From: Fimbriimonadaceae bacterium
Lineage (GTDB): Bacteria > Armatimonadota > Fimbriimonadia > Fimbriimonadales > Fimbriimonadaceae
DNA: 64,000 nucleotides
Assembly: GCA_019187105.1 (NCBI GenBank)
Contig: JABAQM010000001.1
Coordinates: forward strand, 62,001 to 126,000
Direction of reading: 5' to 3'
The stretch's first letter is position 1. The number at the start of each line of letters is the position of its first letter. Shown one piece after another: positions 1 to 64,000 of the stretch. Made by a program: the position numbers and the translations under genes. The notes beneath the pieces are model-generated. The model saw only the letters and a list, made by a program, of their open reading frames with translations, did no database searches and was not told the origin of the DNA.

Positions 1-479
1 ATCGATTTGCTTACCAAATGGGTCCGCGGCGCGATGATGCCGAAGATATCACTCAGGAAGTCTTCGTGCGCGCTTATCAGAACCTGGACCGCTATCGCGA
101 CGAGGCGAAGTTCACGACCTGGCTTCTCAGGATCGCGACAAACCTTTGCACCGACCGGGCGAGAATGACCCAACGCAGGCAGGCTCTCGAGCAACAGGAA
201 GCGGCGGGAGCGCTCGATTGGATGACCAAGGGCGACTTTGAAGATCCAATTGCCAACCTTGACAGCGAACGGCGGCTTATCGCTTTGAGAAAAGCCCTGA
301 ACGCTCTACCAGTCCATCACCGTACGATGATTATCCTGAGAGATATCGAAGAGCGCGATTACGAGGATATTGCCAGTATCGTAGGGTGCTCGGTAGGTGG
401 GGCAAAGCTCCGCGTTCTACGGGCAAGAAGGGCATTAAGAGACCGCATAGCCCCCTTACTTGGGGAGGATGCAAAGTGA
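1..479 (+). CDS. ECF-type RNA polymerase sigma factor (5' partial)
   Basis: A sigma-70 family regulator that would direct RNA polymerase to a small regulon. The reading frame is open to the window edge, so the N-terminus is missing. The visible part starts inside region 2, with the typical DDAEDITQEVFVRAY helix followed by TWLLRIATNLCTDRAR. Region 4 follows, with the helix-turn-helix around DYEDIASIVGCSVGGAKLRVLRARRALRD. The stop codon overlaps the GTG start of the next gene by four bases, and that gene encodes a membrane protein with anti-sigma layout, so the two are probably co-expressed antagonists. The target regulon is unknown. Confidence 0.88.
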   Translation, partial: RFAYQMGPRRDDAEDITQEVFVRAYQNLDRYRDEAKFTTWLLRIATNLCTDRARMTQRRQALEQQEAAGALDWMTKGDFEDPIANLDSERRLIALRKALNALPVHHRTMIILRDIEERDYEDIASIVGCSVGGAKLRVLRARRALRDRIAPLLGEDAK

Positions 480-1195
480 AGCAACACGAAATGGATGAAC
501 TGCTGACGGCGGCATTTGAGGGCGAAACGGCCGGCGTCTCGTCGGAGGTGACCAGGCTGCGCGCCGTGAAGTCCGATCTGTTACGACTTAAGACGGAATT
601 GCCAGAGTGCCAGCTCTCGACGGAGCGGATGCGCGATGCGATCTTGAACGCTGGCATCAAGCCCAAGCGAAGCTACTGGAACTGGCTTGCGCCGGCAAGC
701 GCCGTTACCGCATGCTTGGCGTTTGTGATGATCTTTCGAAGCGGAAGCGAGAGCGTTCGCGGTGCAGAGGATATCGCCAAGGCCGTTCCGCCCATCTTTG
801 AGAAGCCTGTGAGCGACACCGCAGATTCGAATCCGAGCACGCCTTCCATCGCGAAATCTTCTTCGAAGCCGATCGAGGAGATCGTGGTCGCCAGCAAGTC
901 TTCGCCCAAGCCGAAGGCGGCGGTAAAGCGGGTAGCGGTTCGCGACAAATCAGCGGATGCCAATTCGGAACGAAAGTCTGGAACATCGTCAAGCATGGCT
1001 TTGGCCCAAACAACTCCCAAAGCCGAGTCCACTGAAGCTGCCACGGACACGATGGTCGCGACCACAGCCTTGGGACCCTGGGACAAGGCAGAAGAGCCCG
1101 GCGTCATCGTGATCGACACTCAGGAAGATCTGAATACAGGCGCCAATCGCGCAAGTGAGGTTGCGACTCCAAGCAATGTCGTTATCAGCGGTTAG
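476..1195 (+). CDS. putative membrane-anchored anti-sigma factor
   Basis: A 239-residue protein read from GTG at 476, which overlaps the sigma-factor stop as GTGA and has GGGGAGG 7 nt upstream. An N-terminal helical region of about 65 residues starts VKQHEMDELLTAAFEGE, as expected for a cytoplasmic sigma-binding domain. One membrane helix follows (NWLAPASAVTACLAFVMIF), then a long Ser/Lys/Thr-rich, probably extracytoplasmic tail. I do not see the His-Cys-Cys zinc motif of ZAS anti-sigma factors. The role rests on gene order and topology rather than on a recognised domain. Confidence 0.6.
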   Translation: MKQHEMDELLTAAFEGETAGVSSEVTRLRAVKSDLLRLKTELPECQLSTERMRDAILNAGIKPKRSYWNWLAPASAVTACLAFVMIFRSGSESVRGAEDIAKAVPPIFEKPVSDTADSNPSTPSIAKSSSKPIEEIVVASKSSPKPKAAVKRVAVRDKSADANSERKSGTSSSMALAQTTPKAESTEAATDTMVATTALGPWDKAEEPGVIVIDTQEDLNTGANRASEVATPSNVVISG

Positions 1196-2204
1196 TCTCA
1201 CCATCGTCAGTGGCCTGTTAACGGCTATGGGGCCGCAACAGGCGGTCAGCGATTCCGTGCTGTCTAAGGTCAAATCCTCGGTTGCCGTTCTATATTCGGA
1301 GGGCCGACCGGTTGGGTCTGCAGCACTGATCGATAGCCGCGGCTATTTTGTGTCGCACCGCTCCACGCTGCCGACGTCTCCAATTATCACCGCGAAAATG
1401 GGAGGCGGACAGCTCTTGGCGCTTGTACTACGGAGCATCGATCAGACCACGCAACTGGTTTTACTTGAGGCGCAAGCCTGGAATGCTGCCGCTTTTGGCG
1501 CACGGCCAGTCGAGCTATCCGATGGCAAAGGCCTTGCCGGCAAGCAGCTGATCGCTTCGGTCGGTGAGTCCTGGCTTATGGGGCAGTACATCGCCGGCGA
1601 CCGCGTCGGAGTCATGCAGCCGACACAACGGTACGCACCGCTGTCGGAAGTGCGCTTCGAGCAGCCTTCCCTCAAGATCGGAGGCGGACTTCTCTTCAGT
1701 GATCAAGGGAAGTTTGTGGGTGTCCTGAGCGCCACAGTAGCACCCGTTGAGCCGAGAGAAGGGCTCGGTGGCGGGGGATCGTCATCCAAATCAGGCGGGT
1801 CGGGCGGCGCCGGGCTCATGCGCGATTTCGCGTCCCTCAATTACGGCCCGCGCGGATTGACGGTGGCCTACGCCGTCGGCACAGAGATTCTGAATCGTGT
1901 TGTCGACGGATTCAAATCTCCAGAAAGGAAAGTGCTGCATCCGACGATTGGCGCCTTCTTCAAGGAGGGAGCCTCCGGCGGTGCTTTGATTGTCAGTGTT
2001 TCGCCGGGTTCGGCAGCCGAAGCGGCTGGGCTTCTCGCCGATGATGTGGTGGTTTCGGTAAACGGTGAAGATGTGAAGGACCACGTCGAATTCGCCCTGG
2101 TTCTCTTCAGACAGCAGATCGGCGCCACGATCAAGCTCGGCGTTAAGCGCGGAGAAAAACTTCTGCGCCTGACACTGACGGTTGCTGGAAAGGAACAGAG
2201 TTAG
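1155..2204 (+). CDS. HtrA-like trypsin-fold protein with PDZ domain, catalytic triad lost
   Basis: An exported or membrane-anchored protein of up to 349 residues. It has an N-terminal hydrophobic segment (about 8-25), a trypsin-like double barrel (about 36-195), a Gly/Ser-rich linker and a C-terminal PDZ domain (about 265-345, with SVSPGSAAEAAGLLADDVVVSVNG). Aligned by eye to DegP, the His position is Ser70, the Asp position is Gln100, and the GNSGG loop reads KIGGG, so the nucleophile is Gly176. It should therefore bind rather than cleave. The GTG start at 1155 gives a basic n-region; ATG 1176 is the alternative. Either overlaps the anti-sigma gene, so it may sense misfolded envelope proteins for the sigma/anti-sigma pair. 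That role is inferred. Confidence 0.75.
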   Translation: MRLRLQAMSLSAVSLTIVSGLLTAMGPQQAVSDSVLSKVKSSVAVLYSEGRPVGSAALIDSRGYFVSHRSTLPTSPIITAKMGGGQLLALVLRSIDQTTQLVLLEAQAWNAAAFGARPVELSDGKGLAGKQLIASVGESWLMGQYIAGDRVGVMQPTQRYAPLSEVRFEQPSLKIGGGLLFSDQGKFVGVLSATVAPVEPREGLGGGGSSSKSGGSGGAGLMRDFASLNYGPRGLTVAYAVGTEILNRVVDGFKSPERKVLHPTIGAFFKEGASGGALIVSVSPGSAAEAAGLLADDVVVSVNGEDVKDHVEFALVLFRQQIGATIKLGVKRGEKLLRLTLTVAGKEQS

Positions 2205-3343
2205 CGCTTCCGGCTTTCACTACCCCAAAGGCTCCCACTGCCTAGCTCCAATCTCCAGGCATCCCGCCAGACATGCACATCGGCCGGCTGGATAATCGGC
2301 CGTGGCTCTCGTTCCTTTGCAGGGGGCAACGGGGGACAGGCCCGCGCGGGGTGGTCAAGATACCAGTAGGCCACGCTTGCCAGTTCCAGCGTGAGCACGT
2401 TCGCGTGGCCGTGTTCGATCGAGGCTCTGAGGCTCTTACGGAACCGGATCGGGTCTTCCAGGTGGAACCGGTAGCAGTGGGTGCGACCGAGCCATCCAAA
2501 TCGTGGGTCCGAGTTCCCGTTCCCCGGCGCACGCGCGGTTCCGAAATAGGGGTGCTGATAGACTTCATCGGGGCTCCATGACTGGTTGAAATAGTCCTCG
2601 GTTCCGGTGCCATGTAGTGAAAACGGCCACGGCTCGCCGTCGACGCAGAACATGTCGTCCCCCTCGCCATACCACATCGGACTTGGGCAGTTGACGTAGT
2701 AGTTAATGCCAACGAAGTGCCCTTTGCCCTCCGCTTCGCAGAAGACGTAGTTATTGGCGTCGGTCGGGTTCTTCGGTGCCTCTCCGAGCGTCGACCATTC
2801 ATTCTCCCGATCTCCGTCGCTCGATTCGGGGAGGGTTAGCTCCTGCCGGTATCCGGCATGGAAGTAAGCCTCGTCGTGACTCGGCAGCTGCTCGTAATCC
2901 ACGTAGTAATAGAAGGCATCGACGGGCAGGTCAGACTCGTTGGTGAGCGTTAGGCGGGCTCCGGTTCGAAACGGCATGCGGAAGTAACACACCAAGGCGT
3001 TTCCGTCCCGGGGCGCGGCTGCCAGCGGCAGGGAAGCAAAGACGTACTTCTCGCCCCATCCCTGACCGAAAAAGTCCCCAATCGGAGATTCGACGCTAGG
3101 CTCGGCACTTCCGTCCCAATACATCCGCAGAACCAGGTTGCGTCGAGCCAGCGGGTCCTTTGAAGAGAAGGTGATCCATATATGCGTGATGGCGCCGGCG
3201 CCGTTCATTTCCGCCAGCGTGGCCTCGGAGCCTGCGGAGATCTTGATGTAGTCGGCATTGCCGCCGGTCCGGTCGAAGCTGCTGATTCGGTGCGACGTCG
3301 CCTGGGAGAGGCGGGTTAGTGATGCGAGCAAGCCGTGGGACAT
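2201..3343 (-). CDS. DUF2961 / GH172-like protein
   Basis: A 380-residue protein of the DUF2961 family, now linked to glycoside hydrolase family 172 (enzymes acting on furanosides such as fructofuranose or arabinofuranose). Family features include the N-terminal SSFDRTGGNADY segment, the ITHIWITFSSKDPL strand, PIGDFFGQGWGEKY, the aromatic FYYYVDYEQL and the central GTGTEDYFNQSW motif. I see no signal peptide, so it may be cytoplasmic or the start may be misplaced. Its stop overlaps the stop of the convergent pseudo-HtrA gene by four bases. It is divergent from pilT across a 51-nt gap. The substrate cannot be assigned from sequence. Confidence 0.8.
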   Translation of the reverse strand: MSHGLLASLTRLSQATSHRISSFDRTGGNADYIKISAGSEATLAEMNGAGAITHIWITFSSKDPLARRNLVLRMYWDGSAEPSVESPIGDFFGQGWGEKYVFASLPLAAAPRDGNALVCYFRMPFRTGARLTLTNESDLPVDAFYYYVDYEQLPSHDEAYFHAGYRQELTLPESSDGDRENEWSTLGEAPKNPTDANNYVFCEAEGKGHFVGINYYVNCPSPMWYGEGDDMFCVDGEPWPFSLHGTGTEDYFNQSWSPDEVYQHPYFGTARAPGNGNSDPRFGWLGRTHCYRFHLEDPIRFRKSLRASIEHGHANVLTLELASVAYWYLDHPARACPPLPPAKEREPRPIIQPADVHVWRDAWRLELGSGSLWGSESRKR

Positions 3344-3382
3344 GGGAGCAAGGGTTTTACCACGCGATCAGCGCCCTCGGGA

Positions 3383-3388
3383 TAGAAT
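3383..3388 (+). promoter_or_regulatory. TANNNT -10-like hexamer before pilT
   Basis: TAGAAT ends 6 nt before the pilT ATG with no Shine-Dalgarno sequence between them. This is the spacing expected of a leaderless promoter. I see no clear -35 element. Confidence 0.4.
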
Positions 3389-3394
3389 GCCCCC

Positions 3395-4492
3395 ATGCCC
3401 GTCGTTCTCGACGACCTCTTGCGGGACCTCGTCTCGCGCGATGCGACCGATCTCCACCTGAAGGCAAACAACCCACCACTCATGCGGATACGGGGCGACA
3501 TTGAGCGCTCGGAGTACCCGCCGCTGCCCAAGGAAGAGATGGAGCGGATGCTGGCATCGATTCTCAAGCCGGACCAGATCGAAAAGCTCAAAAGCTACAA
3601 GGAGCTCGACCTGTCCTATTTCGTCCAGGGGCTAGCCCGATTCCGCGTGAACATGTACTGGCAGAGAGGATCGGTTGGGGCCGTGTTCCGGGTGATCCCC
3701 TATAAGATCCGAACGATCGACGAGCTCGGCATGCCGCAGGTAACGAAGCAGATTTCGTTGCTGCCGCGTGGCTTGGTCTTGGTCACCGGTCCAACGGGAA
3801 GCGGCAAGTCGACAAGCCTTGCCGCGATGATCCATCACATCAACATTACGAAGCGGTGCCACATCATGACGATCGAGGATCCGATCGAATACGTGCACCC
3901 CGACAACATCGCGATCATCAATCAACGAGAGCTTCACACGGACACCCATTCGTTCGCCGACGCTCTTCGCCACGTCATGCGGCAGAATCCGGACGTCATC
4001 CTTGTCGGCGAAATGCGCGACCTGGAGACCATCCAGCTCGCCATCACTGCTGCGGAAACGGGCCACTTGGTCATGTCCACCGTTCACACGGTTGACGCCG
4101 CTCAAACGATCGACCGGATCGTTGACGTTTTCGACCCGGAACAGCAGGAACAGATTCGAACGCAGCTTTCGGTCACCCTCCAAGCCGTTATTTCTCAGAC
4201 TCTGCTGCCGACCATGGATGGCCAGGGCCGGGTTGCGGCATACGAGGTGATGGTCGCCACGCCGTCGATTCGCACGCTGGTGCGCGATGGCAAGACCCAC
4301 CAGCTTTACATGGACATTCAGACCGGCGGTGAGCTTGGAATGCAGACGCTCGACGGGCACCTCTTGCAGCTCTGTAAAGACGGGAAAATCGACTATGAAC
4401 ATGCGCTGTCCAAATGCAGCAACATCCAGGAATTCGAACGAAGAGCCATCAATATGGGTTTGACCACAGGAGCAGCCAATGTCGCGCATTGA
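3395..4492 (+). CDS. pilT: PilT-type twitching motility ATPase (first copy)
   Basis: A hexameric AAA+ motor that depolymerises type IV pili at the inner-membrane base; 365 residues, normal for PilT. The N-terminal PAS-like domain spans about 1-110. The Walker A motif GPTGSGKST is at 132-140, the Asp box near EDPIEYVH (161-168), and a PilT-type Walker B with VILVGEMRDLET at 201-212. The His box lies around TAAETGHLVMSTVHT. The ATG lies 6 nt after a TAGAAT hexamer. Its end overlaps the second pilT-like gene by 14 nt. No pilus subunit, pilB or pilC gene is in the window, so its partners are elsewhere. Confidence 0.93.
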   Translation: MPVVLDDLLRDLVSRDATDLHLKANNPPLMRIRGDIERSEYPPLPKEEMERMLASILKPDQIEKLKSYKELDLSYFVQGLARFRVNMYWQRGSVGAVFRVIPYKIRTIDELGMPQVTKQISLLPRGLVLVTGPTGSGKSTSLAAMIHHINITKRCHIMTIEDPIEYVHPDNIAIINQRELHTDTHSFADALRHVMRQNPDVILVGEMRDLETIQLAITAAETGHLVMSTVHTVDAAQTIDRIVDVFDPEQQEQIRTQLSVTLQAVISQTLLPTMDGQGRVAAYEVMVATPSIRTLVRDGKTHQLYMDIQTGGELGMQTLDGHLLQLCKDGKIDYEHALSKCSNIQEFERRAINMGLTTGAANVAH

Positions 4493-5660
4493 AGCCCTCC
4501 TAAAGCGAACCGTCGAGCTGCAGGGGTCGGACCTTCACCTAAAGACGGACACCGGCAAAATCTACGTCCGCATCTTTGGAGATTTGCAGCCCCTGGAAGA
4601 TGAGGTGCCGTTCTCGGATGCGGATTTTCGACGCGAACTCAAGCTGATTCTCAATCCTCATCAGCTCGATCGGTTCGAAAAGGAGCTGGAACTCGACTTT
4701 GCATACGAGCTTAAGGGCATATCCCGCTTCCGCGGCAATCTGTACATCCAGCGGCAGCATGCTCAGGCCGCATTCCGGGTCATCCCCTACGAGATCCAGT
4801 CGATGGAGGACCTCCATCTGCCTGCAGCAACCTTCGACTTTATCGAGCGGCCCCGCGGCTTGGTCCTGGTAACAGGCCCCGCCGGCTCAGGGAAGTCGAC
4901 CACGCTGGCGGCCATGATCGACCGGATAAACCGGACCCAGAAACTGCATATTATCACCGTCGAAGACCCAACGGAGTTTGTCCACGACGACCATGTTGCC
5001 CTGATCAACCAGCGGGAATTGGACGTCGACACCAATTCCTTCGCGAACGCACTGAAACACGTGCTGAGGCAAGACCCGGACGTCATTCTCGTCGGTGAGA
5101 TGCGCGACTTGGAGACGATCCACCTTGCCATCACGGCTGCGGAAACGGGCCACCTCGTTTTCGCAACGCTCCACACCGTCGACTCCGTCCAAACGGTGGA
5201 TCGAGTGATCGACGTGTTCCCAATCCATACGCAGCAGCAGATTCGCATGCAGCTCAGTGTTAACCTCGTTGGCGTCGTTTCACAAACGCTGGTGCGGCGG
5301 TCGGACAACCGAGGACGCATTGCCGCCTTCGATGTCATGGTGGCTACCCCAGCGATTCGCAATCTCATTCGCGAGAACAAGAGCTTCCAAATCGGATCCA
5401 TCATCCAGACCGGGTCTCGGCAGAAAATGAACACGCTCGACCAGTCGCTGGCGAAGCTCGTGGAGCGGAGGCTCGTAACGCGGGAGGATGCCCGGTCGAA
5501 GGCGAAGGATCCGAACGAGTTCGATCGCCTGCTCCACCTTTCCGCCGAGGGCCAAGTGGCTCACATCGGAGAAGGCGAGGAACCCTTCAGCGCAACCGGA
5601 CAGCCGCCGCAGTCTGCTGTACGCGGACAGCCGAATCGGCCAGGCTATCGCAAAGAGTAG
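4479..5660 (+). CDS. PilT-type twitching motility ATPase (second copy)
   Basis: A 393-residue paralogue of the preceding protein with the same order of parts: an N-terminal domain, Walker A GPAGSGKST at 133-141, the EDPTEFVH Asp box, Walker B with VILVGEMRDLET and the TAAETGHLVFATLHT His box. It starts inside the end of the first pilT gene (14-nt overlap), so the two are translationally coupled. It carries an additional polar C-terminal tail of about 40 residues (HIGEGEEPFSATGQPPQSA region). It may be a PilU-like auxiliary retraction motor or form mixed hexamers with the first copy. The assignment as an ATPase is firm; the PilU role is inference. Confidence 0.9.
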   Translation: MSRIEALLKRTVELQGSDLHLKTDTGKIYVRIFGDLQPLEDEVPFSDADFRRELKLILNPHQLDRFEKELELDFAYELKGISRFRGNLYIQRQHAQAAFRVIPYEIQSMEDLHLPAATFDFIERPRGLVLVTGPAGSGKSTTLAAMIDRINRTQKLHIITVEDPTEFVHDDHVALINQRELDVDTNSFANALKHVLRQDPDVILVGEMRDLETIHLAITAAETGHLVFATLHTVDSVQTVDRVIDVFPIHTQQQIRMQLSVNLVGVVSQTLVRRSDNRGRIAAFDVMVATPAIRNLIRENKSFQIGSIIQTGSRQKMNTLDQSLAKLVERRLVTREDARSKAKDPNEFDRLLHLSAEGQVAHIGEGEEPFSATGQPPQSAVRGQPNRPGYRKE

Positions 5661-5668
5661 CGGCCCAG

Positions 5669-5674
5669 TACACT
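5669..5674 (+). promoter_or_regulatory. TANNNT -10-like hexamer before ubiA
   Basis: TACACT ends 7 nt before the ATG of the prenyltransferase gene. There is no Shine-Dalgarno sequence, consistent with a leaderless transcript starting the five-gene run. Confidence 0.35.
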
Positions 5675-5681
5675 CTTAGCA

Positions 5682-6572
5682 ATGGCGACGGCTGCGCGAG
5701 GTTGGCACGGCTTGCGCGTGTACCTCGAAATGATCAAGATCGAGCACTCGATCTTTGCCCTGCCGTTTGCGATGATCGGCATGGTATGGGGGTCGCTTGA
5801 CCGCTTCGGTCGCGTGTTTCCCACCTGGCCAATATTCGCTTGGATCGTGCTTGCGATGGTGAGCTGCCGGAGTGCTGCTATGGCGTTCAATCGCATCGCG
5901 GACCGCCACATCGACGCCTTAAATCCGCGGACTAGCATTCGAGCGATACCCGCCGGCTTGATAAGCCTTGGCACCGCCAACGCCTACTTTTGGATAAGCA
6001 TCGCCTTGTTCGTTCTCGCGGCCGCGATGCTCAACCCCCTTACCCTGGCGCTAAGCCCAATCGCGCTCGTGGTCACCCTTGGATACTCGCTGACAAAACG
6101 CTTCACCCCCGCCTGCCATTTCGTCCTTGGCTTGAGCCTGGGAATCGCGCCTGCTGCAGCCTACATCGCAGTAACGGGAGTACTCCAGCCCGCCATCCTT
6201 GCCGTCGTAGGAGCCGTGCTGTGCTGGACCGCCGGATTCGACGTCATCTACAGCCTCCAGGATGAAGACTTTGATCGGGAGCATCGCCTGAGATCACTAC
6301 CGGAGACCGTCGGCAAAGCAAGGGCCCTGACCATCTCTCGTGCATTGCATAGCGTTTCGGTCTGTCTCCTCGCGGTTGCCGGTTGGCTGGCCGGGGTAGG
6401 ACTTCTGTGGTACGTCGGCGTCTTCTTGGCGGCGGCGCTGCTCACTTACGAGCAAAGCTTGGTGAAGCCCAACGACCTAAGCCGCGTGAATCTCGCCTTC
6501 TTTACTCTTAATGGATTCGTTTCAATCGGGGTATTCGCCTTTGCGCTCGCCGATGCGCTGGGTCGTGGCTAG
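5682..6572 (+). CDS. UbiA-family aromatic prenyltransferase (menaquinone pathway candidate)
   Basis: A polytopic membrane enzyme of 296 residues that would attach a polyprenyl chain to an aromatic acid during quinone synthesis. The first Asp-rich motif reads NRIADRHID (70-78) followed by NPRTSIRAIPAG. The second is DVIYSLQDEDFDREHRLRSLP. Both bind Mg-diphosphate. The remaining sequence is a series of hydrophobic helices ending FFTLNGFVSIGVFAFALADAL. It is closest in style to UbiA/MqnP. In organisms using the futalosine route, MqnP performs this step, so it may serve menaquinone rather than ubiquinone. Two nucleotides separate it from the next gene. Confidence 0.85.
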   Translation: MATAARGWHGLRVYLEMIKIEHSIFALPFAMIGMVWGSLDRFGRVFPTWPIFAWIVLAMVSCRSAAMAFNRIADRHIDALNPRTSIRAIPAGLISLGTANAYFWISIALFVLAAAMLNPLTLALSPIALVVTLGYSLTKRFTPACHFVLGLSLGIAPAAAYIAVTGVLQPAILAVVGAVLCWTAGFDVIYSLQDEDFDREHRLRSLPETVGKARALTISRALHSVSVCLLAVAGWLAGVGLLWYVGVFLAAALLTYEQSLVKPNDLSRVNLAFFTLNGFVSIGVFAFALADALGRG

Positions 6573-6574
6573 CG

Positions 6575-7225
6575 GTGGAATCGGTCTTCGGTCGAACCAA
6601 TCAGGTCTTTCCTCAAGACTGGATCGCCCTTGCTGCGCCGTCCGATCCCGCACAGATCGAACCGTTGGTGGCGGCGGCGGTAGCCTTCGATAGCCCGATC
6701 GACATCACGAGCCAACCCGGGCTCTGGGGCCGCTACTTGGGGACGTCATCGCCTCCCTTGATGGCAATCGGCGGCGGAGACATCGCCCGGGCAACTTCGC
6801 CGAATCAAGCCTCAGATTTCATTCAGGCAAACTTGATCGAGCTCCTGTCGTCCATCGGTCGGCACTGCATCGAGTTCTTCTTCTTGCGAGTGATTCGAAA
6901 CTTGGAGGATTTCCAGATTGTCGGGGCTCTTGAGGCTCTCGAATCGGCCAGACACGATGGCCATATCAGGTACTTCGGGCTGGATGCTGCCCGCAACCCA
7001 AATGGAGCTCGTGCGACCTGGCAGCTCCACGATGCGTTCGAAGTCGTTTCCTTGGAGTGGGATCCCAGTAGCCACGACCCGTCAGGACTGGTTGGCATGG
7101 CGACCGACCGTCGAGTGGGCATCCTGACGACCGGTGGGGAACCTGGCGTCGGCTACGGCCAGAGCCGACTGAATGCCGTCCGATCGGTTGAGGAGATTCG
7201 GCGACTCGAGGTCGTGGCCACGTGA
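6575..7225 (+). CDS. truncated aldo/keto reductase-like protein
   Basis: A 216-residue protein with GTG start 2 nt after the ubiA stop. The middle resembles the central and C-terminal strands of the aldo/keto reductase barrel: LIELLSSIGRHCIEFFFLRVI, GALEALESARHDGHIRYFGLDA and FEVVSLEWDPSS match the usual IDLYLLH / L.EGKIRYIGVSN / VVQ.EYN elements. The first third of the barrel, which carries the Asp-Tyr-Lys-His tetrad, is not recognisable, so catalysis is doubtful. It ends with a GTGA overlap onto a small membrane-protein gene. It could be a divergent barrel with another role; I cannot assign a substrate. Confidence 0.55.
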   Translation: MESVFGRTNQVFPQDWIALAAPSDPAQIEPLVAAAVAFDSPIDITSQPGLWGRYLGTSSPPLMAIGGGDIARATSPNQASDFIQANLIELLSSIGRHCIEFFFLRVIRNLEDFQIVGALEALESARHDGHIRYFGLDAARNPNGARATWQLHDAFEVVSLEWDPSSHDPSGLVGMATDRRVGILTTGGEPGVGYGQSRLNAVRSVEEIRRLEVVAT

Positions 7226-7488
7226 ACGAGGCCTTCAAGCACTACTTGCTCTGGGCAGCGTTTCTCAGCTACCTCATGGCCCTGGTGGTGCGAGTCCGCA
7301 GCCGCAGCAAGACGGGTCCGACCCCCTTCCTGGCGGTCGGTTTTGCCGCCTTTGGGACGCTTGCCCTGGTCCTCCGAGCCGAGGGTCCGACATGGATCAC
7401 GGTTCTACTCGGAGCAATCTTGGCCGTCGCGCTGTTCTTCGACTTCGGGGTCCGCAGCGCGCGCCGGCCGGACACGAAGGAGCCATGA
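7222..7488 (+). CDS. small three-helix membrane protein
   Basis: An 88-residue protein starting at GTG within a four-base overlap. It has three predicted membrane segments (HYLLWAAFLSYLMALVV, FLAVGFAAFGTLALVL and WITVLLGAILAVALFFDFGV) separated by basic loops, and a charged C-terminus. I recognise no family. It sits between the aldo/keto reductase-like gene and an amine oxidase gene, with four-base overlaps on both sides. It is therefore almost certainly translated as part of this operon and may anchor or assist a neighbouring enzyme. Confidence 0.6.
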   Translation: MNEAFKHYLLWAAFLSYLMALVVRVRSRSKTGPTPFLAVGFAAFGTLALVLRAEGPTWITVLLGAILAVALFFDFGVRSARRPDTKEP

Positions 7489-8726
7489 AAGTACTCGTCA
7501 TTGGAGCCGGGGCGGCAGGACTGCGCGCGGCACATCTATTGCACGGGCAGGGCATCGACGTTGCCGTTGTGGAAGCCCGAGACCGCGTCGGCGGCCGCCT
7601 TCACACCATTAGGACACCGAATGGATATTGGGACGCCGGCGGAGAGTGGATCGACTCGGACCATCGGCGGGTCTTGGCTCTGATGAGCGAACTTGGCATC
7701 GGGTTGGAAACCACCGACACGATGGGTGGCTGGCTCAAGTTCGGGAGTGAAAGATGGTCGGAGGACGACCCGCCGGCAAGCATGCGCGAAGCAGAAGCGT
7801 CATTTCTCGACCTAGCCCATCGAGACAAGGACGATCCAACGGTAGTGGACCGCACCCTCGCTGATAGTCTTAATAGTGTCGTCGCATCAGCAGAGGGGAA
7901 GTGGTACGTGACGGCAAAGTATCGGTCCGACGAGGGGGAAGATCTGGATTTGGTCGGTTGGCGGTGCTGGCTCCAGGCTTATCGCTACTACGCCCAAAGG
8001 GAAGGTGGGGAAATGAGCCAGTACCGCGTTGCGGGAGGTGCCCAGGTGATCGCCGACCGCTTAGCAGAAGTCTTGCCCAGGGTTGACGTGGGCAGGCAAG
8101 TCCTGGGGATCGAACAGTCACCAGAAAGCGTCACGATCGGCTTTGATGATGGATCCAGCGAGACAGCAGACCTCGCCATAGTCACGTGTCCGCCTCCGAT
8201 CGTTGCCAAGTGGAACTGGATACCGGCTCTACCGACGATGGCTGCTTGGTCCAAGGCACGGATGGGATGCGCCGTAAAGGTTTCGCTGCACTATGAAACA
8301 AAGTTCTGGGTGGCCGATGGCTTTCCCGGCCGCCTGCTGGCCGACCGACCGTTTCAACAGCTCTGGGACAGTTCGCACGGGGACGCCAATGTCCTGCAAT
8401 TCTATGTTTGTGGGGGTGAAGGTCGGCGGTTGAAGGAGGGAACCACGGTGGTTGATGAGTGGCTTGAGGGAGCGGAGGAGGTGTTGCCTGGTGTTCGAAG
8501 CCGCCTCCGTGAATTCCGCATTCATGATTGGTGCTCGGACCCCTTTTCGCTTGGCGGCTTTAGTACGTGGGGAACGGAAGACGATACGGAGGTCAAGCCT
8601 TACTTGGCCCAGCCACACATGCGTGTTCACTTTGCCGGCGAGCACACGGCCACCTGGTGCGGCTTTATAGAAGGCGCGCTTGAAAGTGCGGAAAGAGTTG
8701 CACAGGAGGTCCTATGTCGATCCTAA
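7485..8726 (+). CDS. flavin-containing amine oxidoreductase
   Basis: A 413-residue FAD enzyme of the monoamine oxidase / polyamine oxidase superfamily. The N-terminal dinucleotide-binding fold reads VLVIGAGAAGLRAAHLL, followed by the family signature VVEARDRVGGRLHTI and GYWDAGGEWI. The C-terminal flavin motif is FAGEHTATWCGFIEGALESAERVA. The start is ATG 7485, in ATGA overlap with the preceding gene; an upstream in-frame extension reads through two other genes and is rejected. The substrate (amine, carotenoid-like or porphyrinogen) cannot be set from sequence. The downstream amidohydrolase overlaps by 13 nt, suggesting a shared catabolic route. Confidence 0.85.
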   Translation: MKVLVIGAGAAGLRAAHLLHGQGIDVAVVEARDRVGGRLHTIRTPNGYWDAGGEWIDSDHRRVLALMSELGIGLETTDTMGGWLKFGSERWSEDDPPASMREAEASFLDLAHRDKDDPTVVDRTLADSLNSVVASAEGKWYVTAKYRSDEGEDLDLVGWRCWLQAYRYYAQREGGEMSQYRVAGGAQVIADRLAEVLPRVDVGRQVLGIEQSPESVTIGFDDGSSETADLAIVTCPPPIVAKWNWIPALPTMAAWSKARMGCAVKVSLHYETKFWVADGFPGRLLADRPFQQLWDSSHGDANVLQFYVCGGEGRRLKEGTTVVDEWLEGAEEVLPGVRSRLREFRIHDWCSDPFSLGGFSTWGTEDDTEVKPYLAQPHMRVHFAGEHTATWCGFIEGALESAERVAQEVLCRS

Positions 8727-10210
8727 TCCGCGGGGCAAAGTGGTGGGAAGATGGCGAACTCGTGGACCTGCGCGTCGATGACAAGGGGATGGTGGAATCG
8801 CGCGCGCCTTACGAGGCCGGTGTCACGGACGGGCCCAGAATGATTGACGCCAGAGGGAAGTGGCTTCTCCCGAAGTTTGTCGACTCCCACTGCCACATTT
8901 TGCCGATGGGGTTAGACCTGCAGAAGCTGCACCTGGGGCAATGTTCCACAGCCGGAGAGGTTATCGATGCCGTGCGTGATCGGGATCGCGAGCTCGAGCC
9001 AGGTGTTTGGCTCCAGGCTGTTCACTACGACCAGACGAAGTTTCCAGGCGCCGTCCATTTGAGTCGCGACGACCTCGATGTGGTTTCCAAATCGAGGCCG
9101 ATTCTGCTCCGCCATGTCAATGGCCATGCTAGTGTTGCCAATTCGGCGACCCTCGCTGCCGCTGGTACCGACGACAAGATATCCGATCCTCCGGGTGGGA
9201 CCTACGTCCGGGATTCCAGTGGCAGATTGACTGGCGTTCTCTTGGAAAAGGCCCATGAGCACGTCACCGCCAAGGCGCCGAAGGCCTCGTTCGAAGAAAT
9301 GGTCAATGCCATCCTGCAGGCAGCAGAGGTCATGAGCGCGATGGGTATAGGAACGGCCAGCGACATGATGACCGGCCGGTGGGACCTGCTGCAGGAGATT
9401 ACGGCCTATCGGGAAGCCGCCATGCGGGGCTCGCCCGTAAGATTTCGACTCTATCTGCAGTGGGGGGCTGTGATGGGACCGCGAGCCGTCCCGGAGCTAG
9501 AACTGGCTGCAGAAATGGACTCGCTGGATTCGGACCGTTGCCGTGTCGCGGGAGTGAAGATCTTCGCCGATGGGGCGATTGGATCGGCGACCGCGGCCAT
9601 TTACGGCCGTTTCGAAACCGATCCACCTGATGCCTTCGATTCCGGCCAATTGATGTATCCACCCGAACGTCTCCTGGAAATGGTTAGGGTCGCTCATGAA
9701 AAGGGGTGGCAGATCGCCGTCCATTCCATCGGAAATCGCTCCACCGACCTCGTGATGGCCGCATTTTCCGCGGTTGACGAACCGTCCAGACACCGGATCG
9801 AACATGCGATGATCTTAAGCGACGACCAGATCGAGCAAATGGCTCGGCTGGGGTCCTTTTGCACTATGCAGCCCGAGTTTCTTCTGCGATTTGGACACAG
9901 CTACCGAGCGCAACTCGGACCCGATCGGGCGATGTCCCTGAAACGGGCGCGTTCCGTCCTGAGAGCCGGTATTCCGCTGAGCTTCAGCTCCGACAAACCA
10001 ATTGTGAACGGCGATCCCATCGATGGCATTCGAACCGCCGTTCATCGTCCCGAAGGCTTCGATCCAGCTGAAACCGTAAGCGCCCGAGAGGCGATTCGTG
10101 CCTATACGCGGGAAGGCTCACGGGTGAACGGCGATGGAGATCGCCACGGCACGCTTGATGTCGGTTCGCTGGGGGATTACCAGCTTCTTGACAGCTTGCC
10201 AGGGGAGTAG
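8714..10210 (+). CDS. YtcJ-like metal-dependent amidohydrolase
   Basis: A 498-residue amidohydrolase-superfamily enzyme of the YtcJ/NfdA type, hydrolysing amide or N-formyl bonds with a metal centre in a TIM barrel. The first metal motif is DSHCH (His59, His61), where DSHVH is usual. The NGHASVANS segment, the bridging-lysine strand VKIFADGAIGS, His in VHSIGNRS and RIEHAMIL, and the late FSSDKPIVNGDPIDGIRTAV all fit the family. It overlaps the amine oxidase gene by 13 nt and closes the five-gene run. No signal peptide is present, so it acts in the cytoplasm. The substrate is unknown. Confidence 0.87.
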   Translation: MSILIRGAKWWEDGELVDLRVDDKGMVESRAPYEAGVTDGPRMIDARGKWLLPKFVDSHCHILPMGLDLQKLHLGQCSTAGEVIDAVRDRDRELEPGVWLQAVHYDQTKFPGAVHLSRDDLDVVSKSRPILLRHVNGHASVANSATLAAAGTDDKISDPPGGTYVRDSSGRLTGVLLEKAHEHVTAKAPKASFEEMVNAILQAAEVMSAMGIGTASDMMTGRWDLLQEITAYREAAMRGSPVRFRLYLQWGAVMGPRAVPELELAAEMDSLDSDRCRVAGVKIFADGAIGSATAAIYGRFETDPPDAFDSGQLMYPPERLLEMVRVAHEKGWQIAVHSIGNRSTDLVMAAFSAVDEPSRHRIEHAMILSDDQIEQMARLGSFCTMQPEFLLRFGHSYRAQLGPDRAMSLKRARSVLRAGIPLSFSSDKPIVNGDPIDGIRTAVHRPEGFDPAETVSAREAIRAYTREGSRVNGDGDRHGTLDVGSLGDYQLLDSLPGE

Positions 10211-10235
10211 AATCTCATCGGCAAGCCGGAATGTC

Positions 10236-10249
10236 ATAATATTTATTAT
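10236..10249. repeat. AT-rich inverted repeat in the 10211-10343 gap
   Basis: ATAATA and TATTAT flank a 2-nt centre inside an unusually AT-rich 133-nt gap between the amidohydrolase gene and a convergent small gene. It may be an operator or a weak terminator. I see no other feature in this gap. Confidence 0.25.
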
Positions 10250-10343
10250 CAGAAGATACTAATCTCGGCTTCCTTCAATCAGTTGAGCCAATGTGCTGCT
10301 AGATTTTGAAGACGGGTGCGGATAGACAGCTGCGAGAGCCGTA

Positions 10344-10559
10344 TTAGCTTGCGAGGGCGCCGTTGTGGGGTGCGAGCCGCAGTTCGAGCTCCTGGACCGC
10401 ATCTTCACAAATGTCAAGGAGATCATTTACCGCCGGCAGAGCGTCTCGTCGTTTGCGGACAAAAAAGTAGGCCGCAACGCCAAGACCGGCCAAGGCCAGA
10501 ACGGTCAGCGTCGGTGCGACGTAATTTGAACGAGCTTTCGAATTGGTCTCCATTGACAT
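10344..10559 (-). CDS. small single-helix membrane protein
   Basis: A 71-residue protein with one central membrane helix (YVAPTLTVLALAGLGVAAYFFV) followed by a basic stop-transfer stretch (RKRRD) and an acidic cytoplasmic helix (NDLLDICEDAVQELELRLAP). The layout resembles YtxH-like stress proteins, but the match is too weak to name. Start codons at 10559 and 10553 are both possible; AAGAGA lies about 4 nt before the first. It is divergent from the nuclease gene and stands alone. Confidence 0.5.
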   Translation of the reverse strand: MSMETNSKARSNYVAPTLTVLALAGLGVAAYFFVRKRRDALPAVNDLLDICEDAVQELELRLAPHNGALAS

Positions 10560-10653
10560 GATTCTCTTACCGATGGACTGTATTCTATTCTTCGGAGTTC
10601 AACCCTTAGGTATTTAGTCTGGGTCGATCATTTCCTCGCAATTTGTTTATACG

Positions 10654-11424
10654 ATGAGTCGTAAGCCAACGTTAAGTCCATCCAGGATAGCGACGTACTT
10701 GGCGTGTCCGGTGAAGTACTACTGGACCTACGTCGATCCCAAGGGTCGATGGTATCTCCAATCAAAGAGCTACTACAGCTTTGGGGCGTCGCTTCACCGG
10801 GTGTTGCAGCGCTTTCATGACGAGGGCGACCGGGGAGTGGACACCGCTCATCAGGCCCTTGCAACGCTTGAGGAATCTTGGATCGAGGCGGGGTACGACT
10901 GCCAAGAGGAAATGCAGCAAGCGCTCGGCGATGGAAAGGCGCTGCTGGCGGGCTACATAGAGCGTTATCAAGCAACCAAAACCTCGGCAAGGGTCCTTTA
11001 TGTCGAAAAGAGACTTCGGCTGGAGTTTCCCGACTGGATCCTGGTTGGTCAAGTCGACCGCGTGGACGAGCACGAGGACGGTTCTCTCGAGATTGTGGAT
11101 TACAAGTCGGGGCGCGACCACGTTTCGAATGACGACGTGGCCCACGACCTCGCGATGTGCTGTTATCAGCTCTTGGTGAAGGCCCAACACCCGGATCGCG
11201 CCGTTCGATCGACGATCGTAGCCCTGCGGTCCGGCGAAGAGGCTTCTGCTTCCCTATCCACCGACGCCGCAGAAGAGTTCAAGGTTGATCTCGATATCAT
11301 CGCCCAAGAAATCATGTGCAAGGAATTCTCAGAAATGTCGCCGTGCCGGAAGCTCCTGTGCACGGGATGTGACTTCGTTTCTCTCTGCCGCGATCATCCC
11401 GACTTCGGTCCAGACACGGAGTAA
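10654..11424 (+). CDS. PD-(D/E)XK nuclease of the RecB/Cas4 type with iron-sulfur cysteines
   Basis: A 256-residue single-domain exonuclease-like protein. It begins LSPSRIATYLACPVKYYWTY, with the first Cys of the cluster. The nuclease core reads LVGQVDRVDEHEDGSLEIVDYKSG, giving the Asp and the D-x-K pair that bind metal. It ends with three more cysteines in CRKLLCTGCDFVSLC. Such a Cys set holds a 4Fe-4S cluster in AddB and Cas4. No helicase, CRISPR or cas gene is nearby, so a general DNA-processing role is more likely than CRISPR adaptation. The gene overlaps the end of the convergent M16 gene by 31 nt. Confidence 0.82.
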   Translation: MSRKPTLSPSRIATYLACPVKYYWTYVDPKGRWYLQSKSYYSFGASLHRVLQRFHDEGDRGVDTAHQALATLEESWIEAGYDCQEEMQQALGDGKALLAGYIERYQATKTSARVLYVEKRLRLEFPDWILVGQVDRVDEHEDGSLEIVDYKSGRDHVSNDDVAHDLAMCCYQLLVKAQHPDRAVRSTIVALRSGEEASASLSTDAAEEFKVDLDIIAQEIMCKEFSEMSPCRKLLCTGCDFVSLCRDHPDFGPDTE

Positions 11425-12578
11425 GCCGCTTTTTCCAGCCACTGCAAAGCCGCTTTCTTGACCACTTCAAGATCGATCGATGCGGGCGCAACGGCCAAAG
11501 TCAGCGGGTCGGCCAGGTCGGATTTTGCCGCCGTCGACAACGCAAGCCATCGGGTTCGATCGGTCACCGAACCATCGAAGCCGGTGTTCGGCCGTACCCG
11601 AAACACGGTCCGAGGCATCCAAGATTTCGACATGGCTTGGAGGCCGGCAAAGGCAGTTCGAATATCCGCATCGGTCCAGGAGGAGATCCCAGTTCTGAGC
11701 GACTCCAGGAATTTCTCCTTGGATGGCACGTTTGCGTCCGGGACGGTTGCGAATGCGAGACGGAAGGTCGGCCCACTCTGACGCCATTCCACGAACCCTT
11801 CCAGCCGGTAGGCACTTCCCTGCTTTTCGCGTACCTCCTCGTAGGCAGTCGATGTCTTGCCGCCGGCAAGTGCACTCAAAGCGATCCACGTCTGAATATC
11901 GGCGGGGTTGGGGATAGCTGCTTCCAGCTGGTGTATCTGGACCTTGGAAGGTTGAAGACGATCGGCCTTTCCTGGATGTCGGGGTGGCCGCTGCGCCGTC
12001 CGAACGGCTTGGTAGTTCGTAAACGCGGACCGCACGTCATCCAGAACACCGGCACGGTTGTAGGATCCTCCGATCGCAAGCGTGAAGCGCTCCTGCCTGA
12101 AAGCAGTGCCGTGAACCCATTTGATGAAATCCAGAGACGGCAGCTTGGACCAATGGCGTCTGGGCCACAACCCTAGGGTCCAATCGGTATCCGAATCAGT
12201 TCCCGGTGTCGAACAGAAGTCTTCCCAGTGCTCGGCGTCGATCATCGGATCACAGAGGATCGAAGCGATTACAGCCAGCGCGATACTGAGCTTCCCTGTT
12301 GGTGCGGCCACTTGCACCGTAATGAAGTCACCTGTTATCGAGGCCTCCACCGGTACGCCGGCCTGCTGACCATATTCGACCAGCTCCTTCCGGGTGAAAT
12401 CCTTGGTACCGTTTCTGACCGAATCGCACAAGTTCTGAATCGCGGCCAGCTGGTCTTCCTGGTCCGAGGAAACTGCGGCAACTGCGACGACCGAAACGAT
12501 CTCGGCCCCTTCCACCGGCAATTCCACGACACGCGGCAACGGGAGGGCGATCGCCGTTGCCAGAAGCGCGGCGATCAC
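11394..12578 (-). CDS. M16-family peptidase-like protein, non-catalytic subunit
   Basis: A 394-residue protein with an N-terminal hydrophobic segment (MIAALLATAIALPLPRVV). Its fold resembles M16B peptidases, but the HXXEH zinc site is absent. It keeps the substrate-binding Arg/Tyr region as REKQGSAYRLEG, the feature of the partner subunit in two-gene M16 systems. It starts at GTG in a GTGA overlap with the stop of the preceding gene, which has the zinc motif, so the two products probably assemble into one exported protease. The substrate is unknown. Confidence 0.75.
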   Translation of the reverse strand: MIAALLATAIALPLPRVVELPVEGAEIVSVVAVAAVSSDQEDQLAAIQNLCDSVRNGTKDFTRKELVEYGQQAGVPVEASITGDFITVQVAAPTGKLSIALAVIASILCDPMIDAEHWEDFCSTPGTDSDTDWTLGLWPRRHWSKLPSLDFIKWVHGTAFRQERFTLAIGGSYNRAGVLDDVRSAFTNYQAVRTAQRPPRHPGKADRLQPSKVQIHQLEAAIPNPADIQTWIALSALAGGKTSTAYEEVREKQGSAYRLEGFVEWRQSGPTFRLAFATVPDANVPSKEKFLESLRTGISSWTDADIRTAFAGLQAMSKSWMPRTVFRVRPNTGFDGSVTDRTRWLALSTAAKSDLADPLTLAVAPASIDLEVVKKAALQWLEKAAYSVSGPKSG

Positions 12579-13657
12579 TTCGCGAACTCCTTCGCGGCGT
12601 CGGAGAATGCCGATACCGAAAGAGCTCCCGCATCGGCTCGCAGCCGATCAATCGACAGATCTGGAGCGACAATGGCCAATTGCGCCGTTACCGTCGCGCG
12701 CGAGAGTGCATTCCGTTCGATGGTGTCCAGCCAGTTAAGGAACATCGACCGTCCAAAATCAGGTCGCGAAGAATCGCCGATCTTCGGCTTTGGAAAGATC
12801 GAGAGCAAACCAGGGCGGAATGAAATGGAAAAGAAGCTACTCGAAGTCGAGGTGTCGGCTTCGGAGAAAGACAGTGCGGCGCCGACCTTGGCAATCCAGT
12901 CCGCCGTACCGGCAGGTGGTAGGTCGACCGTGACCCCACCAGACAGCGATTCCCCCTCTATACGCTTGCGTTCGATTTGGATCACGGGCCATTCTGAGGC
13001 CGTAGCTGCTTCAAACGCCTGTTTGGCCTTCCCTGTGAGGCCCTTAACGTCGATGTCACCCACAACGGCGATCGCCATTCCTCTGGCGTCGAACTGCTGC
13101 GTTGCAACGCGAGCAATGTCCGCCGGCGTTGCCTTTGCGATGGTTTCCAAGGAACCCCAGGGATCGAGTCCCTGTTCGCCAAAGGCGTTCTTCCATGATC
13201 GGTTTGAGTAGGCTTGGGCGGGCGACTGGAGGGCAACTTCCTGGGCCAGGACCCTGCTTTCGAGTGCTATCGCTTCCCTGCTGGCCTCGCGGAATTTGGG
13301 AATGCCCGAGAAGGCTTGGATCGCATCCTCAAGGCCCGATTTGCCCCCGATCGCGGCAAAGACCATCGAATCTCGATACGTCCAGGCGGTCGCCATCCAT
13401 CCCCGGCTTTCTAAGACCTGATCAAGCTGACCATCCTTCCCTTTTGCAGCGAGATGCTCGAGTAAATGACGCCAGCCATGGCTCTCCGTCGTTTCCACCG
13501 ATCGATCGGCTCGGAAGGCTATTGCAATGGCGCACGACTTTAGGGCCGCTGCGCGCTCGACAATAAGGGTCGCACCATTGGAGAGCTGGGTGCGGAGCCG
13601 CGGCGCTCCATCGGTTTGAAGTAAGGGGACGCCCAAGAACAGGGCGGCGGTGACCAC
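12575..13657 (-). CDS. M16-family zinc metallopeptidase, catalytic subunit
   Basis: A 360-residue exported insulinase-family protease. After a signal-like N-terminus (VTAALFLGVPLLQ) the zinc motif HLLEH appears in SHGWRHLLEHLAAKG. The third ligand is probably a Glu in the EAIALESRVLAQE helix about 75 residues later. The longer in-frame reading from 14032 runs through leuS on the other strand and is rejected. I chose GTG 13657 because TACACT ends 6 nt before it; TTG 13663 directly abuts the hexamer. It is coupled by GTGA overlap to the non-catalytic partner. Confidence 0.78.
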   Translation of the reverse strand: MVTAALFLGVPLLQTDGAPRLRTQLSNGATLIVERAAALKSCAIAIAFRADRSVETTESHGWRHLLEHLAAKGKDGQLDQVLESRGWMATAWTYRDSMVFAAIGGKSGLEDAIQAFSGIPKFREASREAIALESRVLAQEVALQSPAQAYSNRSWKNAFGEQGLDPWGSLETIAKATPADIARVATQQFDARGMAIAVVGDIDVKGLTGKAKQAFEAATASEWPVIQIERKRIEGESLSGGVTVDLPPAGTADWIAKVGAALSFSEADTSTSSSFFSISFRPGLLSIFPKPKIGDSSRPDFGRSMFLNWLDTIERNALSRATVTAQLAIVAPDLSIDRLRADAGALSVSAFSDAAKEFAK

Positions 13658-13663
13658 CTTCAA

Positions 13664-13669
13664 AGTGTA
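13664..13669 (-). promoter_or_regulatory. TANNNT -10-like hexamer before the M16 operon
   Basis: On the minus strand TACACT ends 6 nt before GTG 13657, the chosen start. It lies back to back with a matching element for leuS. Confidence 0.35.
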
Positions 13670-13684
13670 CCGAGGCCAGCCAAG

Positions 13685-13690
13685 TAAACT
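13685..13690 (+). promoter_or_regulatory. TANNNT -10-like hexamer before leuS
   Basis: TAAACT ends 6 nt before the leuS ATG. No Shine-Dalgarno sequence and no evident -35 element are present. Confidence 0.4.
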
Positions 13691-13696
13691 GAGTCG

Positions 13697-16360
13697 ATGC
13701 CCGACAGGTACGAGCCAGCGCAATTTGAGGAGAAATGGAGACGGCGCTGGGCAGATGCCGATCTGTTTCGAACGCGCGAGGACCGGGACCGTCCAAAGTG
13801 GTACAGCCTCGAGTTCTTTCCCTACCCAAGCGGACACGGCCTCAGCGTCGGCCATTGTCGGAACTACGTCCCTTGCGACGTTCTCGCAAGAACGCGATTC
13901 ATGCAGGGCTACAACGTGCTGCACCCTATGGGCTTCGACGCCTTCGGCCTCCCCGCCGAAAACGCGGCGATCCAAACCAAGCGCAATCCGGCCGAGCTCG
14001 TCCATGAGTATGGCGAGACGTACCGGAGACAACTCACGCTGATCGGCATCGGCTACGACTGGTCTCGGAGCTTTTACAGCAGCGATCCAAGCTATTACAG
14101 ATGGACGCAGTGGATCTTCAAGTTGCTCTATCAGCGCGGTCTTGCCTACCGCCGCTTGGCAGCGGTCAACTGGGACCCCGTCGATAAGACGGTCTTGGCC
14201 GACGAGGAAATCATTGGTGGCCGAGCAGAGCGAAGCGGAGCGCTCGTCGAGAAGCGCTACATTCCCCAGTGGTTTTTTAAGATCACCGAATACGCCCAGC
14301 GACTATTGGACGACCTGGATGAACTGGATTGGCCCGAAGGCATCAAGCAGATGCAGCGAAATTGGATCGGTCGCAGCGAAGGGGTCGAGTTTGAGATGGT
14401 GGTCGATGTTCCGGTCGCGGATTCGGCGGAAGCCGGCGATTTCGAAGTCAAGAATCTGCGCGACAAGCGGCCGTCTTTTCGCGTGTTTACGACCCGGATC
14501 GACACGATCTTCGGCATGACCTTTTGTGTCTTGGCGCCCGAGCATCCAATGGTCGGAACTCTATTGCCGGCCGTTGCGCCTGAACACGCGGACGCCGTCC
14601 GCGCTTACCGTGAAGCCGCCCGGGAGCTGAGCGACATCGACCGTCAGGCGACCACACGGGAAAAGACAGGAGTCTTCCTCGGTGCCTATGCCATCAATCC
14701 GGCAACGGGCAAGCGCGTTCCGATCTATGTGGCTGACTACGTCCTGATGGGCTATGGTACCGGCGCGATCATGGCCGTTCCTGCCCATGACGACCGTGAC
14801 TTCGAATTTGCCGCCAAGTACGGGATCGATGTCGTCCCTGTCATCAAGCCCGTTGGCGCGGCGGACGTCCCCGAACTTCCCTTCGCGACCAAAGATGGCG
14901 TGATGATCAATTCGGGCGAATACGATGGCATGACCGTTCAAGAGGGCCAAAAATCGCTTGCCGTTTGGATGGAAGGCCTCGGAATCGGACAGCGCAAGGT
15001 CAATTTCAAACTCAGGGATTGGCTGATTTCGCGCCAGCGGTATTGGGGCTGCCCAATTCCGATCACCTACGATGCGGAAGGGGATATGCACGCAGTGCCC
15101 GACGACGCACTGCCCGTGTACCTGCCCGATATCGAGAACTATGAGCCAGCGGGCGATGGATCATCACCGCTGTCAACGATCCCAGACTTCGTGAACTGTA
15201 CCGGCGCCGACGGGCGACTCCATCGAAGAGAGACCGATACGATGGGCGGCTTTGCTTGCTCGTCGTGGTACTTCATGCGCTTTTGCGATCCTCACAACGA
15301 ACGGGAGGCTTACTCGAAGGAAGCCGTCGATTACTGGATGGCCGTTGATTGCTATGTGGGTGGGGCAGAACATGCGGTCATGCACCTGCTTTACGCCCGC
15401 TTTTGGACCAAGGTGCTCTTCGATGCTGGACTGAGCCCGGTGCAAGAGCCATTCAAACGGCTGGTAAACCAAGGGATGGTCTTGGCTGAGACCCCCTATC
15501 GAAAACCTCGCGAGGGGGAGCGATTGCATGTCGGCGAGGAGGGGATCCTCGTTACTTTTGAGGAAGCTGCAAGTCTTCCGAAGGATCAGCTCATCTGGAA
15601 GTGGGACAAGATGAGCAAGTCGAAGGGAAACGTGGTGACGCCTGAAGAGGCGGTCGACAAATTCGGTGCAGACGCCCTCCGTCTTTACCTGCTGTTCGTT
15701 GCTCCATTCGAGCAGGATGTCCAGTGGTCGGAGACCGGAATCCAGGGTCCGATTCGCTTCCTGCACAGGCTGTTCAAGCTGGTGGACGATGCCAAAGCCT
15801 GGTTCGAGCCGAATTGGCGAGGTCACTTGGTGTCGCTGAGTGACCTCTCTGAAGGGTCCCGGGTGTTGCGACGGAGCACCCATCTCACCATTGCCGATAC
15901 GACCGATTCGATCATGCGCTTCGCGTGCAATACCTATGTTTCGTCGCTCATGAAGCACCTGAACACGTTCGGCGACTTTCTAAAGGAAACTGGCACGCCG
16001 GATACGCTGGAGCAAGTTGTGGTGAGCTCTGAAGCCCTCGAGGTGCTGCTGACCCTTCTGAGCCCGGCCGCACCCCACACCTCCGACGAACTCTGGGAGC
16101 AACTAGGACAGGACGGCTTTGTCTATCTTCGAGACTGGCCGATCTTTGATCCTGATCTCGCCAAGGCTGATCGGGTCACGATCGCCGTTCAGGTCAACGG
16201 GAAGCTGCGCGACACCTTTGATGTCGAGGCAGGTGCAGATGCGAAAACCGTGGAAGAACTGGCACTCGCTCGTGAGAAAGTTATGTCGTTCACTGATGGG
16301 AAAGGGATCCGGAAGGTCATCGTGGTCCCGGGCAAACTGGTCAATGTGGTTACGAGCTAG
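13697..16360 (+). CDS. leuS: leucyl-tRNA synthetase
   Basis: The class I synthetase that charges tRNA-Leu; 887 residues, full length. The HIGH-type motif is PYPSGHGLSVGHCRNY and the KMSKS loop is complete in KMSKSKGNVV. The CP1 editing domain is present, with TTRIDTIFGMTFCVLAPEHP and GYGTGAIMAVPAHDDRDFEF. The segment VNWDPVDKTVLADEEI lacks the zinc-binding cysteines found here in many bacterial LeuRS. The C-terminal domain ends with VQVNGKLRDTF and KVIVVPGKLVNVV, as in the family. It is divergent from the M16 operon and overlaps the downstream lipoprotein gene by 17 nt. Confidence 0.97.
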   Translation: MPDRYEPAQFEEKWRRRWADADLFRTREDRDRPKWYSLEFFPYPSGHGLSVGHCRNYVPCDVLARTRFMQGYNVLHPMGFDAFGLPAENAAIQTKRNPAELVHEYGETYRRQLTLIGIGYDWSRSFYSSDPSYYRWTQWIFKLLYQRGLAYRRLAAVNWDPVDKTVLADEEIIGGRAERSGALVEKRYIPQWFFKITEYAQRLLDDLDELDWPEGIKQMQRNWIGRSEGVEFEMVVDVPVADSAEAGDFEVKNLRDKRPSFRVFTTRIDTIFGMTFCVLAPEHPMVGTLLPAVAPEHADAVRAYREAARELSDIDRQATTREKTGVFLGAYAINPATGKRVPIYVADYVLMGYGTGAIMAVPAHDDRDFEFAAKYGIDVVPVIKPVGAADVPELPFATKDGVMINSGEYDGMTVQEGQKSLAVWMEGLGIGQRKVNFKLRDWLISRQRYWGCPIPITYDAEGDMHAVPDDALPVYLPDIENYEPAGDGSSPLSTIPDFVNCTGADGRLHRRETDTMGGFACSSWYFMRFCDPHNEREAYSKEAVDYWMAVDCYVGGAEHAVMHLLYARFWTKVLFDAGLSPVQEPFKRLVNQGMVLAETPYRKPREGERLHVGEEGILVTFEEAASLPKDQLIWKWDKMSKSKGNVVTPEEAVDKFGADALRLYLLFVAPFEQDVQWSETGIQGPIRFLHRLFKLVDDAKAWFEPNWRGHLVSLSDLSEGSRVLRRSTHLTIADTTDSIMRFACNTYVSSLMKHLNTFGDFLKETGTPDTLEQVVVSSEALEVLLTLLSPAAPHTSDELWEQLGQDGFVYLRDWPIFDPDLAKADRVTIAVQVNGKLRDTFDVEAGADAKTVEELALAREKVMSFTDGKGIRKVIVVPGKLVNVVTS

Positions 16361-16976
16361 CGCGCTGGCGATTGTGGCGGTCTGGATCGGAGCGGGATGC
16401 TCCGCACCAAGCGATCGCCTAGTTATTCGCACAGCGAGGGACTACTCGGTTACCCTGCAGGAAGCCACAGAACTGGCACGGCAACCGCTCGCAAGCTTTG
16501 CTTCGAATGGCGCGGTCAGCCCGGACGAAGAGCGCAACCTGATCCAAGCTCAGGTCCGTTACGAAGCCCTCACGGAGTACCAGCCGACCCTCTTTACGCT
16601 CCACTTCGCCCTGGGCGCCGTGCGCCATGCCTTGGGAAATACAGCCGAAGCGGAGCAGGCCTTTCGTCAGGCCCTGACACTAATGCCGACTACGCCCACG
16701 CCGGATGCGACCAAGCTCATTGCCGATACGCATCACGGTCTGGCAGCCGTCCTCATCGACAGGGGCGCCTATAGCGAGGCGCGTGCCGAAGCCAAGATCG
16801 CTCTCGAATACACACCTGACGACGCGAACTACTTGGCCACTCTTGCCGCAGCGGAAATTCAACTGAAAGATTTAACGAACGCCCGGCTGCATCTGAAACG
16901 GGCGCTGGCGCTGGAACCTAACCATCGCAAAGCCAAGGTCCTGGAGAAGCTTCTGGTTCAAGATGCTCGCCGGTAA
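16344..16976 (+). CDS. TPR-containing lipoprotein
   Basis: A 210-residue protein starting at ATG 16344 within the last codons of leuS. The N-terminus MWLRASALAIVAVWIGAGCSAP is a lipoprotein-type signal with Cys as the likely acylation site; the lipobox (GAGC) is imperfect. At least three tetratricopeptide-like repeats follow, such as FALGAVRHALGNTAEAEQAF, GLAAVLIDRGAYSEARAEA and AEIQLKDLTNARLHLKRAL. These form a helical protein-binding scaffold. It probably acts at the envelope as an adaptor; no partner is evident, and coupling to leuS is likely only for expression. Confidence 0.75.
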   Translation: MWLRASALAIVAVWIGAGCSAPSDRLVIRTARDYSVTLQEATELARQPLASFASNGAVSPDEERNLIQAQVRYEALTEYQPTLFTLHFALGAVRHALGNTAEAEQAFRQALTLMPTTPTPDATKLIADTHHGLAAVLIDRGAYSEARAEAKIALEYTPDDANYLATLAAAEIQLKDLTNARLHLKRALALEPNHRKAKVLEKLLVQDARR

Positions 16977-16984
16977 GCTGCTTC

Positions 16985-17030
16985 CCTACCCTTTCGCGGG
17001 CATTTAATCGTTTCTATCAATAGGGGTAGG
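16985..17030. repeat. 7-bp inverted repeat between the TPR lipoprotein and PEP-CTERM genes
   Basis: CCTACCC (16985-16991) and GGGTAGG (17024-17030) are perfect inverted arms separated by 32 nt, directly upstream of the PEP-CTERM gene. It could be a weak terminator or a leader structure. There is no T run. Confidence 0.25.
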
Positions 17031-17067
17031 ACCGGGAATCTCCTTGGTATCGAATAGGAGAAGTGCA

Positions 17068-17604
17068 ATGCAAAACCTCAAACCAGCCCTTTTGGCAATG
17101 GCCCTGGCAGCGGTTGCGAGTTCAGGTGCGGCAAACTTCGAACTGGGTAAGAACGGCGGAACATCCTTCATTGATCCTCCGATGAATGTCGACTTGGATG
17201 GCTCCGAAGAAACTAGCAACATCCGCCGACTGGGCTTCCGGAACGACTTCCACGAGATGTTTTCCAAGACAGAACTCGACACGTTGGTCAAACGCGTTCG
17301 TCGAGTGTCCCCGCTGGATAAAGGCTTTGACGAGATCGACTACGATGGGATCGGAGCATTCCTGAACGAGCGACCCAGATTTACGGGTCCGCCCATGGAC
17401 ATGTACCGCGTCGGCATCAAGACCCACTGGCCGTTGGACATGGACAACAGGCGTGACTTGATGGATGGCGGATCCAATAACGTCAATCTCGGCGACAAGG
17501 GCGGCGAAGGAGTCGTTCCAGAGCCGGGATCGATTGCGGCTCTGGCAATTGGGCTTGGAGCGCTCGTGGCTCGGCGTTTCAGGCCGACATCAACAGCGGA
17601 CTGA
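17068..17604 (+). CDS. PEP-CTERM sorted exported protein
   Basis: A 178-residue exported protein. The start is ATG 17068, with AGGAGAAG about 5 nt upstream. A signal peptide (KPALLAMALAAVASSGAA) is followed by a Gly/Asp-rich mature part with no domain I recognise. The C-terminus is a clear PEP-CTERM sorting signal: the VPEPGS motif, a hydrophobic helix (IAALAIGLGALVA) and a basic end (RRFRPTS). Such proteins are processed by an exosortase and placed in or beyond the envelope, often with exopolysaccharide. No exosortase gene lies in the window. Confidence 0.83.
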   Translation: MQNLKPALLAMALAAVASSGAANFELGKNGGTSFIDPPMNVDLDGSEETSNIRRLGFRNDFHEMFSKTELDTLVKRVRRVSPLDKGFDEIDYDGIGAFLNERPRFTGPPMDMYRVGIKTHWPLDMDNRRDLMDGGSNNVNLGDKGGEGVVPEPGSIAALAIGLGALVARRFRPTSTAD

Positions 17605-17639
17605 CATTATCCGCGTACCCGAAGACGTCCCCTGCGGCC

Positions 17640-18653
17640 CTAGTCGCGGGGGGCTTTGAGGTTCCTGAGGCACAACTCAAAATAGGTACGAAGAGTCGCT
17701 GCTCGTTCGCGGTCTGCGGTTTCTCGGCCGGTTTCGAGACTGCGGACCGACCCTTGGCCGCTAATCATCCGGTCCACGGTGCGGTCGTGCTCCTCAAACA
17801 ACCCTGAATAGCGAGCCCACCTCACCCACGATAGGCACCGAATCGCTTCTGAAAGCTTGAGCTTCCTTGCCGTAACGCCGAAACGTAGTGCGTCAGCGCA
17901 GGTCCTCGACAAACGGTCGGCATCGAGCTGCGACCTGGCTTCCAGCTCAGCCTGGATGAGATGCTCGCAGGCGCCCAGAAAACCCGGCGTAAGGCCGCGT
18001 GTGGTGCTGACCTGGAAGAAGGCACCAACAGCTCGGCTGGATTCGCCGAACACACCCCGCACAACCCAATCGTGGAATCCGAGGGCCTCGATCATCGGTT
18101 TAACCTTTCCCATCTGCGCAAGGGCGAAAAGGTGGCACATGATTGAGTGCCGCGTCGCGGCGCCGACGTTCACGGGACTGGCAGTAAGGTAATCACCGGC
18201 AGCGGTCCTCGCAAAGCGCATCTCGGTTTCGAGGTTTTGGGCAGCTCGGTCGGCATGCTTGTCCGCGGCCGCCAAAGACCATCCAGGATGAAGCGCTTGA
18301 AGCCGGATGTGGTCCTCCTCGTTGACCATCACCGTCAGCGACCGCGCGCGATCGAGGAGAATCGTTCGAGAGCGGGCCTGATGGTCACCGTACGGTGAGA
18401 TGAGCCGCGCAGCAACAAACAGCTCTTCTTCACTAGGGCTAAGCGACGACCAGGTTTGTAGTTCCCAGCCCAGATCTCGACAGGCCTTGATGATCAACGA
18501 CTGCACCGAGGTGCGGTCCCGCTCGTCGAGGCGATGCGGAAAAGCGAAGCCCCAGAGGTTGCGGGCGACCCTCGCGCGGCTGGACATGACGACGGCCACG
18601 TTAGGCGCGTCCGCATTCAGCCAGAAGGGTTCGGACGCGGCCCGAAGGACCAT
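17640..18653 (-). CDS. mcsB: McsB-like protein arginine kinase with altered active site
   Basis: A 337-residue ATP:guanido phosphotransferase of the McsB type, which in Firmicutes phosphorylates arginines to mark proteins for ClpCP. Family motifs are SSRARVARNL (24-33), VNEEDHIRLQAL (110-121) and RGVFGESSRAVGAFFQVS. Two key positions differ. The catalytic Cys motif (usual TSCPTNVG) reads TASPVNVG with Ser159, and the C-terminal phosphoarginine-binding RDXXRA motif reads ADRERA. The usual partners ctsR, mcsA and clpC are not adjacent. The start is uncertain: ATG 18653 fits the family N-terminus, while TTG 18677 sits directly against GGAG. Activity may be reduced or changed. Confidence 0.82.
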   Translation of the reverse strand: MVLRAASEPFWLNADAPNVAVVMSSRARVARNLWGFAFPHRLDERDRTSVQSLIIKACRDLGWELQTWSSLSPSEEELFVAARLISPYGDHQARSRTILLDRARSLTVMVNEEDHIRLQALHPGWSLAAADKHADRAAQNLETEMRFARTAAGDYLTASPVNVGAATRHSIMCHLFALAQMGKVKPMIEALGFHDWVVRGVFGESSRAVGAFFQVSTTRGLTPGFLGACEHLIQAELEARSQLDADRLSRTCADALRFGVTARKLKLSEAIRCLSWVRWARYSGLFEEHDRTVDRMISGQGSVRSLETGRETADRERAATLRTYFELCLRNLKAPRD

Positions 18654-18692
18654 CGTCCGCCAAGAAACATGAGCCAACTCCTAGATCTTGGC

Positions 18693-19229
18693 CTATCCGC
18701 CGAGGGGGAAGGGAGCGATCTTGGTGATTGTGGCGGCGCCCGAAGTGAATCTCAGCGATCCGACGAACCAACTGGGTTCCAAGTTAACACCGGTAAGGTT
18801 GAATTCCGCAACGTTGTCTGCTCTAACCTGGACTTGGATCGTGAACGCGTAGTCGATCGTCAGGCCATAGGTCACCGAACCCGACTCCGTGATGTTGGCA
18901 ATAACGAACGGGTGCTGGCCGGTTTGGTTCTTGATGACACCCTTCAGCCGCCGACCCGATCCAGGCAGGAACGCCTCGAGGGCATCCGCAAGTCGGGTTG
19001 GTGTAGGAAACAGGCTCTGGAACAGACCGGATTCCCCGACGACATAACCGTCGATCGAATACGCATAGACCTTCGACGGAGGACAGGTCGTGGCCCCACT
19101 ATTTCGGCTCTGGTTCAGGGCGTCTCGGATACGGACGCCCGTCAAATCGATCGTCGCGGTTTGTGCGCTCCCAATCGCCGCAATGAAAACTAACCCTGTG
19201 ACAACAAAACCTCTTGACAACTTCGTCAT
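18693..19229 (-). CDS. exported protein of unknown function
   Basis: A 178-residue protein starting at ATG 19229, 8 nt after GAGG in GAGGAGC. The signal peptide is KLSRGFVVTGLVFIAAIGSAQ. The mature part is rich in Thr, Val and Asn, predicted beta-rich, and contains two Cys at most. I recognise no family. It lies 54 nt downstream of another exported-protein gene on the same strand and 39 nt upstream of mcsB, so the three may share a transcript, but their roles are not obviously linked. Confidence 0.6.
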   Translation of the reverse strand: MTKLSRGFVVTGLVFIAAIGSAQTATIDLTGVRIRDALNQSRNSGATTCPPSKVYAYSIDGYVVGESGLFQSLFPTPTRLADALEAFLPGSGRRLKGVIKNQTGQHPFVIANITESGSVTYGLTIDYAFTIQVQVRADNVAEFNLTGVNLEPSWFVGSLRFTSGAATITKIAPFPLGG

Positions 19230-19283
19230 GCCATGCTCCTCACGGAACATTATATGACAAGGTGCCCCCGACGACCTAAGGGG

Positions 19284-19973
19284 TTACTGTTTTTTCCACG
19301 TTTCGTCGACTTCGATTTGCAGGTCCTCGTCGTTACGCGTCGCAATGATCGTGGTTTTGTCGTCGGAGAGCTCCAAACCGTAAGTCCAGACCAGCCCACT
19401 GATAAATGTGAATTCCAGGGTTGTAGGGCCCACGAGCTTCCAGGTTCCCTCTTCGGTAAGACTTCCCTCTTCAAAGAGTTCGAAAGTCTTGTCGGCCTTG
19501 ACAATGAACTGCATATCCTCGGTGCAGATCACCTCACCGTCGTTGACTTCGAAAGAACCCGGGCAGGAGGTCGACTTGCCGCCCGCAGCCATTTCGGTAA
19601 CTTCCCAGGTCGCAACCATGTCGGAGTCGCTGATCGACCCGGTCGATCCGCCGGTTGTTGAGCCGGTCGTACCTCCAGTCGTTGTGCCTCCTGTGGTGCC
19701 GCCCGTCGTTGTTCCGCCAGTTGCAGTCCCACCGGTTGTCGTTCCACCTGTCGTCGTCCCTCCAGTCGTGGTTGTGCCGCCAGTAGTGGAAGTGCCCGTA
19801 GTGGAAGAGCCTCCTGTTGCCGTGCCGCCACCCGTGGTCGATGAGCCCGACGTCACGGCCGCCGACGATCCGCCACCGCCGCATCCGCTGATTCCGATAA
19901 ACGTGGCAGCAGCGGCGAAGCAAGCGATAGCCGAAACAAGTCCAACATTGGTTCGAAGGTGAAGGATTTTCAT
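19284..19973 (-). CDS. lipoprotein with Thr-Gly repeat linker
   Basis: A protein of about 229 residues. The N-terminus from ATG 19973 carries a lipoprotein signal (SAIACFAAAATFIGISGC, Cys acylated). About 75 residues of nearly pure Thr and Gly in TTTGGT-like units follow, then a compact C-terminal domain (WEVTEMAAGGKSTSCPGSFEV, FELFEEGSLTEEGTWKL) similar in style to lipocalin-like proteins with a repeated T.TGTW..... layout. The repeat acts as a flexible linker between membrane anchor and domain. A TTG 6 nt upstream is an alternative start. Ligand and role are unknown. Confidence 0.65.
   Translation of the reverse strand: MKILHLRTNVGLVSAIACFAAAATFIGISGCGGGGSSAAVTSGSSTTGGGTATGGSSTTGTSTTGGTTTTGGTTTGGTTTGGTATGGTTTGGTTGGTTTGGTTGSTTGGSTGSISDSDMVATWEVTEMAAGGKSTSCPGSFEVNDGEVICTEDMQFIVKADKTFELFEEGSLTEEGTWKLVGPTTLEFTFISGLVWTYGLELSDDKTTIIATRNDEDLQIEVDETWKKQ
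19640..19850. repeat. low-complexity tract encoding the Thr-Gly linker
   Basis: Short degenerate repeats of the type CCTCCAGTCGTTGT on the plus strand encode the Thr-Gly linker on the minus strand. Codon choice varies among units, so the tract is maintained at protein level and may vary in length between strains. Confidence 0.6.
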
Positions 19974-20082
19974 GCGCAAGAGGTGAGTTAACCCAGTAGA
20001 AAAGACGGCTCACCCAAATTATCGGTTCATCGAAGGCGATTTCAAGTCAGGGCGGATACAATGGCGCTGAGGTCGGCAAGCA

Positions 20083-21060
20083 ATGCATTCCGCACTGGAA
20101 CCCCACCATCAAGACGCAAGAAATCCGGGAATTCCGTTCAATCGCGACTGGGTTGCCGAAGTTCGCATCAATCGGAGTGCTGTCGAGCGACGGGCAGCAA
20201 CCATCCCCAAGCGCCGAACGGTCAAGAAGAGCCACCAGGCTGCATGGCTGCTCCGTGCGATTCGTTGCCTCGATCTCACAACCTTGGCCGGCGATGACAC
20301 ACCAGACCGAGTTGCCAGGCTGTGCGCCAAGGCCCTGATGCCGTTTCGCATGGAATTGGCGGAGGCTCTCGGTGTGGATGTCGCCAAGTATCGGCCCGCC
20401 GCCGTGTGCGTGTATCACGAGATGATCGAGCCGGCCAGACGGGCATTGGCGGGTTCGGACGTGAAGGTCGCAGCCGTGTCGACCGGCTTTCCTGCAGGAC
20501 TGAGCCCACTGAAGCTACGAATCGCGGAAGTGGAAGCATCGGTCGAGGCCGGCGCCCAGGAGATCGACGTGGTGATCTCCCGCCGGCACGTCCTTCGCGG
20601 CGAATGGGAGGCCCTCTACGATGAGGTGCAACAATTTCGGGAGGCCTGCGGTCCGGCTCATCTGAAAGTTATCCTGGGAGTCGGTGACCTCGGCAACCTT
20701 CGCGAGGTTGGCCAGGCAAGCTTGGTGGCGATGATGGCCGGCGCCGATTTCATCAAGACGTCAACCGGCAAGGAGACCGTAAACGCCACGTTGCCCGTAG
20801 GGCTCGTCATGGCTCGAGCGATTCGGGACTATCACGATTCGACAGGGCGTAGCGTTGGCTTCAAGCCCGCCGGAGGGATCAGAACCGCCAAGCAGGCGAC
20901 AGATTGGCTGATCCTGATGTTCGAGGAGCTTGGCGAGGCGTGGACCCGCCCAGAACTTTTCAGACTCGGCGCCAGTTCCCTCCTCAACGACGTCGAGCGG
21001 CAACTCGACCATTTCGCTTTCGACCGGTACGCTGCATCCTGGAAGCAGCCGTTGCCATGA
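20083..21060 (+). CDS. deoC: deoxyribose-phosphate aldolase
   Basis: Class I aldolase that splits 2-deoxyribose 5-phosphate into glyceraldehyde 3-phosphate and acetaldehyde. At 325 residues it has the longer form with an N-terminal extension, like the animal enzyme rather than the E. coli one of about 259. The Schiff-base lysine is Lys225 in GADFIKTSTGK, and the proton-relay lysine is in GFKPAGGIRT. The stop overlaps the next gene as ATGA. That gene encodes an aldehyde dehydrogenase, which could oxidise the acetaldehyde. A TACAAT hexamer lies 22 nt upstream of the start. Confidence 0.93.
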   Translation: MHSALEPHHQDARNPGIPFNRDWVAEVRINRSAVERRAATIPKRRTVKKSHQAAWLLRAIRCLDLTTLAGDDTPDRVARLCAKALMPFRMELAEALGVDVAKYRPAAVCVYHEMIEPARRALAGSDVKVAAVSTGFPAGLSPLKLRIAEVEASVEAGAQEIDVVISRRHVLRGEWEALYDEVQQFREACGPAHLKVILGVGDLGNLREVGQASLVAMMAGADFIKTSTGKETVNATLPVGLVMARAIRDYHDSTGRSVGFKPAGGIRTAKQATDWLILMFEELGEAWTRPELFRLGASSLLNDVERQLDHFAFDRYAASWKQPLP

Positions 21061-23324
21061 CACTTGCCGACCTCGAACGAGAACTTTCATACGGCGACGC
21101 CCCAGAGTCGCCGAAGCCGGTATTGGAGTGGCTGGATCGGCACGGCCGCGTCTTTGGGCATTGGATAGCGGGAACCTGGGTTCACGAAGGACCGATCTTC
21201 ACTACGTCGGATCCCTCCACCAACCAAGAGCTCGCAAAGGTTCATGCGGCCGATGCCATGGTTGTCAACCAGGCTGTCGCCGCTGCGCAGGAGGCGCTAA
21301 CCGGGTGGCAGGCTCTGTCTGGCTTCGATCGTGGCCGCTACCTCTATGCCATTGGCCGACTCGTTCAAAAACATTCCCGGTTACTCGCCGTACTTGAATC
21401 TCTGGACAATGGAAAGCCGATCCGAGAGTCGCGAGACTTAGATGTCCCGCTCGTCGCACGGCACTTCACCCATCATGCCGGTTGGGCCCAACTCCTGGAA
21501 TCTGAGCATCCCGACTTCGAACCTGTTGGCGTTTGCGGACAGATCATCCCCTGGAACTTCCCACTCTTGATGCTGGCTTGGAAGATTGCACCGGCACTCG
21601 CCTGCGGCAATACCGTGGTACTCAAACCTGCCGAGCTGACTCCGCTCACGGCCGTGGCCTTTGCAGAGATCTGCGAGGAAGCCGGCCTGCCTCTTGGCGT
21701 GGTCAATATCGTGCAGGGAGGTGGTGAAACGGGCCGGCTCATCGTCGATCATGCGGGAATCCAGAAAGTGGCGTTTACGGGCAGCACCGAAGTCGGGCGG
21801 GAGATCAGGCGTAGAACGGCTGGATCAAAGAAGACGCTCTCGCTGGAGCTCGGAGGAAAGAGCCCGTACATTGTGTTTCCCGATGCCGATATCGACAGCG
21901 CCGTGGAGGGGCTCGTCGATGCGATTTGGTTCAATCAGGGGCAGGTCTGCTGCGCCGGTTCGCGATTACTAGTCCAAGAAGGCATTGCCGCAAGGTTCCA
22001 CACAAAGCTGAAAGCCCGCATGCAGAAGCTTCGCGTCGGCTCGCCTCTAGACAAGGCGATCGATATAGGCGCGATCGTTTCCCCCGAGCAACGCTGCAGA
22101 ATCGAGGAACTGATCGAAACCGGTGCACGCGAAGGTGGCGAAGTGTGGCGCTCGAGCGTCGATCTGCCCACCGGCGGCTGCTTCCTCGCGCCAACCCTGA
22201 TCACCGGGGTCTCGCCGAGCAGCACGGTGGCCCAACAGGAGATTTTTGGGCCCGTCCTTGTCTCGATGACGTTTCGCACTCCAGATGAAGCCGTCGAACT
22301 GGCAAACAACACGGCCTACGGCTTGGCGGCCTCCGTCTGGTCGCAAGACATCGACACGGCCTTGGACATTTCGAAGCGGCTCCATGCGGGGACGGTTTGG
22401 ATCAATTCGACCAATCTGTTTGATGCCGCGTCAGGTTTCGGAGGATATAAGGAGAGCGGATTCGGTCGCGAAGGCGGTCGCGAGGGGCTGTTTGCCTATC
22501 TCAAGCCGCGTCCAAGGACCTTGGAACCGGATACCGACTCGTCCGCCAGAAGGCCGGCGATCGATCGCACGCTCAAGCTGTTCGTTGGCGGAAAGCAGGT
22601 CCGGCCCGATTCCGGTTATTCGGAGGAGGTCGAGGGGTACGCGGTTCCGGTCGGAAATCGAAAGGACATCCGAAACGCGGTCGAATCTGCGAGCGCCGCA
22701 GCTAAGCCTTGGGCGGCAAAGTCCGGGCACGAACGCAGCCAGATCCTTCAGTTCCTGGGGGAGAACCTGATTCAGCGTCGCGATTCATTCGCAGCCGCTC
22801 CCACAGAAGTTGACCGGGCCGCGGAGGAGGCCTTCTTTTGGGCGGCATGGGCCGACAAGTACGATGGCCTGGTTCATTCCACCCCCGGCAAATTCGTGAC
22901 GCTCGCAATGAACGAGCCATACGGGGTGACCGCAATCGTCGCCGATGGGGGCGGTTCGCTCGTCGGTCTGATTCGAACCACGTGCGCGGCCCTGGCGATG
23001 GGCAACACCGTGGTGATGGTCCCCTCCCGGGACCGCCCTCTTCCGGCATTCGATCTGGTCCAAGTAATGGAAATCAGTGACATTCCATCGGGGTGTTGGA
23101 ATCTCGTTTCCGGGCCCACCGCCGAGCTGGCCGAGCAACTGGCGCAACACGAAGGCGTGGACGCGATGTGGTGCTTTGAATCCAGTGTTGCCGAGGTTGT
23201 TGAAAACCAAAGTGCGGGCAACTTGAAGCCTACATGGGTTGCCGACCACGTCGGCTGGCCGGCGTCTGTTTTTCTCCGCCAGGCTACGCGCGTCAAGAAT
23301 ATCTGGGTTCCCTACGGTGCTTGA
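21057..23324 (+). CDS. ALDH16-type aldehyde dehydrogenase with degenerate second domain
   Basis: A 755-residue protein coupled to deoC by ATGA overlap. The first domain (about 1-500) is a complete NAD(P)-dependent aldehyde dehydrogenase: GQIIPWNFPLLML, the catalytic Glu264 in SLELGGKSP, and the nucleophile in GQVCCAGS (Cys298/299). The second domain (about 520-755) repeats the fold (NEPYGVTAIVADGGGSLVGL, LAMGNTVVMVPSRDRP) but lacks catalytic residues. This tandem layout defines the ALDH16 family. Next to deoC, acetaldehyde to acetate is the likely reaction, linking deoxynucleoside breakdown to central metabolism. Confidence 0.9.
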   Translation: MTLADLERELSYGDAPESPKPVLEWLDRHGRVFGHWIAGTWVHEGPIFTTSDPSTNQELAKVHAADAMVVNQAVAAAQEALTGWQALSGFDRGRYLYAIGRLVQKHSRLLAVLESLDNGKPIRESRDLDVPLVARHFTHHAGWAQLLESEHPDFEPVGVCGQIIPWNFPLLMLAWKIAPALACGNTVVLKPAELTPLTAVAFAEICEEAGLPLGVVNIVQGGGETGRLIVDHAGIQKVAFTGSTEVGREIRRRTAGSKKTLSLELGGKSPYIVFPDADIDSAVEGLVDAIWFNQGQVCCAGSRLLVQEGIAARFHTKLKARMQKLRVGSPLDKAIDIGAIVSPEQRCRIEELIETGAREGGEVWRSSVDLPTGGCFLAPTLITGVSPSSTVAQQEIFGPVLVSMTFRTPDEAVELANNTAYGLAASVWSQDIDTALDISKRLHAGTVWINSTNLFDAASGFGGYKESGFGREGGREGLFAYLKPRPRTLEPDTDSSARRPAIDRTLKLFVGGKQVRPDSGYSEEVEGYAVPVGNRKDIRNAVESASAAAKPWAAKSGHERSQILQFLGENLIQRRDSFAAAPTEVDRAAEEAFFWAAWADKYDGLVHSTPGKFVTLAMNEPYGVTAIVADGGGSLVGLIRTTCAALAMGNTVVMVPSRDRPLPAFDLVQVMEISDIPSGCWNLVSGPTAELAEQLAQHEGVDAMWCFESSVAEVVENQSAGNLKPTWVADHVGWPASVFLRQATRVKNIWVPYGA

Positions 23325-23351
23325 ACCTGGCGACCGACAATTCTAGTTGGA

Positions 23352-23636
23352 ATGCCGACGCGCAGCTCACTTGAGCGGTTTGCCGCTGACCAGCTAAAGG
23401 CTTGCCCCGTGTGTCACACGGTGCAGTCTCGGTTAAGTCGTGCATGCTTCGTCTGTGACTGGGGCGGGCAGTTCATTACCGACCCTGGCATTATCGAACA
23501 GGGCTTGTCGGAAATGCTCGCAAGTTGTCCTGAGCTCCACGACGTCGTCATCCTCGAAACGCGTCGACCTCAGTGGTGGCACCGTCTGATCGGCGCGTTG
23601 CGGGGCCTCTTTGGCCGACTCGATCTTAGAGCCTGA
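23352..23636 (+). CDS. small zinc-ribbon protein
   Basis: A 94-residue protein with one four-cysteine zinc ribbon near the N-terminus (CPVCHTVQSRLSRACFVCDW; two CxxC knuckles). The C-terminal half is helical and ends in an amphipathic, basic and aromatic segment (RRPQWWHRLIGALRGLFGRL) that could bind membrane or nucleic acid. It follows the ALDH16 gene by 27 nt on the same strand and precedes a GNAT gene by 32 nt. I recognise no family beyond the zinc ribbon. Confidence 0.6.
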   Translation: MPTRSSLERFAADQLKACPVCHTVQSRLSRACFVCDWGGQFITDPGIIEQGLSEMLASCPELHDVVILETRRPQWWHRLIGALRGLFGRLDLRA

Positions 23637-23653
23637 CGCCTTCCCTTCCGTGC

Positions 23654-23659
23654 TACGCT
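23654..23659 (+). promoter_or_regulatory. TANNNT -10-like hexamer before the GNAT gene
   Basis: TACGCT ends 9 nt before the ATG of the acetyltransferase gene; no Shine-Dalgarno sequence is visible. Confidence 0.3.
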
Positions 23660-23668
23660 GGAACTGCC

Positions 23669-24202
23669 ATGCAGTTTTCGATTCGACCTGCCAGCCAGGC
23701 CGACAGCCCCGGCGTTGTGAGCGTTATCCAAGCCGTGTACGAGGAATATGGTTTCAGTTGGGAGGCGGAAGGCTACAACGCCGATCTCTACGACATCGAG
23801 GGTCACTATCTGGCAAAGGGTCACCGATTCTGGGTGGCCGAGGATTCGGAGGGGGTGGTGCAAGGAACCACCGCCCTCAAGACGTTTCCGACCATTCCAG
23901 GCGGGGATGGGCCCCAGAATCACCACGGAAAGGTCCGGATTGCGGGAGCGGATTGCAGCTTGGAAAGACTCTACGTCCATCCAGCCGCCAGGCGGGTCGG
24001 CATGGGTATCGCACTCTTCGAACTCGTCGTCGAAGCTGCTCGCTCGGATGGTTGCTCCAGAATGGAGATTTGGTCGGACAAGAAGCTCACGAAAGCGCAC
24101 GCTCTTTATGAGAAATACGGCGCCGTACGTGTCGCTGAGCGCATTTGCGATGACCCTGACGAGAGTCCGGAATGGGGGATGCGGCTCGACTTGGTAAAGT
24201 GA
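23669..24202 (+). CDS. GNAT-family N-acetyltransferase
   Basis: A 177-residue acetyl-CoA-dependent acyltransferase. The acetyl-CoA loop region reads LERLYVHPAARRVGMGIALFELVVEAA (motif A, Q/R-x-x-G-x-A form as RRVGMG). It is followed by MEIWSDKKLTKAHALYEKYGAV, the usual motif B with the Tyr that acts as general acid. The substrate cannot be predicted. The gene is 5 nt upstream of ridA, on the same strand. Confidence 0.85.
   Translation: MQFSIRPASQADSPGVVSVIQAVYEEYGFSWEAEGYNADLYDIEGHYLAKGHRFWVAEDSEGVVQGTTALKTFPTIPGGDGPQNHHGKVRIAGADCSLERLYVHPAARRVGMGIALFELVVEAARSDGCSRMEIWSDKKLTKAHALYEKYGAVRVAERICDDPDESPEWGMRLDLVK
24195..24200 (+). promoter_or_regulatory. TANNNT -10-like hexamer before ridA
   Basis: TAAAGT at the end of the GNAT gene ends 7 nt before the ridA ATG, which also lacks a Shine-Dalgarno sequence. 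It may be an internal promoter. Confidence 0.3.
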
Positions 24203-24207
24203 TATCG

Positions 24208-24585
24208 ATGCGAACCGCCCGTTCAACTGCCGATGCTCCGGCCGCTATCGGCCCCTACAGCCAAGCGATCCTCTCTGAGGGCCAGATGTACTTCATGAGC
24301 GGGCAAATCGCGTTGCGACCGGATGGCTCATTGGTCGATGGCGACGTTCGCGCCCAGACGGAACAGGTTATGTCCAACATGCGCGCCGTCCTGGCGGCTC
24401 AAGGCCTGACATTCGACCATGTCGTCAAGACGACGATCTTTCTGTCCTCGATGGACCACTTCGCGATCGTGAACGAGGTTTACGGCGCTGTCTTCGCCGG
24501 TGAGCCTCCGGCGAGATCCACGGTTGCCGTTGCCGGCCTGCCAAGAGGTGTGGATGTGGAGATCGAGGCGGTAGCAATGGCTTGA
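24208..24585 (+). CDS. ridA: RidA family enamine/imine deaminase
   Basis: A 125-residue trimeric protein that hydrolyses reactive 2-aminoacrylate and related imines to keto acids and ammonia. The typical core is present: AAIGPYSQAILSEGQMYFMSGQIAL, the VVKTTIFLSSMDHFAIVNEVY helix and strand, and PARSTVAVAGLPRGVDVEIEAVA with the conserved Arg and Glu. ATG 24208 is preferred to the 24172 start because the family begins just before the APAAIGPYSQ motif. It overlaps the next gene by four bases (TTGA). Confidence 0.93.
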   Translation: MRTARSTADAPAAIGPYSQAILSEGQMYFMSGQIALRPDGSLVDGDVRAQTEQVMSNMRAVLAAQGLTFDHVVKTTIFLSSMDHFAIVNEVYGAVFAGEPPARSTVAVAGLPRGVDVEIEAVAMA

Positions 24586-25508
24586 AACGGGTCGTCTCCG
24601 TCAGTCTGGGAACTAGCAAGCGAAACAAGATCTCTGAGGTCGAAATCCTCGGCGAGCCTTTTCGCATCGAGAGGATCGGCACTGATGGCGACATGGACCG
24701 GTTTGCAGCCATGTTTGCCGAACTCGACGGTAAGGTCGACGCGCTCGGTGTCGGAGGGGCCGACATCTATGTGGTCATCGGTGAGCGTCGGTACGCTTTC
24801 CGTCAGATCCTCAAGCTCATCGCCGGAGCCAAAACCACTCCGGTAGTGGATGGCAGCGGGCTGAAGCACACGCTGGAACGGCGGACGATCTACACGCTGC
24901 AGGAAACTGGCGTCATCGATTGGAAGCAGGAGCGAGCCTTGCTTGTTTCCGCAGTTGACCGCTACGGAATGGCGCAGGCTCTGGATGAGCTCTGTCCCAA
25001 TGTCGTATTCGGTGATTTGCTCTTTGGCATCGGACTACCGTTTAGAATCCGCAGCTACAAGGGCGTGCGAGCAATCGGTGCAATCGCACTGCCGGTCGTA
25101 ACCCGGTTACCGTTCAAGTGGTTTTATCCAACCGGTGAAAAGCAGGAAAAGCGCTCACCGAAGTTTTCGTGGGCTTTCGAAGAAGCCACCGTTATTTGCG
25201 GCGACTGGCATTACATTCGCCGCTACGCCCCGGAGCGTCTTCCCGACAAGACGATCATTACCCAAACGCTTCGAACGGCTGACCTCGAATGGCTGCGGTC
25301 CACCGGTGCGAAGCGGGCCATTACCACCACACCCGTTTTCGGTGGCGAAACCTTTGCCACCAATGTGATGGAGGGTGTACTGGTGGCGCTTTCTGGCAAG
25401 CGACCTGCCGAGATAACTCCGGAAGACTATACGGCATGGCTTGACAAGCTTGACTGGCGGCCAAACGTGATCCCTCTGTGCCGCGAAGAGGCGCTGGTTA
25501 GCGTCTAG
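24582..25508 (+). CDS. conserved protein of unknown function, paired with an acyl-ACP reductase-like gene
   Basis: A 308-residue soluble protein starting at TTG in a TTGA overlap with ridA; the N-terminus MKRVVSVSLGTSKRNK is a regular beta strand and turn. It has GGADIYVVIGERRYAFR, PVVDGSGLKHTLERRT and a Cys in CGDWHYIRRYAPE. From memory, similar proteins in some thermophilic Firmicutes are labelled quinate 5-dehydrogenase, but I see no nucleotide-binding Gly-rich loop, so I do not adopt that name. It lies 19 nt before the acyl-ACP reductase-like gene; an accessory or partner role is a guess. Confidence 0.6.
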   Translation: MKRVVSVSLGTSKRNKISEVEILGEPFRIERIGTDGDMDRFAAMFAELDGKVDALGVGGADIYVVIGERRYAFRQILKLIAGAKTTPVVDGSGLKHTLERRTIYTLQETGVIDWKQERALLVSAVDRYGMAQALDELCPNVVFGDLLFGIGLPFRIRSYKGVRAIGAIALPVVTRLPFKWFYPTGEKQEKRSPKFSWAFEEATVICGDWHYIRRYAPERLPDKTIITQTLRTADLEWLRSTGAKRAITTTPVFGGETFATNVMEGVLVALSGKRPAEITPEDYTAWLDKLDWRPNVIPLCREEALVSV

Positions 25509-25527
25509 TAAAATCGGAAACCTCCAC

Positions 25528-26601
25528 GTGACGCCCTTCGCATTTGTTATCCATCCGTTTGAGCCAAAAGACGCGGCTAAAAAGTATCCGCTGCTCCGAT
25601 ATTTTCCGGATACGGTCATCGAACACTTTCTGCGATACAAGAAGCCGATGCTCGTGAGTGAAATCAAGGGAATCGTATCCAGCACGGGAGCCACGACCGA
25701 GGGCTGGTTCATCGGGTGTCCCTTAACCCCCGAGCAGATGACCCGCAAGGTTCCTACCGAAGAGGTCTACGACAAGATCGTGCAGTGCACGGAACTCGCC
25801 CATAGTCTGGGTGCGAAGCTGATAGGCCTCGGCGCCTTCACGAGCGTGGTTGGAGACGGAGGAATTACGGTCGCGAAGCGTTCGCCTATCCCGGTAACGA
25901 CCGGAAACAGCTATACGGTCGCCACCGCCATCGAAGGGACGCTCCATGCCTGTGACCTGCTTGAGGTTGATCGACCGAGATCGACGCTGGCCGTCGTCGG
26001 CGCTACGGGATCTATTGGCAAGACGTGTGCGACTATTCTTGCCCCCCAATTTGAACATACGCTAGTTGTTGGTCGGGATCTCGCCCGGACCGAACAACTG
26101 GCGGCGACTCTCCCCCATGGCGAAGCGACAACGTCCCTCGACCGGCTCCGAGAGGCCGACGTCATTATCACGGTAACTTCGGCCGAGACCGCCGTTATTG
26201 AGCCAGAACACCTTCGGCAGGGGGCCATCATCTGTGATGTGGCCCGGCCGCGCGACGTTTCGGTCAGGGTGGCCAAGACTCGCAAAGACATCCTCATTAT
26301 CGAGGGTGGAGTTGTTAAGGTGCCCGGCAATCCCGAGTTCGGAATTGACTTCGGCTTTCCTCGTGGTACCGCCTACGCCTGCATGAGCGAGACAATGATG
26401 CTCGCCTTGGAAGATCGAGCCGAGTGCTTCACCCTTGGCAAAGATGTAAGCGTCGAGCAGGTGGAGGAAACGCAGCGGCTGGCCGCAAAGCACGGGTTCG
26501 AACTTGCAGGCTTTCGGTCATTTGAACGCGAAGTCGGCGCAGATCAGATCGAATTCGTTCGTCAGGTTCGCCGTGACCGGCTTTCCGCCTACCCGGCATA
26601 A
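25528..26601 (+). CDS. long-chain acyl-ACP reductase-like protein (AAR family)
   Basis: A 357-residue NAD(P)H-dependent enzyme resembling the cyanobacterial fatty acyl-ACP reductase. By eye, GAKLIGLGAFTSVVG, VTTGNSYTVATA, LAVVGATGSIGKTC (158-164 is the nucleotide loop GATGSIG), IIEGGVVKVPGN and AYACMSETMMLALED match the order of segments in Synechococcus AAR. Cys285 corresponds to its acyl-thioester cysteine. It would release fatty aldehyde from acyl-ACP; no aldehyde-deformylating oxygenase gene is nearby. The start is GTG 25528. Similarity to shikimate/quinate dehydrogenases is shared by the whole family and could be an alternative activity. Confidence 0.72.
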   Translation: MTPFAFVIHPFEPKDAAKKYPLLRYFPDTVIEHFLRYKKPMLVSEIKGIVSSTGATTEGWFIGCPLTPEQMTRKVPTEEVYDKIVQCTELAHSLGAKLIGLGAFTSVVGDGGITVAKRSPIPVTTGNSYTVATAIEGTLHACDLLEVDRPRSTLAVVGATGSIGKTCATILAPQFEHTLVVGRDLARTEQLAATLPHGEATTSLDRLREADVIITVTSAETAVIEPEHLRQGAIICDVARPRDVSVRVAKTRKDILIIEGGVVKVPGNPEFGIDFGFPRGTAYACMSETMMLALEDRAECFTLGKDVSVEQVEETQRLAAKHGFELAGFRSFEREVGADQIEFVRQVRRDRLSAYPA

Positions 26602-26609
26602 GTACAAAG

Positions 26610-26638
26610 GGCCCGTCCCACAAGTTGAGGGACGGGCC
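26610..26638. terminator. hairpin between convergent genes
   Basis: GGCCCGTCCC and GGGACGGGCC form a perfect 10-bp stem with a 9-nt loop between the convergent AAR-like and sigma genes. There is no long T run on either side (CTTTGT on the minus strand), so termination may be bidirectional but not classically intrinsic. Confidence 0.6.
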
Positions 26639-26653
26639 AGATTGTCGAAGACT

Positions 26654-27220
26654 TTAGGCTGCGTTCAGCGCAAGCTGGAGGTCCTTCTTCAGCAACGCGC
26701 GAGCGCGGAAGAGCCAACTCTTGATGGTTCCTTCGGGCTTGTTGAGCGCGACCGCGATTTCGCCCACTTCCATGTTTCGGAAGTGCCTCATCACCATAAT
26801 CTCGCGGTATCGCATCGGCAATCGTGAGAATGCCTGTCGGATGACATCACGTCGCACGCGCTCCTCAGCCTCGGCGTGAACTGTCTGTCCGCCATCGGAA
26901 AGGGTGTTCTCGTGCCAATCGAGGTTCTCGCCGACCGACTTCCTGCGACGAATCTCGTCGACACAGCAGTTGGAGCAGATTCGCATCAACCACGGCCTTA
27001 CCGGACGTCCAGCCTCGAAAAACCGGATCGCGCGGAAGCCCTTTACCATCGCATCTTGAACGGCGTCGTTGGCGTCGTCGACATTCCGCAGAAGTCGCAT
27101 TGCCAACCTCATCATCAGGGGTCGATGTTCGTCGACCAATAACTCGAAGGCAACCTCTTCACCATCTTGCGCCCTCAGAACAAGATGGGTTTCCCAATCG
27201 GGCAACCTTTGGTTTTTCAT
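26654..27220 (-). CDS. ECF-type RNA polymerase sigma factor
   Basis: A 188-residue sigma-70 family protein with regions 2 and 4 only. Region 2 includes LLVDEHRPLMMRLAMRLLRNVDDANDAVQDAMVKGF and RPWLMRICSNCCVDEIRRRK. Region 4 has LPMRYREIMVMRHFRNMEVGEIAVALNKPEGTIKSWL, a normal helix-turn-helix. GAGAGAG precedes the ATG. No anti-sigma gene adjoins it; the gene on one side is convergent and on the other is a divergent exported protein, which may be a target or sensor. Confidence 0.92.
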   Translation of the reverse strand: MKNQRLPDWETHLVLRAQDGEEVAFELLVDEHRPLMMRLAMRLLRNVDDANDAVQDAMVKGFRAIRFFEAGRPVRPWLMRICSNCCVDEIRRRKSVGENLDWHENTLSDGGQTVHAEAEERVRRDVIRQAFSRLPMRYREIMVMRHFRNMEVGEIAVALNKPEGTIKSWLFRARALLKKDLQLALNAA

Positions 27221-27262
27221 CTCTCTCAGCTCCTATGAGCCTAGTTAAATTGTAGGGCCGTA

Positions 27263-27272
27263 GTCCTAGGAC
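27263..27272. promoter_or_regulatory. 10-bp palindrome in the sigma / exported-protein gap
   Basis: GTCCTAGGAC is a perfect palindrome in the 170-nt divergent gap (27221-27390), within a looser GGGCC...GGCCC inverted repeat. It is a candidate operator; nothing else is clear in the gap. Confidence 0.25.
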
Positions 27273-27390
27273 TCTGGGACCTTTGGCCCATCGAGGGAAC
27301 ATGGTCACGATTCAAAAAAGTCGACGTTTCAAGCATTAAGACCGTAAAGTCCGGCAACAACTTGCCAAACATCTCCAAGCAGGTATCCGT

Positions 27391-28284
27391 ATGGCACTTC
27401 GGGCATCTTGGTGTGGCACGCTTCTTATCCTCCCTCTTCTCGCAATCGCGTGGTCGGGAAACCATGACCCTGGAGCGAGTACGCCCGTCACGCCAGTTCA
27501 GGCTTACTCAGCGACCGATGAGCAGGCCTTGCTCGCGTATCAGGAGCCTTTGAGAGCGGTTCGGAGATTGGCGCTGTGCAAACCGACTACCGGATACGAA
27601 GGATCTTCGATCCAATACACATCGGAAACCTATCGCGTCGCCAGCCAGTGGGTGACGGGACACCGAAATGGGCAACTCAAAGAGATTCCCCCTAATGACT
27701 ACACCGACGCGTCAAACGTTGGCGTAAAGGACCACGTGCTCAATGCCAAGAGACTGATGGGTGATGCGCTGGTGAGGCTCGCCATCGATTGGACGAGGCG
27801 GGGAAATGCGGACACCGCGGCCGAGGCGGCTATGCTCGCAATTGAGGTGGGACAAGTCAACAAATATGCCGACTTCCCCAGCATGATGTCGACCTTTGGC
27901 TCCCAGTATCGAGCAGCAAAGCAGCTTAGCGAGATCGCCACCAAGCTCTCGCCGGCTTACAAAGCGAAACTCAGGAAGCGCCTGAACGCCCTGCAGTTCA
28001 AACCCGTAAGCGACTTGCTGGAGCGGAGCGAAATTCTCTATGCCCAGTTTTCGGCGGACCTGCCGACCCGGATCTCCCGTAACGATATCTCGCTGATCAA
28101 TACGGCGAAGTCCATCGTGGACGGCGGCCGGCCAAGCTATAGCCGCATTGAGAAGATCCGAGATTTGGTTAGAGACTGCAATGGCGACGTGCCAATCCTG
28201 ATTTGCGCTGCAAGAATCGGGTGGGAACGAGAGACGATGATGAAGGACGTCATCGCCGAAATTCAGAGCAGGCTCGTCAAATAG
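27391..28284 (+). CDS. exported protein of unknown function
   Basis: A 297-residue protein with a signal peptide (SWCGTLLILPLLAIAWSG). The mature part is mostly alpha-helical and basic, with paired-helix segments such as NAKRLMGDALVRLAIDWTRRGNADTAAEAAMLAIEV and KLSPAYKAKLRKRLNAL that recall TPR-like repeats, though no clear consensus is met. It is divergent from an ECF sigma gene and its stop overlaps that of mrp by 8 nt. Function unknown; control by the neighbouring sigma factor is possible. Confidence 0.6.
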   Translation: MALRASWCGTLLILPLLAIAWSGNHDPGASTPVTPVQAYSATDEQALLAYQEPLRAVRRLALCKPTTGYEGSSIQYTSETYRVASQWVTGHRNGQLKEIPPNDYTDASNVGVKDHVLNAKRLMGDALVRLAIDWTRRGNADTAAEAAMLAIEVGQVNKYADFPSMMSTFGSQYRAAKQLSEIATKLSPAYKAKLRKRLNALQFKPVSDLLERSEILYAQFSADLPTRISRNDISLINTAKSIVDGGRPSYSRIEKIRDLVRDCNGDVPILICAARIGWERETMMKDVIAEIQSRLVK

Positions 28285-29353
28285 CTGCTGTGGCCTCCCG
28301 GTCCGTCTCTCCGATCGTTTTGATGCTCGCCTGAGCCGCCATTCGCTTGGCTATTTGGCGAAACGCCCGGGCTTGAGGAGATTCGGGCTGGGCAAGCAAC
28401 GCAGGGACTCCCTGGTCACCGCTCCGGCTGATCGTAGGATCGAGTGGTATCGAACCCAGGAAGGGAGTGCTCAATTGGGTAGCAAGCTCTTCGCCAGTCG
28501 TTCCGGCAAAGATCCTTGACTCGGTTCCGCAACCCGGGCAGTGGTAGACCGCCATGTTCTCGATCACCCCAAGAATTGAGGTGTTCAGGCGCCGGAACAA
28601 CCCAACCGACTTGCCTGCGATGTTAGCAGCGACTTGGTGGGGGGTCGTAACGATAACGACACCGGTCAGGGGAACCAGTTGAGCGAGGGACATCGGAGCG
28701 TCGCCTGTTCCCGGGGGGAGGTCGACCAGAAGATAATCAAGCTCGCCCCAGAGGACATCGGCCAAAAGCTGTTTGACCGTCCCAGCGACCATCGGACCGC
28801 GCCAAAGAACCGCCTGACCCTCTTCGAGCAAGAAGCCCAAGGACATCAGCTTCAGACCGTACCGCTCGATGGGTACCAGTTTGCTGTTGTCCGTGAACGG
28901 GCGCTCCTGGCTACAACCCATCATGAGGGGAATCGAAGGACCGTAGACGTCCGCATCCATGAGTCCCACTCGGGCTCCCTCTTCTGCTAGCGCAGCTGCG
29001 AGATTGACGCTTACCGTGCTCTTTCCCACACCGCCCTTTCCGCTCGCAATGGCAATGACCTGCTTGACACCTGGCAGCAAGGCTTCCTGGTTTTCCCGTC
29101 CCTTTCGTACTTGTGCCGTCATCGTGACCTCGACTTCGGAAACGCCGGGCAGGTCGAGAACGACCAGCCGACACTCCTCTTGAAGTCGCTCCTTCACCGG
29201 ACAGGCAGGCGTCGTGAGCTCGACGTCGAAGGCAACGTTCGCACCCTCGATCCGCAGGTTCTTGACAAATCCGAGGGTTACAATATCGCGACCAAGATCT
29301 GGATCCTGAACCTGACGCAAGGCGCCGAGGACATCGGATTCGGTAGGGGGCAT
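28277..29353 (-). CDS. mrp: Mrp/NBP35-type iron-sulfur carrier ATPase
   Basis: A 358-residue cytoplasmic P-loop protein that assembles or delivers 4Fe-4S clusters. An N-terminal MIP18/DUF59 domain (about 1-85, DVLGALRQVQDPDLGRDIVTLG) is followed by the deviant Walker A GKGGVGKST, MDADVYGPSIPLMMG, LLVDLPPGTGD and the cluster-binding CPGC motif in VYHCPGCG. I set the start at ATG 29353; longer readings overlap the upstream gene. It is 26 nt downstream of the GH109-like gene and probably the last gene of the lpxK operon. Confidence 0.92.
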   Translation of the reverse strand: MPPTESDVLGALRQVQDPDLGRDIVTLGFVKNLRIEGANVAFDVELTTPACPVKERLQEECRLVVLDLPGVSEVEVTMTAQVRKGRENQEALLPGVKQVIAIASGKGGVGKSTVSVNLAAALAEEGARVGLMDADVYGPSIPLMMGCSQERPFTDNSKLVPIERYGLKLMSLGFLLEEGQAVLWRGPMVAGTVKQLLADVLWGELDYLLVDLPPGTGDAPMSLAQLVPLTGVVIVTTPHQVAANIAGKSVGLFRRLNTSILGVIENMAVYHCPGCGTESRIFAGTTGEELATQLSTPFLGSIPLDPTISRSGDQGVPALLAQPESPQARAFRQIAKRMAAQASIKTIGETDREATAAI

Positions 29354-29379
29354 GCCCTTACTAAGGTACCCGAGGGCCC

Positions 29380-30765
29380 TTAAATCGGATCCACGATCCC
29401 GAGCGGCTTCATCGTCTTCCACTTGCCCCTGGTGAAGTCCGGCACGTCGATTGACTGAGAGCGATTCTTGACTGACCACTCGCTCAAGGGCCCGATGACG
29501 GACCAAGTCGCGCCGTCGTATACGTCTTGATCGAGCGGTTCCCCATTGCGGAGGCAATAGACGATTCGCCAGAGCATCAGGAAGTCCATTCCGCCGTGCC
29601 CGCCGTTCTTCTCGGCCAACGCGCCCATTTTCTTCCATAGCGGGTGCTCATATTTGTCGAAGATCGCCTTGAGATCTCCCGCCTCGGTCCATTCATGAGT
29701 GGATTTCGTTTCCCCCTCGATGACGCAGCGGTCGGGAAAGCCTCCCCAAACGCCCTTCGTGCCCTGCACCAGATTGAGGCGGTTGTAAGGACGCGGGAGC
29801 TGCTCATCCCACTGAACCATGATCGTGTTGCCCTTGACCGTTTTTGCTATCGACGTGTTGATGTCTCCGCAAACGAATTTCAGGCCACGACGGGAATGAC
29901 CCTCTGGGAACTTGGCCCTTGCGTAAAGCTCTCGTACTCGAGCGGGAGAACTTACCGAGGACACGTAATCCAGGCGGTCGCCCCGGTTGATGTTCATGTA
30001 GTGAGCAACGGGACCGAGGCCGTGAGTCGGATAGAGGTTGCCGTTCCGCTTGGTGTATTCGAGGGTGCGCCACGAACCGGTGCCGTGTTCGATTTCGTGC
30101 ATTTGGCCACGCAGGTCATGGATGTAGGCGGCCTCGCCATGCAGCAGCTCGCCAAACACGCCAAGCCGGCACATGTTCAGCACGAGGAGCTCTTCCCTGC
30201 CGTAGTTCACGTTCTCCATCATCATGCAGTGCTTCTGCGTGAGCTCGGCCGTGTTAACGAGATCCCAACATTCGTCCACCGTAGTGGCGGCGGGAACCTC
30301 GATGAACGCATGCTTTCCTGCCTTCATGGCATGGACGGCTTGACGCGCATGCCAATTCCAAGGAGTCGCGATTATCACGATATCGATGTCGTCGCGGTCC
30401 AGCATCTTGCGATAGTCGTAGTCACCGTTCGTAAACAAGGCTGGAGCGGGGCGCCCAGAGTCGGCCACACGCTTGGCACTCGCGTTTGCGCTCGGAAGGT
30501 GCGGGTCCGCGATTGCCTTGACCTCAACACCCTCGATCGACATCATTTGCGCAACATGGCCGGAGCCGCGCGCACCCACGCCGATGAACCCAACTCGGAC
30601 ACGGTCCAGCTTTGGCGCGATCAAGCCGGCAGCCGACCGCGCGCCCTTCGGAGCGGACTGGTTTAGGCGCGGCTTGCCGTCTTGCCCAAGGGCACCGGCA
30701 GCGATTGCGGCGGTGGCGGCGGTTGCGCCCGCCAAGAATTCACGGCGATTCAATTTGCGCGACAT
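29380..30765 (-). CDS. GH109-type Gfo/Idh/MocA oxidoreductase-fold glycosidase (Tat-exported)
   Basis: A 461-residue protein exported by the twin-arginine pathway: [27 protein letters not shown]. The Rossmann domain has [19 protein letters not shown] and [30 protein letters not shown]. The C-terminal part contains [22 protein letters not shown] and [13 protein letters not shown], typical of family 109 glycosidases, which use NAD+ to cleave alpha-N-acetylgalactosaminides by oxidation-elimination. Start ATG 30765 is chosen for the Tat motif. It is 29 nt downstream of the GT9 gene in an LPS operon, so a periplasmic glycan-trimming role is plausible but unproven. Confidence 0.85.
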
Positions 30766-30794
30766 CACCGTAAGGATAGTCGATAGGACTGAAG

Positions 30795-31724
30795 CTACAG
30801 GAAACGGCTGGCAGCCTCCAGTACATCCTGGGGCGAAATAAGGCCCATGTCCGCAGCTCGTAGAACCGTAACCTGCTCGCCATAGGGTCGATAAACCGCC
30901 GGATCGGTCCGAGAAAAAAGGGACACGACCGGCGTTCCGGTGGCAGCCGCCATGTGGCCGGTACCGGTGTCGGCAGAAAGGTGCAAGGTGCTTGCCGCGA
31001 CCGCCCCCAGCGTTTCGGTGATGCTCGTCCTCCCAACCCAATCTTCTGCGTTCGGAAGATCCAATGTCGGGTCGCCAGGACCGCCGAGCGAAACGACCCG
31101 AAATCCATCGGCGGCAAGAACCTCAGCGACATGTCTCCACGCTTCGATCGGGTAGCTCTTCCAGGGCCTTCCCGCACTGGTCGAGAGGGTAATCAGCCGA
31201 GTGACATCCCCAAAATTGCCGGGCAGGCGGCCCTGGGGCAGGTCCGGATGGCTCGGCAGATTGAAGGAACCGAAAGACTGGATCGCAGCTTGGTTGACGT
31301 CCACAACATGGGGGCTCGCTCCGATGCCATCGAAGATGGGATTTAGACGCCTGGCCCAAGGATCCGTCGCCCTCACGCCGAGCCGGCGTTTTGCTCCCGA
31401 CAGTTTGAGACAGAGGGCTGTCTTGGAATGACCTTGAAAGTCCATCCCCCAATCGAATCCATAGCGGCGCAGTCCCGCATAGAAGCGAATCTGCTCCGAC
31501 CATGTCGCTGGGTTCCATCGCCGACCCTTCCAGCGACCGCGATCGTAAAGATAGGCTTCTGACACGGAACGCCCCACATCGAGCAAAGGCGCGCACCGAG
31601 TTTCGACGGCCCAAACGATCTCGGCGCCCGGCATTGCGCGGTGGATGGCTGTCGCCGCCCAAGCGGTCATGATGCAGTCGCCAAATGCAGAAAACCGGAC
31701 CAGCAGGACCCGTTCCGACGTCAA
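30795..31724 (-). CDS. family 9 glycosyltransferase (heptosyltransferase-like)
   Basis: A 309-residue cytoplasmic glycosyltransferase that would add a heptose or related sugar to the LPS core. The N-terminus [17 protein letters not shown] is the usual first strand and loop. The C-terminal donor-binding part has [23 protein letters not shown], the strongest family signature. I read it from TTG 31724, which overlaps the stop of the acyltransferase gene as TTGA; a longer start at 31775 would overlap by 55 nt. Donor and acceptor are not determined. Confidence 0.85.
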
Positions 31725-32617
31725 ATGAGGCCCCGACGGATCGCGCTCTTCCAGCGATTGTGGAACCAGAGCCACTGCTCCGGATGCCTTCTGATGATGG
31801 CCTCAATGGCCCGATTAATCGCCCTCATCATCGGTTCGCCCGTTACCGTCCCTTGCTCGTCAGGTACTAACGGCGCCTCGACAATGATGTGGTATTGGCC
31901 TGGCGCCTTCCAAATGCACCAGCAGGGCACTACCGGCGACTCCGTCCGTTCGGCGATCACGCCCGGTCCGAGAACCGTTCCGCAAGGCTTCCCAAAAAAC
32001 GGTATGAAGACTTCGTCGCTGTTCTGATCCGGCAAGATGCCGACGAGCTGGTTCTTGCGAAGCCGGTCGATGATGGGCCTTGCCGCATTGCCTCTCGGAA
32101 TCACTTTCGTGCCGGTGGATTCGCGTAGCGTGTTGACGATCTCCGTTGTTCGACCTTGGTCCGCATCGCGAGCGACAACCGATAGCTCGTACCCCCGCGC
32201 CGTTAGAAAGGCTGCCAGTCGCTCCCAGTTGCCAAAATGACCGGTGATCAAGATGACTCCTTTGCCCTTGGCGAGGGCTTGGTCGAGGTGCTCCAGCCCC
32301 TCAAATGTCGTGGTGCTGGCGACATGGTCCCGATCGGAGTTGCGACCAGACAGGAAGTCGGCGAAGACCCGGCCGAAGTGGACGAAAACTCGTTTGGCGA
32401 GGGCGGTTCGCTCGGCATCCGTCATCTCCGGCATGGCGAGCGCGAGGTTGTGGATGGCGCGCATTCTGTGCTTCTTGCTCACGCGAAACAGCGTCGCACC
32501 GAGCCGTTCTCCCGCCTTCTCCGCCCGGATGGGATCCCTCCGTCCGAAAAATCGCCGGGCCCGGGCGAGTGCGCGCGACCCCAGCCGGTTTTCAAGTTGC
32601 TTGCGCCGCGATTTCAT
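31721..32617 (-). CDS. LpxL/HtrB-type lipid A acyltransferase
   Basis: A 298-residue inner-membrane enzyme that adds a secondary acyl chain to lipid A. The catalytic H-x4-E motif is HFGNWE in LITGHFGNWERLA, with downstream RKNQLVGILPDQNSDEVFIPFFGKP (substrate loop) and a C-terminal WLWFHNRWK. ATG 32617 lies within the last codons of lpxK (26-nt overlap); the longer frame upstream is a shadow of lpxK. No clear N-terminal membrane helix is seen, as in some short family members. It might also act on other acyl acceptors. Confidence 0.85.
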   Translation of the reverse strand: MKSRRKQLENRLGSRALARARRFFGRRDPIRAEKAGERLGATLFRVSKKHRMRAIHNLALAMPEMTDAERTALAKRVFVHFGRVFADFLSGRNSDRDHVASTTTFEGLEHLDQALAKGKGVILITGHFGNWERLAAFLTARGYELSVVARDADQGRTTEIVNTLRESTGTKVIPRGNAARPIIDRLRKNQLVGILPDQNSDEVFIPFFGKPCGTVLGPGVIAERTESPVVPCWCIWKAPGQYHIIVEAPLVPDEQGTVTGEPMMRAINRAIEAIIRRHPEQWLWFHNRWKSAIRRGLI

Positions 32618-33551
32618 CGATTTTGCTGAGGAGGAACTGCTCCAGTGACGGATCTGAAAGAGTGGCCTGTTGTCGAACGACGACAATTTGCCAAGGGTCC
32701 AGATCGTCTCGCTCCCGAAGCTTGACCCAATCCTTGGCCGTAACGAGGATCGGCAGCGATGGATCGAAGCCATCGAAAAGGTTACCAACCCGAAGTGGAT
32801 CGTGGTCTCGAAGCGCGAGACGGCGTACGATCGAGCCGGGCCGAATAACCTCCTCGACGGTCTGAATAAACCGTTCAGGATTCGCAATCGAGGTGAGGAC
32901 TTGGACTTGACTTCCAACCGACTCGATGCTGGGATCCAGCGTGGTGTGAAGCGTCAGGACATCTTTGACATCTTCAACCCGATAGTCGGCACGCGACAGC
33001 CCAGTTCGCGGCTCACGATACGGTCCAATCGGAAAGCAGAATGGGTTCCTTCGGCGCCTCGGTTCGATGACGATCGAAACCTGCTTCGTTAGCGGAAGGT
33101 GCTGGAACCCATCGTCCATAACCAAGACCGAACCCGGAAACTGCTCGTGAACCAGCTGAGCCGCGAGGACCCGGTTGCGGCCAACAACCAGAGGGACGTC
33201 CGGCAAGGCATCGCGAATCAGAGCGGGCTCGTCACCCCAAACGTCGGCCCGCAATCGTCCGTCTGGAGCGATCGTGGCATCTGCGGCATGCCGACTTCCA
33301 TACCCGGATGCACCAATGACAACCTCAAGGTTGCGCTCAGCCAGCCAGCCCGCAATGGCGATGGTCAGGGGCGTCTTACCCATCCCGCCGACCTGAAGGT
33401 TCCCGACGCATAAGATGGGCTGGTGTGGGGACGATGCTCTTTTGATGCCGGTTCGATAAAGGCCCTCATAGGCCCACCAACCGACCGCATACAAACCGGC
33501 CAAGGGTGACAAGAGGACGTGCAAAGCGGTCGTGCGGTCCCAGAATCCCAT
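32592..33551 (-). CDS. lpxK: tetraacyldisaccharide 4'-kinase
   Basis: The kinase that phosphorylates the 4' position of the lipid A disaccharide to form lipid IVA; 319 residues, normal size. An N-terminal amphipathic helix (LLSPLAGLYAVGWWAYEG) is followed by VGNLQVGGMGKTPLTIA, the lpxK-type Walker A (55-61). Walker B-like SVLVMDDGFQHLPL includes the conserved Asp-Asp-Gly-Phe-Gln-His. ATG 33551 is chosen; the longer frame overlaps the upstream gene. Its presence shows that the organism makes lipid A. It lies 13 nt downstream of a PLP-enzyme gene. Confidence 0.94.
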   Translation of the reverse strand: MGFWDRTTALHVLLSPLAGLYAVGWWAYEGLYRTGIKRASSPHQPILCVGNLQVGGMGKTPLTIAIAGWLAERNLEVVIGASGYGSRHAADATIAPDGRLRADVWGDEPALIRDALPDVPLVVGRNRVLAAQLVHEQFPGSVLVMDDGFQHLPLTKQVSIVIEPRRRRNPFCFPIGPYREPRTGLSRADYRVEDVKDVLTLHTTLDPSIESVGSQVQVLTSIANPERFIQTVEEVIRPGSIVRRLALRDHDPLRVGNLFDGFDPSLPILVTAKDWVKLRERDDLDPWQIVVVRQQATLSDPSLEQFLLSKIDEIAAQAT

Positions 33552-33564
33552 TGCCTGGATAAGG

Positions 33565-34536
33565 TCACCGGACCGCGAACAGCGCCGGCGTACCCCCCGT
33601 ATGCCAGAAAACGACAGGACCTTCGATCTCTCGATTGCGTGCCATTTTGAGCAGACCATCAAACGCCTTGCCTGAATAAACTGGATCCAGGAAGATGCCC
33701 TCGGTGCGCGCCAGGTACTCGATCGCTGCCTGTCCGCCGTCGCTCGGCACACCATAACCCGGCCCGACGAAATCCTGTCGCAGCTCAAAGTCCGCTGCTT
33801 CCATCGGCTTTCCCATACCGAACGCTTCGCACATCTGACGGGACAGGCGTGCGTAATCCTCGGTGATTTCAGGCTCTGGGTCGCAACCGATCCCGACCAG
33901 GCGCACGTTGCTTTCCCGAAGCCCCAACGCCAATCCGACTTGGGTGCTGCCGCTGGAAGAGGCGGTGACGACGGTTCGCACATCCGGCTTTTGAACGAGA
34001 ACCTCCTCGGCCGCACGATAGAAGCCCATTGCTCCCAGCGGCGAGCTTCCCCCTACCGGAATGACATACGGGCGTGCTCCCTTGTCACGGAATTCTTCCT
34101 CTATCGCGCGGACCTTGTCGAACAGGACGTCCCATTTATCATCACCGAAGACACGCAGTTCCACGCCAAGCCAGCCGTCCAACAGCACGTTTCCGGATTG
34201 CAGGTTCTCCGCTGACGGTTTCGGAGGCTGAGCGTGTTCGAAGGGGAGCTCCATGACGGCCGCGACGCAACGCACGCCCATCATGCTGCAGGCTGCTCCA
34301 AGTTGGCGAATGAAGTTGGATTGCATCGAGCCGCAGGTTATGACGACGTCCGCTTTTGACGTGCCGACGTCGGCCATTAGAAACTCGAGCTTGCGCGCCT
34401 TATTGCCGCCAAGCGCTAGACCGGTTAGGTCGTCGCGCTTTATCCAAGTGTCCAATCCTAGTTGCTCGGAAACCCGTGGAAGGCGGTGCAACGGCGTCGG
34501 CAGCAACGCGAGCTCGATGCGGTCGGGAACGAACAC
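33565..34536 (-). CDS. PLP-dependent D-cysteine desulfhydrase / ACC deaminase-family protein
   Basis: A 323-residue fold-type II PLP enzyme. The lysine that binds PLP is in LALGGNKARKLEFL; SMQSNFIRQLGAA is the substrate loop. PVGGSSPLGAMGFYRAAEEV and TASSSGSTQVGLALGL form the phosphate-binding part. Family members remove sulfide from D-cysteine or open 1-aminocyclopropane-1-carboxylate; residues that separate the two are not decisive here. I read it from GTG 34536, because the longer form runs into dnaB on the other strand. It is first in the run that continues into lpxK. Confidence 0.83.
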   Translation of the reverse strand: MFVPDRIELALLPTPLHRLPRVSEQLGLDTWIKRDDLTGLALGGNKARKLEFLMADVGTSKADVVITCGSMQSNFIRQLGAACSMMGVRCVAAVMELPFEHAQPPKPSAENLQSGNVLLDGWLGVELRVFGDDKWDVLFDKVRAIEEEFRDKGARPYVIPVGGSSPLGAMGFYRAAEEVLVQKPDVRTVVTASSSGSTQVGLALGLRESNVRLVGIGCDPEPEITEDYARLSRQMCEAFGMGKPMEAADFELRQDFVGPGYGVPSDGGQAAIEYLARTEGIFLDPVYSGKAFDGLLKMARNREIEGPVVFWHTGGTPALFAVR

Positions 34537-34594
34537 CGTACCAGTATGGCAAAGCCGTGAATAGAGTCGGGAAAACCTTATGGCCAGCGGCCTT

Positions 34595-34625
34595 TTGACC
34601 CCTTCCGCAGTCTTCAGAATAGAGT
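34595..34625 (+). promoter_or_regulatory. candidate dnaB promoter
   Basis: TTGACC (34595-34600) and TAGAGT (34620-34625) are separated by 19 nt, and the second ends 4 nt before the dnaB ATG. Spacing is slightly long; a short-leader or leaderless transcript is implied. Confidence 0.3.
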
Positions 34626-34629
34626 CTCT

Positions 34630-36018
34630 ATGCGCGCGGTCGCCGCCATTGACGATTACGTCCCTCCGCACAACGACGAAGCCGAAATGTCGGCGATCGG
34701 GTCCATGATCCTGAGCGAACGTGCGGCCGAGGAAGTCTTTTCGATGCTGGCTGAGGAGGACTTCTACCGACCCAGCCATCGTGAGATCTATCGGGCAATG
34801 CGGCAACTGCGCCTCAATCGCTCAACCATCGACCTCGTCACATTGAAGAACGAGCTGCTCCAGCGCGACGTGCTGCAACAAGTAGGCGGCGTCGAGATGC
34901 TGATTCAGATAGCTGAAAGCGCCCCTTCTGCGGCCAACGCGACCTATTACGCTCAGATCGTTCTTGACCTTTCGACGATGCGCCAGCTCGCGGAAGCGGG
35001 CCATGAGATCGCAAAGATTGCCCACGATGCCGAGTTGGACGCTGACGAGAAGGTGGACCAGGCCGAGCAAGAAGTCTTCAAAGTGGGCCGGCAGCGGATC
35101 GGAAAGTACTTCGTGCCAGTTCGCGTGCTGGCCGGAGAGTTCTTCGACGACGTTGACCGCCTGATGGACACCGGAGAACCGGTCCTTGGCGTGGCCAGCG
35201 GCTTCTATGATCTGGATGGCATGACGACCGGCTTCTACGGGGGTGAGCTCTATATCTTGGCCGCGCGTCCGGCAATGGGAAAGACGTCCCTCGTTCTTAG
35301 TTTTGGCCTCAACGCCGCCATGAAAACGAAGCAGAACGTTGCCATTTTCAGCCTCGAAATGAGTGGCAAACAACTCGTCAGGCGAATGGTCAGCATGTTG
35401 AGCGGCGTTGGCATGGGCGCCCTGAAGCGTCCAAGGCTCCTAAGCGAGGAGTACGACAAGTTGGCTGACGCGACGGAGGCGCTCTATGGCGCCCCGATCC
35501 ATGTGGACGATAGCTCAGACGTCAGTGTCCTCGAAATGCGGGGTAAGTGTCGCCGCTTGAAGGCGGACGGCGGACTGGCAATGGTGATCGTGGACTACCT
35601 TCAGCTGATGCGCGGGTCACGACGGACCGAGAATCGCGTGCAAGAAGTGAGCGAAATTGCTCGAGGCTTGAAGGCGCTGAGCAAGGAACTCGATGTGCCG
35701 GTGGTCGCCCTCAGCCAGCTCAGTCGCCAGGTCGAGAACCGGGACGATAAGCGCCCGCAGCTCAGCGACATCAGGGAATCGGGCAGCATCGAAGCCGAAG
35801 CCGACATGGTGATGTTTATCTACCGCGACGCCTACTACAAGGCCAAGGAGATCCAATCCGATGTGCCTTATGATCCCAGTAGGACCGAAGAATCCGAAAT
35901 CATTATCGCCAAGCACCGGAATGGTCCAACCGGAAAAGTCATTCTGGGCTTCCAACCCGGGTACGCCAGGTTCGTCAACTACACCAAGGAAGATCGCGCG
36001 GCAATTGCCGGAGCCTAG
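34630..36018 (+). CDS. dnaB: replicative DNA helicase DnaB
   Basis: The ring helicase that unwinds DNA at the replication fork; 462 residues, the usual length. The N-terminal helical domain (VPPHNDEAEMSAIGSMIL to about 150) binds primase. The RecA-like core has Walker A ARPAMGKTS, FSLEMSGKQLVRRM, Walker B VIVDYLQLMRG and the SQLSRQVENRDDKRPQLSDIRESGSIE arginine-rich loop region. No intein is present. It is divergent from the PLP-enzyme gene and its stop overlaps that of the DUF937-like gene by four bases. No other replication gene is adjacent. Confidence 0.96.
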   Translation: MRAVAAIDDYVPPHNDEAEMSAIGSMILSERAAEEVFSMLAEEDFYRPSHREIYRAMRQLRLNRSTIDLVTLKNELLQRDVLQQVGGVEMLIQIAESAPSAANATYYAQIVLDLSTMRQLAEAGHEIAKIAHDAELDADEKVDQAEQEVFKVGRQRIGKYFVPVRVLAGEFFDDVDRLMDTGEPVLGVASGFYDLDGMTTGFYGGELYILAARPAMGKTSLVLSFGLNAAMKTKQNVAIFSLEMSGKQLVRRMVSMLSGVGMGALKRPRLLSEEYDKLADATEALYGAPIHVDDSSDVSVLEMRGKCRRLKADGGLAMVIVDYLQLMRGSRRTENRVQEVSEIARGLKALSKELDVPVVALSQLSRQVENRDDKRPQLSDIRESGSIEAEADMVMFIYRDAYYKAKEIQSDVPYDPSRTEESEIIIAKHRNGPTGKVILGFQPGYARFVNYTKEDRAAIAGA

Positions 36019-36623
36019 TGCCCAGAGCTGGCTGCTTCCGCTGTCCCAGTCGCAGCGGGAGGGCTTGGGTCAGGTCCGGCGCACGACGACTGGTTGATGC
36101 CATAGGCAAGGGTGCTTCCGACCAATACCAGGGGTAGGAACCAGCCCAGCCAGCCCATGCCCTCGGGTGCACGCGGCGCCTCAATCGGCATCGGTGACGC
36201 CGGCGTCGGCCGGGGCACTTCTTCGACCACCTCATGCGGCTTCTTGCCCCGCTCTTCGGCCGTGAGCGCTACCCATCCATCGGCGGAATCTAGATTGGGA
36301 ACCTCCTCTTTCAGAATTCCCACGACCTTCGAGACCAGAGCTCCGATAAAGACTTCGGCCTGCGTGGAGGAGTAGCTGGTCCCCTCCGCAACCAGGCCCG
36401 CAATGTTCTCGAGGTCGCCACCGAAGATCTTGCCGCTGCTCGCATCCATGACCTCCCGGGCTCCTTCCGGAGTCGTAGCCCTATCCAGGAGTCGGGGCAG
36501 AACCTCAGGGAGGGCCTTGTCCAAAAGGAACTCCCCGTCGGCTGGATCCACTCCCGCCAGTTCCGCTACTTCGCTCAGCGTGTTGCCGCTTAGCCGGTCA
36601 TTCAGCGTATCGAGAATGTTCAT
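36015..36623 (-). CDS. DUF937-like protein with C-terminal membrane helix
   Basis: A 202-residue protein. The N-terminal half resembles DUF937/YidB: MNILDTLNDRLSGNTLSEVAELAGVD, then two more helical bundles with SGKIFGGDLENIAGLVAEGTSYSSTQAEVF. After a Pro-rich stretch (EEVPRPTPASPMPIEAPRAP) comes one membrane helix (WLGWFLPLVLVGSTLAYGI) and a short Ser/Ala tail. The domain is common in diderms and its function is not known. A TACTGT hexamer ends 9 nt before the ATG. The four-base stop overlap with dnaB is CTAG. Confidence 0.6.
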   Translation of the reverse strand: MNILDTLNDRLSGNTLSEVAELAGVDPADGEFLLDKALPEVLPRLLDRATTPEGAREVMDASSGKIFGGDLENIAGLVAEGTSYSSTQAEVFIGALVSKVVGILKEEVPNLDSADGWVALTAEERGKKPHEVVEEVPRPTPASPMPIEAPRAPEGMGWLGWFLPLVLVGSTLAYGINQSSCAGPDPSPPAATGTAEAASSGH

Positions 36624-36632
36624 CTAGATTCC

Positions 36633-36638
36633 ACAGTA
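36633..36638 (-). promoter_or_regulatory. TANNNT -10-like hexamer before the DUF937-like gene
   Basis: On the minus strand TACTGT ends 9 nt before the ATG at 36623; no Shine-Dalgarno sequence lies between. Confidence 0.3.
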
Positions 36639-36657
36639 TGGTACTTGCCAACGACGC

Positions 36658-38166
36658 TTAGATCTTGGTGCCAAGTCCTTGAGCCATCTGGATTTCCTTC
36701 GCGTGATTCACGGTGAAGGCAATACGGTGCGTGACCGATTCGATGATGCCCTCGGCGCCGGGATGGCCATTGCCGGACGATTTGACGCCACCAAACGGTA
36801 GATGGACCTCGGCGCCGATCGACGGGAGGTTCACATAACCCAAGCCGAACTCGGCGTGGTCGCGGACCCACCGCCACTTGCGATAGTCCTCGGTAATACA
36901 GGCCATCGCTAGGCCGTAGTCAGTGTCGTTGTAGACCTCCACGGCTTCCTCCATTCCATTCACGCCAATGATGGCGACGTGCGGACTGAAGGCCTCTTCG
37001 CGAAGGCAGAACGTGTCTTTCTTGTAGTCGGCAAACCGGTAAACAAACGGCGAGACGAAGTTGCCACAGGCGTGTGGACCCTCGGTGAGCTCCTTGCCCT
37101 CGACGAGCACTTCCCCACCCTCTTCGATCGCCTTGGCGTTGTGGTGATGCCACTTCTTCACGCCTTCCTGATTGATCAGCGGGCCCATAAAGACGTCGTC
37201 CTGGAGGCCATCGCCAACCTTGATTCGCTTGACCATCTCGACGAAACGCCGCGTGAATTCAGGCTCGATCTTCTTGTCCACGATAAGGCGGCCGGACGAC
37301 ACGCAACGCTGGCCGGTCGTCTTGAAACCGCTGAGCACGGCTGCGGGAACGGCGATCTCAAGATCGGCATCCTCCAGGATGATCACGGCGTTCTTGCCGC
37401 CCATCTCGGTGGCCGCGAACTTGAAGAGGTCGCCTGCAGCGACCTGCTGAATGTACTTGCCGACCGCTCGGGAGCCGGTGAAGAGAATCGTCGACACTTC
37501 CTTATGCTTGACAAGGGGGTCGCCAGCCTGCTCGCCGACGCCGTGAATGACGTTAACGACGCCCGGAGGGAAACCCGCTTCATGGAAGAGTTCAGCCAGG
37601 CGGTGGCCACAGATGGGCGTCTCTTCGCTTGGCTTCAGAATCACCGTGTTTCCCGAAACCAGTGCCGGCAGGGTGCACCAGAGTGGGATCGCAACCGGGA
37701 AGTTCCAGGGCGTGATGCAGGCCACAACCCCTTTGGGCTTGCGCAAGATAAAGGCATCCTTGGCCGGAATCTCGCTGGAAACAGTGAAGCCGTTTGGCAT
37801 TCGCCCCAGGCCGGCCACGTACTGAGCCATGTGGATCGCCTCGATAACGTCGGCGCGGCCCTCATTGAGTGGCTTTCCGCATTCGCGGGTTGCAAGCTTG
37901 GTCAGGTCCTCGAGGTCCCGTTTGAGGAGCTGGGCAAAATTGTCAATCAGCTCCGCCCGCCGAACCCAGCTGTTCTCCCGCCAGGTTTCAAACGCTCTCT
38001 TGGCAGCCGCAACCGCTGCATCGACTTCGGAAGCCGTACTCAAAGGCGCCGTCCCCACGACGTCGGTCGAGTTGGCTGGGTTCAAGCTTTCGAACGTTTG
38101 GCTGGTCTGATGCCATGCGCCGTCAATGAGGTTCTTGGCGGTAATTGAGGTCATTGTAGTACCCAT
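36658..38166 (-). CDS. NAD(P)-dependent aldehyde dehydrogenase
   Basis: A 502-residue aldehyde dehydrogenase. The NAD-binding segment is ACITPWNFPVAIPLW, the glycine loop is FTGSRAVGKYI, the general base Glu is in EMGGKNAVII, and the catalytic Cys is in KTTGQRCVSSGRL. The C-terminal LPFGGVKSSGNGHPGAEG is complete. It resembles semialdehyde and 1-pyrroline-5-carboxylate dehydrogenase types, but no proline or lysine pathway gene is close, so the substrate stays open. ATG 38166 follows AAAGGTAA by 6 nt and is preferred to 38154. It stands as a single gene, divergent from a TPR gene. Confidence 0.9.
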   Translation of the reverse strand: MGTTMTSITAKNLIDGAWHQTSQTFESLNPANSTDVVGTAPLSTASEVDAAVAAAKRAFETWRENSWVRRAELIDNFAQLLKRDLEDLTKLATRECGKPLNEGRADVIEAIHMAQYVAGLGRMPNGFTVSSEIPAKDAFILRKPKGVVACITPWNFPVAIPLWCTLPALVSGNTVILKPSEETPICGHRLAELFHEAGFPPGVVNVIHGVGEQAGDPLVKHKEVSTILFTGSRAVGKYIQQVAAGDLFKFAATEMGGKNAVIILEDADLEIAVPAAVLSGFKTTGQRCVSSGRLIVDKKIEPEFTRRFVEMVKRIKVGDGLQDDVFMGPLINQEGVKKWHHHNAKAIEEGGEVLVEGKELTEGPHACGNFVSPFVYRFADYKKDTFCLREEAFSPHVAIIGVNGMEEAVEVYNDTDYGLAMACITEDYRKWRWVRDHAEFGLGYVNLPSIGAEVHLPFGGVKSSGNGHPGAEGIIESVTHRIAFTVNHAKEIQMAQGLGTKI

Positions 38167-38206
38167 CAGTTTACCTTTCGGGAACCTGCACCACCCCTTC
38201 ACCGAC

Positions 38207-38212
38207 TACAAT
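38207..38212 (+). promoter_or_regulatory. TANNNT -10-like hexamer before the TPR gene
   Basis: TACAAT ends 8 nt before ATG 38221. AAGGA lies between them, so a short leader with a Shine-Dalgarno site is also possible. Confidence 0.35.
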
Positions 38213-38220
38213 AAGGACCC

Positions 38221-39090
38221 ATGCAGCCTTCCCTCGAACAGATCGCCGCGCTCTTCGATCTTGGGGTCGCCCAGAAGGACTTTTCCGACAGTCCGTTGCG
38301 GCAGCGCGAGGGCGCCGACTCGGAAGAAAGCCAGGAACTGGGGCGCCTCTGTCTGAATGAGGGCGACTACGAAGGAGCGATCGCCCATTACCGCCGGGCC
38401 ATCGACCAAGGTCCAGATAGCGACGGTGCGGCCCATATCGGTCTGGCAGCCGCGCTGGAGCTCTCTGAGGATGCCGAAGCTGCGCTGCAAGCCTATCGCG
38501 AAGCGGCTCGACTGGATAACTCAGCAGATGCCCAAATTGGAATGGCGGAAATCCTCCGACGTGAAGGAGACAGCGAAGCCGGGCTGGAGCATCTCTATGA
38601 AGCCGTTGAACTCGAACCTGACAATGCGTTTGCGCTCCACAAACTCTCCGAAGCGTTGATGGCCAAGGGGAAGGGCGAAGAAGCGGTTCAGATCGGCCTT
38701 GCCGCAGTTGCGAAGGCGCCGGAGACGGCCTTTTATCACCTCAGCGCTGCCGAGCTCATGTTCCGACGCAAAATGTTTGGCGAGGCGCTCGGCTCCTACC
38801 GAGCCGCGCTCGAGCTTTCCCCTGGCGACGATTACATCTACCTGCGTACGGCGATTGCGCTTTGGGCGAATGGCCACCGTTCAGAAGCCATGCAGTCGCT
38901 CAAGTTCGCGTGTGACCTGGATCCGGAGAACTCCATGTATGCCGAGCTTATGGCCGTGTTTGCCGACCGGCTGCTCCTTTCCGATGTCGCATCCGAATAT
39001 CGACAGCGGGCCGGTGAATTGGACCGCTACGACGAGGATGCGTTGCGGAGAGTACTCGTCGAGCTTCCTGCCGATAAGCCGGTGCTTTAG
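38221..39090 (+). CDS. TPR-repeat protein
   Basis: A 289-residue soluble protein made mostly of tetratricopeptide repeats, for example CLNEGDYEGAIAHYRRAIDQGP, GLAAALELSEDAEAALQAYREAA, LHKLSEALMAKGKGEEAVQIG and FRRKMFGEALGSYRAALEL. There is no signal peptide or membrane helix, so it is a cytoplasmic scaffold for protein interaction. It is divergent from the ALDH gene and its stop overlaps the flhA stop by four bases. No partner is indicated. Confidence 0.8.
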   Translation: MQPSLEQIAALFDLGVAQKDFSDSPLRQREGADSEESQELGRLCLNEGDYEGAIAHYRRAIDQGPDSDGAAHIGLAAALELSEDAEAALQAYREAARLDNSADAQIGMAEILRREGDSEAGLEHLYEAVELEPDNAFALHKLSEALMAKGKGEEAVQIGLAAVAKAPETAFYHLSAAELMFRRKMFGEALGSYRAALELSPGDDYIYLRTAIALWANGHRSEAMQSLKFACDLDPENSMYAELMAVFADRLLLSDVASEYRQRAGELDRYDEDALRRVLVELPADKPVL

Positions 39091-41138
39091 GCGGCGACCT
39101 GCGCGACGAACTCCACGTCAGCCTTTTCGGAAACCTCGTTGTAGGCCAGAAGATTGAGCTGAGGCAAGTACCGCACCATCGCCCGCTTGAGGGGCAGCCT
39201 GAGCTGAGCCGAGCATAGGAGGACGGGTTCCCTTCCCATCGCCATACCTCTCTCACTCTCTTCCCTCAGTTTGTCGACGACCTGCTGCTGCAGGGCAGGT
39301 TCCCAGGCTACAAGCGATCCTCCCGCGGTCTGCTGGATGGACTCGATCAGCTGCCGTTCCAAGGTGGGTTCAAGGGTAACGCAGTACAGCTTCCCTTCCA
39401 CGTCCAGGTGTTGCCGGGTTATTGTCCGCGCGATTGAGGCTCGGACAAGTTCGCCGAGCTGGTCCGGGTCCTTCACTCGGGGCGCGAAATCGGCCATCGT
39501 TTCCAGGATCGTCACCATGTCGCGTATTGGCACCCGCTCCCGTAAGAGGTGCTGAAGCACTTTCTGGACATCGCCAATCGGCACCACGTGCGGAACTAGC
39601 TCCTCCACCACAGCCTGATTGATCTGCTTTGCGTTCTCGACCAGCGTTAGGACATCTTGGCGCGTCAGAAGCTCCGAGGCATGCTGCCTGACGACCTCGG
39701 CAAGGTGCGTTGAAATCATTGCCGATGGCTCGATAACGGTATAGCCGTTCTGCTCAGCTTGGCCCCTGATGTTCTCGTCGATCCAAAGGGCGTCAAGCCC
39801 AAACACCGGTTCCTTCGTCGGGTGTCCAAATACTTGCTGGGTGATCGCCCCTCCCGGAATGGCGAGAACCTGCCCAGTCCGAGCTTCAGCCCTAGCCACT
39901 TCCTCGCCTCTCACCTTCAGCACATACTCATCGGGAGCCAGCTGAATGCTGTCGCGAATGCGCACACTCGGCATCACGTATCCAAAGTCGAGTGCCAGTT
40001 GGCGACGTGTAGCCGTGATGCGGTCCGGCAGATCGCCTCCGGCCTTGCGATCCGCCAACCGCGTCAGGCCATAGCCGATCTCGATCTCGAGGGCGTCGAC
40101 GTTTAGAAGCGATAGTACGGATTCAGGACCTGGCGGTGGTCCCTCAGTTTGTTGGGCAGCCGCAGCAGTTATGGCAACCTGCCGCTTGCCGCGATCGGAA
40201 AGATAGCGGTGCATCAACAGCATCGCGGCGCCGGTGAGCCCGAATAAGGTTGCCGGGAAACCCGGCACCAGCGCGAACGCCAGTAACGCGACGCCCGCCG
40301 AGCCGATTGCCTTTGGTTGCGCACCAAGTTGCCCGATAACTGCGCCACCCATGGTGCGGTCTTGTCCGGATCGCGTAACCAGCAAGCCGCTCGCGGTCGA
40401 AATCAAAAGGGCTGGAATCTGGGAGACTAGGCCTTCGCCCACGCTCATCAGCGCATAGGTTTGCAGGATCTGCATGGCGTCACCGCCGCCCCGCATCAAG
40501 CCCACAACAAAGCCGCCGATGATGTTCACGGCGATGATCAGCAAGGCGGCTATGGCATCACCCTTGACGAACTTGCTGGCGCCGTCCATCGCGCCATAGA
40601 AGTCCGCTTCTTGCTTGACCTGCTTGCGCCGCTCTCGCGCCTGCTCTTCGTTGATCAGCCCGGCAGCCAGGTCCGCGTCGATGGCCATCTGCTTGCCCGG
40701 CATGGCATCCAAGGTGAACCGCGCGACGACCTCGGCCACACGGCCGGCACCCGTCGTGATGACCACGAACTGGACGATCATGAGGATTAGGAAGGCAACA
40801 AAGCCAACGACAAAGTCGCCACCCATGACGAACTTCCCGAACGTGGCGATGACCTGTCCACCTTGGCCTGTGCCCAGAATGAGCTTGGTTGCCGCGATAC
40901 TGAGAGCGAGCCTGAAGAGTGTCGTGATCAATAGCAGGCTTGGGAAGACGCTGAACTGCATCGGATCTTGCACATTGACCGCGGCCAACAGGATCAGCAG
41001 CGACGAGGCGATCGCGATGACGAGCCCGAAATCCAGCATCCAGTGAGGAAGCGGGAGAATGAGCATCGCAACGATGACGAGAAGGCCCAAGCCCACAAGC
41101 ACGTCGGTATGGCGCAGAAGGCGTTGGAGGGCACTCAT
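39087..41138 (-). CDS. flhA: FlhA, flagellar export gate protein
   Basis: The large ring-forming component of the flagellar type III export gate; 683 residues, the usual length. The N-terminal half has about eight membrane helices ([19 protein letters not shown] onward) and the FHIPEP loop [26 protein letters not shown] with the Asp and Arg residues used in proton-driven export. The C-terminal cytoplasmic domain includes [21 protein letters not shown] and LLREREPI-like [18 protein letters not shown] 41138 is preferred to TTG 41147. No flhB, fliPQR or other flagellar gene is in the window; injectisome homologues are less likely given the motif. Confidence 0.93.
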
Positions 41139-41140
41139 CG

Positions 41141-41167
41141 TTGACAAGCTGGGCTCATCGGTATATT
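41141..41167 (+). promoter_or_regulatory. candidate metK promoter
   Basis: TTGACA (41141-41146) and TATATT (41162-41167) are near-consensus but spaced 15 nt. A second hexamer, TATCCT at 41232-41237, is closer to the ATG. I see no SAM riboswitch fold in the 113-nt gap. Confidence 0.4.
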
Positions 41168-41251
41168 CGGTCCAATCCCGGTCGAAATTCAGGGATTTTG
41201 GAACGAGAACGAGTCGGTTCCGCGCGGCTGGTATCCTCTCCCCCTGGACCT

Positions 41252-42382
41252 ATGCCTTCCCGCCACATCTATACGTCGGAGAGCGTCAGCGAGGGCCATC
41301 CCGACAAGCTCGCCGACCAGATTTCCGATGCTCTACTCGATGCTTGCTTGGAGCAAGACAAGAATGCCCGTGTTGCAATTGAGACTCTCCTGACCCGCGG
41401 TTTGGCCGTGGTCGCCGGCGAAGTCACCGTTAATGGCTACATTGAAGTCGCCGACATCGTTCGCAAAACGATCAACGAGGTTGGATACACCGATACCGAA
41501 CTCGGTTTCGACGGTAACACCTGCGGAGTCATGGTGGCTATCCAGGAGCAAAGCCCGGACATCGCCATGGGCGTGGATACCGGCGGAGCCGGTGACCAAG
41601 GCATGATGTTTGGCATGGCATGCCGGGAGACGGCGGAACTGATGCCATTGCCGATCTCGATTGCCCATGCCCTCACCCGAAAGGCCGCCGAGGTTCGAAA
41701 GAAGCATGCCTCGCTGGGGCTTCGACCCGATGTCAAGAGCCAGGTCAGCGTCATTTACGAAGATAGCAAGCCCGTCGAGATCGAGACGATCGTGGTTTCT
41801 GCCCAGCACGGGCCGCAACTCTCCCACGAAGCGATCACTACGATCGTCCAAGATCACGTGATCCAGCCGGTTTTGGTCGAGTACCAAGAGTACGTCAAGG
41901 GCCAGATTAAGTACCACATCAATCCAACCGGGCAATTCATCATCGGCGGCCCTCAGGGTGACACGGGTGTCACGGGCAGGAAAATCATCGTTGACACCTA
42001 CGGCGGCATGTGCCCGCATGGCGGTGGCGCTTTCAGCGGCAAAGATCCGACCAAGGTAGACCGCAGCGCGGCTTACATGGCCCGATATGTGGCAAAGTGC
42101 ATCGTTGCCGCCGGTCTCGCCGACAAGGCTCAAATAGCCCTGGCCTACGCAATTGGGGTACCCCAACCCGTTTCTCTGGCCGTCGAGACGTTTGGCACGT
42201 CAAAGTTCGACGAGTGCGAGATTATCAAGCGGGTCCGTGACGTGTTCGATATGTCGCCTGCCGGCATCGCGGCTACCTTGGATCTGAAGAACCAGCGCTA
42301 TCTTCCAACCGCCAAGAATGGTCACTTCGGAAATCCCGCTTTCACCTGGGAGCGAACGGCCGATGCGGAAAAGTTGAAATAA
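41252..42382 (+). CDS. metK: S-adenosylmethionine synthetase
   Basis: Forms S-adenosylmethionine from ATP and methionine; 376 residues, close to the usual 385-400. ATP and metal motifs are [31 protein letters not shown] and [16 protein letters not shown], and the C-terminal region contains [11 protein letters not shown]. The start is ATG 41252; an upstream in-frame ATG at 41141 would add residues with no family match. It is a single gene divergent from flhA. Confidence 0.96.
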
Positions 42383-42424
42383 CTTTGGTTATTAATCCGA
42401 TATCATAGGTAGAGGAATCACGCC

Positions 42425-42760
42425 ATGAAAGCCATATTTGTTTCCGTATCGATCGTCGCCGCATCGTTCGCCTTCGCCCAAGACAAGCAGGATCAGTGCT
42501 GTGCAGGCGAAAAGCAGGTCAAGGCGGTTGCCGCTCAGAAGGCGCAATGCTGCCAGTCCACGTCTGGCAAGGCAATTGCGAAGGGCGATGCCGGTTGTTG
42601 CAACGAGAAGGGCCAGCTCGCCAAGTTCAAGGTGTTCGTCAGCGGCTCCTACCAGTTCTTTGGCTGCGAGATGTCAGCAAAGCAGGCACGCATGGACCTG
42701 ATCGCCCAAGGCAAGAAGGTTGGAAAGATCCAGCCGGTCCGCAGCCGCGTAGCCATCTAG
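42425..42760 (+). CDS. exported protein with three Cys-Cys pairs
   Basis: A 111-residue protein, with AGAGGAA 7 nt before the ATG. A signal peptide (FVSVSIVAASFAFAQ) is followed by CC pairs at 25-26, 42-43 and 58-59, regularly spaced by about 17 residues, and a lone Cys81 in YQFFGCEM. Lys and Gln fill the rest. The pattern suggests metal binding or disulfide-linked periplasmic folding; I recognise no family. It follows metK by 42 nt and ends at a strong terminator. A role in thiol or metal handling is only inference. Confidence 0.6.
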   Translation: MKAIFVSVSIVAASFAFAQDKQDQCCAGEKQVKAVAAQKAQCCQSTSGKAIAKGDAGCCNEKGQLAKFKVFVSGSYQFFGCEMSAKQARMDLIAQGKKVGKIQPVRSRVAI

Positions 42761-42775
42761 AGGATCTCACCTATC

Positions 42776-42808
42776 GGAGCAGCTTCTAACCGGAAGCTGC
42801 TCCTTTTT
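42776..42808 (+). terminator. intrinsic terminator
   Basis: GGAGCAGCTTC and GAAGCTGCTCC form a perfect 11-bp stem with a 6-nt loop, followed by TTTTT. It ends the metK/Cys-rich-protein side. The last codons of the convergent PPK2 gene lie inside the stem. Confidence 0.85.
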
Positions 42809-43628
42809 CTTGCCGATAGGCTTCGAGGTCAGCCTTGGCCAGCCTTGACATCTCGGCAAGCCGGTCCCGCCAATCATTCTTGTGCTGCCGCAAAGTCTCG
42901 ACCAACACCTCCGTAACGGCTAGATTCCTGAACCACTTGCGATTGGAGGGAATGACGTACCAGGGCGCATCCTCCGTCGAGCACTTGCTAAGGGCGACCT
43001 CATAAGCTTCCGTGTAGGCATCCCAATAGGCCCGCTCCTTCCAGTCGTTTGGATTCAGCTTCCACGCCTTCTCTACCTCCTTCTCGCGGTCGAGCAGTCG
43101 CTGTTCCTGCTCCTCTTTGGTGATGTGGAGGAAGAGCTTGACGATAACCGTGCCCGCATCGGACAGAAGCCTCTCGAACTCGTTGATGTGATCATAGCGT
43201 TTGGACCACACGTGCTTTGGAACGAGGTCGTGGACCCGAACCACCAGAACATCTTCGTAGTGCGACCGATTGAAGATGGCGGTCTCACCGCGACCAGGTG
43301 TTGCGGCATGAACCCGCCAAAGGTAGTCGTGGGCAAGCTCCTTCGGCGTTGGAACCTTGAAAGCGGCAACGTACGTCGACTGCGCGTTCATGTACTTCAG
43401 AAGGTGGCGGATCGTACCGTCCTTCCCTGCCGTGTCCCTTCCTTGGAGAACGATGAGCAATCCAGTCATTCCAGCCGCGAAGAGCTCTTCTTGCAGCTCT
43501 GTTAGGACATCACCCAAATCATCGGCTAGGCGCTCTCCATCGATTTTCTCTAACCCGCCATCGTCGTCTGGAGAGATCTCGGCAAGCTTAACATCGGTGC
43601 CAGGCTCGATTCGAACAGCAAATGGCAT
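42786..43628 (-). CDS. ppk2: polyphosphate kinase 2
   Basis: A 280-residue PPK2-family kinase that transfers phosphate between polyphosphate and nucleotides. Walker A is LQGRDTAGKDGTIRHLL; the lid and Walker B region read FNRSHYEDVLVVRVH and NDWKERAYWDAYTEAYE. The single-domain length fits the short classes that phosphorylate AMP or ADP; the exact class is not clear. The C-terminal GAASG and the stop codon fall in the neighbouring terminator stem. It is divergent from a ferredoxin gene. Confidence 0.92.
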   Translation of the reverse strand: MPFAVRIEPGTDVKLAEISPDDDGGLEKIDGERLADDLGDVLTELQEELFAAGMTGLLIVLQGRDTAGKDGTIRHLLKYMNAQSTYVAAFKVPTPKELAHDYLWRVHAATPGRGETAIFNRSHYEDVLVVRVHDLVPKHVWSKRYDHINEFERLLSDAGTVIVKLFLHITKEEQEQRLLDREKEVEKAWKLNPNDWKERAYWDAYTEAYEVALSKCSTEDAPWYVIPSNRKWFRNLAVTEVLVETLRQHKNDWRDRLAEMSRLAKADLEAYRQEKGAASG

Positions 43629-43632
43629 GCCC

Positions 43633-43638
43633 TAGTAT
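43633..43638 (+). promoter_or_regulatory. TANNNT -10-like hexamer before the small ferredoxin gene
   Basis: TAGTAT ends 9 nt before ATG 43648. Read on the minus strand, the same few bases give GATACT, 5 nt before the PPK2 ATG, so divergent start sites may overlap. Confidence 0.3.
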
Positions 43639-43647
43639 CCTCAATTC

Positions 43648-43875
43648 ATGGCAAGTGGGCACAAGGAGTACGACCATGAAACTGTGGTCGTCGTGTGGAA
43701 ACCGGAATTGTGTCAGCACTCGGGTAAGTGCCTGCGGGCCCTACCCGAAGTGTTTCGGCCCAAGGATCGGCCCTGGGTGTTGCCCCGGATGGCGTCTGAA
43801 GGAGACCTTATCGAGGCCGTTGAAGGCTGTCCATCGGGAGCGCTGACTTGGCGGCGAAAGACTACTTCCGCTTGA
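43648..43875 (+). CDS. small 4Fe-4S mono-cluster ferredoxin-like protein
   Basis: A 75-residue cytoplasmic protein of the divergent mono-cluster ferredoxin family (Fer4_19 / DUF1271). It has KPELCQHSGKCLRALPEVF and a C-terminal EAVEGCPSGALTW, giving Cys ligands in C-x5-C and CPSGAL. These short proteins carry electrons or act with redox enzymes. The stop region overlaps the convergent exported-protein gene by 14 nt, and the gene is divergent from ppk2. Confidence 0.8.
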   Translation: MASGHKEYDHETVVVVWKPELCQHSGKCLRALPEVFRPKDRPWVLPRMASEGDLIEAVEGCPSGALTWRRKTTSA

Positions 43876-44533
43876 TCGAGACGTTCATTTTCAACGTCAT
43901 CGGCTTTTGCCCGGACGACATCACCATGTTCTGGTCCACCGTGGCCGATGACATGTGGCCATCGGCGACCAAGACGTAAATTGCGCCCTTGCCCGTAATC
44001 TTCATTCCGCCAGGTCCGCCGGCACCGGCCAGGTTCACACCGATGTGCGCGACTTGCTTTCCACCGACTGATTTGAGCCCAACGAACTTGTAGGTACCGT
44101 TCAGTTTCATGCCGGCCGCCATCGGGCTGTTCATCGGGATGTCCATCTTCCACGACTCACCGACCTTCAGCGCTCGGTTCGGAAAGGTTGCATTGATGCT
44201 CGACATGGCCTGGCCGCCGACGACTTTGCCGTACTGATCCATCTTGATGGTCTGATCAACCTTTTGGCCCATCATTTCCCCCTGGTACCGGATGGTAGCG
44301 ATGCCGTTTTTGAAATCCTTCACGGTTAGCGAAAACGGCATCGACATCGTCCCTGCATTTGCCGGCACATCCTTGCCCGAAGACTTGATCGTCATGTCGT
44401 ACTTGAGAACCTGACCCTTCGCGTACTTAGCCTTGAATCGGTATCCGGCGCCTTCTTTGGTGACTTGTGCCGAGGCGAAGTTTGAGAGCGCTAAGCCGCC
44501 TACGACCAGCGACGAGACGATAAATGTCTTCAT
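43862..44533 (-). CDS. exported beta-rich protein of unknown function
   Basis: A 223-residue protein from ATG 44533 with a signal peptide (KTFIVSSLVVGGLALSNFASAQ). The mature part is beta-rich, with repeated amphipathic strands (MTIKSSGKDVPANAGTMSMP, IRYQGEMMGQKVDQTIKMDQ) and high Lys, Met and Gly. This resembles periplasmic or surface proteins with a lipocalin-like or DUF6263-like layout, but I cannot name it. It is 21 nt downstream of the alanine dehydrogenase gene on the same strand. Confidence 0.55.
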   Translation of the reverse strand: MKTFIVSSLVVGGLALSNFASAQVTKEGAGYRFKAKYAKGQVLKYDMTIKSSGKDVPANAGTMSMPFSLTVKDFKNGIATIRYQGEMMGQKVDQTIKMDQYGKVVGGQAMSSINATFPNRALKVGESWKMDIPMNSPMAAGMKLNGTYKFVGLKSVGGKQVAHIGVNLAGAGGPGGMKITGKGAIYVLVADGHMSSATVDQNMVMSSGQKPMTLKMNVSIKRK

Positions 44534-44554
44534 GGTTATGTTTATCAACGTAGG

Positions 44555-45682
44555 TTAAGCGAAGGCTGATTCAAGTTTTAGGAAGTGATCGACAGGAAGG
44601 TACTCGTAGCCGAACTGGACGGCAATCGACTCAAGCGTCACCTTACCGTCGGCAACATTCAGTCCTTTACGCAGACCCGGGTCCAACCGCAGGGCATCGG
44701 TCCCGTGGTCGGCCAGTTTTGCCACATAAGGCAATGTCGCATTGGTCAGAGCGTAGGTGCTGGTATGGGCAACCGCGCCCGGCATGTTGGCCACCGCGTA
44801 GTGCACGACGTCGTCGACGACGTAGATAGGATCGCGGTGCGTGGTCGGGCGCGTGGTTTCGAAACACCCGCCCTGGTCCACACAGACATCCACGATCACT
44901 GAACGGGGCTTCATCAGCTTGAGCATTTCACGCGTGACCAATACGGGCGCCCGCGCACCGGTAAGATACACCGCGCCGACCAGCAGATCGCACTCGGCAA
45001 GCACCTTCCTGATAGTCTGCGGGTTGCTGTGCAGCGTGATGACGTTCTTCGGGAAAATGTCGTCCAGGTAGCGAAGCCGATCCAAGTTAACGTCCAGAAC
45101 GTAAACGGTTGCTCCAAAGCCGGCCGCAACCTTGACTGCGTTCAAACCCACGATGCCGCCGCCAATCACAGCGACGACCGCCGGCTCGACACCGGGCACG
45201 CCCGATAGCATTACGCCCCGCCCGCCCATGGGCCGTTCCAAGTACTTTGCTCCCTGCTGAATGCTGAGCCGGCCGGCCACTTCGCTCATCGGCGTGAGGA
45301 GCGGATGGTTTCGGTCGTCGGTGCCGACTGTCTCGTAGGCCACGCAGTAGGCGCCCGACTTGACCATGGCGTGCATCAATCCCTCATCGGCGGCAAAGTG
45401 GAAATAAGTGAAAATCAGCTGTCCGGAGCGAATGTGCGGATATTCCTGCGGCTGCGGCTCCTTGACCTTGACGATCAAGTCCGCCTGACGCCAGACATCG
45501 GCGACAGTGGCAATCTCAGCTCCGGCGGCGCGGTAATCGTCATCGCTGCAACTGATGCCGCCGCCCGCAGACTCTTCGACGATCACGCGGTGTCCATGCT
45601 GCGTGAGCAGCATGACACCGGCCGGCGTCATCGCAATGCGATGCTCATCCGTTTTGACTTCCTTCGGTACCCCAACAATCAT
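44555..45682 (-). CDS. ald: alanine dehydrogenase
   Basis: Interconverts L-alanine and pyruvate with NAD+; 375 residues. The N-terminus MIVGVPKEVKTDEHRIAMTP is typical. Substrate lysine and histidine occur in DLIVKVKEPQPQEY and LIFTYFHFAAD, and the NAD site is VAVIGGGIVGLNAVKVA. AAGGAGAT lies upstream of the ATG. It is one of the common enzymes of amino-acid catabolism and ammonia assimilation; no regulator gene adjoins it. Confidence 0.95.
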   Translation of the reverse strand: MIVGVPKEVKTDEHRIAMTPAGVMLLTQHGHRVIVEESAGGGISCSDDDYRAAGAEIATVADVWRQADLIVKVKEPQPQEYPHIRSGQLIFTYFHFAADEGLMHAMVKSGAYCVAYETVGTDDRNHPLLTPMSEVAGRLSIQQGAKYLERPMGGRGVMLSGVPGVEPAVVAVIGGGIVGLNAVKVAAGFGATVYVLDVNLDRLRYLDDIFPKNVITLHSNPQTIRKVLAECDLLVGAVYLTGARAPVLVTREMLKLMKPRSVIVDVCVDQGGCFETTRPTTHRDPIYVVDDVVHYAVANMPGAVAHTSTYALTNATLPYVAKLADHGTDALRLDPGLRKGLNVADGKVTLESIAVQFGYEYLPVDHFLKLESAFA

Positions 45683-45704
45683 GCGAAAACGATCTCCTTT
45701 GACC

Positions 45705-46535
45705 CTACTGCTTGGCTAATACTTCGATATCGAACAACAAAACCTGGTTGCCCGGGATGTCGCCCTTGCCGCCAGGACCATACGCGGTTGCCGGCGGGAG
45801 CCTCAACGAACACTTCGATCCCACTTTCAAACCCTCAATGCCGTATTCCCAGCCGGAAATGACTTGCCCGCTGCCCAGTTGGAACGTCAGCGGCTCCTTT
45901 CCGGCTGAGGAATCGAATTGAAAACCGTTCACCAGCTTCCCTGTGTAATGAACCGTAATGGTATCGCCCTTCTTGACCACCGGTCCGTTGCCTTCTTTGA
46001 TGATCTTTTTGTCGTAGACCAGCTCTTCGCCCTTCGGCACGATGTCAAGCAGCTTGATTTCGAAGAACAGGTCCGAATTCGGCGGAATGATGCCCTTGTC
46101 CTGATCTCCATATCCCAGAACAGCGGGAATCTCCAGCTTGCGGATGCCACCAACCTTCATGCCTTGCAAACCCTCGAGCCAGCCCCGGATGACGCCTGGC
46201 TGGCCGAGCTTTACCGCGTACGGTTTGCCATCCTTCCCATAATTCGAGTCAAACTCTGTTCCGTTCTTTAACTTGCCCTGATACAAGACAAGCAGCAGGT
46301 CGCCGTCGGCTGCAGGTTTGCCGGTGCCCTCCTTGACATCGGTGATTTTGACCTTCGCGTCGGTCTTGGGCTCCGTGTTTCCGGAATTCTGGGTGCTCGC
46401 CGTCGTGGATGTCGATGAAGTCGTTCCAGCAGTCGTCGTGGCGGGTTCGGGCTTCCCCGGCTCAGGCTCGTCAGAGGAACAGCCTTGGAGAAGAGCGAGC
46501 GGCCCGAAAATGGCCAAAATCCAGAGCCGATTCAT
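45705..46535 (-). CDS. lipoprotein with two FKBP-type peptidyl-prolyl isomerase domains
   Basis: A 276-residue protein with a lipoprotein signal (MNRLWILAIFGPLALLQGCSSD) and a Thr/Ser-rich linker (about 30-60). Two FKBP domains follow: about 65-165 (DGDLLLVLYQGKLKNGTEFDSNYG) and about 175-276 (KKGDTITVHYTGKLVNGFQFDSS and GTAYGPGGKGDIPGNQVLLFDIEV). They speed proline isomerisation in periplasmic or surface proteins. The start is ATG 46535, 7 nt after a TACATT hexamer. It is divergent from smpB. Confidence 0.88.
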   Translation of the reverse strand: MNRLWILAIFGPLALLQGCSSDEPEPGKPEPATTTAGTTSSTSTTASTQNSGNTEPKTDAKVKITDVKEGTGKPAADGDLLLVLYQGKLKNGTEFDSNYGKDGKPYAVKLGQPGVIRGWLEGLQGMKVGGIRKLEIPAVLGYGDQDKGIIPPNSDLFFEIKLLDIVPKGEELVYDKKIIKEGNGPVVKKGDTITVHYTGKLVNGFQFDSSAGKEPLTFQLGSGQVISGWEYGIEGLKVGSKCSLRLPPATAYGPGGKGDIPGNQVLLFDIEVLAKQ

Positions 46536-46542
46536 TCTCTCT

Positions 46543-46548
46543 AATGTA
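46543..46548 (-). promoter_or_regulatory. TANNNT -10-like hexamer before the FKBP lipoprotein gene
   Basis: On the minus strand TACATT ends 7 nt before the ATG at 46535, a leaderless-type spacing. Confidence 0.4.
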
Positions 46549-46598
46549 CCTTCGCAGGTTCGAATTCGCGAGGTTGGTACACTCGCCTTCCCACCACG

Positions 46599-47078
46599 AT
46601 GGCCAAAGCGAAAAAGCTCGACAGGCAAGAAGGGCCGGCTACCATTCAGAACCGGCGCGCTCGCTTCGACTACATCATCGAAGAATCCTTCGAGGCCGGT
46701 ATCGTGCTCGTGGGGTCAGAGGTCAAGAGTCTTTACCGGGGCCGGGCGAATCTCACCGACGCCTACTGCCAAATCAATAACGGCGAGCTGTTCGTGTTTG
46801 AACTCGATATCGAGCCCTACGACCACGCTTCAATCTTCCTGCAACCCCGCAGGCGCGAGCGAAAGCTTCTTATGCATCGCCACGAGATCGAGCTGATCGA
46901 ACGGAAATCCCGCGAAAAGGGTTACACCCTCATTCCGTTGAAGGCCTACTTCAAGAACGGGCGCGTGAAGCTGGAGATCGGCCTGGCTCGCGGCAAAAAG
47001 CAGTTCGATAAACGCGAGCAAATCAAAGAAAAGGATACGCGTAGAGAGAAGGAGCAAGCTCGAAACTTAAAGATTTAG
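46599..47078 (+). CDS. smpB: tmRNA-binding protein SmpB
   Basis: Delivers tmRNA to stalled ribosomes in trans-translation; 159 residues, the usual size. Family motifs are [29 protein letters not shown]-like [30 protein letters not shown] and [40 protein letters not shown], with the basic C-terminal tail that enters the decoding centre. TACACT ends 15 nt upstream of the ATG. No tmRNA gene is in the short gap that follows. Confidence 0.96.
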   Translation: [159 protein letters not shown]

Positions 47079-47106
47079 GCGAAATCTGCCGACAAATTGG
47101 ATTGCG

Positions 47107-47709
47107 ATGGAGCCGATCGTCTGCACGAATTCGCCGCTCTCCCCAGGGGACGGCCTGACCGTCATCTGGTTCGAGGATGGCATCCCGCACACGAGACCGG
47201 CAAGCCTCGTCTCGAACACGCACACCCAAATTGCCTTCCAGGACGAACCGGCGATCGCCAAAGGTACATGGTTGATCTTGGTTGCGCAGATCGACGGGCA
47301 GATATTCCGCACAGAAGGGCATTGCGGCCCCCTCGTGAGGCAATCCGGACTCTGGACCATTTCGATGGGACAATGCAATTGGACGCAGGCAGACAGAAGG
47401 CAATCACACCGAATACCCATCGAGTTGCCGGTTTCGGCCTCGATCCTCGATCAAACCGTCGACTTCCAGGATTTCGTCGGCCACACCGTCGATCTCAGTG
47501 ATTCCGGTGCAATGATGGAGCTTCCCATTCAGCCGCCGGTGAATTCCCTCATTCGATGGGAGCTGCAAATTCCGCGCGGACGCCGAGCGTCAGGGCTCGG
47601 CATGGTAACCCGGCATGGCGAAGGGTCCCGAGTGGGACTTCAATTCGTCGAGTACATGGGCAACTCAAGATCGTTGATCGCTGACCTGCTGTACGACCGC
47701 GCCGCTTAG
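47107..47709 (+). CDS. PilZ-domain protein
   Basis: A 200-residue cytoplasmic protein. The N-terminal half (PGDGLTVIWFEDG to about 95) resembles the YcgR-like domain that often precedes PilZ. The C-terminal PilZ domain begins RRQSHRIPIELPV, giving the RxxxR motif, and contains GHTVDLSDSGAMMEL (the DxSxxG motif), the two parts that bind cyclic di-GMP. It could control pilus or surface motility, given the pilT genes in the window, but is not linked to them. It is 28 nt downstream of smpB. Confidence 0.85.
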   Translation: MEPIVCTNSPLSPGDGLTVIWFEDGIPHTRPASLVSNTHTQIAFQDEPAIAKGTWLILVAQIDGQIFRTEGHCGPLVRQSGLWTISMGQCNWTQADRRQSHRIPIELPVSASILDQTVDFQDFVGHTVDLSDSGAMMELPIQPPVNSLIRWELQIPRGRRASGLGMVTRHGEGSRVGLQFVEYMGNSRSLIADLLYDRAA

Positions 47710-48539
47710 TGGGACCAGGTTCCCGTAAAGACCGTGCGCGCGGGTCCCGTCATGAAGACGCGCCCGTCTTCCTTATAGCTGACGTGAAGGTAACCGCCGG
47801 GAAGCCGCACTTCCGCGTCACGCTCGGCTAGGCCGTTCAAAAAGGCGGCAACGCCACAGGCACATGCACCCGTGCCGCACGCCAAGGTTGGGCCGGCCCC
47901 GCGCTCCCAGGTTCGCTGAATAAGATGCTCACGATCCTTGACCTGAACGAAATGAACGTTGGTGCGGCTACGGAATAAAGGTTGGACCTCCAAGGCAGGA
48001 CCCCAGGTTTCGAGCGGGACCTGCGCCACATCCTCCACAAAGATGACGAGGTGAGGGTTCCCCATCGACACTGCCGTTCCCCGAAACACTTGATTGGCTG
48101 CAGATACCGCTTGATCGATAAACGTCTCGCCGTTGAAGCCTTCGATCCCGATGTCAAGTGGGTTGAGTCGCGCATAGCCCATGTCCACTCGGACTTCGCC
48201 GTTGGACAGCAGTTCCAGTTGCAGACGTCCTGCGCCGGTCTCGATCGGGATTGTCGATTCTCTGGAAAGTCCCTCGTTCGCGATGTACCTGGCCACGCAA
48301 CGGATGCCGTTTCCGCACATCTCACTCTCCGAGCCATCTGGATTCCACATTCGCATCTGGAACAGCTCAGGACAGGGTTTCTCAATCAGAATCAAGCCGT
48401 CGGAGCCGACCCCGAACCGCCGATCACAAATGAGCTGAGCGATTTCCTGCCAAGACGCTCCGTCATAGTGAGCCCGAACGCCGTCGACAACGACAAAGTC
48501 ATTGCCGATACCGTGCATCTTGGCAAAGGGAATCGTCAT
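47706..48539 (-). CDS. dapF: diaminopimelate epimerase
   Basis: Converts LL- to meso-diaminopimelate for lysine and peptidoglycan; 277 residues. The two catalytic cysteines are Cys75 in [13 protein letters not shown] and that in [18 protein letters not shown]. The N-terminus [16 protein letters not shown] is typical. The ATG overlaps the hfq stop by four bases, and the stop overlaps that of the PilZ gene. It implies DAP-type cell wall. Confidence 0.95.
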
Positions 48540-48820
48540 TCGTCGTTTTCGTGGGAATCGTGCTGGCCGTGATGAAGAAAGTCTCCCTCCTGATGTGGTC
48601 GATTACTTCCTATCGGTCGGGACGGAACCACGCTGGTGATGGCGTGCTTGTAAACCAGTTGCGTTGGCTTGCCAGGTGAATCGAGCAGAACCGTGAACGC
48701 ATCGAAACCTCGAACCTGCCCCCTAAGCTGCACCCCTCCCATGAGATAAATCGTGACCCCCACCCCTTCTTTACGGGCCTGATTCAGGAACATGTCCTGA
48801 AGATTAATAGCTTTTGCCAT
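48536..48820 (-). CDS. hfq: RNA chaperone Hfq
   Basis: The hexameric Sm-like protein that pairs small RNAs with mRNAs; 94 residues. The Sm1 part is [40 protein letters not shown] and Sm2 is [16 protein letters not shown] (KHA in place of the common YKHAIST). A His/Asp-rich tail follows ([12 protein letters not shown]). GGGAGG lies about 14 nt upstream of the ATG, which is rather far. It follows miaA by 26 nt, the order known from E. coli. Confidence 0.95.
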
Positions 48821-48846
48821 CGAAATTTTCGTTTCCTCCCATTGCC

Positions 48847-49734
48847 CTACTCCGCCAACCTCGCCATTGCGAGATCAAGCGACGCCTGCAAACCCTCCAT
48901 CATCTCGATCGGGATCAAATTGGGCTCGGTTCGCATCCACGTTCGCTGACGCTTTGCGTACCGCCGAGTATCCATAAGGATCCGCTCTCGCACCTCTGTC
49001 CTCGATAACTCGTTGTTAAGAAATCGAAGGATGTAGGAATACCCTATTGCGCGCATTGCCGGTGCACTCTTGCCGATTCCTTTGGCGCGTAATGCGATTA
49101 CTTCGTCAATCCAGCCCATATTCAGCATGTGGTCCAGTCGCTCGGCAAGCCTGGTATCCAGGACCTCCTGAGGAATAGAGAGGCCGAACTTGACGCGCGG
49201 TACGTCAGGAAGTTTGAACCGGATTCGGTCCTTGACAACCAGTCGCTCCAAGGCCCTTCGAACCCTGACTGGGTTGCGGCGATCGACCTTGTCGGCAGCT
49301 GTCGGATCAAGTCGGTGTAGCTCGTCGACAAGCGCCTGCAGTCCCTGTTCAGACTCAAGCTGCATGAGTTGAGCTCGAAGCTCATCGCTCGGCGCTTCGG
49401 CAAGGTCGCTCCACTGCTCGAACAATGCCCGAACGTAGAGCCCAGTGCCTCCCACCACAATAACATTGCGACCCTCGGCAACGTGTTTGGAGATTGCTGC
49501 GGCAGCGAGCCGCACATATTCCCCTACCCCGAACGACTGCCACGGCTCGAGGATATCGAGCAGCTCATATCGGGCTCGATCGGCGGGTTTGCTCGTTCCA
49601 ATGTCAAGCCCGCAATAGACTTGAAAGGCGTCGGCGTTTACGAGCACGGCCCCTGTTCGGTCGGCAAGGGCCTCGGCGAATTCCGTCTTTCCGCTCCCGG
49701 TTGGGCCTAAAACGGCAACCAATCGCGGGCTCAT
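48847..49734 (-). CDS. miaA: tRNA dimethylallyltransferase
   Basis: Adds a dimethylallyl group to A37 of tRNAs that read UNN codons; 295 residues. Walker A is GPTGSGKT (10-17), followed by [19 protein letters not shown] (usual DSxQVYRGLDIGTAKP), [10 protein letters not shown] and the tRNA-binding [10 protein letters not shown]. It lies 9 nt downstream of the OB-fold gene and leads into hfq and dapF. Confidence 0.95.
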
Positions 49735-49743
49735 CGTGGAGCG

Positions 49744-50124
49744 CTACTTGAGAACTTTGACGCCGATTTGCTTGTCACTGCCAGGACTGGCGTCGATCTC
49801 GTTTTTAACCGTGAAGTCCCGGAGCTTCTTTTCCTTTCGAAACGTGCCCGTGACCTCAACGGTTTGACCGTCTTTGAGCGGCTTGGCGAGCTTGCCGCGA
49901 ACGTAGATGTTGACCGTTCCTTTGCCGTCAGCCAGTTGAAAGAGGTTGTAGGGGTTTCCCTTTTTCGATACCTTCGCCTCGAACTTGGTGACCTTTCCCT
50001 TAGCCGTAACCACCTTTTCGTGGAACTTGTCGGGCGACTTCAACAGCGCCTCGACCTTGACCACATCGGCTGCCATCGAAAACAGTGGCAGCAAAACGAC
50101 AAGCAACCATCCAATCCGTTTCAT
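49744..50124 (-). CDS. exported OB-fold protein
   Basis: A 126-residue protein with a signal peptide (RIGWLLVVLLPLFSMAAD) and a beta-rich core consistent with an OB fold (VVTAKGKVTKFEAKVSKKG, VNIYVRGKLAKPLKDGQTVEVTG, FTVKNEIDASPGSDKQIGV). It is similar in style to tRNA_anti-like proteins that are exported in many bacteria. GGAG lies 7 nt upstream of the ATG, which is 1 nt after the apt stop. It may bind nucleic acid or sugars outside the cell; function unknown. Confidence 0.65.
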   Translation of the reverse strand: MKRIGWLLVVLLPLFSMAADVVKVEALLKSPDKFHEKVVTAKGKVTKFEAKVSKKGNPYNLFQLADGKGTVNIYVRGKLAKPLKDGQTVEVTGTFRKEKKLRDFTVKNEIDASPGSDKQIGVKVLK

Positions 50125-50125
50125 T

Positions 50126-50647
50126 TCAATACTCCAGCAGAGCGTGAAGCTCATACCCGCGCAGGTTCTTGCGGCCTTCCAGGAACAAGAGCTCGACCAA
50201 AAAACCGAACCCGCACACTCGGCCGTGCAAACGCTCGATCAATCGGGCTGTTGCCGCTGCCGTTCCACCCGTGGCGAGCAGGTCATCGACGACGTAGGCA
50301 CGGTGGCCTGGCGATACGGCATCGGTGTGCATCTCGACCGTGTTTGTCCCGTATTCCAAGGCATATTCTTCGGAAATCCGGTCGTAAGGCAGCTTGCCGA
50401 GCTTTCTCGCCATCGAAAAGGGCACGCCCAGTTGCAGAGCAACCGGCACTCCAAAGACAAATCCGCGGCTTTCGATGCCGACCACGATTTCGGCGCCCTT
50501 TTCCTTCGCATCCTCGCACAGCAGGTCGATAACCTGCTGAAGCGCAGCAGGATTTTGTAGAACCGGATGGATGTCCTTAAACAGGATTCCTGGCTTAGGA
50601 AAATCCTTGACATCGCGAATCAGCTTGGCTGCCAAGAGCTCGGCCAT
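50126..50647 (-). CDS. apt: adenine phosphoribosyltransferase
   Basis: Salvages adenine to AMP with PRPP; 173 residues from ATG 50647, matching the family length. TTG 50677 would add 10 residues and overlap the ferredoxin gene. Motifs are IRDVKDFPKPGILFKDIHPVL, GIESRGFVFGVPVALQL and the PRPP loop VVDDLLATGGTAAA. It is 19 nt downstream of the ferredoxin gene and followed by the OB-fold, miaA, hfq and dapF genes. Confidence 0.94.
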   Translation of the reverse strand: MAELLAAKLIRDVKDFPKPGILFKDIHPVLQNPAALQQVIDLLCEDAKEKGAEIVVGIESRGFVFGVPVALQLGVPFSMARKLGKLPYDRISEEYALEYGTNTVEMHTDAVSPGHRAYVVDDLLATGGTAAATARLIERLHGRVCGFGFLVELLFLEGRKNLRGYELHALLEY

Positions 50648-50666
50648 CGTTGCAGAAGGTACCTGG

Positions 50667-50990
50667 TTAGGGCTCAAGTTCGATTCCCGGGTCCCAGCCC
50701 TGTTCGCTCGCCCGCATTAAGACCTTGACGTCCATATCACGATCCACCCGAATCTGACAGCTAAGTCGAAACTGCCCGAGGACGCCATCCTCTTCCAAGC
50801 AATCTCGTTCCTTCTCGGCCATCGGCGGCTCCTCGGTCATAAACTGGACACGGCATGTCGTGCACCGCGCGTTCCCGCCGCAGCGGTGGCTGATATCCAC
50901 TCCGGCTTGCTCAATAACGTAAGCCAGCTTGGAACCTGCTTCCGCCTGAAAGGGTTCGAAGCCTTCAACGCAAATACGATGGCCTGCCAT
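50667..50990 (-). CDS. 2Fe-2S ferredoxin
   Basis: A 107-residue electron carrier with a plant-type cluster: four Cys in HRCGGNARCTTCRVQF and LSCQIRVDRDMDVKV. The layout (C-x5-C-x2-C and a late C) is that of adrenodoxin- or plant-type ferredoxins. It is divergent from sdhB across 70 nt and leads a run into apt. Its partner is not clear. Confidence 0.9.
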   Translation of the reverse strand: MAGHRICVEGFEPFQAEAGSKLAYVIEQAGVDISHRCGGNARCTTCRVQFMTEEPPMAEKERDCLEEDGVLGQFRLSCQIRVDRDMDVKVLMRASEQGWDPGIELEP

Positions 50991-50999
50991 TGGGTTCGG

Positions 51000-51005
51000 A
51001 TGATA
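51000..51005 (-). promoter_or_regulatory. TANNNT -10-like hexamer before the 2Fe-2S ferredoxin gene
   Basis: On the minus strand TATCAT ends 9 nt before the ATG at 50990; no Shine-Dalgarno sequence is visible. Confidence 0.3.
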
Positions 51006-51021
51006 CCGAAACCAGCCGTCG

Positions 51022-51049
51022 TTGCGACGGCAGCCGGGTCTGGTAGCAT
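51022..51049 (+). promoter_or_regulatory. candidate sdhB promoter
   Basis: TTGCGA (51022-51027) and TAGCAT (51044-51049) are spaced 16 nt, and the second ends 11 nt before the sdhB ATG. The leader would be only a few nucleotides and has no Shine-Dalgarno site. Confidence 0.35.
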
Positions 51050-51060
51050 CGAGCTACGGC

Positions 51061-51831
51061 ATGGCCAAGGTTATTCGAATCAACGTCCTTCGCCAAGACA
51101 ATCAGTCCTCAAACCCCTATTGGGAGTCTTACGAGCTACCGTACCGCGAGCGATTTAACGTGATCTCCGCATTGATGGAGATTCGGAAGGATCCGGTCAC
51201 CATCGAGGGCAAGACGGTCAGCCCTCCCACATGGGACGCCGCGTGCCTGGAGGAGGTATGCGGCTCGTGCACGATGTACGTCAATGGCGCGATCCGGCAA
51301 GCATGCACCGCGCTCGTCGACGATGTCGGACATCGCGACGGCGATCGGATCGAAATATCGCTGGAACCGATGAAGAAATATCCGGTCGTCAGGGACCTGA
51401 TGGTCGATCGGTCTTCCATGTTCGAGAATCTGATCAAGGTCCGGGGATGGGTGCCGATCGATGGATCCTACGATCTCGGTATGGCCGCACCGCAAGACGA
51501 CCATGTCCGCCAGATCCGCTACGCCCTGTCCCGGTGCATGACATGCGGGTGCTGCATGGAAGCCTGCCCTCAAGTCAATCCACAGAGCGAATTCGTCGGC
51601 CCAGCCGCTGTGGGTCAGGCACTGCTCTTCAACCTGCATCCGGTCGGCAAAACGCTGGAGTCGGAGCGGCTCGACTATATGACTTCGCCGGAGGGTATCA
51701 CCGGGTGCGGCAACGCCCAGAACTGCGTGAAGGTCTGCCCGAAAGGTGTGCCCCTCACACGCGCCATCGCCCAGATCAACCGCGACACCACGATCTACAA
51801 GATCAAGAAGTGGATGGGCCTGGCTGGTTAG
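51061..51831 (+). CDS. sdhB: succinate dehydrogenase / fumarate reductase iron-sulfur subunit
   Basis: The electron-transfer subunit of respiratory complex II; 256 residues. It contains the 2Fe-2S set CLEEVCGSCTMYVNG plus the later QAC, the 4Fe-4S motif CMTCGCCMEACP and the 3Fe-4S set CGNAQNCVKVCPKGVP. It resembles Bacillus-type SdhB. No sdhA or membrane subunit is adjacent on either side, unlike most genomes. The start ATG 51061 fits the MAKVIRINVLRQDN N-terminus. Confidence 0.93.
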   Translation: MAKVIRINVLRQDNQSSNPYWESYELPYRERFNVISALMEIRKDPVTIEGKTVSPPTWDAACLEEVCGSCTMYVNGAIRQACTALVDDVGHRDGDRIEISLEPMKKYPVVRDLMVDRSSMFENLIKVRGWVPIDGSYDLGMAAPQDDHVRQIRYALSRCMTCGCCMEACPQVNPQSEFVGPAAVGQALLFNLHPVGKTLESERLDYMTSPEGITGCGNAQNCVKVCPKGVPLTRAIAQINRDTTIYKIKKWMGLAG

Positions 51832-51842
51832 CAGCCTGATCC

Positions 51843-52934
51843 CTACCCCGCCAGCGGATCAGCCTTCACATAGCTGCCAAGAATCGTGGATTCCAGGGCG
51901 TAGTTTCTGAGGTTGGCGATCGCCCGCTGCATCTTCTCGTCGGTCCGGTGTCCGTCGCAGTCGCAATAGAAGATGTATTCGAACGTGGCACGTTGGGCCG
52001 GTCGCGACTCGATCATGCTCAGGTTGACGTTCTCCTCGTCAAAGCATCTCAGCGCGCGATACAGCTCTCCGGGACGGTTGCGCAGATTGAACATGAGGCT
52101 GGTCTTGTCGTTTCCTGTCTTGGCCGGTTCGTTGTAGCCCAGCACGATGAACCGGGTCTTGTTTTGGGGATTGTCCTCGATGTGCTCGACCAAGATCGGC
52201 AGGCCGACCGTGGTAGCTCCAAGCGCATTCGCGATTGCCGCTGAATCCTTGTCTTCCAAAGCGCGGTAGGCGGCTTTCGCCGTCGGAACGACTTCCACAA
52301 TCTCGGCTGCCGGAAGCGTCATGCGAAGCCATCGACGGCATTGCGAAGCAGGTTGTGGGCCGGCGTACACCCGCTTGATGGCATCCATATCCGTGAGGGT
52401 GGAGCACAAATGGTGGTGGATCGGCACGTAAGTCTCCGCGCAGATCTTGACGTTGGTCTGGGGAAACATGTCGAGGGTCTCCGGTACCACGCCGGCGGTC
52501 GAGTTTTCGATCGGCGACAAACCGTAGTCCGCGTGGCCATGCTCGACCGCCATGAACACGTCCTGGATGGACTCGCACGGGAAGAATGTGGTGCTCGAAC
52601 CAAAGGTCTGGAGAGCCGCCATATGGCTAAACGTCCCTTCCGGGCCCCAAAACGCCACAACCAGGGGTTTCTCCGCCGCCCGTGCCGCGCTGATAATCTC
52701 GCGGTAAATCGCGTGCAGCTGGTTCCCATTGAGTGGTCCGGGGTTTCCATCACGGAGCTTTTCAAAAATCTGCCGCTCACGCTCCGGTGTGAAGAACGGT
52801 TTCTGGTCTTTGCCCTTCAGATGCCCGATCTCGATGGCCCGCTTCGCGCGCTCATTCAGCAGGCGAACCAGGTCTTGGTCTATCTGGTCGATTTCTTCCC
52901 TGACGTCTTCGATTCTTCTCGGCGAGTCTTCCAT
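51843..52934 (-). CDS. pheA: bifunctional chorismate mutase / prephenate dehydratase
   Basis: Makes phenylpyruvate for phenylalanine synthesis; 363 residues. The chorismate mutase domain spans about 1-90 (EDVREEIDQIDQDLVRLLNERAKRA), the dehydratase domain about 95-270 (VAFWGPEGTFSHMAALQTFG, ENSTAGVV), and the ACT domain about 280-355 (SLMFNLRNRPGELYRALRCF). The MIESRP motif of phenylalanine feedback is present. ATG 52934 is chosen, as upstream residues lack family match. It converges on sdhB and is divergent from cdaA. Confidence 0.94.
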   Translation of the reverse strand: MEDSPRRIEDVREEIDQIDQDLVRLLNERAKRAIEIGHLKGKDQKPFFTPERERQIFEKLRDGNPGPLNGNQLHAIYREIISAARAAEKPLVVAFWGPEGTFSHMAALQTFGSSTTFFPCESIQDVFMAVEHGHADYGLSPIENSTAGVVPETLDMFPQTNVKICAETYVPIHHHLCSTLTDMDAIKRVYAGPQPASQCRRWLRMTLPAAEIVEVVPTAKAAYRALEDKDSAAIANALGATTVGLPILVEHIEDNPQNKTRFIVLGYNEPAKTGNDKTSLMFNLRNRPGELYRALRCFDEENVNLSMIESRPAQRATFEYIFYCDCDGHRTDEKMQRAIANLRNYALESTILGSYVKADPLAG

Positions 52935-53011
52935 GGCGGCCTGCAATAAATTCTGGCGGGAATCTAACGAATCTTGTCGGCTGGAGGAAGATAAAATGAG
53001 GCAACGTCGAC

Positions 53012-53863
53012 TTGAGCATCGCATTCTTCCGGCCTTTCCAGGAATTTAGGAACTTCTCGCCCGAGAATTTGCGCGACATCATCGACGTCCTTCTTGTCAG
53101 CTACCTCATCTATCGACTCTTCATCGTCATTCGCGGAAAGCGCGCATGGCGGGTCGTCGGCGGCATCATCATTTTTGTGATCGCCCTGATCCTCAGCGAC
53201 GTCTTTGGATTCCGGACGTTGCACTGGCTCCTGGAACGAGCCACCGTCCTCGGACCAGTCGCATTGGTGCTGCTGCTCCTCCCCGAATTGCGGCAAGCCC
53301 TTGAAGGCTTTGCCCGTCTTGGCCTGTGGCCCGACCGCATCCCTGGGGCAAGTCCACCAACCGGCGCAAAGACCATCGAAGAGGTCGTTTCCGCAGTTTC
53401 CGAGCTCATGGCAGCCCGGTTGGGGGCGATTATCGTGTTCGAGCGGGGCGCCCCCATGGATGAGGTCGCCGGCAACGGGGTGCCGCTGGATGCCGAAGTT
53501 TCATCTCCCCTTCTCCTCTCCATCTTTTACGAAGGCAATCCGCTCCACGACGGAGCCGTCGTTATTCGGCAGGATCGGCTGGTAGCTGCCGCTTGCCGCC
53601 TGCCATTGAGCGAGAGCCATCGCTTGGACAACACCCACCACATGCGCCACCGTGCGGCCGTGGGCATTTCTGAAGTCGCCGATTGCCTGGCGGTGGTAGT
53701 AAGCGAAGAAAGAGGCGTCGTTAGCGTCGCTCGGGACGGCCACCTCGAGAAGCTCGGCTCTGCCCTTGAGCTTCGCGAAATTCTGAGCCGAGAGCTCCGA
53801 AGCCCCGTCCGAGAACGTCGATTCGACCGGCGGCGGCGCGAAAAACTTGAGGTCCGCCAATGA
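53012..53863 (+). CDS. cdaA: diadenylate cyclase CdaA
   Basis: Membrane enzyme that makes cyclic di-AMP, a signal tied to potassium and cell-wall balance; 283 residues. Three N-terminal membrane helices (IIDVLLVSYLIYRLFIVI, VVGGIIIFVIALILSDVFG, VLGPVALVLLLLPEL) precede the DAC domain with GNPLHDGAVVI and MRHRAAVGIS, the catalytic DGA and RHR motifs. It starts at TTG 53012, with GAGG about 10 nt upstream. It overlaps the ybbR-like gene as ATGA, the same order as in Firmicutes. Confidence 0.92.
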   Translation: MSIAFFRPFQEFRNFSPENLRDIIDVLLVSYLIYRLFIVIRGKRAWRVVGGIIIFVIALILSDVFGFRTLHWLLERATVLGPVALVLLLLPELRQALEGFARLGLWPDRIPGASPPTGAKTIEEVVSAVSELMAARLGAIIVFERGAPMDEVAGNGVPLDAEVSSPLLLSIFYEGNPLHDGAVVIRQDRLVAAACRLPLSESHRLDNTHHMRHRAAVGISEVADCLAVVVSEERGVVSVARDGHLEKLGSALELREILSRELRSPVRERRFDRRRREKLEVRQ

Positions 53864-54810
53864 ACCTTCGATTTGAAAATCTGCTCTTGGCAGCGCTGTC
53901 GATCGCTTCAGCCGTCTTCCTCTGGCTCCATGTTCAAGCCCGCGAAGAACCCGGGAAGGAGCGAGAGCTCATGGTAAAGGTCGACATTGCCGGGCTCAAG
54001 GCTGACTTTGTCGTGACGAAAGCTCCGGCCACAGTGCCGGTCGTCGCGGAGGGCAGCCAGGAAGCCCTCAACCTGATTGATTCCGAGTCGCTGAGCGCAA
54101 CGCTAGACCTTTCGAATGCAAAGGTCGGCGACAACCGCGTTCCGGTCCAGCTTCGCGCACCTGCGAGGGCCAACGTCTCGTTTAGCCTTCGCCGCATCGT
54201 GGAGCGCATCGAAGTGGCCCGCGTGCTTCGCACGGAACGCACGGTGGAAATCGAGACATTTGGCGTTATGCCGCCTGGACTGATGTTCGGCGACGCCTCG
54301 AGCGACCCCGAATCGGTCGTCCTGATCGGACCGGAAAAAGTGGTTCCCAATGTTCTGAAAGTGCGCGCCATGCTGGATCTAAGCAAGCTCAGGCCCGGTA
54401 TGTCGTATCCGATCGCAGTGGAGGTTCTGGGCAGCTCCAACCAGCCCGTCAAGCTCGTGCGGGCCGAGCCGAGCATCGTAACCGTTAGGCCCGCAGTCCT
54501 TGCCGCTCCAGCGACGAAACGCGTGCTCGTAACGCCCATCCTCAAAGGCCAGCCAGCGGTCGGCTATCGCGTGGCATCGTATGAGGTGTCGCCTAACCAG
54601 GTATCGGTAACCGGCAACAGCTCGGCCCTCAATCGAATGGCCACGATCGACACGGAAGCGGCGAATCTGTCCGGCCTGACGACGGATACGTCCCTTTCGG
54701 TCAGGCTGCGGCTTCCAACCGGAATCAAGATTCAAGGAAGCCGCATGATAACGATCCGCGTCAAGATCGAGCCTATTCCTGCCCCCCAAGCAACTCCCCT
54801 GAATCCATGA
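53860..54810 (+). CDS. cdaR: YbbR-domain protein, CdaA regulator-like
   Basis: A 316-residue protein with one N-terminal membrane helix (ENLLLAALSIASAVFLWLHV) and extracytoplasmic YbbR repeats: repeated GYRVASYEVSPNQVSVTG-type units and hydrophobic strands with V-P-V. In Firmicutes the YbbR protein binds CdaA and tunes cyclic di-AMP synthesis; the ATGA overlap with cdaA supports the same pairing. The Pro-rich C-terminus (IPAPQATPLNP) overlaps the next gene by four bases. glmM, the usual third gene, is absent here. Confidence 0.85.
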   Translation: MNLRFENLLLAALSIASAVFLWLHVQAREEPGKERELMVKVDIAGLKADFVVTKAPATVPVVAEGSQEALNLIDSESLSATLDLSNAKVGDNRVPVQLRAPARANVSFSLRRIVERIEVARVLRTERTVEIETFGVMPPGLMFGDASSDPESVVLIGPEKVVPNVLKVRAMLDLSKLRPGMSYPIAVEVLGSSNQPVKLVRAEPSIVTVRPAVLAAPATKRVLVTPILKGQPAVGYRVASYEVSPNQVSVTGNSSALNRMATIDTEAANLSGLTTDTSLSVRLRLPTGIKIQGSRMITIRVKIEPIPAPQATPLNP

Positions 54811-55568
54811 TCGAGATCCGAACGATCAAGGATGCAGAAGCCAGAGGCTTTCTGGGATTGCTGTGCAGCGTGTTCGACCTCGACTTTGCCCGGGCTTCAT
54901 CCGTCTTCTTCACGGAGCCCTTTTACGATCCACGTAACAAATGGGCACTGTTCTCCAATGGGGTCTTGGCGTCGATCCTCTCGCTGACGCCACTCGAATT
55001 CGGATGGGGCCGTGCAATGGGCATCTCAGGTGTTGCGACCGAACCAGGACATCGTCGCCGCGGACTCGCCCGCAAGCTGCTCGACGAGGTCCATCGCTCC
55101 ATCGAGGTCCCAACGATGCTGTTTGCCCAGAGCACCACACTCTACGAAGCTTGCGGCTATGTTCAAGTGGACGCCGTGGTCCGGGGTCAGATAAAGGAGT
55201 GCGAAACCATGACCATTGGCGAGGCGCTTTCGAGGAAGGCCATCGAAGCCGCCTATGGGACTTGGGCCGGCCAGGACCCGTCAAGGCTGCGACGAGACGA
55301 ACGCCGATGGCGCTTCTGGAACTGGACTTTGCGCTCGTGCGAGGCCATGGACAATGGCTATATCGGTGTCGAGTCCACGGTCGTTCGCGAAGCGGTTGGG
55401 GTCTCGAAGCACACCTGCTGGCCGGTCGGACCTAAGGTCGATTGGCTGGGATTGGAGTCGATGACCCAAGACATCGGCGTACCGCTGAAGCAACAGGAGA
55501 TCACACTCAAAGTGATGACGCGAAACTTCCCGCAGCGTCCACAGATGTTTATGAGCGACCAGTTCTAG
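54807..55568 (+). CDS. GNAT-family acetyltransferase
   Basis: A 253-residue protein with ATGA overlap to cdaR. The acetyl-CoA site is ISGVATEPGHRRRGLARKLLDEVHRS (R-x-x-G-x-A form), and the substrate half has YEACGYVQVDAVVRG. The C-terminal extension of about 110 residues (GTWAGQDPSRLRRDERRWRFWNW) resembles the Eis-like or bifunctional GNAT layout with a second domain. The substrate is unknown. Its stop overlaps that of pheS by four bases. Confidence 0.78.
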   Translation: MIEIRTIKDAEARGFLGLLCSVFDLDFARASSVFFTEPFYDPRNKWALFSNGVLASILSLTPLEFGWGRAMGISGVATEPGHRRRGLARKLLDEVHRSIEVPTMLFAQSTTLYEACGYVQVDAVVRGQIKECETMTIGEALSRKAIEAAYGTWAGQDPSRLRRDERRWRFWNWTLRSCEAMDNGYIGVESTVVREAVGVSKHTCWPVGPKVDWLGLESMTQDIGVPLKQQEITLKVMTRNFPQRPQMFMSDQF

Positions 55569-56572
55569 CGGAACTGATCCAAAAACCGGAGATCGTTCTC
55601 CAAGAAATGGCGCAGGTCGTCGACGCCATAGGCCATCATGGGAATCCTCTCGACGCCTAGTCCAAACGCGAATCCACTGTATCGATCCGTGTCGATCCCA
55701 AACCGTTCGAGAATGTTCGGGTGGATGAGGCCGGCCCCACCTAGCTCAACCCATCGGCCATTGAAAAGCTTGGGAGTACTGATGGCGTAGTCCACCCCCG
55801 GCTCGACGAACGGAAAGAAGTCGGGACGGAACCGAACCTTGACCTCCTTTCCGAACATTGCCCGAGCGAAAATCCCGAGCGTGCCCTTGAGCTGCGCCAT
55901 TGAAACACCCTCATCCACCATGAAGCAGTCGATCTGGTGGAACGTGTGCGAATGCGTTCGATCGACCGCCTCATTGCGGTAGGTCCGACCCACCGTGAAG
56001 ATTCGGAACGGCGGCTTGCGTTCCTCGAAAACGTGGCCCTGCAGCGCCGTGCATTGCGTCCGCAACAGACGATGATCGTCCACGTAGAACGTATCTTGCT
56101 CGTCCATTGCCGGGTGGTCCGGCGGATAGTTGAGTTCGGAGAAGTTGTATCTAAACTCCTCGAGTTCCGGGGACTCAAGGTATTCGAACCCGAGGCCGAT
56201 CATGACCGCCTTGATCCGGTTGGCGGTGATCTGCATGATGTGCTCGCGCCCAACCCTCACTGGCCGAGCAGGCATCGTGATGTCGATTTTCTCGGCCTCG
56301 AATTGCTCCGCCTGTTCGGATCGCTTGAGCTCGGCCTCTCGCATCGACAGCCGTTCGGCAACGACTGTTTTGGCTTCATTCATCGCCTTGCCGAATGCTG
56401 GTTTTTCCTCGGCCGAGAGACTAGGCAGCATCTTCGTTAGTTCGGAGATTGCTCCGGATTTGCCGAGAAATCGCTGCTCGATTTCCTTTAGCTGGAACGT
56501 CGATGTGGCAGCGGCGATGGCCGCGAGAGCTTGGTTCTGAATATCGCCTATTTGTTCCAGCGAGCCGGTCAT
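55565..56572 (-). CDS. pheS: phenylalanyl-tRNA synthetase alpha subunit
   Basis: The catalytic subunit of the class II synthetase for phenylalanine; 335 residues. Motif 2 is TVGRTYRNEAVDRTHSHTFHQIDCFMVDEGVSM and motif 3 is GVDYAISTPKLFNGRWVELGGAGLIHP ... GFAFGLGVERIPMMAYGVDDLRHF. The N-terminal coiled-coil for tRNA binding is present (about 1-85). pheT, usually directly downstream, is not here: the next gene is convergent. PheT must be encoded elsewhere. Confidence 0.95.
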   Translation of the reverse strand: MTGSLEQIGDIQNQALAAIAAATSTFQLKEIEQRFLGKSGAISELTKMLPSLSAEEKPAFGKAMNEAKTVVAERLSMREAELKRSEQAEQFEAEKIDITMPARPVRVGREHIMQITANRIKAVMIGLGFEYLESPELEEFRYNFSELNYPPDHPAMDEQDTFYVDDHRLLRTQCTALQGHVFEERKPPFRIFTVGRTYRNEAVDRTHSHTFHQIDCFMVDEGVSMAQLKGTLGIFARAMFGKEVKVRFRPDFFPFVEPGVDYAISTPKLFNGRWVELGGAGLIHPNILERFGIDTDRYSGFAFGLGVERIPMMAYGVDDLRHFLENDLRFLDQFR

Positions 56573-56661
56573 TGAAGGTTATTTTGGCCGATCCGGCCGC
56601 TGGGGGAGGAACGCTTCGCCACAGACTTGCGTTTCAACGGTAGGTAACCTCAAACAACGCT

Positions 56662-58485
56662 ATGATCAAGCGCGCTTTCGTCCTGCTGACCTTCCTCGCG
56701 GTAGCTGCTCTTGCATGGGCCCAGGATCCACCGACCGTCAGCATCAAGCTGGCCGCCCCTGCCGTGAAACCAGGAGCGGCGTTCGATGCCACGGTATCGG
56801 TCACCTTCGCAGAGAATCTCCACGGCTACCAGAACCCACCGACCGAGGACTTCATGATTCCGGTAACCGTGGTGTCGGGCAGCAAGGAATTCACCATGAA
56901 GTCGGCCAAGTATCCGAAGGGTGTCATCAAGAAAGCTGGCGGAATGGACGCCGCCGTGTACGAGGGCACCGTGCAGATACCAGTCACCTTGGTCGCACCG
57001 AAGAAAGCAGGCGCCTACACCCTGAAGCTGGATGTCAAGTATCAGCAGTGCGACGAGAACAACTGCTTTGTTCCCGGTACCGCGTCGTCCACCGCCAAGA
57101 TCAAGGTCGATCCCAAGGCGGCGCCTCCAAAGAAGGGAGATGGCAAGGAGGAGGCGCCAGTCGCAGCGGCAACCACCGGAACCCCAGGACCATCGACCGG
57201 TACTCAGCCCGTCAACGACAGCAAACTTGCCCAGCTGTTTGTCGAAAACTTCAAGTCCGGCAACTATCTGGTCGTTCTTCTGATCTCCATCGCCATCGGG
57301 TTGCTAATCAACCTCACGCCCTGCGTGTATCCGATGGTGCCGGTGACCCTTAGTTTTTTTTCCGGCCAGGCTGGCGATAACCGCTCCGCCCGGATTCAGC
57401 TCGGCCTGATGTACATGGTCGGCATCGCGGTCACCTACGGTCTGGTCGGTGGACTCGCCGCTGGGCTTGGTGCGACCTTCGGAGCCTTGTTCCAGGCTCC
57501 CTGGTTTAACATCGCGCTGGGCGTTTTTATGTTCGTGCTCGCGCTCTCAATGTTCGACTTGTATCAGATCGGCCTCCCTCCGGCCTTCACCAAGCACCTC
57601 AAGGGCCGCAGCGGTCCGGTTGGATCGCTGATCATGGGGCTGTTTGTCGGCGTTGCCGCTGCGCCCTGCGCCGGCCCGCTGATCGTTCCTCCCTTCACGG
57701 TTGTGGCCGAAAGCCGCAGCCTGCCCTTGGGCCTGCTGGTCTTCACCACCATCGGCCTCGGAATTGGCTTTCCGTACGTTATCCTTGCTTCGGCTGCAGC
57801 AGGCGCCAAGACCCTTCCCAAAGCTGGTGGCTGGATGAAAACGCTCAAGGCCGTCCTCGGCATCGTGGTCGCTGGATTCGGCCTCTTGTACGTCCTCCAG
57901 GGTCTCGGCGCCGGCCTCGACGAGCGTGCTCGCGCGCTGATCTGGATTGCCTTCTTCGTGGCATCTGCCATCTACCTGATTGGTTTCGAATCCAGTGGCC
58001 TGACCAAGCCAATCCTCTCCATAAAGGGAGCCGCCGCCCTTGTATGCGGCTTGATGGCAGGAATCACTTACCAGGCCGAATCCGAGCGGGCCAAGCTTGC
58101 TGAGCTCCAGCGGGCCGGCGCAGTGGCCGGGATCGAGTGGGTGAAGCTTACAGAGGACACCTATGCGACGGCAAAATCATCGGGCAAGCCGATCTTCATC
58201 GATGCCACCGCGGACTGGTGCGCCGAGTGTAAGGCGACCGAACGCAATGTGTTCAGCCAACCCAACGCGATTATCGCCCTCAGCAAAGTGCAGCCGATGA
58301 AAATTGATTGGAGCACCGGCGTCGATCCTTCTTATCAGGACATGACGCGGAAGCTGTTCGATATCAAAGGACTTCCCCACTTCGTCTTCATCAAGCCCGG
58401 CGGAGAGATCGCCTTGGTTAAGAACCATATTGGGTCGCCGGAGGACCTGATCGACGGGCTTCGTGCGGCGGGCGCCCAGCTTTGA
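56662..58485 (+). CDS. dsbD: DsbD-like thiol:disulfide interchange protein
   Basis: Carries reducing power across the inner membrane; 607 residues. A signal peptide (AFVLLTFLAVAALAWAQ) is followed by the alpha domain (about 22-150) with YQQCDENNCFVPGT. The membrane domain of eight helices (about 200-470) has NLTPCVYPMVPVTLSFFSG and AAPCAGPLIVPPFT. The C-terminal thioredoxin-like domain has WCAEC in ADWCAECKATE, with Ala-Glu between the cysteines instead of Val-Ala. It supports periplasmic disulfide repair and cytochrome c maturation. It overlaps kdsA as TTGA. Confidence 0.93.
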   Translation: MIKRAFVLLTFLAVAALAWAQDPPTVSIKLAAPAVKPGAAFDATVSVTFAENLHGYQNPPTEDFMIPVTVVSGSKEFTMKSAKYPKGVIKKAGGMDAAVYEGTVQIPVTLVAPKKAGAYTLKLDVKYQQCDENNCFVPGTASSTAKIKVDPKAAPPKKGDGKEEAPVAAATTGTPGPSTGTQPVNDSKLAQLFVENFKSGNYLVVLLISIAIGLLINLTPCVYPMVPVTLSFFSGQAGDNRSARIQLGLMYMVGIAVTYGLVGGLAAGLGATFGALFQAPWFNIALGVFMFVLALSMFDLYQIGLPPAFTKHLKGRSGPVGSLIMGLFVGVAAAPCAGPLIVPPFTVVAESRSLPLGLLVFTTIGLGIGFPYVILASAAAGAKTLPKAGGWMKTLKAVLGIVVAGFGLLYVLQGLGAGLDERARALIWIAFFVASAIYLIGFESSGLTKPILSIKGAAALVCGLMAGITYQAESERAKLAELQRAGAVAGIEWVKLTEDTYATAKSSGKPIFIDATADWCAECKATERNVFSQPNAIIALSKVQPMKIDWSTGVDPSYQDMTRKLFDIKGLPHFVFIKPGGEIALVKNHIGSPEDLIDGLRAAGAQL

Positions 58486-59303
58486 GGCACTTCTCGATCG
58501 GGTCGTTAACCATAGGCAACGGTGGCCTGACCGTGATAGCCGGACCGTGCCTGGCCGAGTCGCTGGACCTATGCCTTTCCGTCGCCGAGGCGATGCAGGA
58601 GAACTGCGGACGGCAAGGCTTTGGCTACATCTTCAAGGCTTCGTTTGATAAGGCGAACCGAACGTCCGTTGGCTCGGTGCGAGGATCTGGCATCGAGCGG
58701 GGCTTGGAGATTCTCAGCGAGGTCAAGTCGCGATTTGGAGTGCCGGTAACTACCGATGTGCACCTGCCGGAGCAAGCGGCCGAAGCGGCTGCCGTGGTCG
58801 ATCTGATCCAGATTCCTGCTTTTCTCTGCCGCCAAACCGACCTGCTCGAAGCAGCTGCTTCCACCGGAAAGCCGGTCAACGTCAAGAAGGGTCAGTTCCT
58901 CTCCCCTTGGGATGCCAAGAACATCGTGGAAAAGCTTGAAGAGTACGAGGCGGCTGGCATCATGCTTGCAGAGCGGGGGACGACATTTGGCTACAACAAC
59001 CTCATTGTCGACTTTCCCGGACTGGAGACAATGCGTTCGTTTGGCGTACCTGTCTGCTTCGACGCAACCCACTCTGCCCAGCGGCCAGGCGGCCTTGGCG
59101 TCGCTACCGGTGGTGCCCGGGAGTCCATCCCGGCGATGGTGCGGGCTGCCTGTGCGGTAGGAATTGACGCCTTATTCCTGGAAGTCCATCCCGATCCCGC
59201 CAAAGCCCTGTCTGATGCGGCCACACAATGGCCCCTCGCCCAAGCCGCCGATCTGCTCCGGTATCACGTAGCCCCTTTTATCAAATCGCCGGTTACGGGG
59301 TAA
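58482..59303 (+). CDS. kdsA: 3-deoxy-8-phosphooctulonate synthase
   Basis: Condenses phosphoenolpyruvate and arabinose 5-phosphate for Kdo of LPS; 273 residues. IAGPCLAES carries Cys23, the mark of the metal-dependent class; the other class has Asn here. The active-site segments KASFDKANRTS, TDVHLPEQA, VNVKKGQFLSPWD and FDATHSAQRPGG are complete. It starts at TTG 58482 in TTGA overlap with dsbD. With lpxK and the GT9 gene it shows a Kdo-bearing LPS. Confidence 0.94.
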   Translation: MRHFSIGSLTIGNGGLTVIAGPCLAESLDLCLSVAEAMQENCGRQGFGYIFKASFDKANRTSVGSVRGSGIERGLEILSEVKSRFGVPVTTDVHLPEQAAEAAAVVDLIQIPAFLCRQTDLLEAAASTGKPVNVKKGQFLSPWDAKNIVEKLEEYEAAGIMLAERGTTFGYNNLIVDFPGLETMRSFGVPVCFDATHSAQRPGGLGVATGGARESIPAMVRAACAVGIDALFLEVHPDPAKALSDAATQWPLAQAADLLRYHVAPFIKSPVTG

Positions 59304-59315
59304 AACGGTCCCGCC

Positions 59316-60335
59316 ATGAAGCGGACTTCGATTTGGTCGATTTGCTTGGTCGGATTGCTCGCCCTCGCCGGTTGCGGTAACAAGGAGGAGACGCCCGCTG
59401 CTTCAACGAGCGGCGCGACCGCCGAAAAAGGCGGGGCCAAAAAGAGGATCGCGGTTATTCCGAAAGGGAGTACGCACGAGTTTTGGAAGGCTGTGCATGC
59501 CGGTGCCGAAGCCGCTGGCCAGGAACTCGGCGTCGAGATCATCTGGAAGGGTCCGCTCAAGGAAGACGACCGCGACAGTCAAATCAAGGTAGTCGAAGAC
59601 TTCACCTCACAGGCCGTCGACGGTATCGTCCTCGCCCCCCTCGATGACACGGCGCTACGAGCCCCCGTCATGCATGCGCAAACGTCCCACATTCCCGTGG
59701 TCATCATCGACAGCGACCTCAAGGATGTCGATGTCATCAGCTTTGTGGCAACTGACAACTTCAAAGGCGGCCAAATGGCCGGAGAGGAGATGGTACGGCT
59801 GCTGGACGGCAAGGGCAAGGTGGTTATGCTGCGCTACCAGGAGGGCTCGGCCAGCACTCACCAGCGGGAGGAAGGCTTCCTCGACGCGATCAAGAAGGCC
59901 CCCGGGATCACCGTGGTCAGTGACAACCAGTACGCCGGGGCCACCACCGAAACCGCCCAAAGAGCTGCCGAAAACCTGCTGGCCCCCTTGAAGTCAGCCA
60001 ATGGTGGACTTTCCATCCAGGGCATCTTCGCCCCCAACGAATCCTCAACTTTTGGAGTGCTACGGACGCTCCAGGACAACGATTGGGCTGACAAAGTCAA
60101 GCTCATTGGCTTCGATGCCTCGCCCAAGCTCGTCGATGCCCTTGCCGATGACCAAGTGATGGCCCTCGTCGTCCAAAACCCTTTTAACATGGGTTACTTG
60201 GGCGTGAAGGCAATGGTCGATCGCCTGCAAGGCAAGTCGCCTGAAAAGCGGATCGACACCGGCGCAACCCTCGTTACCCGCTCGAACATGCAGGAACCCG
60301 CCATCGCGAAGTTGATCGCCCCGCCCGGCAAGTAA
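59316..60335 (+). CDS. sugar-type ABC transporter substrate-binding lipoprotein
   Basis: A 339-residue periplasmic-binding protein of the ribose/RbsB type, anchored as a lipoprotein (SICLVGLLALAGCGNK). After a Ser/Thr/Lys-rich linker comes the two-lobe domain: RIAVIPKGSTHEFWKAVHAGAE, IVLAPLDDTALRAPV, VVIIDSDLKDVDVISFVATDNFKGG and IQGIFAPNESSTFGVL. No permease or ATPase gene is next to it, so the transporter is elsewhere or the protein works as a sensor. It is 12 nt downstream of kdsA. Confidence 0.85.
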   Translation: MKRTSIWSICLVGLLALAGCGNKEETPAASTSGATAEKGGAKKRIAVIPKGSTHEFWKAVHAGAEAAGQELGVEIIWKGPLKEDDRDSQIKVVEDFTSQAVDGIVLAPLDDTALRAPVMHAQTSHIPVVIIDSDLKDVDVISFVATDNFKGGQMAGEEMVRLLDGKGKVVMLRYQEGSASTHQREEGFLDAIKKAPGITVVSDNQYAGATTETAQRAAENLLAPLKSANGGLSIQGIFAPNESSTFGVLRTLQDNDWADKVKLIGFDASPKLVDALADDQVMALVVQNPFNMGYLGVKAMVDRLQGKSPEKRIDTGATLVTRSNMQEPAIAKLIAPPGK

Positions 60336-60340
60336 GTCAG

Positions 60341-61093
60341 CTACTGGACCATGTCCTGGTCCTCGCGAAGCAGTTCGGCTCTCACGATGTCCGGTCGCAG
60401 TAGAAAGGAATGCGTCACCAGGTAATGCTCCGTGTCCTGCCAGTGGCGCTCCTCGATCCCGCTGCCGTCCAGCCAATACAGCCTGGAGCGAGGATAGCTC
60501 ATCAAGATTGGTGAGTGCGTCGAGATAATGAACATGCAGTTTTGGCGAACCATTCGCTCGATAACGAACAGAAGCTCGAGTTGGCGCTGCGGAGAAAGAG
60601 CAGCCTCGATTTCGTCGAAGAACATGAGGCACTGTTCGCGCCCCACGAACCGATCATGAAGGATTTGGAAGTAGGACTCGCCATGAGAGACCTCGTGCAG
60701 GTCCACCGAAAAGCTGGTGCCTGGTCCAAGCTTGTCGGTCTCGCGGATGTATAGCGCGAATGAGGAAATGTTTTCAGATCGAAAGAAGAACCCATCCTTC
60801 GGTCGATTTGGACACTTGACGAGCGTGATGCTGTCGGCCAGCCGGAGGTCGCCCGTCTCGACCTTCCTCGTGTTGTCCCGCCGGCCCCCCTCGATCGGAA
60901 AGCCCGCCGCTACCGCCAGGGCTTCCACAATTGTCGACTTTCCCGATCCGTTCTCTCCCGCAAAGATCGTGACGTTCGGGTGGAAGCGGATCTTCCCGAT
61001 CTGCCTTGCTGCAGCCACGGTCAGCGGATAGCGATCCGGAACGAGTTCCTCTTCGCGCAAGAGGACGTGACTGAAGAACGGCTGGTCAAGCAT
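60341..61093 (-). CDS. AAA ATPase of the SMC-like, ABC ATPase fold
   Basis: A 250-residue cytoplasmic ATPase. Walker A is FAGENGSGKSTIVEAL, the signature-like SHGESYFQ stands for the ABC loop, Walker B is CLMFFDEIEAALSPQRQ, and the His switch is FIISTHSPILM. The closest relatives are predicted ATPases with a cleft for a metabolite or nuclease partner, similar to YbjD/AAA_21 types. No nuclease gene is adjacent. I start it at ATG 61093; upstream residues in frame are basic and unlike the family. It converges on the substrate-binding protein gene. Confidence 0.8.
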   Translation of the reverse strand: MLDQPFFSHVLLREEELVPDRYPLTVAAARQIGKIRFHPNVTIFAGENGSGKSTIVEALAVAAGFPIEGGRRDNTRKVETGDLRLADSITLVKCPNRPKDGFFFRSENISSFALYIRETDKLGPGTSFSVDLHEVSHGESYFQILHDRFVGREQCLMFFDEIEAALSPQRQLELLFVIERMVRQNCMFIISTHSPILMSYPRSRLYWLDGSGIEERHWQDTEHYLVTHSFLLRPDIVRAELLREDQDMVQ

Positions 61094-61275
61094 CGGCCGG
61101 TACTTCCAGGATAGCGGGCACGCTCGCATCCTCGCACCGGGCAATCTGGGCGCCGCAAATCTTGCGCCTGTCAGAAGCAAATGGCGGCACAGCAATTTTT
61201 ATGGGTGGTTTGCAGAAACCTCTTGTACTATTACTAGTATCGATTCCTTATTGAAGCAATCGAAAGGAGCTACCC

Positions 61276-62136
61276 ATGCCGCCAACTAGAGAAATGATCG
61301 ACAAGGCCATTGCGTGCCTCGGCGATACAACCCTTGTGCGCTTCGACGCCACGCCCGCAACCATCCGGGCAGGCGAAACGGTCACCCTCAACTGGGAGGT
61401 ATCCGTTCCCAGCACCTGTGGCCTCTCGGTTCGCCTGAACCACACCCAGGTGCCCAAGAAAGGCTCCCGCACGATTCGGCCGGTCCGCTCCGTCGGCTAC
61501 CGCTTGGATTGCGGTGCTGCCGGCGTCTCCAAGCTTCTCGGGCAGGTCCAGGTCGCCGTCGACTCTACCAATTGCTCCCAGTTCGAGATTCCCGAAGATT
61601 TCGTCCGGCCACAAGTCATCAGCAGCGTTGATGCAAGTCTTGCGGAATACAATGCCAATCCCGAAAACGAGAACAAGGTTTCCAAGCGACGAGAGACGAC
61701 GGTTGAGATTGACCCGGACGGCATCGTTATCCGCATGCGGCTAAAGCTTTCCGTCAATAACTTCGCCGATCCTGACGTGGACGTCGATGCGAAGATTGAC
61801 GTCGGCGTGTCGCCCGAAGGACCTGTTTTGGCCTTTTATCGCAGCTTTGCGGTAGACGTCGACTGGCCCTGGTGGGTAACTGCCCTTACACTCGGCGTGT
61901 CAAAAATCGTGGAGGAATTCGTCGACGGCGCTGTCGAAGCCAACCTCAAAAGCAAAATCCTGAACGACTTGCGGGCTGCTTTCCAAAGCCAGGTGGACGC
62001 GCAGGATGGCGCGGTCGCTGACCTGGATACAGTGCAGGATGCCGTTCTGGTGACGCTTTGCAGCAGCGACGGCGGATCGATGATCGATCACATTGTTCGT
62101 CCGATCGACCACGAGTTGATCCTGTCACCGGTGTAG
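61276..62136 (+). CDS. protein of unknown function with Ig-like N-terminal domain
   Basis: A 286-residue protein with AAAGGAG 7 nt before the ATG. No signal peptide is seen. The N-terminal third reads like an immunoglobulin-type fold (LVRFDATPATIRAGETVTLNWEV, SVRLNHTQVPKKGSRTIRP) with two Cys. The second half is a mixed domain (IEIDPDGIVIRMRLKLSVNN, VDAKIDVGVSPEGPVL) ending in a helical segment. I recognise no family. It is a single gene between the ATPase and an envelope cluster, and ends at a hairpin. Surface or structural roles are possible. Confidence 0.55.
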   Translation: MPPTREMIDKAIACLGDTTLVRFDATPATIRAGETVTLNWEVSVPSTCGLSVRLNHTQVPKKGSRTIRPVRSVGYRLDCGAAGVSKLLGQVQVAVDSTNCSQFEIPEDFVRPQVISSVDASLAEYNANPENENKVSKRRETTVEIDPDGIVIRMRLKLSVNNFADPDVDVDAKIDVGVSPEGPVLAFYRSFAVDVDWPWWVTALTLGVSKIVEEFVDGAVEANLKSKILNDLRAAFQSQVDAQDGAVADLDTVQDAVLVTLCSSDGGSMIDHIVRPIDHELILSPV

Positions 62137-62158
62137 GCACGCTTGACTGGTGGTGAGC

Positions 62159-62185
62159 CGCCTCCACGCCTCATGCGTGGGGGCG
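62159..62185 (+). terminator. hairpin after the Ig-like gene
   Basis: CGCCTCCACGC and GCGTGGGGGCG pair over 11 bp (one G-U) with a 5-nt loop, between convergent genes. There is no T run, so it may act as a Rho-aided or bidirectional terminator. Confidence 0.45.
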
Positions 62186-62205
62186 AACCCCAGATGACCC
62201 CGACC

Positions 62206-62661
62206 TTACCAGTAGGGCGGAAAGGTCATGGAGTCCTCGTTGCGGTCCATGGAGGTGACGATGTTGTATTCCTCGACCTTCCAGTTTTCACCGTTGCGGG
62301 CGAGAGTGATGGCGACCACGGGGTTCTCGGTCCCGCCCCAGGAGGCTCGCTCGATACCAACCGCGATCACGCGAGCCTTGGTTGGCATCAGGCGAATGAT
62401 CTTGTAGTACTTGAGGCCCTCGTCGCAGCCTATGTCGTCGATGACGGTCGCCACGGCCGTTTCCATCGGCTTCCCATATCCACGGGTCAGGATCTCTGCA
62501 TACACGTAGGGTGCGATGCAGATGAGAAAGAACATGACGAGCAATACTCGCCAGCTTCGCATTTCCCCGCGGTTCTTGATCGGCCTGAACATCGCCCAAA
62601 GGAGCGTAAGCAAGCAGGCCACCGCAAAGCAAGCCATCAGATAACCGATGATCCCGATCAT
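62206..62661 (-). CDS. two-helix membrane protein of unknown function
   Basis: A 151-residue protein with two N-terminal membrane helices (YLMACFAVACLLTLLWAMF and VLLVMFFLICIAPYVYAEI) and a C-terminal mixed soluble part (VATVIDDIGCDEGLKYYKII, VVAITLARNGENWKVEEYNI). The family is not known. It lies 24 nt downstream of the J-domain-like gene on the same strand and likely belongs to the same transcript. Confidence 0.55.
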   Translation of the reverse strand: MIGIIGYLMACFAVACLLTLLWAMFRPIKNRGEMRSWRVLLVMFFLICIAPYVYAEILTRGYGKPMETAVATVIDDIGCDEGLKYYKIIRLMPTKARVIAVGIERASWGGTENPVVAITLARNGENWKVEEYNIVTSMDRNEDSMTFPPYW

Positions 62662-62685
62662 CTCACATGGATTTTCGGCAGATTG

Positions 62686-63093
62686 TCAGTCGAGTTCCAG
62701 GTTTCTGAAGCGCTTTTCCGAGGTTCCGACATTCTCGCTCAGCTTTTGGTAAGCCCAGAGCACGCGGTCGTGGATTTGCTTTGCCCGGCGAGCTTCCTCG
62801 CTTCCAGGAGGAAAATTGCCCGGATCGCTACGCTTGTGGAGCCGCTCAAAAGCCTTTCGGATCGCCTCGTAATCGTCCGTCTCCTTGACGCCCAGAATCT
62901 GGCGGGCACGCCGAACTGGATCTTCGGAGCCGTACTCCTCGCGGTGGTGGATATGCTGATTGCCGTTGGGATCCTGTGAAGGAACCTGCTCAAGTTCGCG
63001 CTTGGCATCGAGTTCCTCGACGCCGCTTATGCGGTCCCATTCCCGATTGATGTAGCCCCGAAGCAGATCGTAGGCCCGGCGTGGACCGCTCAT
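62686..63093 (-). CDS. J-domain-like protein with degenerate HPD motif
   Basis: A 135-residue protein with a C-terminal J-domain-like fold: AYDLL helix, then ARQILGVKETDDYEAIRKAFERLHKRSDPGNFPPGSEEARRAKQIHDRVLWAYQKLSE. The canonical HPD is replaced by RSDP, so it is unlikely to stimulate DnaK in the usual way. Similar proteins are seen in some diderms and cyanobacteria beside envelope genes. Its ATG overlaps the stop of the gene upstream by one base (TGATG). Confidence 0.6.
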   Translation of the reverse strand: MSGPRRAYDLLRGYINREWDRISGVEELDAKRELEQVPSQDPNGNQHIHHREEYGSEDPVRRARQILGVKETDDYEAIRKAFERLHKRSDPGNFPPGSEEARRAKQIHDRVLWAYQKLSENVGTSEKRFRNLELD

Positions 63094-63617
63094 CAGGAAC
63101 CGAGCACCTGCCGGAGTTCTTCGCGGGCATCTTGAGCCGCCTGGAGTTCATCGACCGTTTCGCGCAAGTCCTGGAAGTTTACTGAATCAACGCTCGCCGA
63201 GGCCGTCGTCGCCAAGTAGGAATGAACCTGTCCACGAATCCGCTCCACGGCACGCTCCAATGCCTGCCGCTGTTGCGACTCGGCATGTTGAAGCGCCTCG
63301 ACGTGCAAGGGATTCACATTTGGCAACCCGCTTAAGCGCTTTGCCGCCAAATCCGACTCCAGCCAGGCCAGCGATACCGGCAGCATCGCGCCGAGGATCT
63401 GATCGATCTCTTTCATGAGGGGGTGACCGGTCGGCGAACCAAGTTTGTCGGCAAGCCAATTACGCTCTCGGATGCCGGCCATGATCCAATGACGGGCCCG
63501 CGGATCGACGTCTTGCACACGCCGTACCCAGTCCAATGTCGGTTTACGAGATCGTCCGGCCATAAAGGCGAATGCGATAAGCGCCAGCATCAATACGCCG
63601 AGGACGATGTAATTCAT
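63093..63617 (-). CDS. membrane-anchored protein of unknown function
   Basis: A 174-residue protein with one N-terminal membrane helix (YIVLGVLMLALIAFAFMAGR), then a helical coiled-coil part (QHAESQQRQALERAVERIRGQVHSYL and DLRETVDELQAAQDAREELRQVL). It overlaps the J-domain-like gene by one base and directly follows the stop of the gene upstream, so this is one operon. The layout suggests an envelope assembly or scaffolding factor. Confidence 0.6.
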   Translation of the reverse strand: MNYIVLGVLMLALIAFAFMAGRSRKPTLDWVRRVQDVDPRARHWIMAGIRERNWLADKLGSPTGHPLMKEIDQILGAMLPVSLAWLESDLAAKRLSGLPNVNPLHVEALQHAESQQRQALERAVERIRGQVHSYLATTASASVDSVNFQDLRETVDELQAAQDAREELRQVLGS

Positions 63618-64000
63618 CTAGAACCTGATAACGAGGCCTGCACCACTTTCCCGTCGCCGACCATCCTCGATTCTCACGAAACCGACCGCTTCGATCTTGT
63701 CACTCACGATCAAGCGGCCCTCAAGTAGGGCGCCGTCCTTTTTTCCAAGCCAATCCCGCACCCAGGCGACCGATACCACCGCCAGAGGGTTGATTCGGTA
63801 CGAAATCTGCGCCAAAGAAAGATTCGAATCCAAGTCGAGGTTGGTTTCACCGCTTCGAAGGGCGATGAACTCGAGATCGATCGTAACTGGACCCCGAGTA
63901 GTCCGCAAGTCCGCGCCGTAGGCCTGCTTCCAGCCTCGCCCCACGCCGGCGGACAGCTCCGGCGCCCTAAATTGCGTGAACGACGTTCCCGCCACGCCGA
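63618..64000 (-). CDS. C-terminal end of a beta-rich envelope protein, TamB-like or outer-membrane barrel (5' partial)
   Basis: The frame is open to the window edge, so only the last 126 or so residues are seen. They are amphipathic beta strands (QAYGADLRTTRGPVTIDLEF, LSLAQISYRINPLAVVSVAWV, LEGRLIVSDKIEAVGFVRIE) ending in Phe, typical of outer-membrane or TamB-type C-termini. A TamB relation is plausible but not proven. The next gene's ATG directly follows its stop. Confidence 0.45.
   Translation of the reverse strand, partial: GVAGTSFTQFRAPELSAGVGRGWKQAYGADLRTTRGPVTIDLEFIALRSGETNLDLDSNLSLAQISYRINPLAVVSVAWVRDWLGKKDGALLEGRLIVSDKIEAVGFVRIEDGRRRESGAGLVIRF

Follow-up and report, generated by a model that had tools for sequence, protein, structure and literature searches.

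A McsB-like protein of an Armatimonadota bacterium with serine at the catalytic cysteine position, a candidate protein-arginine kinase

The window, that is, the whole 64,000-nt stretch of DNA analysed here (C1:62001-126000 of its genome), contains a gene for a McsB-like protein in which the catalytic cysteine is replaced (Table 1). The initial annotation had placed an ORF at 17640-18653 and had given no strand. The ORF is real, but it lies on the minus strand, the plus strand of this interval being interrupted by stops, and position 18653 corresponds to an internal ATG. Two features make the TTG at 18677 the likelier start: homologues share a conserved SW[RK]-like segment (S/E-W-K/R-x-x-V-L) that is encoded 5′ of the ATG, and the frame is closed by a stop two codons before the TTG. 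This holds although the sequence AGGAG stands directly against the TTG.

Table 1. Coordinates of the mcsB-like gene, its motifs and the fused homologues.
Feature	Position	Strand	Remarks
Cys-less McsB-like protein-arginine kinase gene (putative function)	17640..18677	minus	345 aa from TTG 18677; alternative start ATG 18653
NEEDHIR	18303..18323	minus	substrate Glu E121 and ATP-site Arg R125 (TTG numbering); N119-H123 and R125 invariant in the order's 59 non-Cys proteins
Ser codon in place of catalytic Cys	18177..18179	minus	Ser167 from TTG, Ser159 from ATG
RGVFGESS	18036..18059	minus	ATP-site Arg R207 and substrate Glu E212; invariant in 112/112 non-Cys proteins
ADRERA, remnant of phosphoarginine-receptor motif RDxxRA	17700..17717	minus	first Arg lost
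McsA-McsB fusions	L099:819-2303, L100:601-2025, L108:857-2272		genomes G179, G183, G184

Upstream of mcsB and on the same strand, a 185-aa ORF with a signal-like N-terminus (window 18693-19250) stops 15 bases short of the gene; a Pfam search of this ORF gave no match. It is preceded by an ORF with a lipoprotein-like start followed by Gly- and Thr-rich repeats (19284-19979, minus strand). A small exported-looking protein carrying a PEP-CTERM sorting signal (TIGR02595) is encoded convergently with mcsB (17044-17604, plus strand). Across the order to which the organism belongs, mcsB adjoins an flhB-type flagellar export gene at 12 of 61 loci (L001, L003, L006, L016, L019, L020, L022, L026, L030, L076, L077 and L110), and PF01312 confirmed this neighbour at L016.

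The window protein matched the catalytic domain of ATP:guanido phosphotransferases (PF00217) with 111.7 bits against a cut-off of 22.4. Unlike characterized McsB, it scored under the cut-off of the NCBIfam McsB equivalog model (NF053707; 159.7 versus 500 bits). According to an AlphaFold model built with 39 sequences (pLDDT 88.8, pTM 0.88), the protein superimposes on the octameric McsB of Bacillus subtilis (6TV6) with a Z of 35.3 and an rmsd of 2.9 over 323 aligned residues. By this comparison it is of full-length McsB type, with a catalytic and a dimerization part and no phosphagen N-domain; its identity to McsB of B. subtilis (6TV6, 6FH1-6FH3) and S. aureus (8GQD) is ∼30%. Arginine and creatine kinases resemble the protein in the fold of the catalytic domain and in active-site residues (Z about 18-21, essentially over residues 22-250), and differ from it in possessing an N-terminal phosphagen-kinase domain, which the 345-aa protein lacks, and in their partners.

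As in McsB, all five ATP-binding arginines and both substrate-binding glutamates are present in the window protein; we take these residues to be equivalent to those of arginine kinase. In the latter enzyme, six arginines, two glutamates and one cysteine matter, according to PMC11075012. The NEEDHIR motif and the FGESS loop are both in place, as the initial annotation had stated. Among the 59 proteins of the order that lack the cysteine, 23 of 330 alignment columns are invariant, the median column being 47% conserved, and the invariant residues include R34, R36, R125, R176, R207, E121, E212, NEEDH and N170. The wider set of 112 non-Cys proteins described below shows the same invariance for all five ATP arginines, the two glutamates, D122, H123 and N170, and three of its members depart from NEEDH (L083 and L084 have GDEDH, and one protein has Q in place of N). 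L083 and L084, from genomes G071 and G072, match PF00217, are without the LISP segment and have the most altered active sites seen. In-frame stops were absent from the PF00217 matches among those listed in searches of 61 and 291 genomes.

The motif that reads TSCPTN in canonical McsB reads TASPVN in the window protein; the catalytic cysteine of the TxCPTN motif is absent and, as first noted, Ser159 (ATG numbering) takes its place. In profile searches, PF00217 matched in 52 of 61 genomes comprising the organism and its relatives; across the phylum, 169 of 291 genomes had a match. From these we extracted 120 Armatimonadota homologues, one per genome: the best 30 of the 52, the best 30 of the 169 and 60 spread over families. 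The cysteine position was restricted to four residues, serine in 105 proteins, histidine in five, aspartate in two and cysteine in eight. The earlier guess of a clade-wide change in Armatimonadota thus held, 112 of 120 homologues being non-Cys. The window's order had serine in 58 of 61 proteins, and thus in 58 of the 59 that are non-Cys, aspartate in one and cysteine in two. Because serine occurs in 58 of the 61, we rejected a sequencing error or a single-strain change as its origin. Cysteine and RDxxRA, whose retention in the clade would have pointed to such an origin, are mostly not kept, although two of the 61 have cysteine. We also scanned named genomes with a single pattern, NEEDHxR[LIV]Q, which yielded at least 80 mcsB loci: all four from named Armatimonadetes encode serine, and 76 of 76 others (at least 76 such loci, mostly from Firmicutes, were among the matches listed) encode cysteine.

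A quick maximum-likelihood tree, from which the cysteine column was excluded, was computed from 117 rows: the 120 homologues minus seven truncated or odd rows and ten near-duplicates, plus 14 outgroup rows. Support was weak (<80%) at 38 of 114 inner forks. Outside the order, six Armatimonadota homologues are Cys-type (L031, L033, L041, L047, L053 and L103), and these grouped with a Verrucomicrobia row (SH-aLRT 89); five of the six keep the RD of RDxxRA, which is RA in L053. The remaining Armatimonadota rows fell into a 98-row group (SH-aLRT 96) that also holds L269, a Cys-type protein from one of the 76 loci not named Armatimonadetes. Two isolated tips within the Cys-less group, L029 and L076, have cysteine, both as ACPTN; L076 was placed as sister to the window protein (SH-aLRT 86), with a long branch leading to each. 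To explain the cysteine column, this tree requires no fewer than seven state changes. Judged from these sequences, the replacement of cysteine by serine is old within Armatimonadota.

A second set of differences concerns the receptor for phosphoarginine. In B. subtilis McsB, phosphorylated Arg194 docks in the receptor of the next dimer to give an octamer, and the R337A/D338A variant accumulates as dimers, as described in PMC8370763. The equivalent of Arg194 is proline in the window protein. The RDxxRA motif, which the initial annotation had described as absent, is incomplete: its first arginine is alanine, as in the reported ADRERA, but the aspartate, the second arginine and the final alanine remain. 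Within the order, Arg337 is kept in one and Asp338 in eight of the 60 proteins that have this column. The two losses are separable since family f2 has arginine at 194 in 14 of 14 proteins and Arg337 in none of the 14, while L104-L106 (genomes G205-G207), which are Ser-type and belong to another family, retain the RD of the receptor. At L104 and L105, a short two-finger McsA without a UVR domain is encoded beside mcsB. With neither the Arg194 nor the Arg337 equivalent left in the window protein, a loss of control by phosphoarginine docking, which had been raised as a phosphoarginine-independent kinase, is plausible.

The window mcsB is not encoded together with ctsR, mcsA and clpC, as originally observed, and in this arrangement differs from the known McsB systems. 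CtsR had no match in a profile search of 63 genomes, including that of the organism, and the strict McsA zinc-finger pattern had no match within the window. The genome nonetheless encodes a ClpC, unlinked to mcsB at ∼696 kb of C1. This 833-aa protein has ClpC/MecB as its best PDB relatives (989.7 bits versus 772.7 for ClpB); the NCBIfam ClpB and ClpA models match it below their cut-offs. Since the genome encodes both this protein and the McsA-like ORF described below, the claim that McsB is without its usual partners is unsupported. Clp_N, which also covers other Clp ATPases, matched in 67 of 67 genomes. One relative, G019, has McsB and a McsA-like gene and possibly lacks ClpC, since its only two Clp_N matches are weaker ones, the best at E 2e-14. 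The N-domain glutamates of ClpC (TEH motifs), for which we assume positions E32/E106, were discarded as a phosphoarginine marker because their conservation does not depend on whether a genome has McsB.

Partner genes are adjacent at many other loci. The flanks examined extended about 1-1.5 kb from mcsB, so the following counts of partner genes are lower bounds. A ClpC-type N-terminus is encoded beside mcsB at no fewer than 38 of the 120 loci, 36 of them non-Cys, and a strict zinc-finger McsA beside mcsB or within its frame at 42 or more. Within the order, clpC is beside mcsB at all four loci of family f5 and at none of the 57 of families f1 and f2, and the strict McsA was found at none of 61. 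At the 53 non-Cys loci outside the order, the McsA zinc-finger motif is beside or fused to mcsB in at least 39 and the start of clpC is beside it in at least 33; mcsA, clpC or both occur at 44, both at 28 and neither, within these short flanks, at nine. Several genomes in the order, including two of 1.5 Mb, gave no McsB match. Nineteen of the genomes lacking PF00217 were searched a second time, together with the organism's own, by means of the A1 profile, and 18 of the 19 gave no convincing match. In G039, split pieces of McsB lie at contig ends, one of them beside clpC; this genome was counted as mcsB-positive.

The search for McsA relied on a profile built from operon McsA proteins outside the order. 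This profile detected small zinc-finger ORFs elsewhere in the genome in 38 of 45 genomes of the order (E 1e-5 or better), among them one in the organism itself, unlinked to mcsB and outside the window (G000:C1:256107-256220, E 3.7e-6). The corresponding 74-aa ORF (G000:C1:256053-256277, or L276:2554-2778) begins at a TTG and overlaps an ilvE-type gene at the latter's end; among the IlvE-like genes at the fetched loci described below, this one alone was named by a model (TIGR01122). Its CPFC-x14-CPLC segment corresponds to the second zinc finger of McsA, Cx2C-x14-Cx2C, with CV in place of CY. The ORF is among the most reduced of its family. It differs from McsA in that the UVR domain is absent (the genome's only two UVR matches are frames of 622 and 710 aa), the first finger was not seen and the gene overlaps ilvE rather than adjoining mcsB. 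Searched alone, it matched no McsA model, including NF053706 (cut-off 210 bits; none at E 0.1); four relatives in the order score 14.9-19.9 bits on that model. All 20 McsA-like loci fetched from the order, including one from a genome in which McsB was not found (G050), have the Cx2C...Cx2C pattern and an IlvE-like gene. An alignment of 17 of the 20 matched operon McsA over 94 columns spanning both fingers (hhalign 98.9%, E 3.5e-17); the first finger has been lost in several of these ORFs. The synteny at 20 of 20 loci and the profile comparison led us to reject a chance CxxC match as the explanation for the unlinked McsA.

The profile of the order's McsA-like ORFs matched in 50 of 61 genomes, 17 of which had been used to build it. 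Both genes were found in 48 of the 61, mcsB alone in five, the mcsA-like gene alone in two and neither in six, a co-occurrence with a Fisher value of 2e-4 in a test that treats genomes as unrelated and with G039 scored positive on fragments. Of the genomes at least 95% complete, 36 had both, two mcsB alone, none the mcsA-like gene alone and three neither. The McsA proteins of those non-Cys loci that were read or aligned terminate shortly past the second zinc finger. A longer McsA is encoded beside five Cys-type genes (L031, L033, L041, L047 and L053), with a UVR match listed at four. At three loci of one family, a McsB of the Ser type carries a McsA-type zinc-finger segment fused in frame at its N-terminus, giving proteins of 472-495 aa (Table 1).

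We also searched for an enzyme that removes phosphoarginine. An LMW-phosphatase fold was matched in 60 of 67 genomes, with at least 78 matches. The organism's single match has an arsenate-reductase-like P-loop, and a dedicated YwlE-type phosphatase was thus not seen in this genome. Of the 50 LMW-phosphatase loci read, one (L175, in G247) has the YwlE-like P-loop CTGNTCRS (CTGNTCRSPMAE), the threonine of which presumably marks arginine phosphatases. G247 carries a Cys-type McsB with RDxxRA kept. We rejected YwlE as a marker of phosphoarginine signalling since it does not discriminate: G247 is the only one of six non-order genomes with a Cys-type McsB to have it among the loci read.

The active-site cysteine of McsB is treated as catalytically essential, and engineered B. 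subtilis McsB C167S is kinase-inactive yet keeps its adaptor effect in MgsR degradation, as set out in PMC7235348. The same report assigns the interaction with McsB to McsA's second zinc finger. For S. aureus McsB, PMC12467219 describes how the catalytic Cys157 is oriented by McsA through the loop just before this residue. The persistence of this finger in the order therefore favours a working kinase whose active-site loop is shaped by McsA. On the evidence of sequence and its conservation, gene order, co-occurrence and predicted fold, we consider it reasonably probable that the window protein works in the ClpC pathway as a protein-arginine kinase that is active but differently tuned. McsB-type catalysis would be retained: ATP would be held by the five conserved arginines, and the two conserved glutamates would hold and activate the target arginine. 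The hydrogen bond that cysteine makes to the target guanidinium would come instead from serine, or in relatives sometimes from histidine or aspartate, serine being a weaker, probably neutral, partner in place of a thiolate. The reduced McsA, essentially the second zinc finger, would bind McsB and position its active-site loop, and tagged proteins would be delivered to ClpC and its protease. The kinase is probably a dimer without the phosphoarginine-gated octamer, because it lacks the phosphoarginine donor as well as the first arginine in the acceptor pocket.

Several observations count against a working kinase: the genome shows no dedicated YwlE-type phosphatase, the organism's own McsA-like ORF, a putative gene, is very reduced, the two genes are not strictly paired among the relatives, the ClpC of G019 is uncertain, and nine of the 53 Cys-less loci outside the order show neither partner in their short flanks. 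The properties of C167S make a natural kinase-dead adaptor the chief rival. Such a protein would bind ATP and McsA and bring substrates to ClpC without phosphorylating arginine; the adjacency of clpC and the co-occurrence with McsA fit it too, as does the lack of a visible YwlE-type phosphatase in the genome. An adaptor has no obvious need, however, of both substrate glutamates and N170, which all 112 non-Cys proteins have preserved, nor does the role account for a cysteine position limited to S, H, D or C at which cysteine reappears twice. We therefore regard the adaptor as unlikely, though a serious contender. The pseudokinase suggested in the initial annotation is disfavoured on related grounds, the other catalytic and ATP-binding residues being invariant in the order and cysteine having reappeared. 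The slow kinase proposed there is possible. In favour of a working enzyme, cysteine mutants of arginine kinase are reportedly 'partially active', in the words of the title of Gattis 2004.

The altered substrate-side residue and the catalytic fold shared with arginine and creatine kinases could instead suggest a guanidino kinase that has given up protein arginine for a small molecule or another acceptor residue. We judge this improbable: the alignment with those enzymes is confined to residues ∼22-250 whereas the McsB match includes the dimerization part, the N-terminal phosphagen domain is lacking, and relatives retain the link to McsA and ClpC. Least credible of all is gene decay that will end in loss, to which the dissolved gene order of f1 and f2 and the genomes of the order without a detected McsB might point, since the PF00217 matches listed are free of internal stops and 23 columns are invariant across the order.

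More broadly, the guanidino-kinase active site may have been naturally redesigned across the phylum, with one lineage of protein-arginine kinases replacing cysteine with serine (also histidine or aspartate), keeping the rest, relying on a one-zinc-finger activator, dropping the phosphoarginine-gated octamer and regaining cysteine at least twice. Cysteine would then tune the enzyme without being required; we give this broader proposal an even chance. Among the open-licence papers listed, none dealt with a Cys-less McsB clade and none linked Armatimonadota to protein-arginine phosphorylation. Most examined members of the phylum carry a natural serine in an otherwise intact site, and histidine, aspartate and regained cysteine occur as variants; the role of the cysteine is therefore testable with evolution's own mutants. 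For structural work, either the minimal single-finger activator or one of the naturally fused McsA-McsB proteins would be suitable. If the kinase is active, protein-arginine phosphorylation would extend to Armatimonadota.
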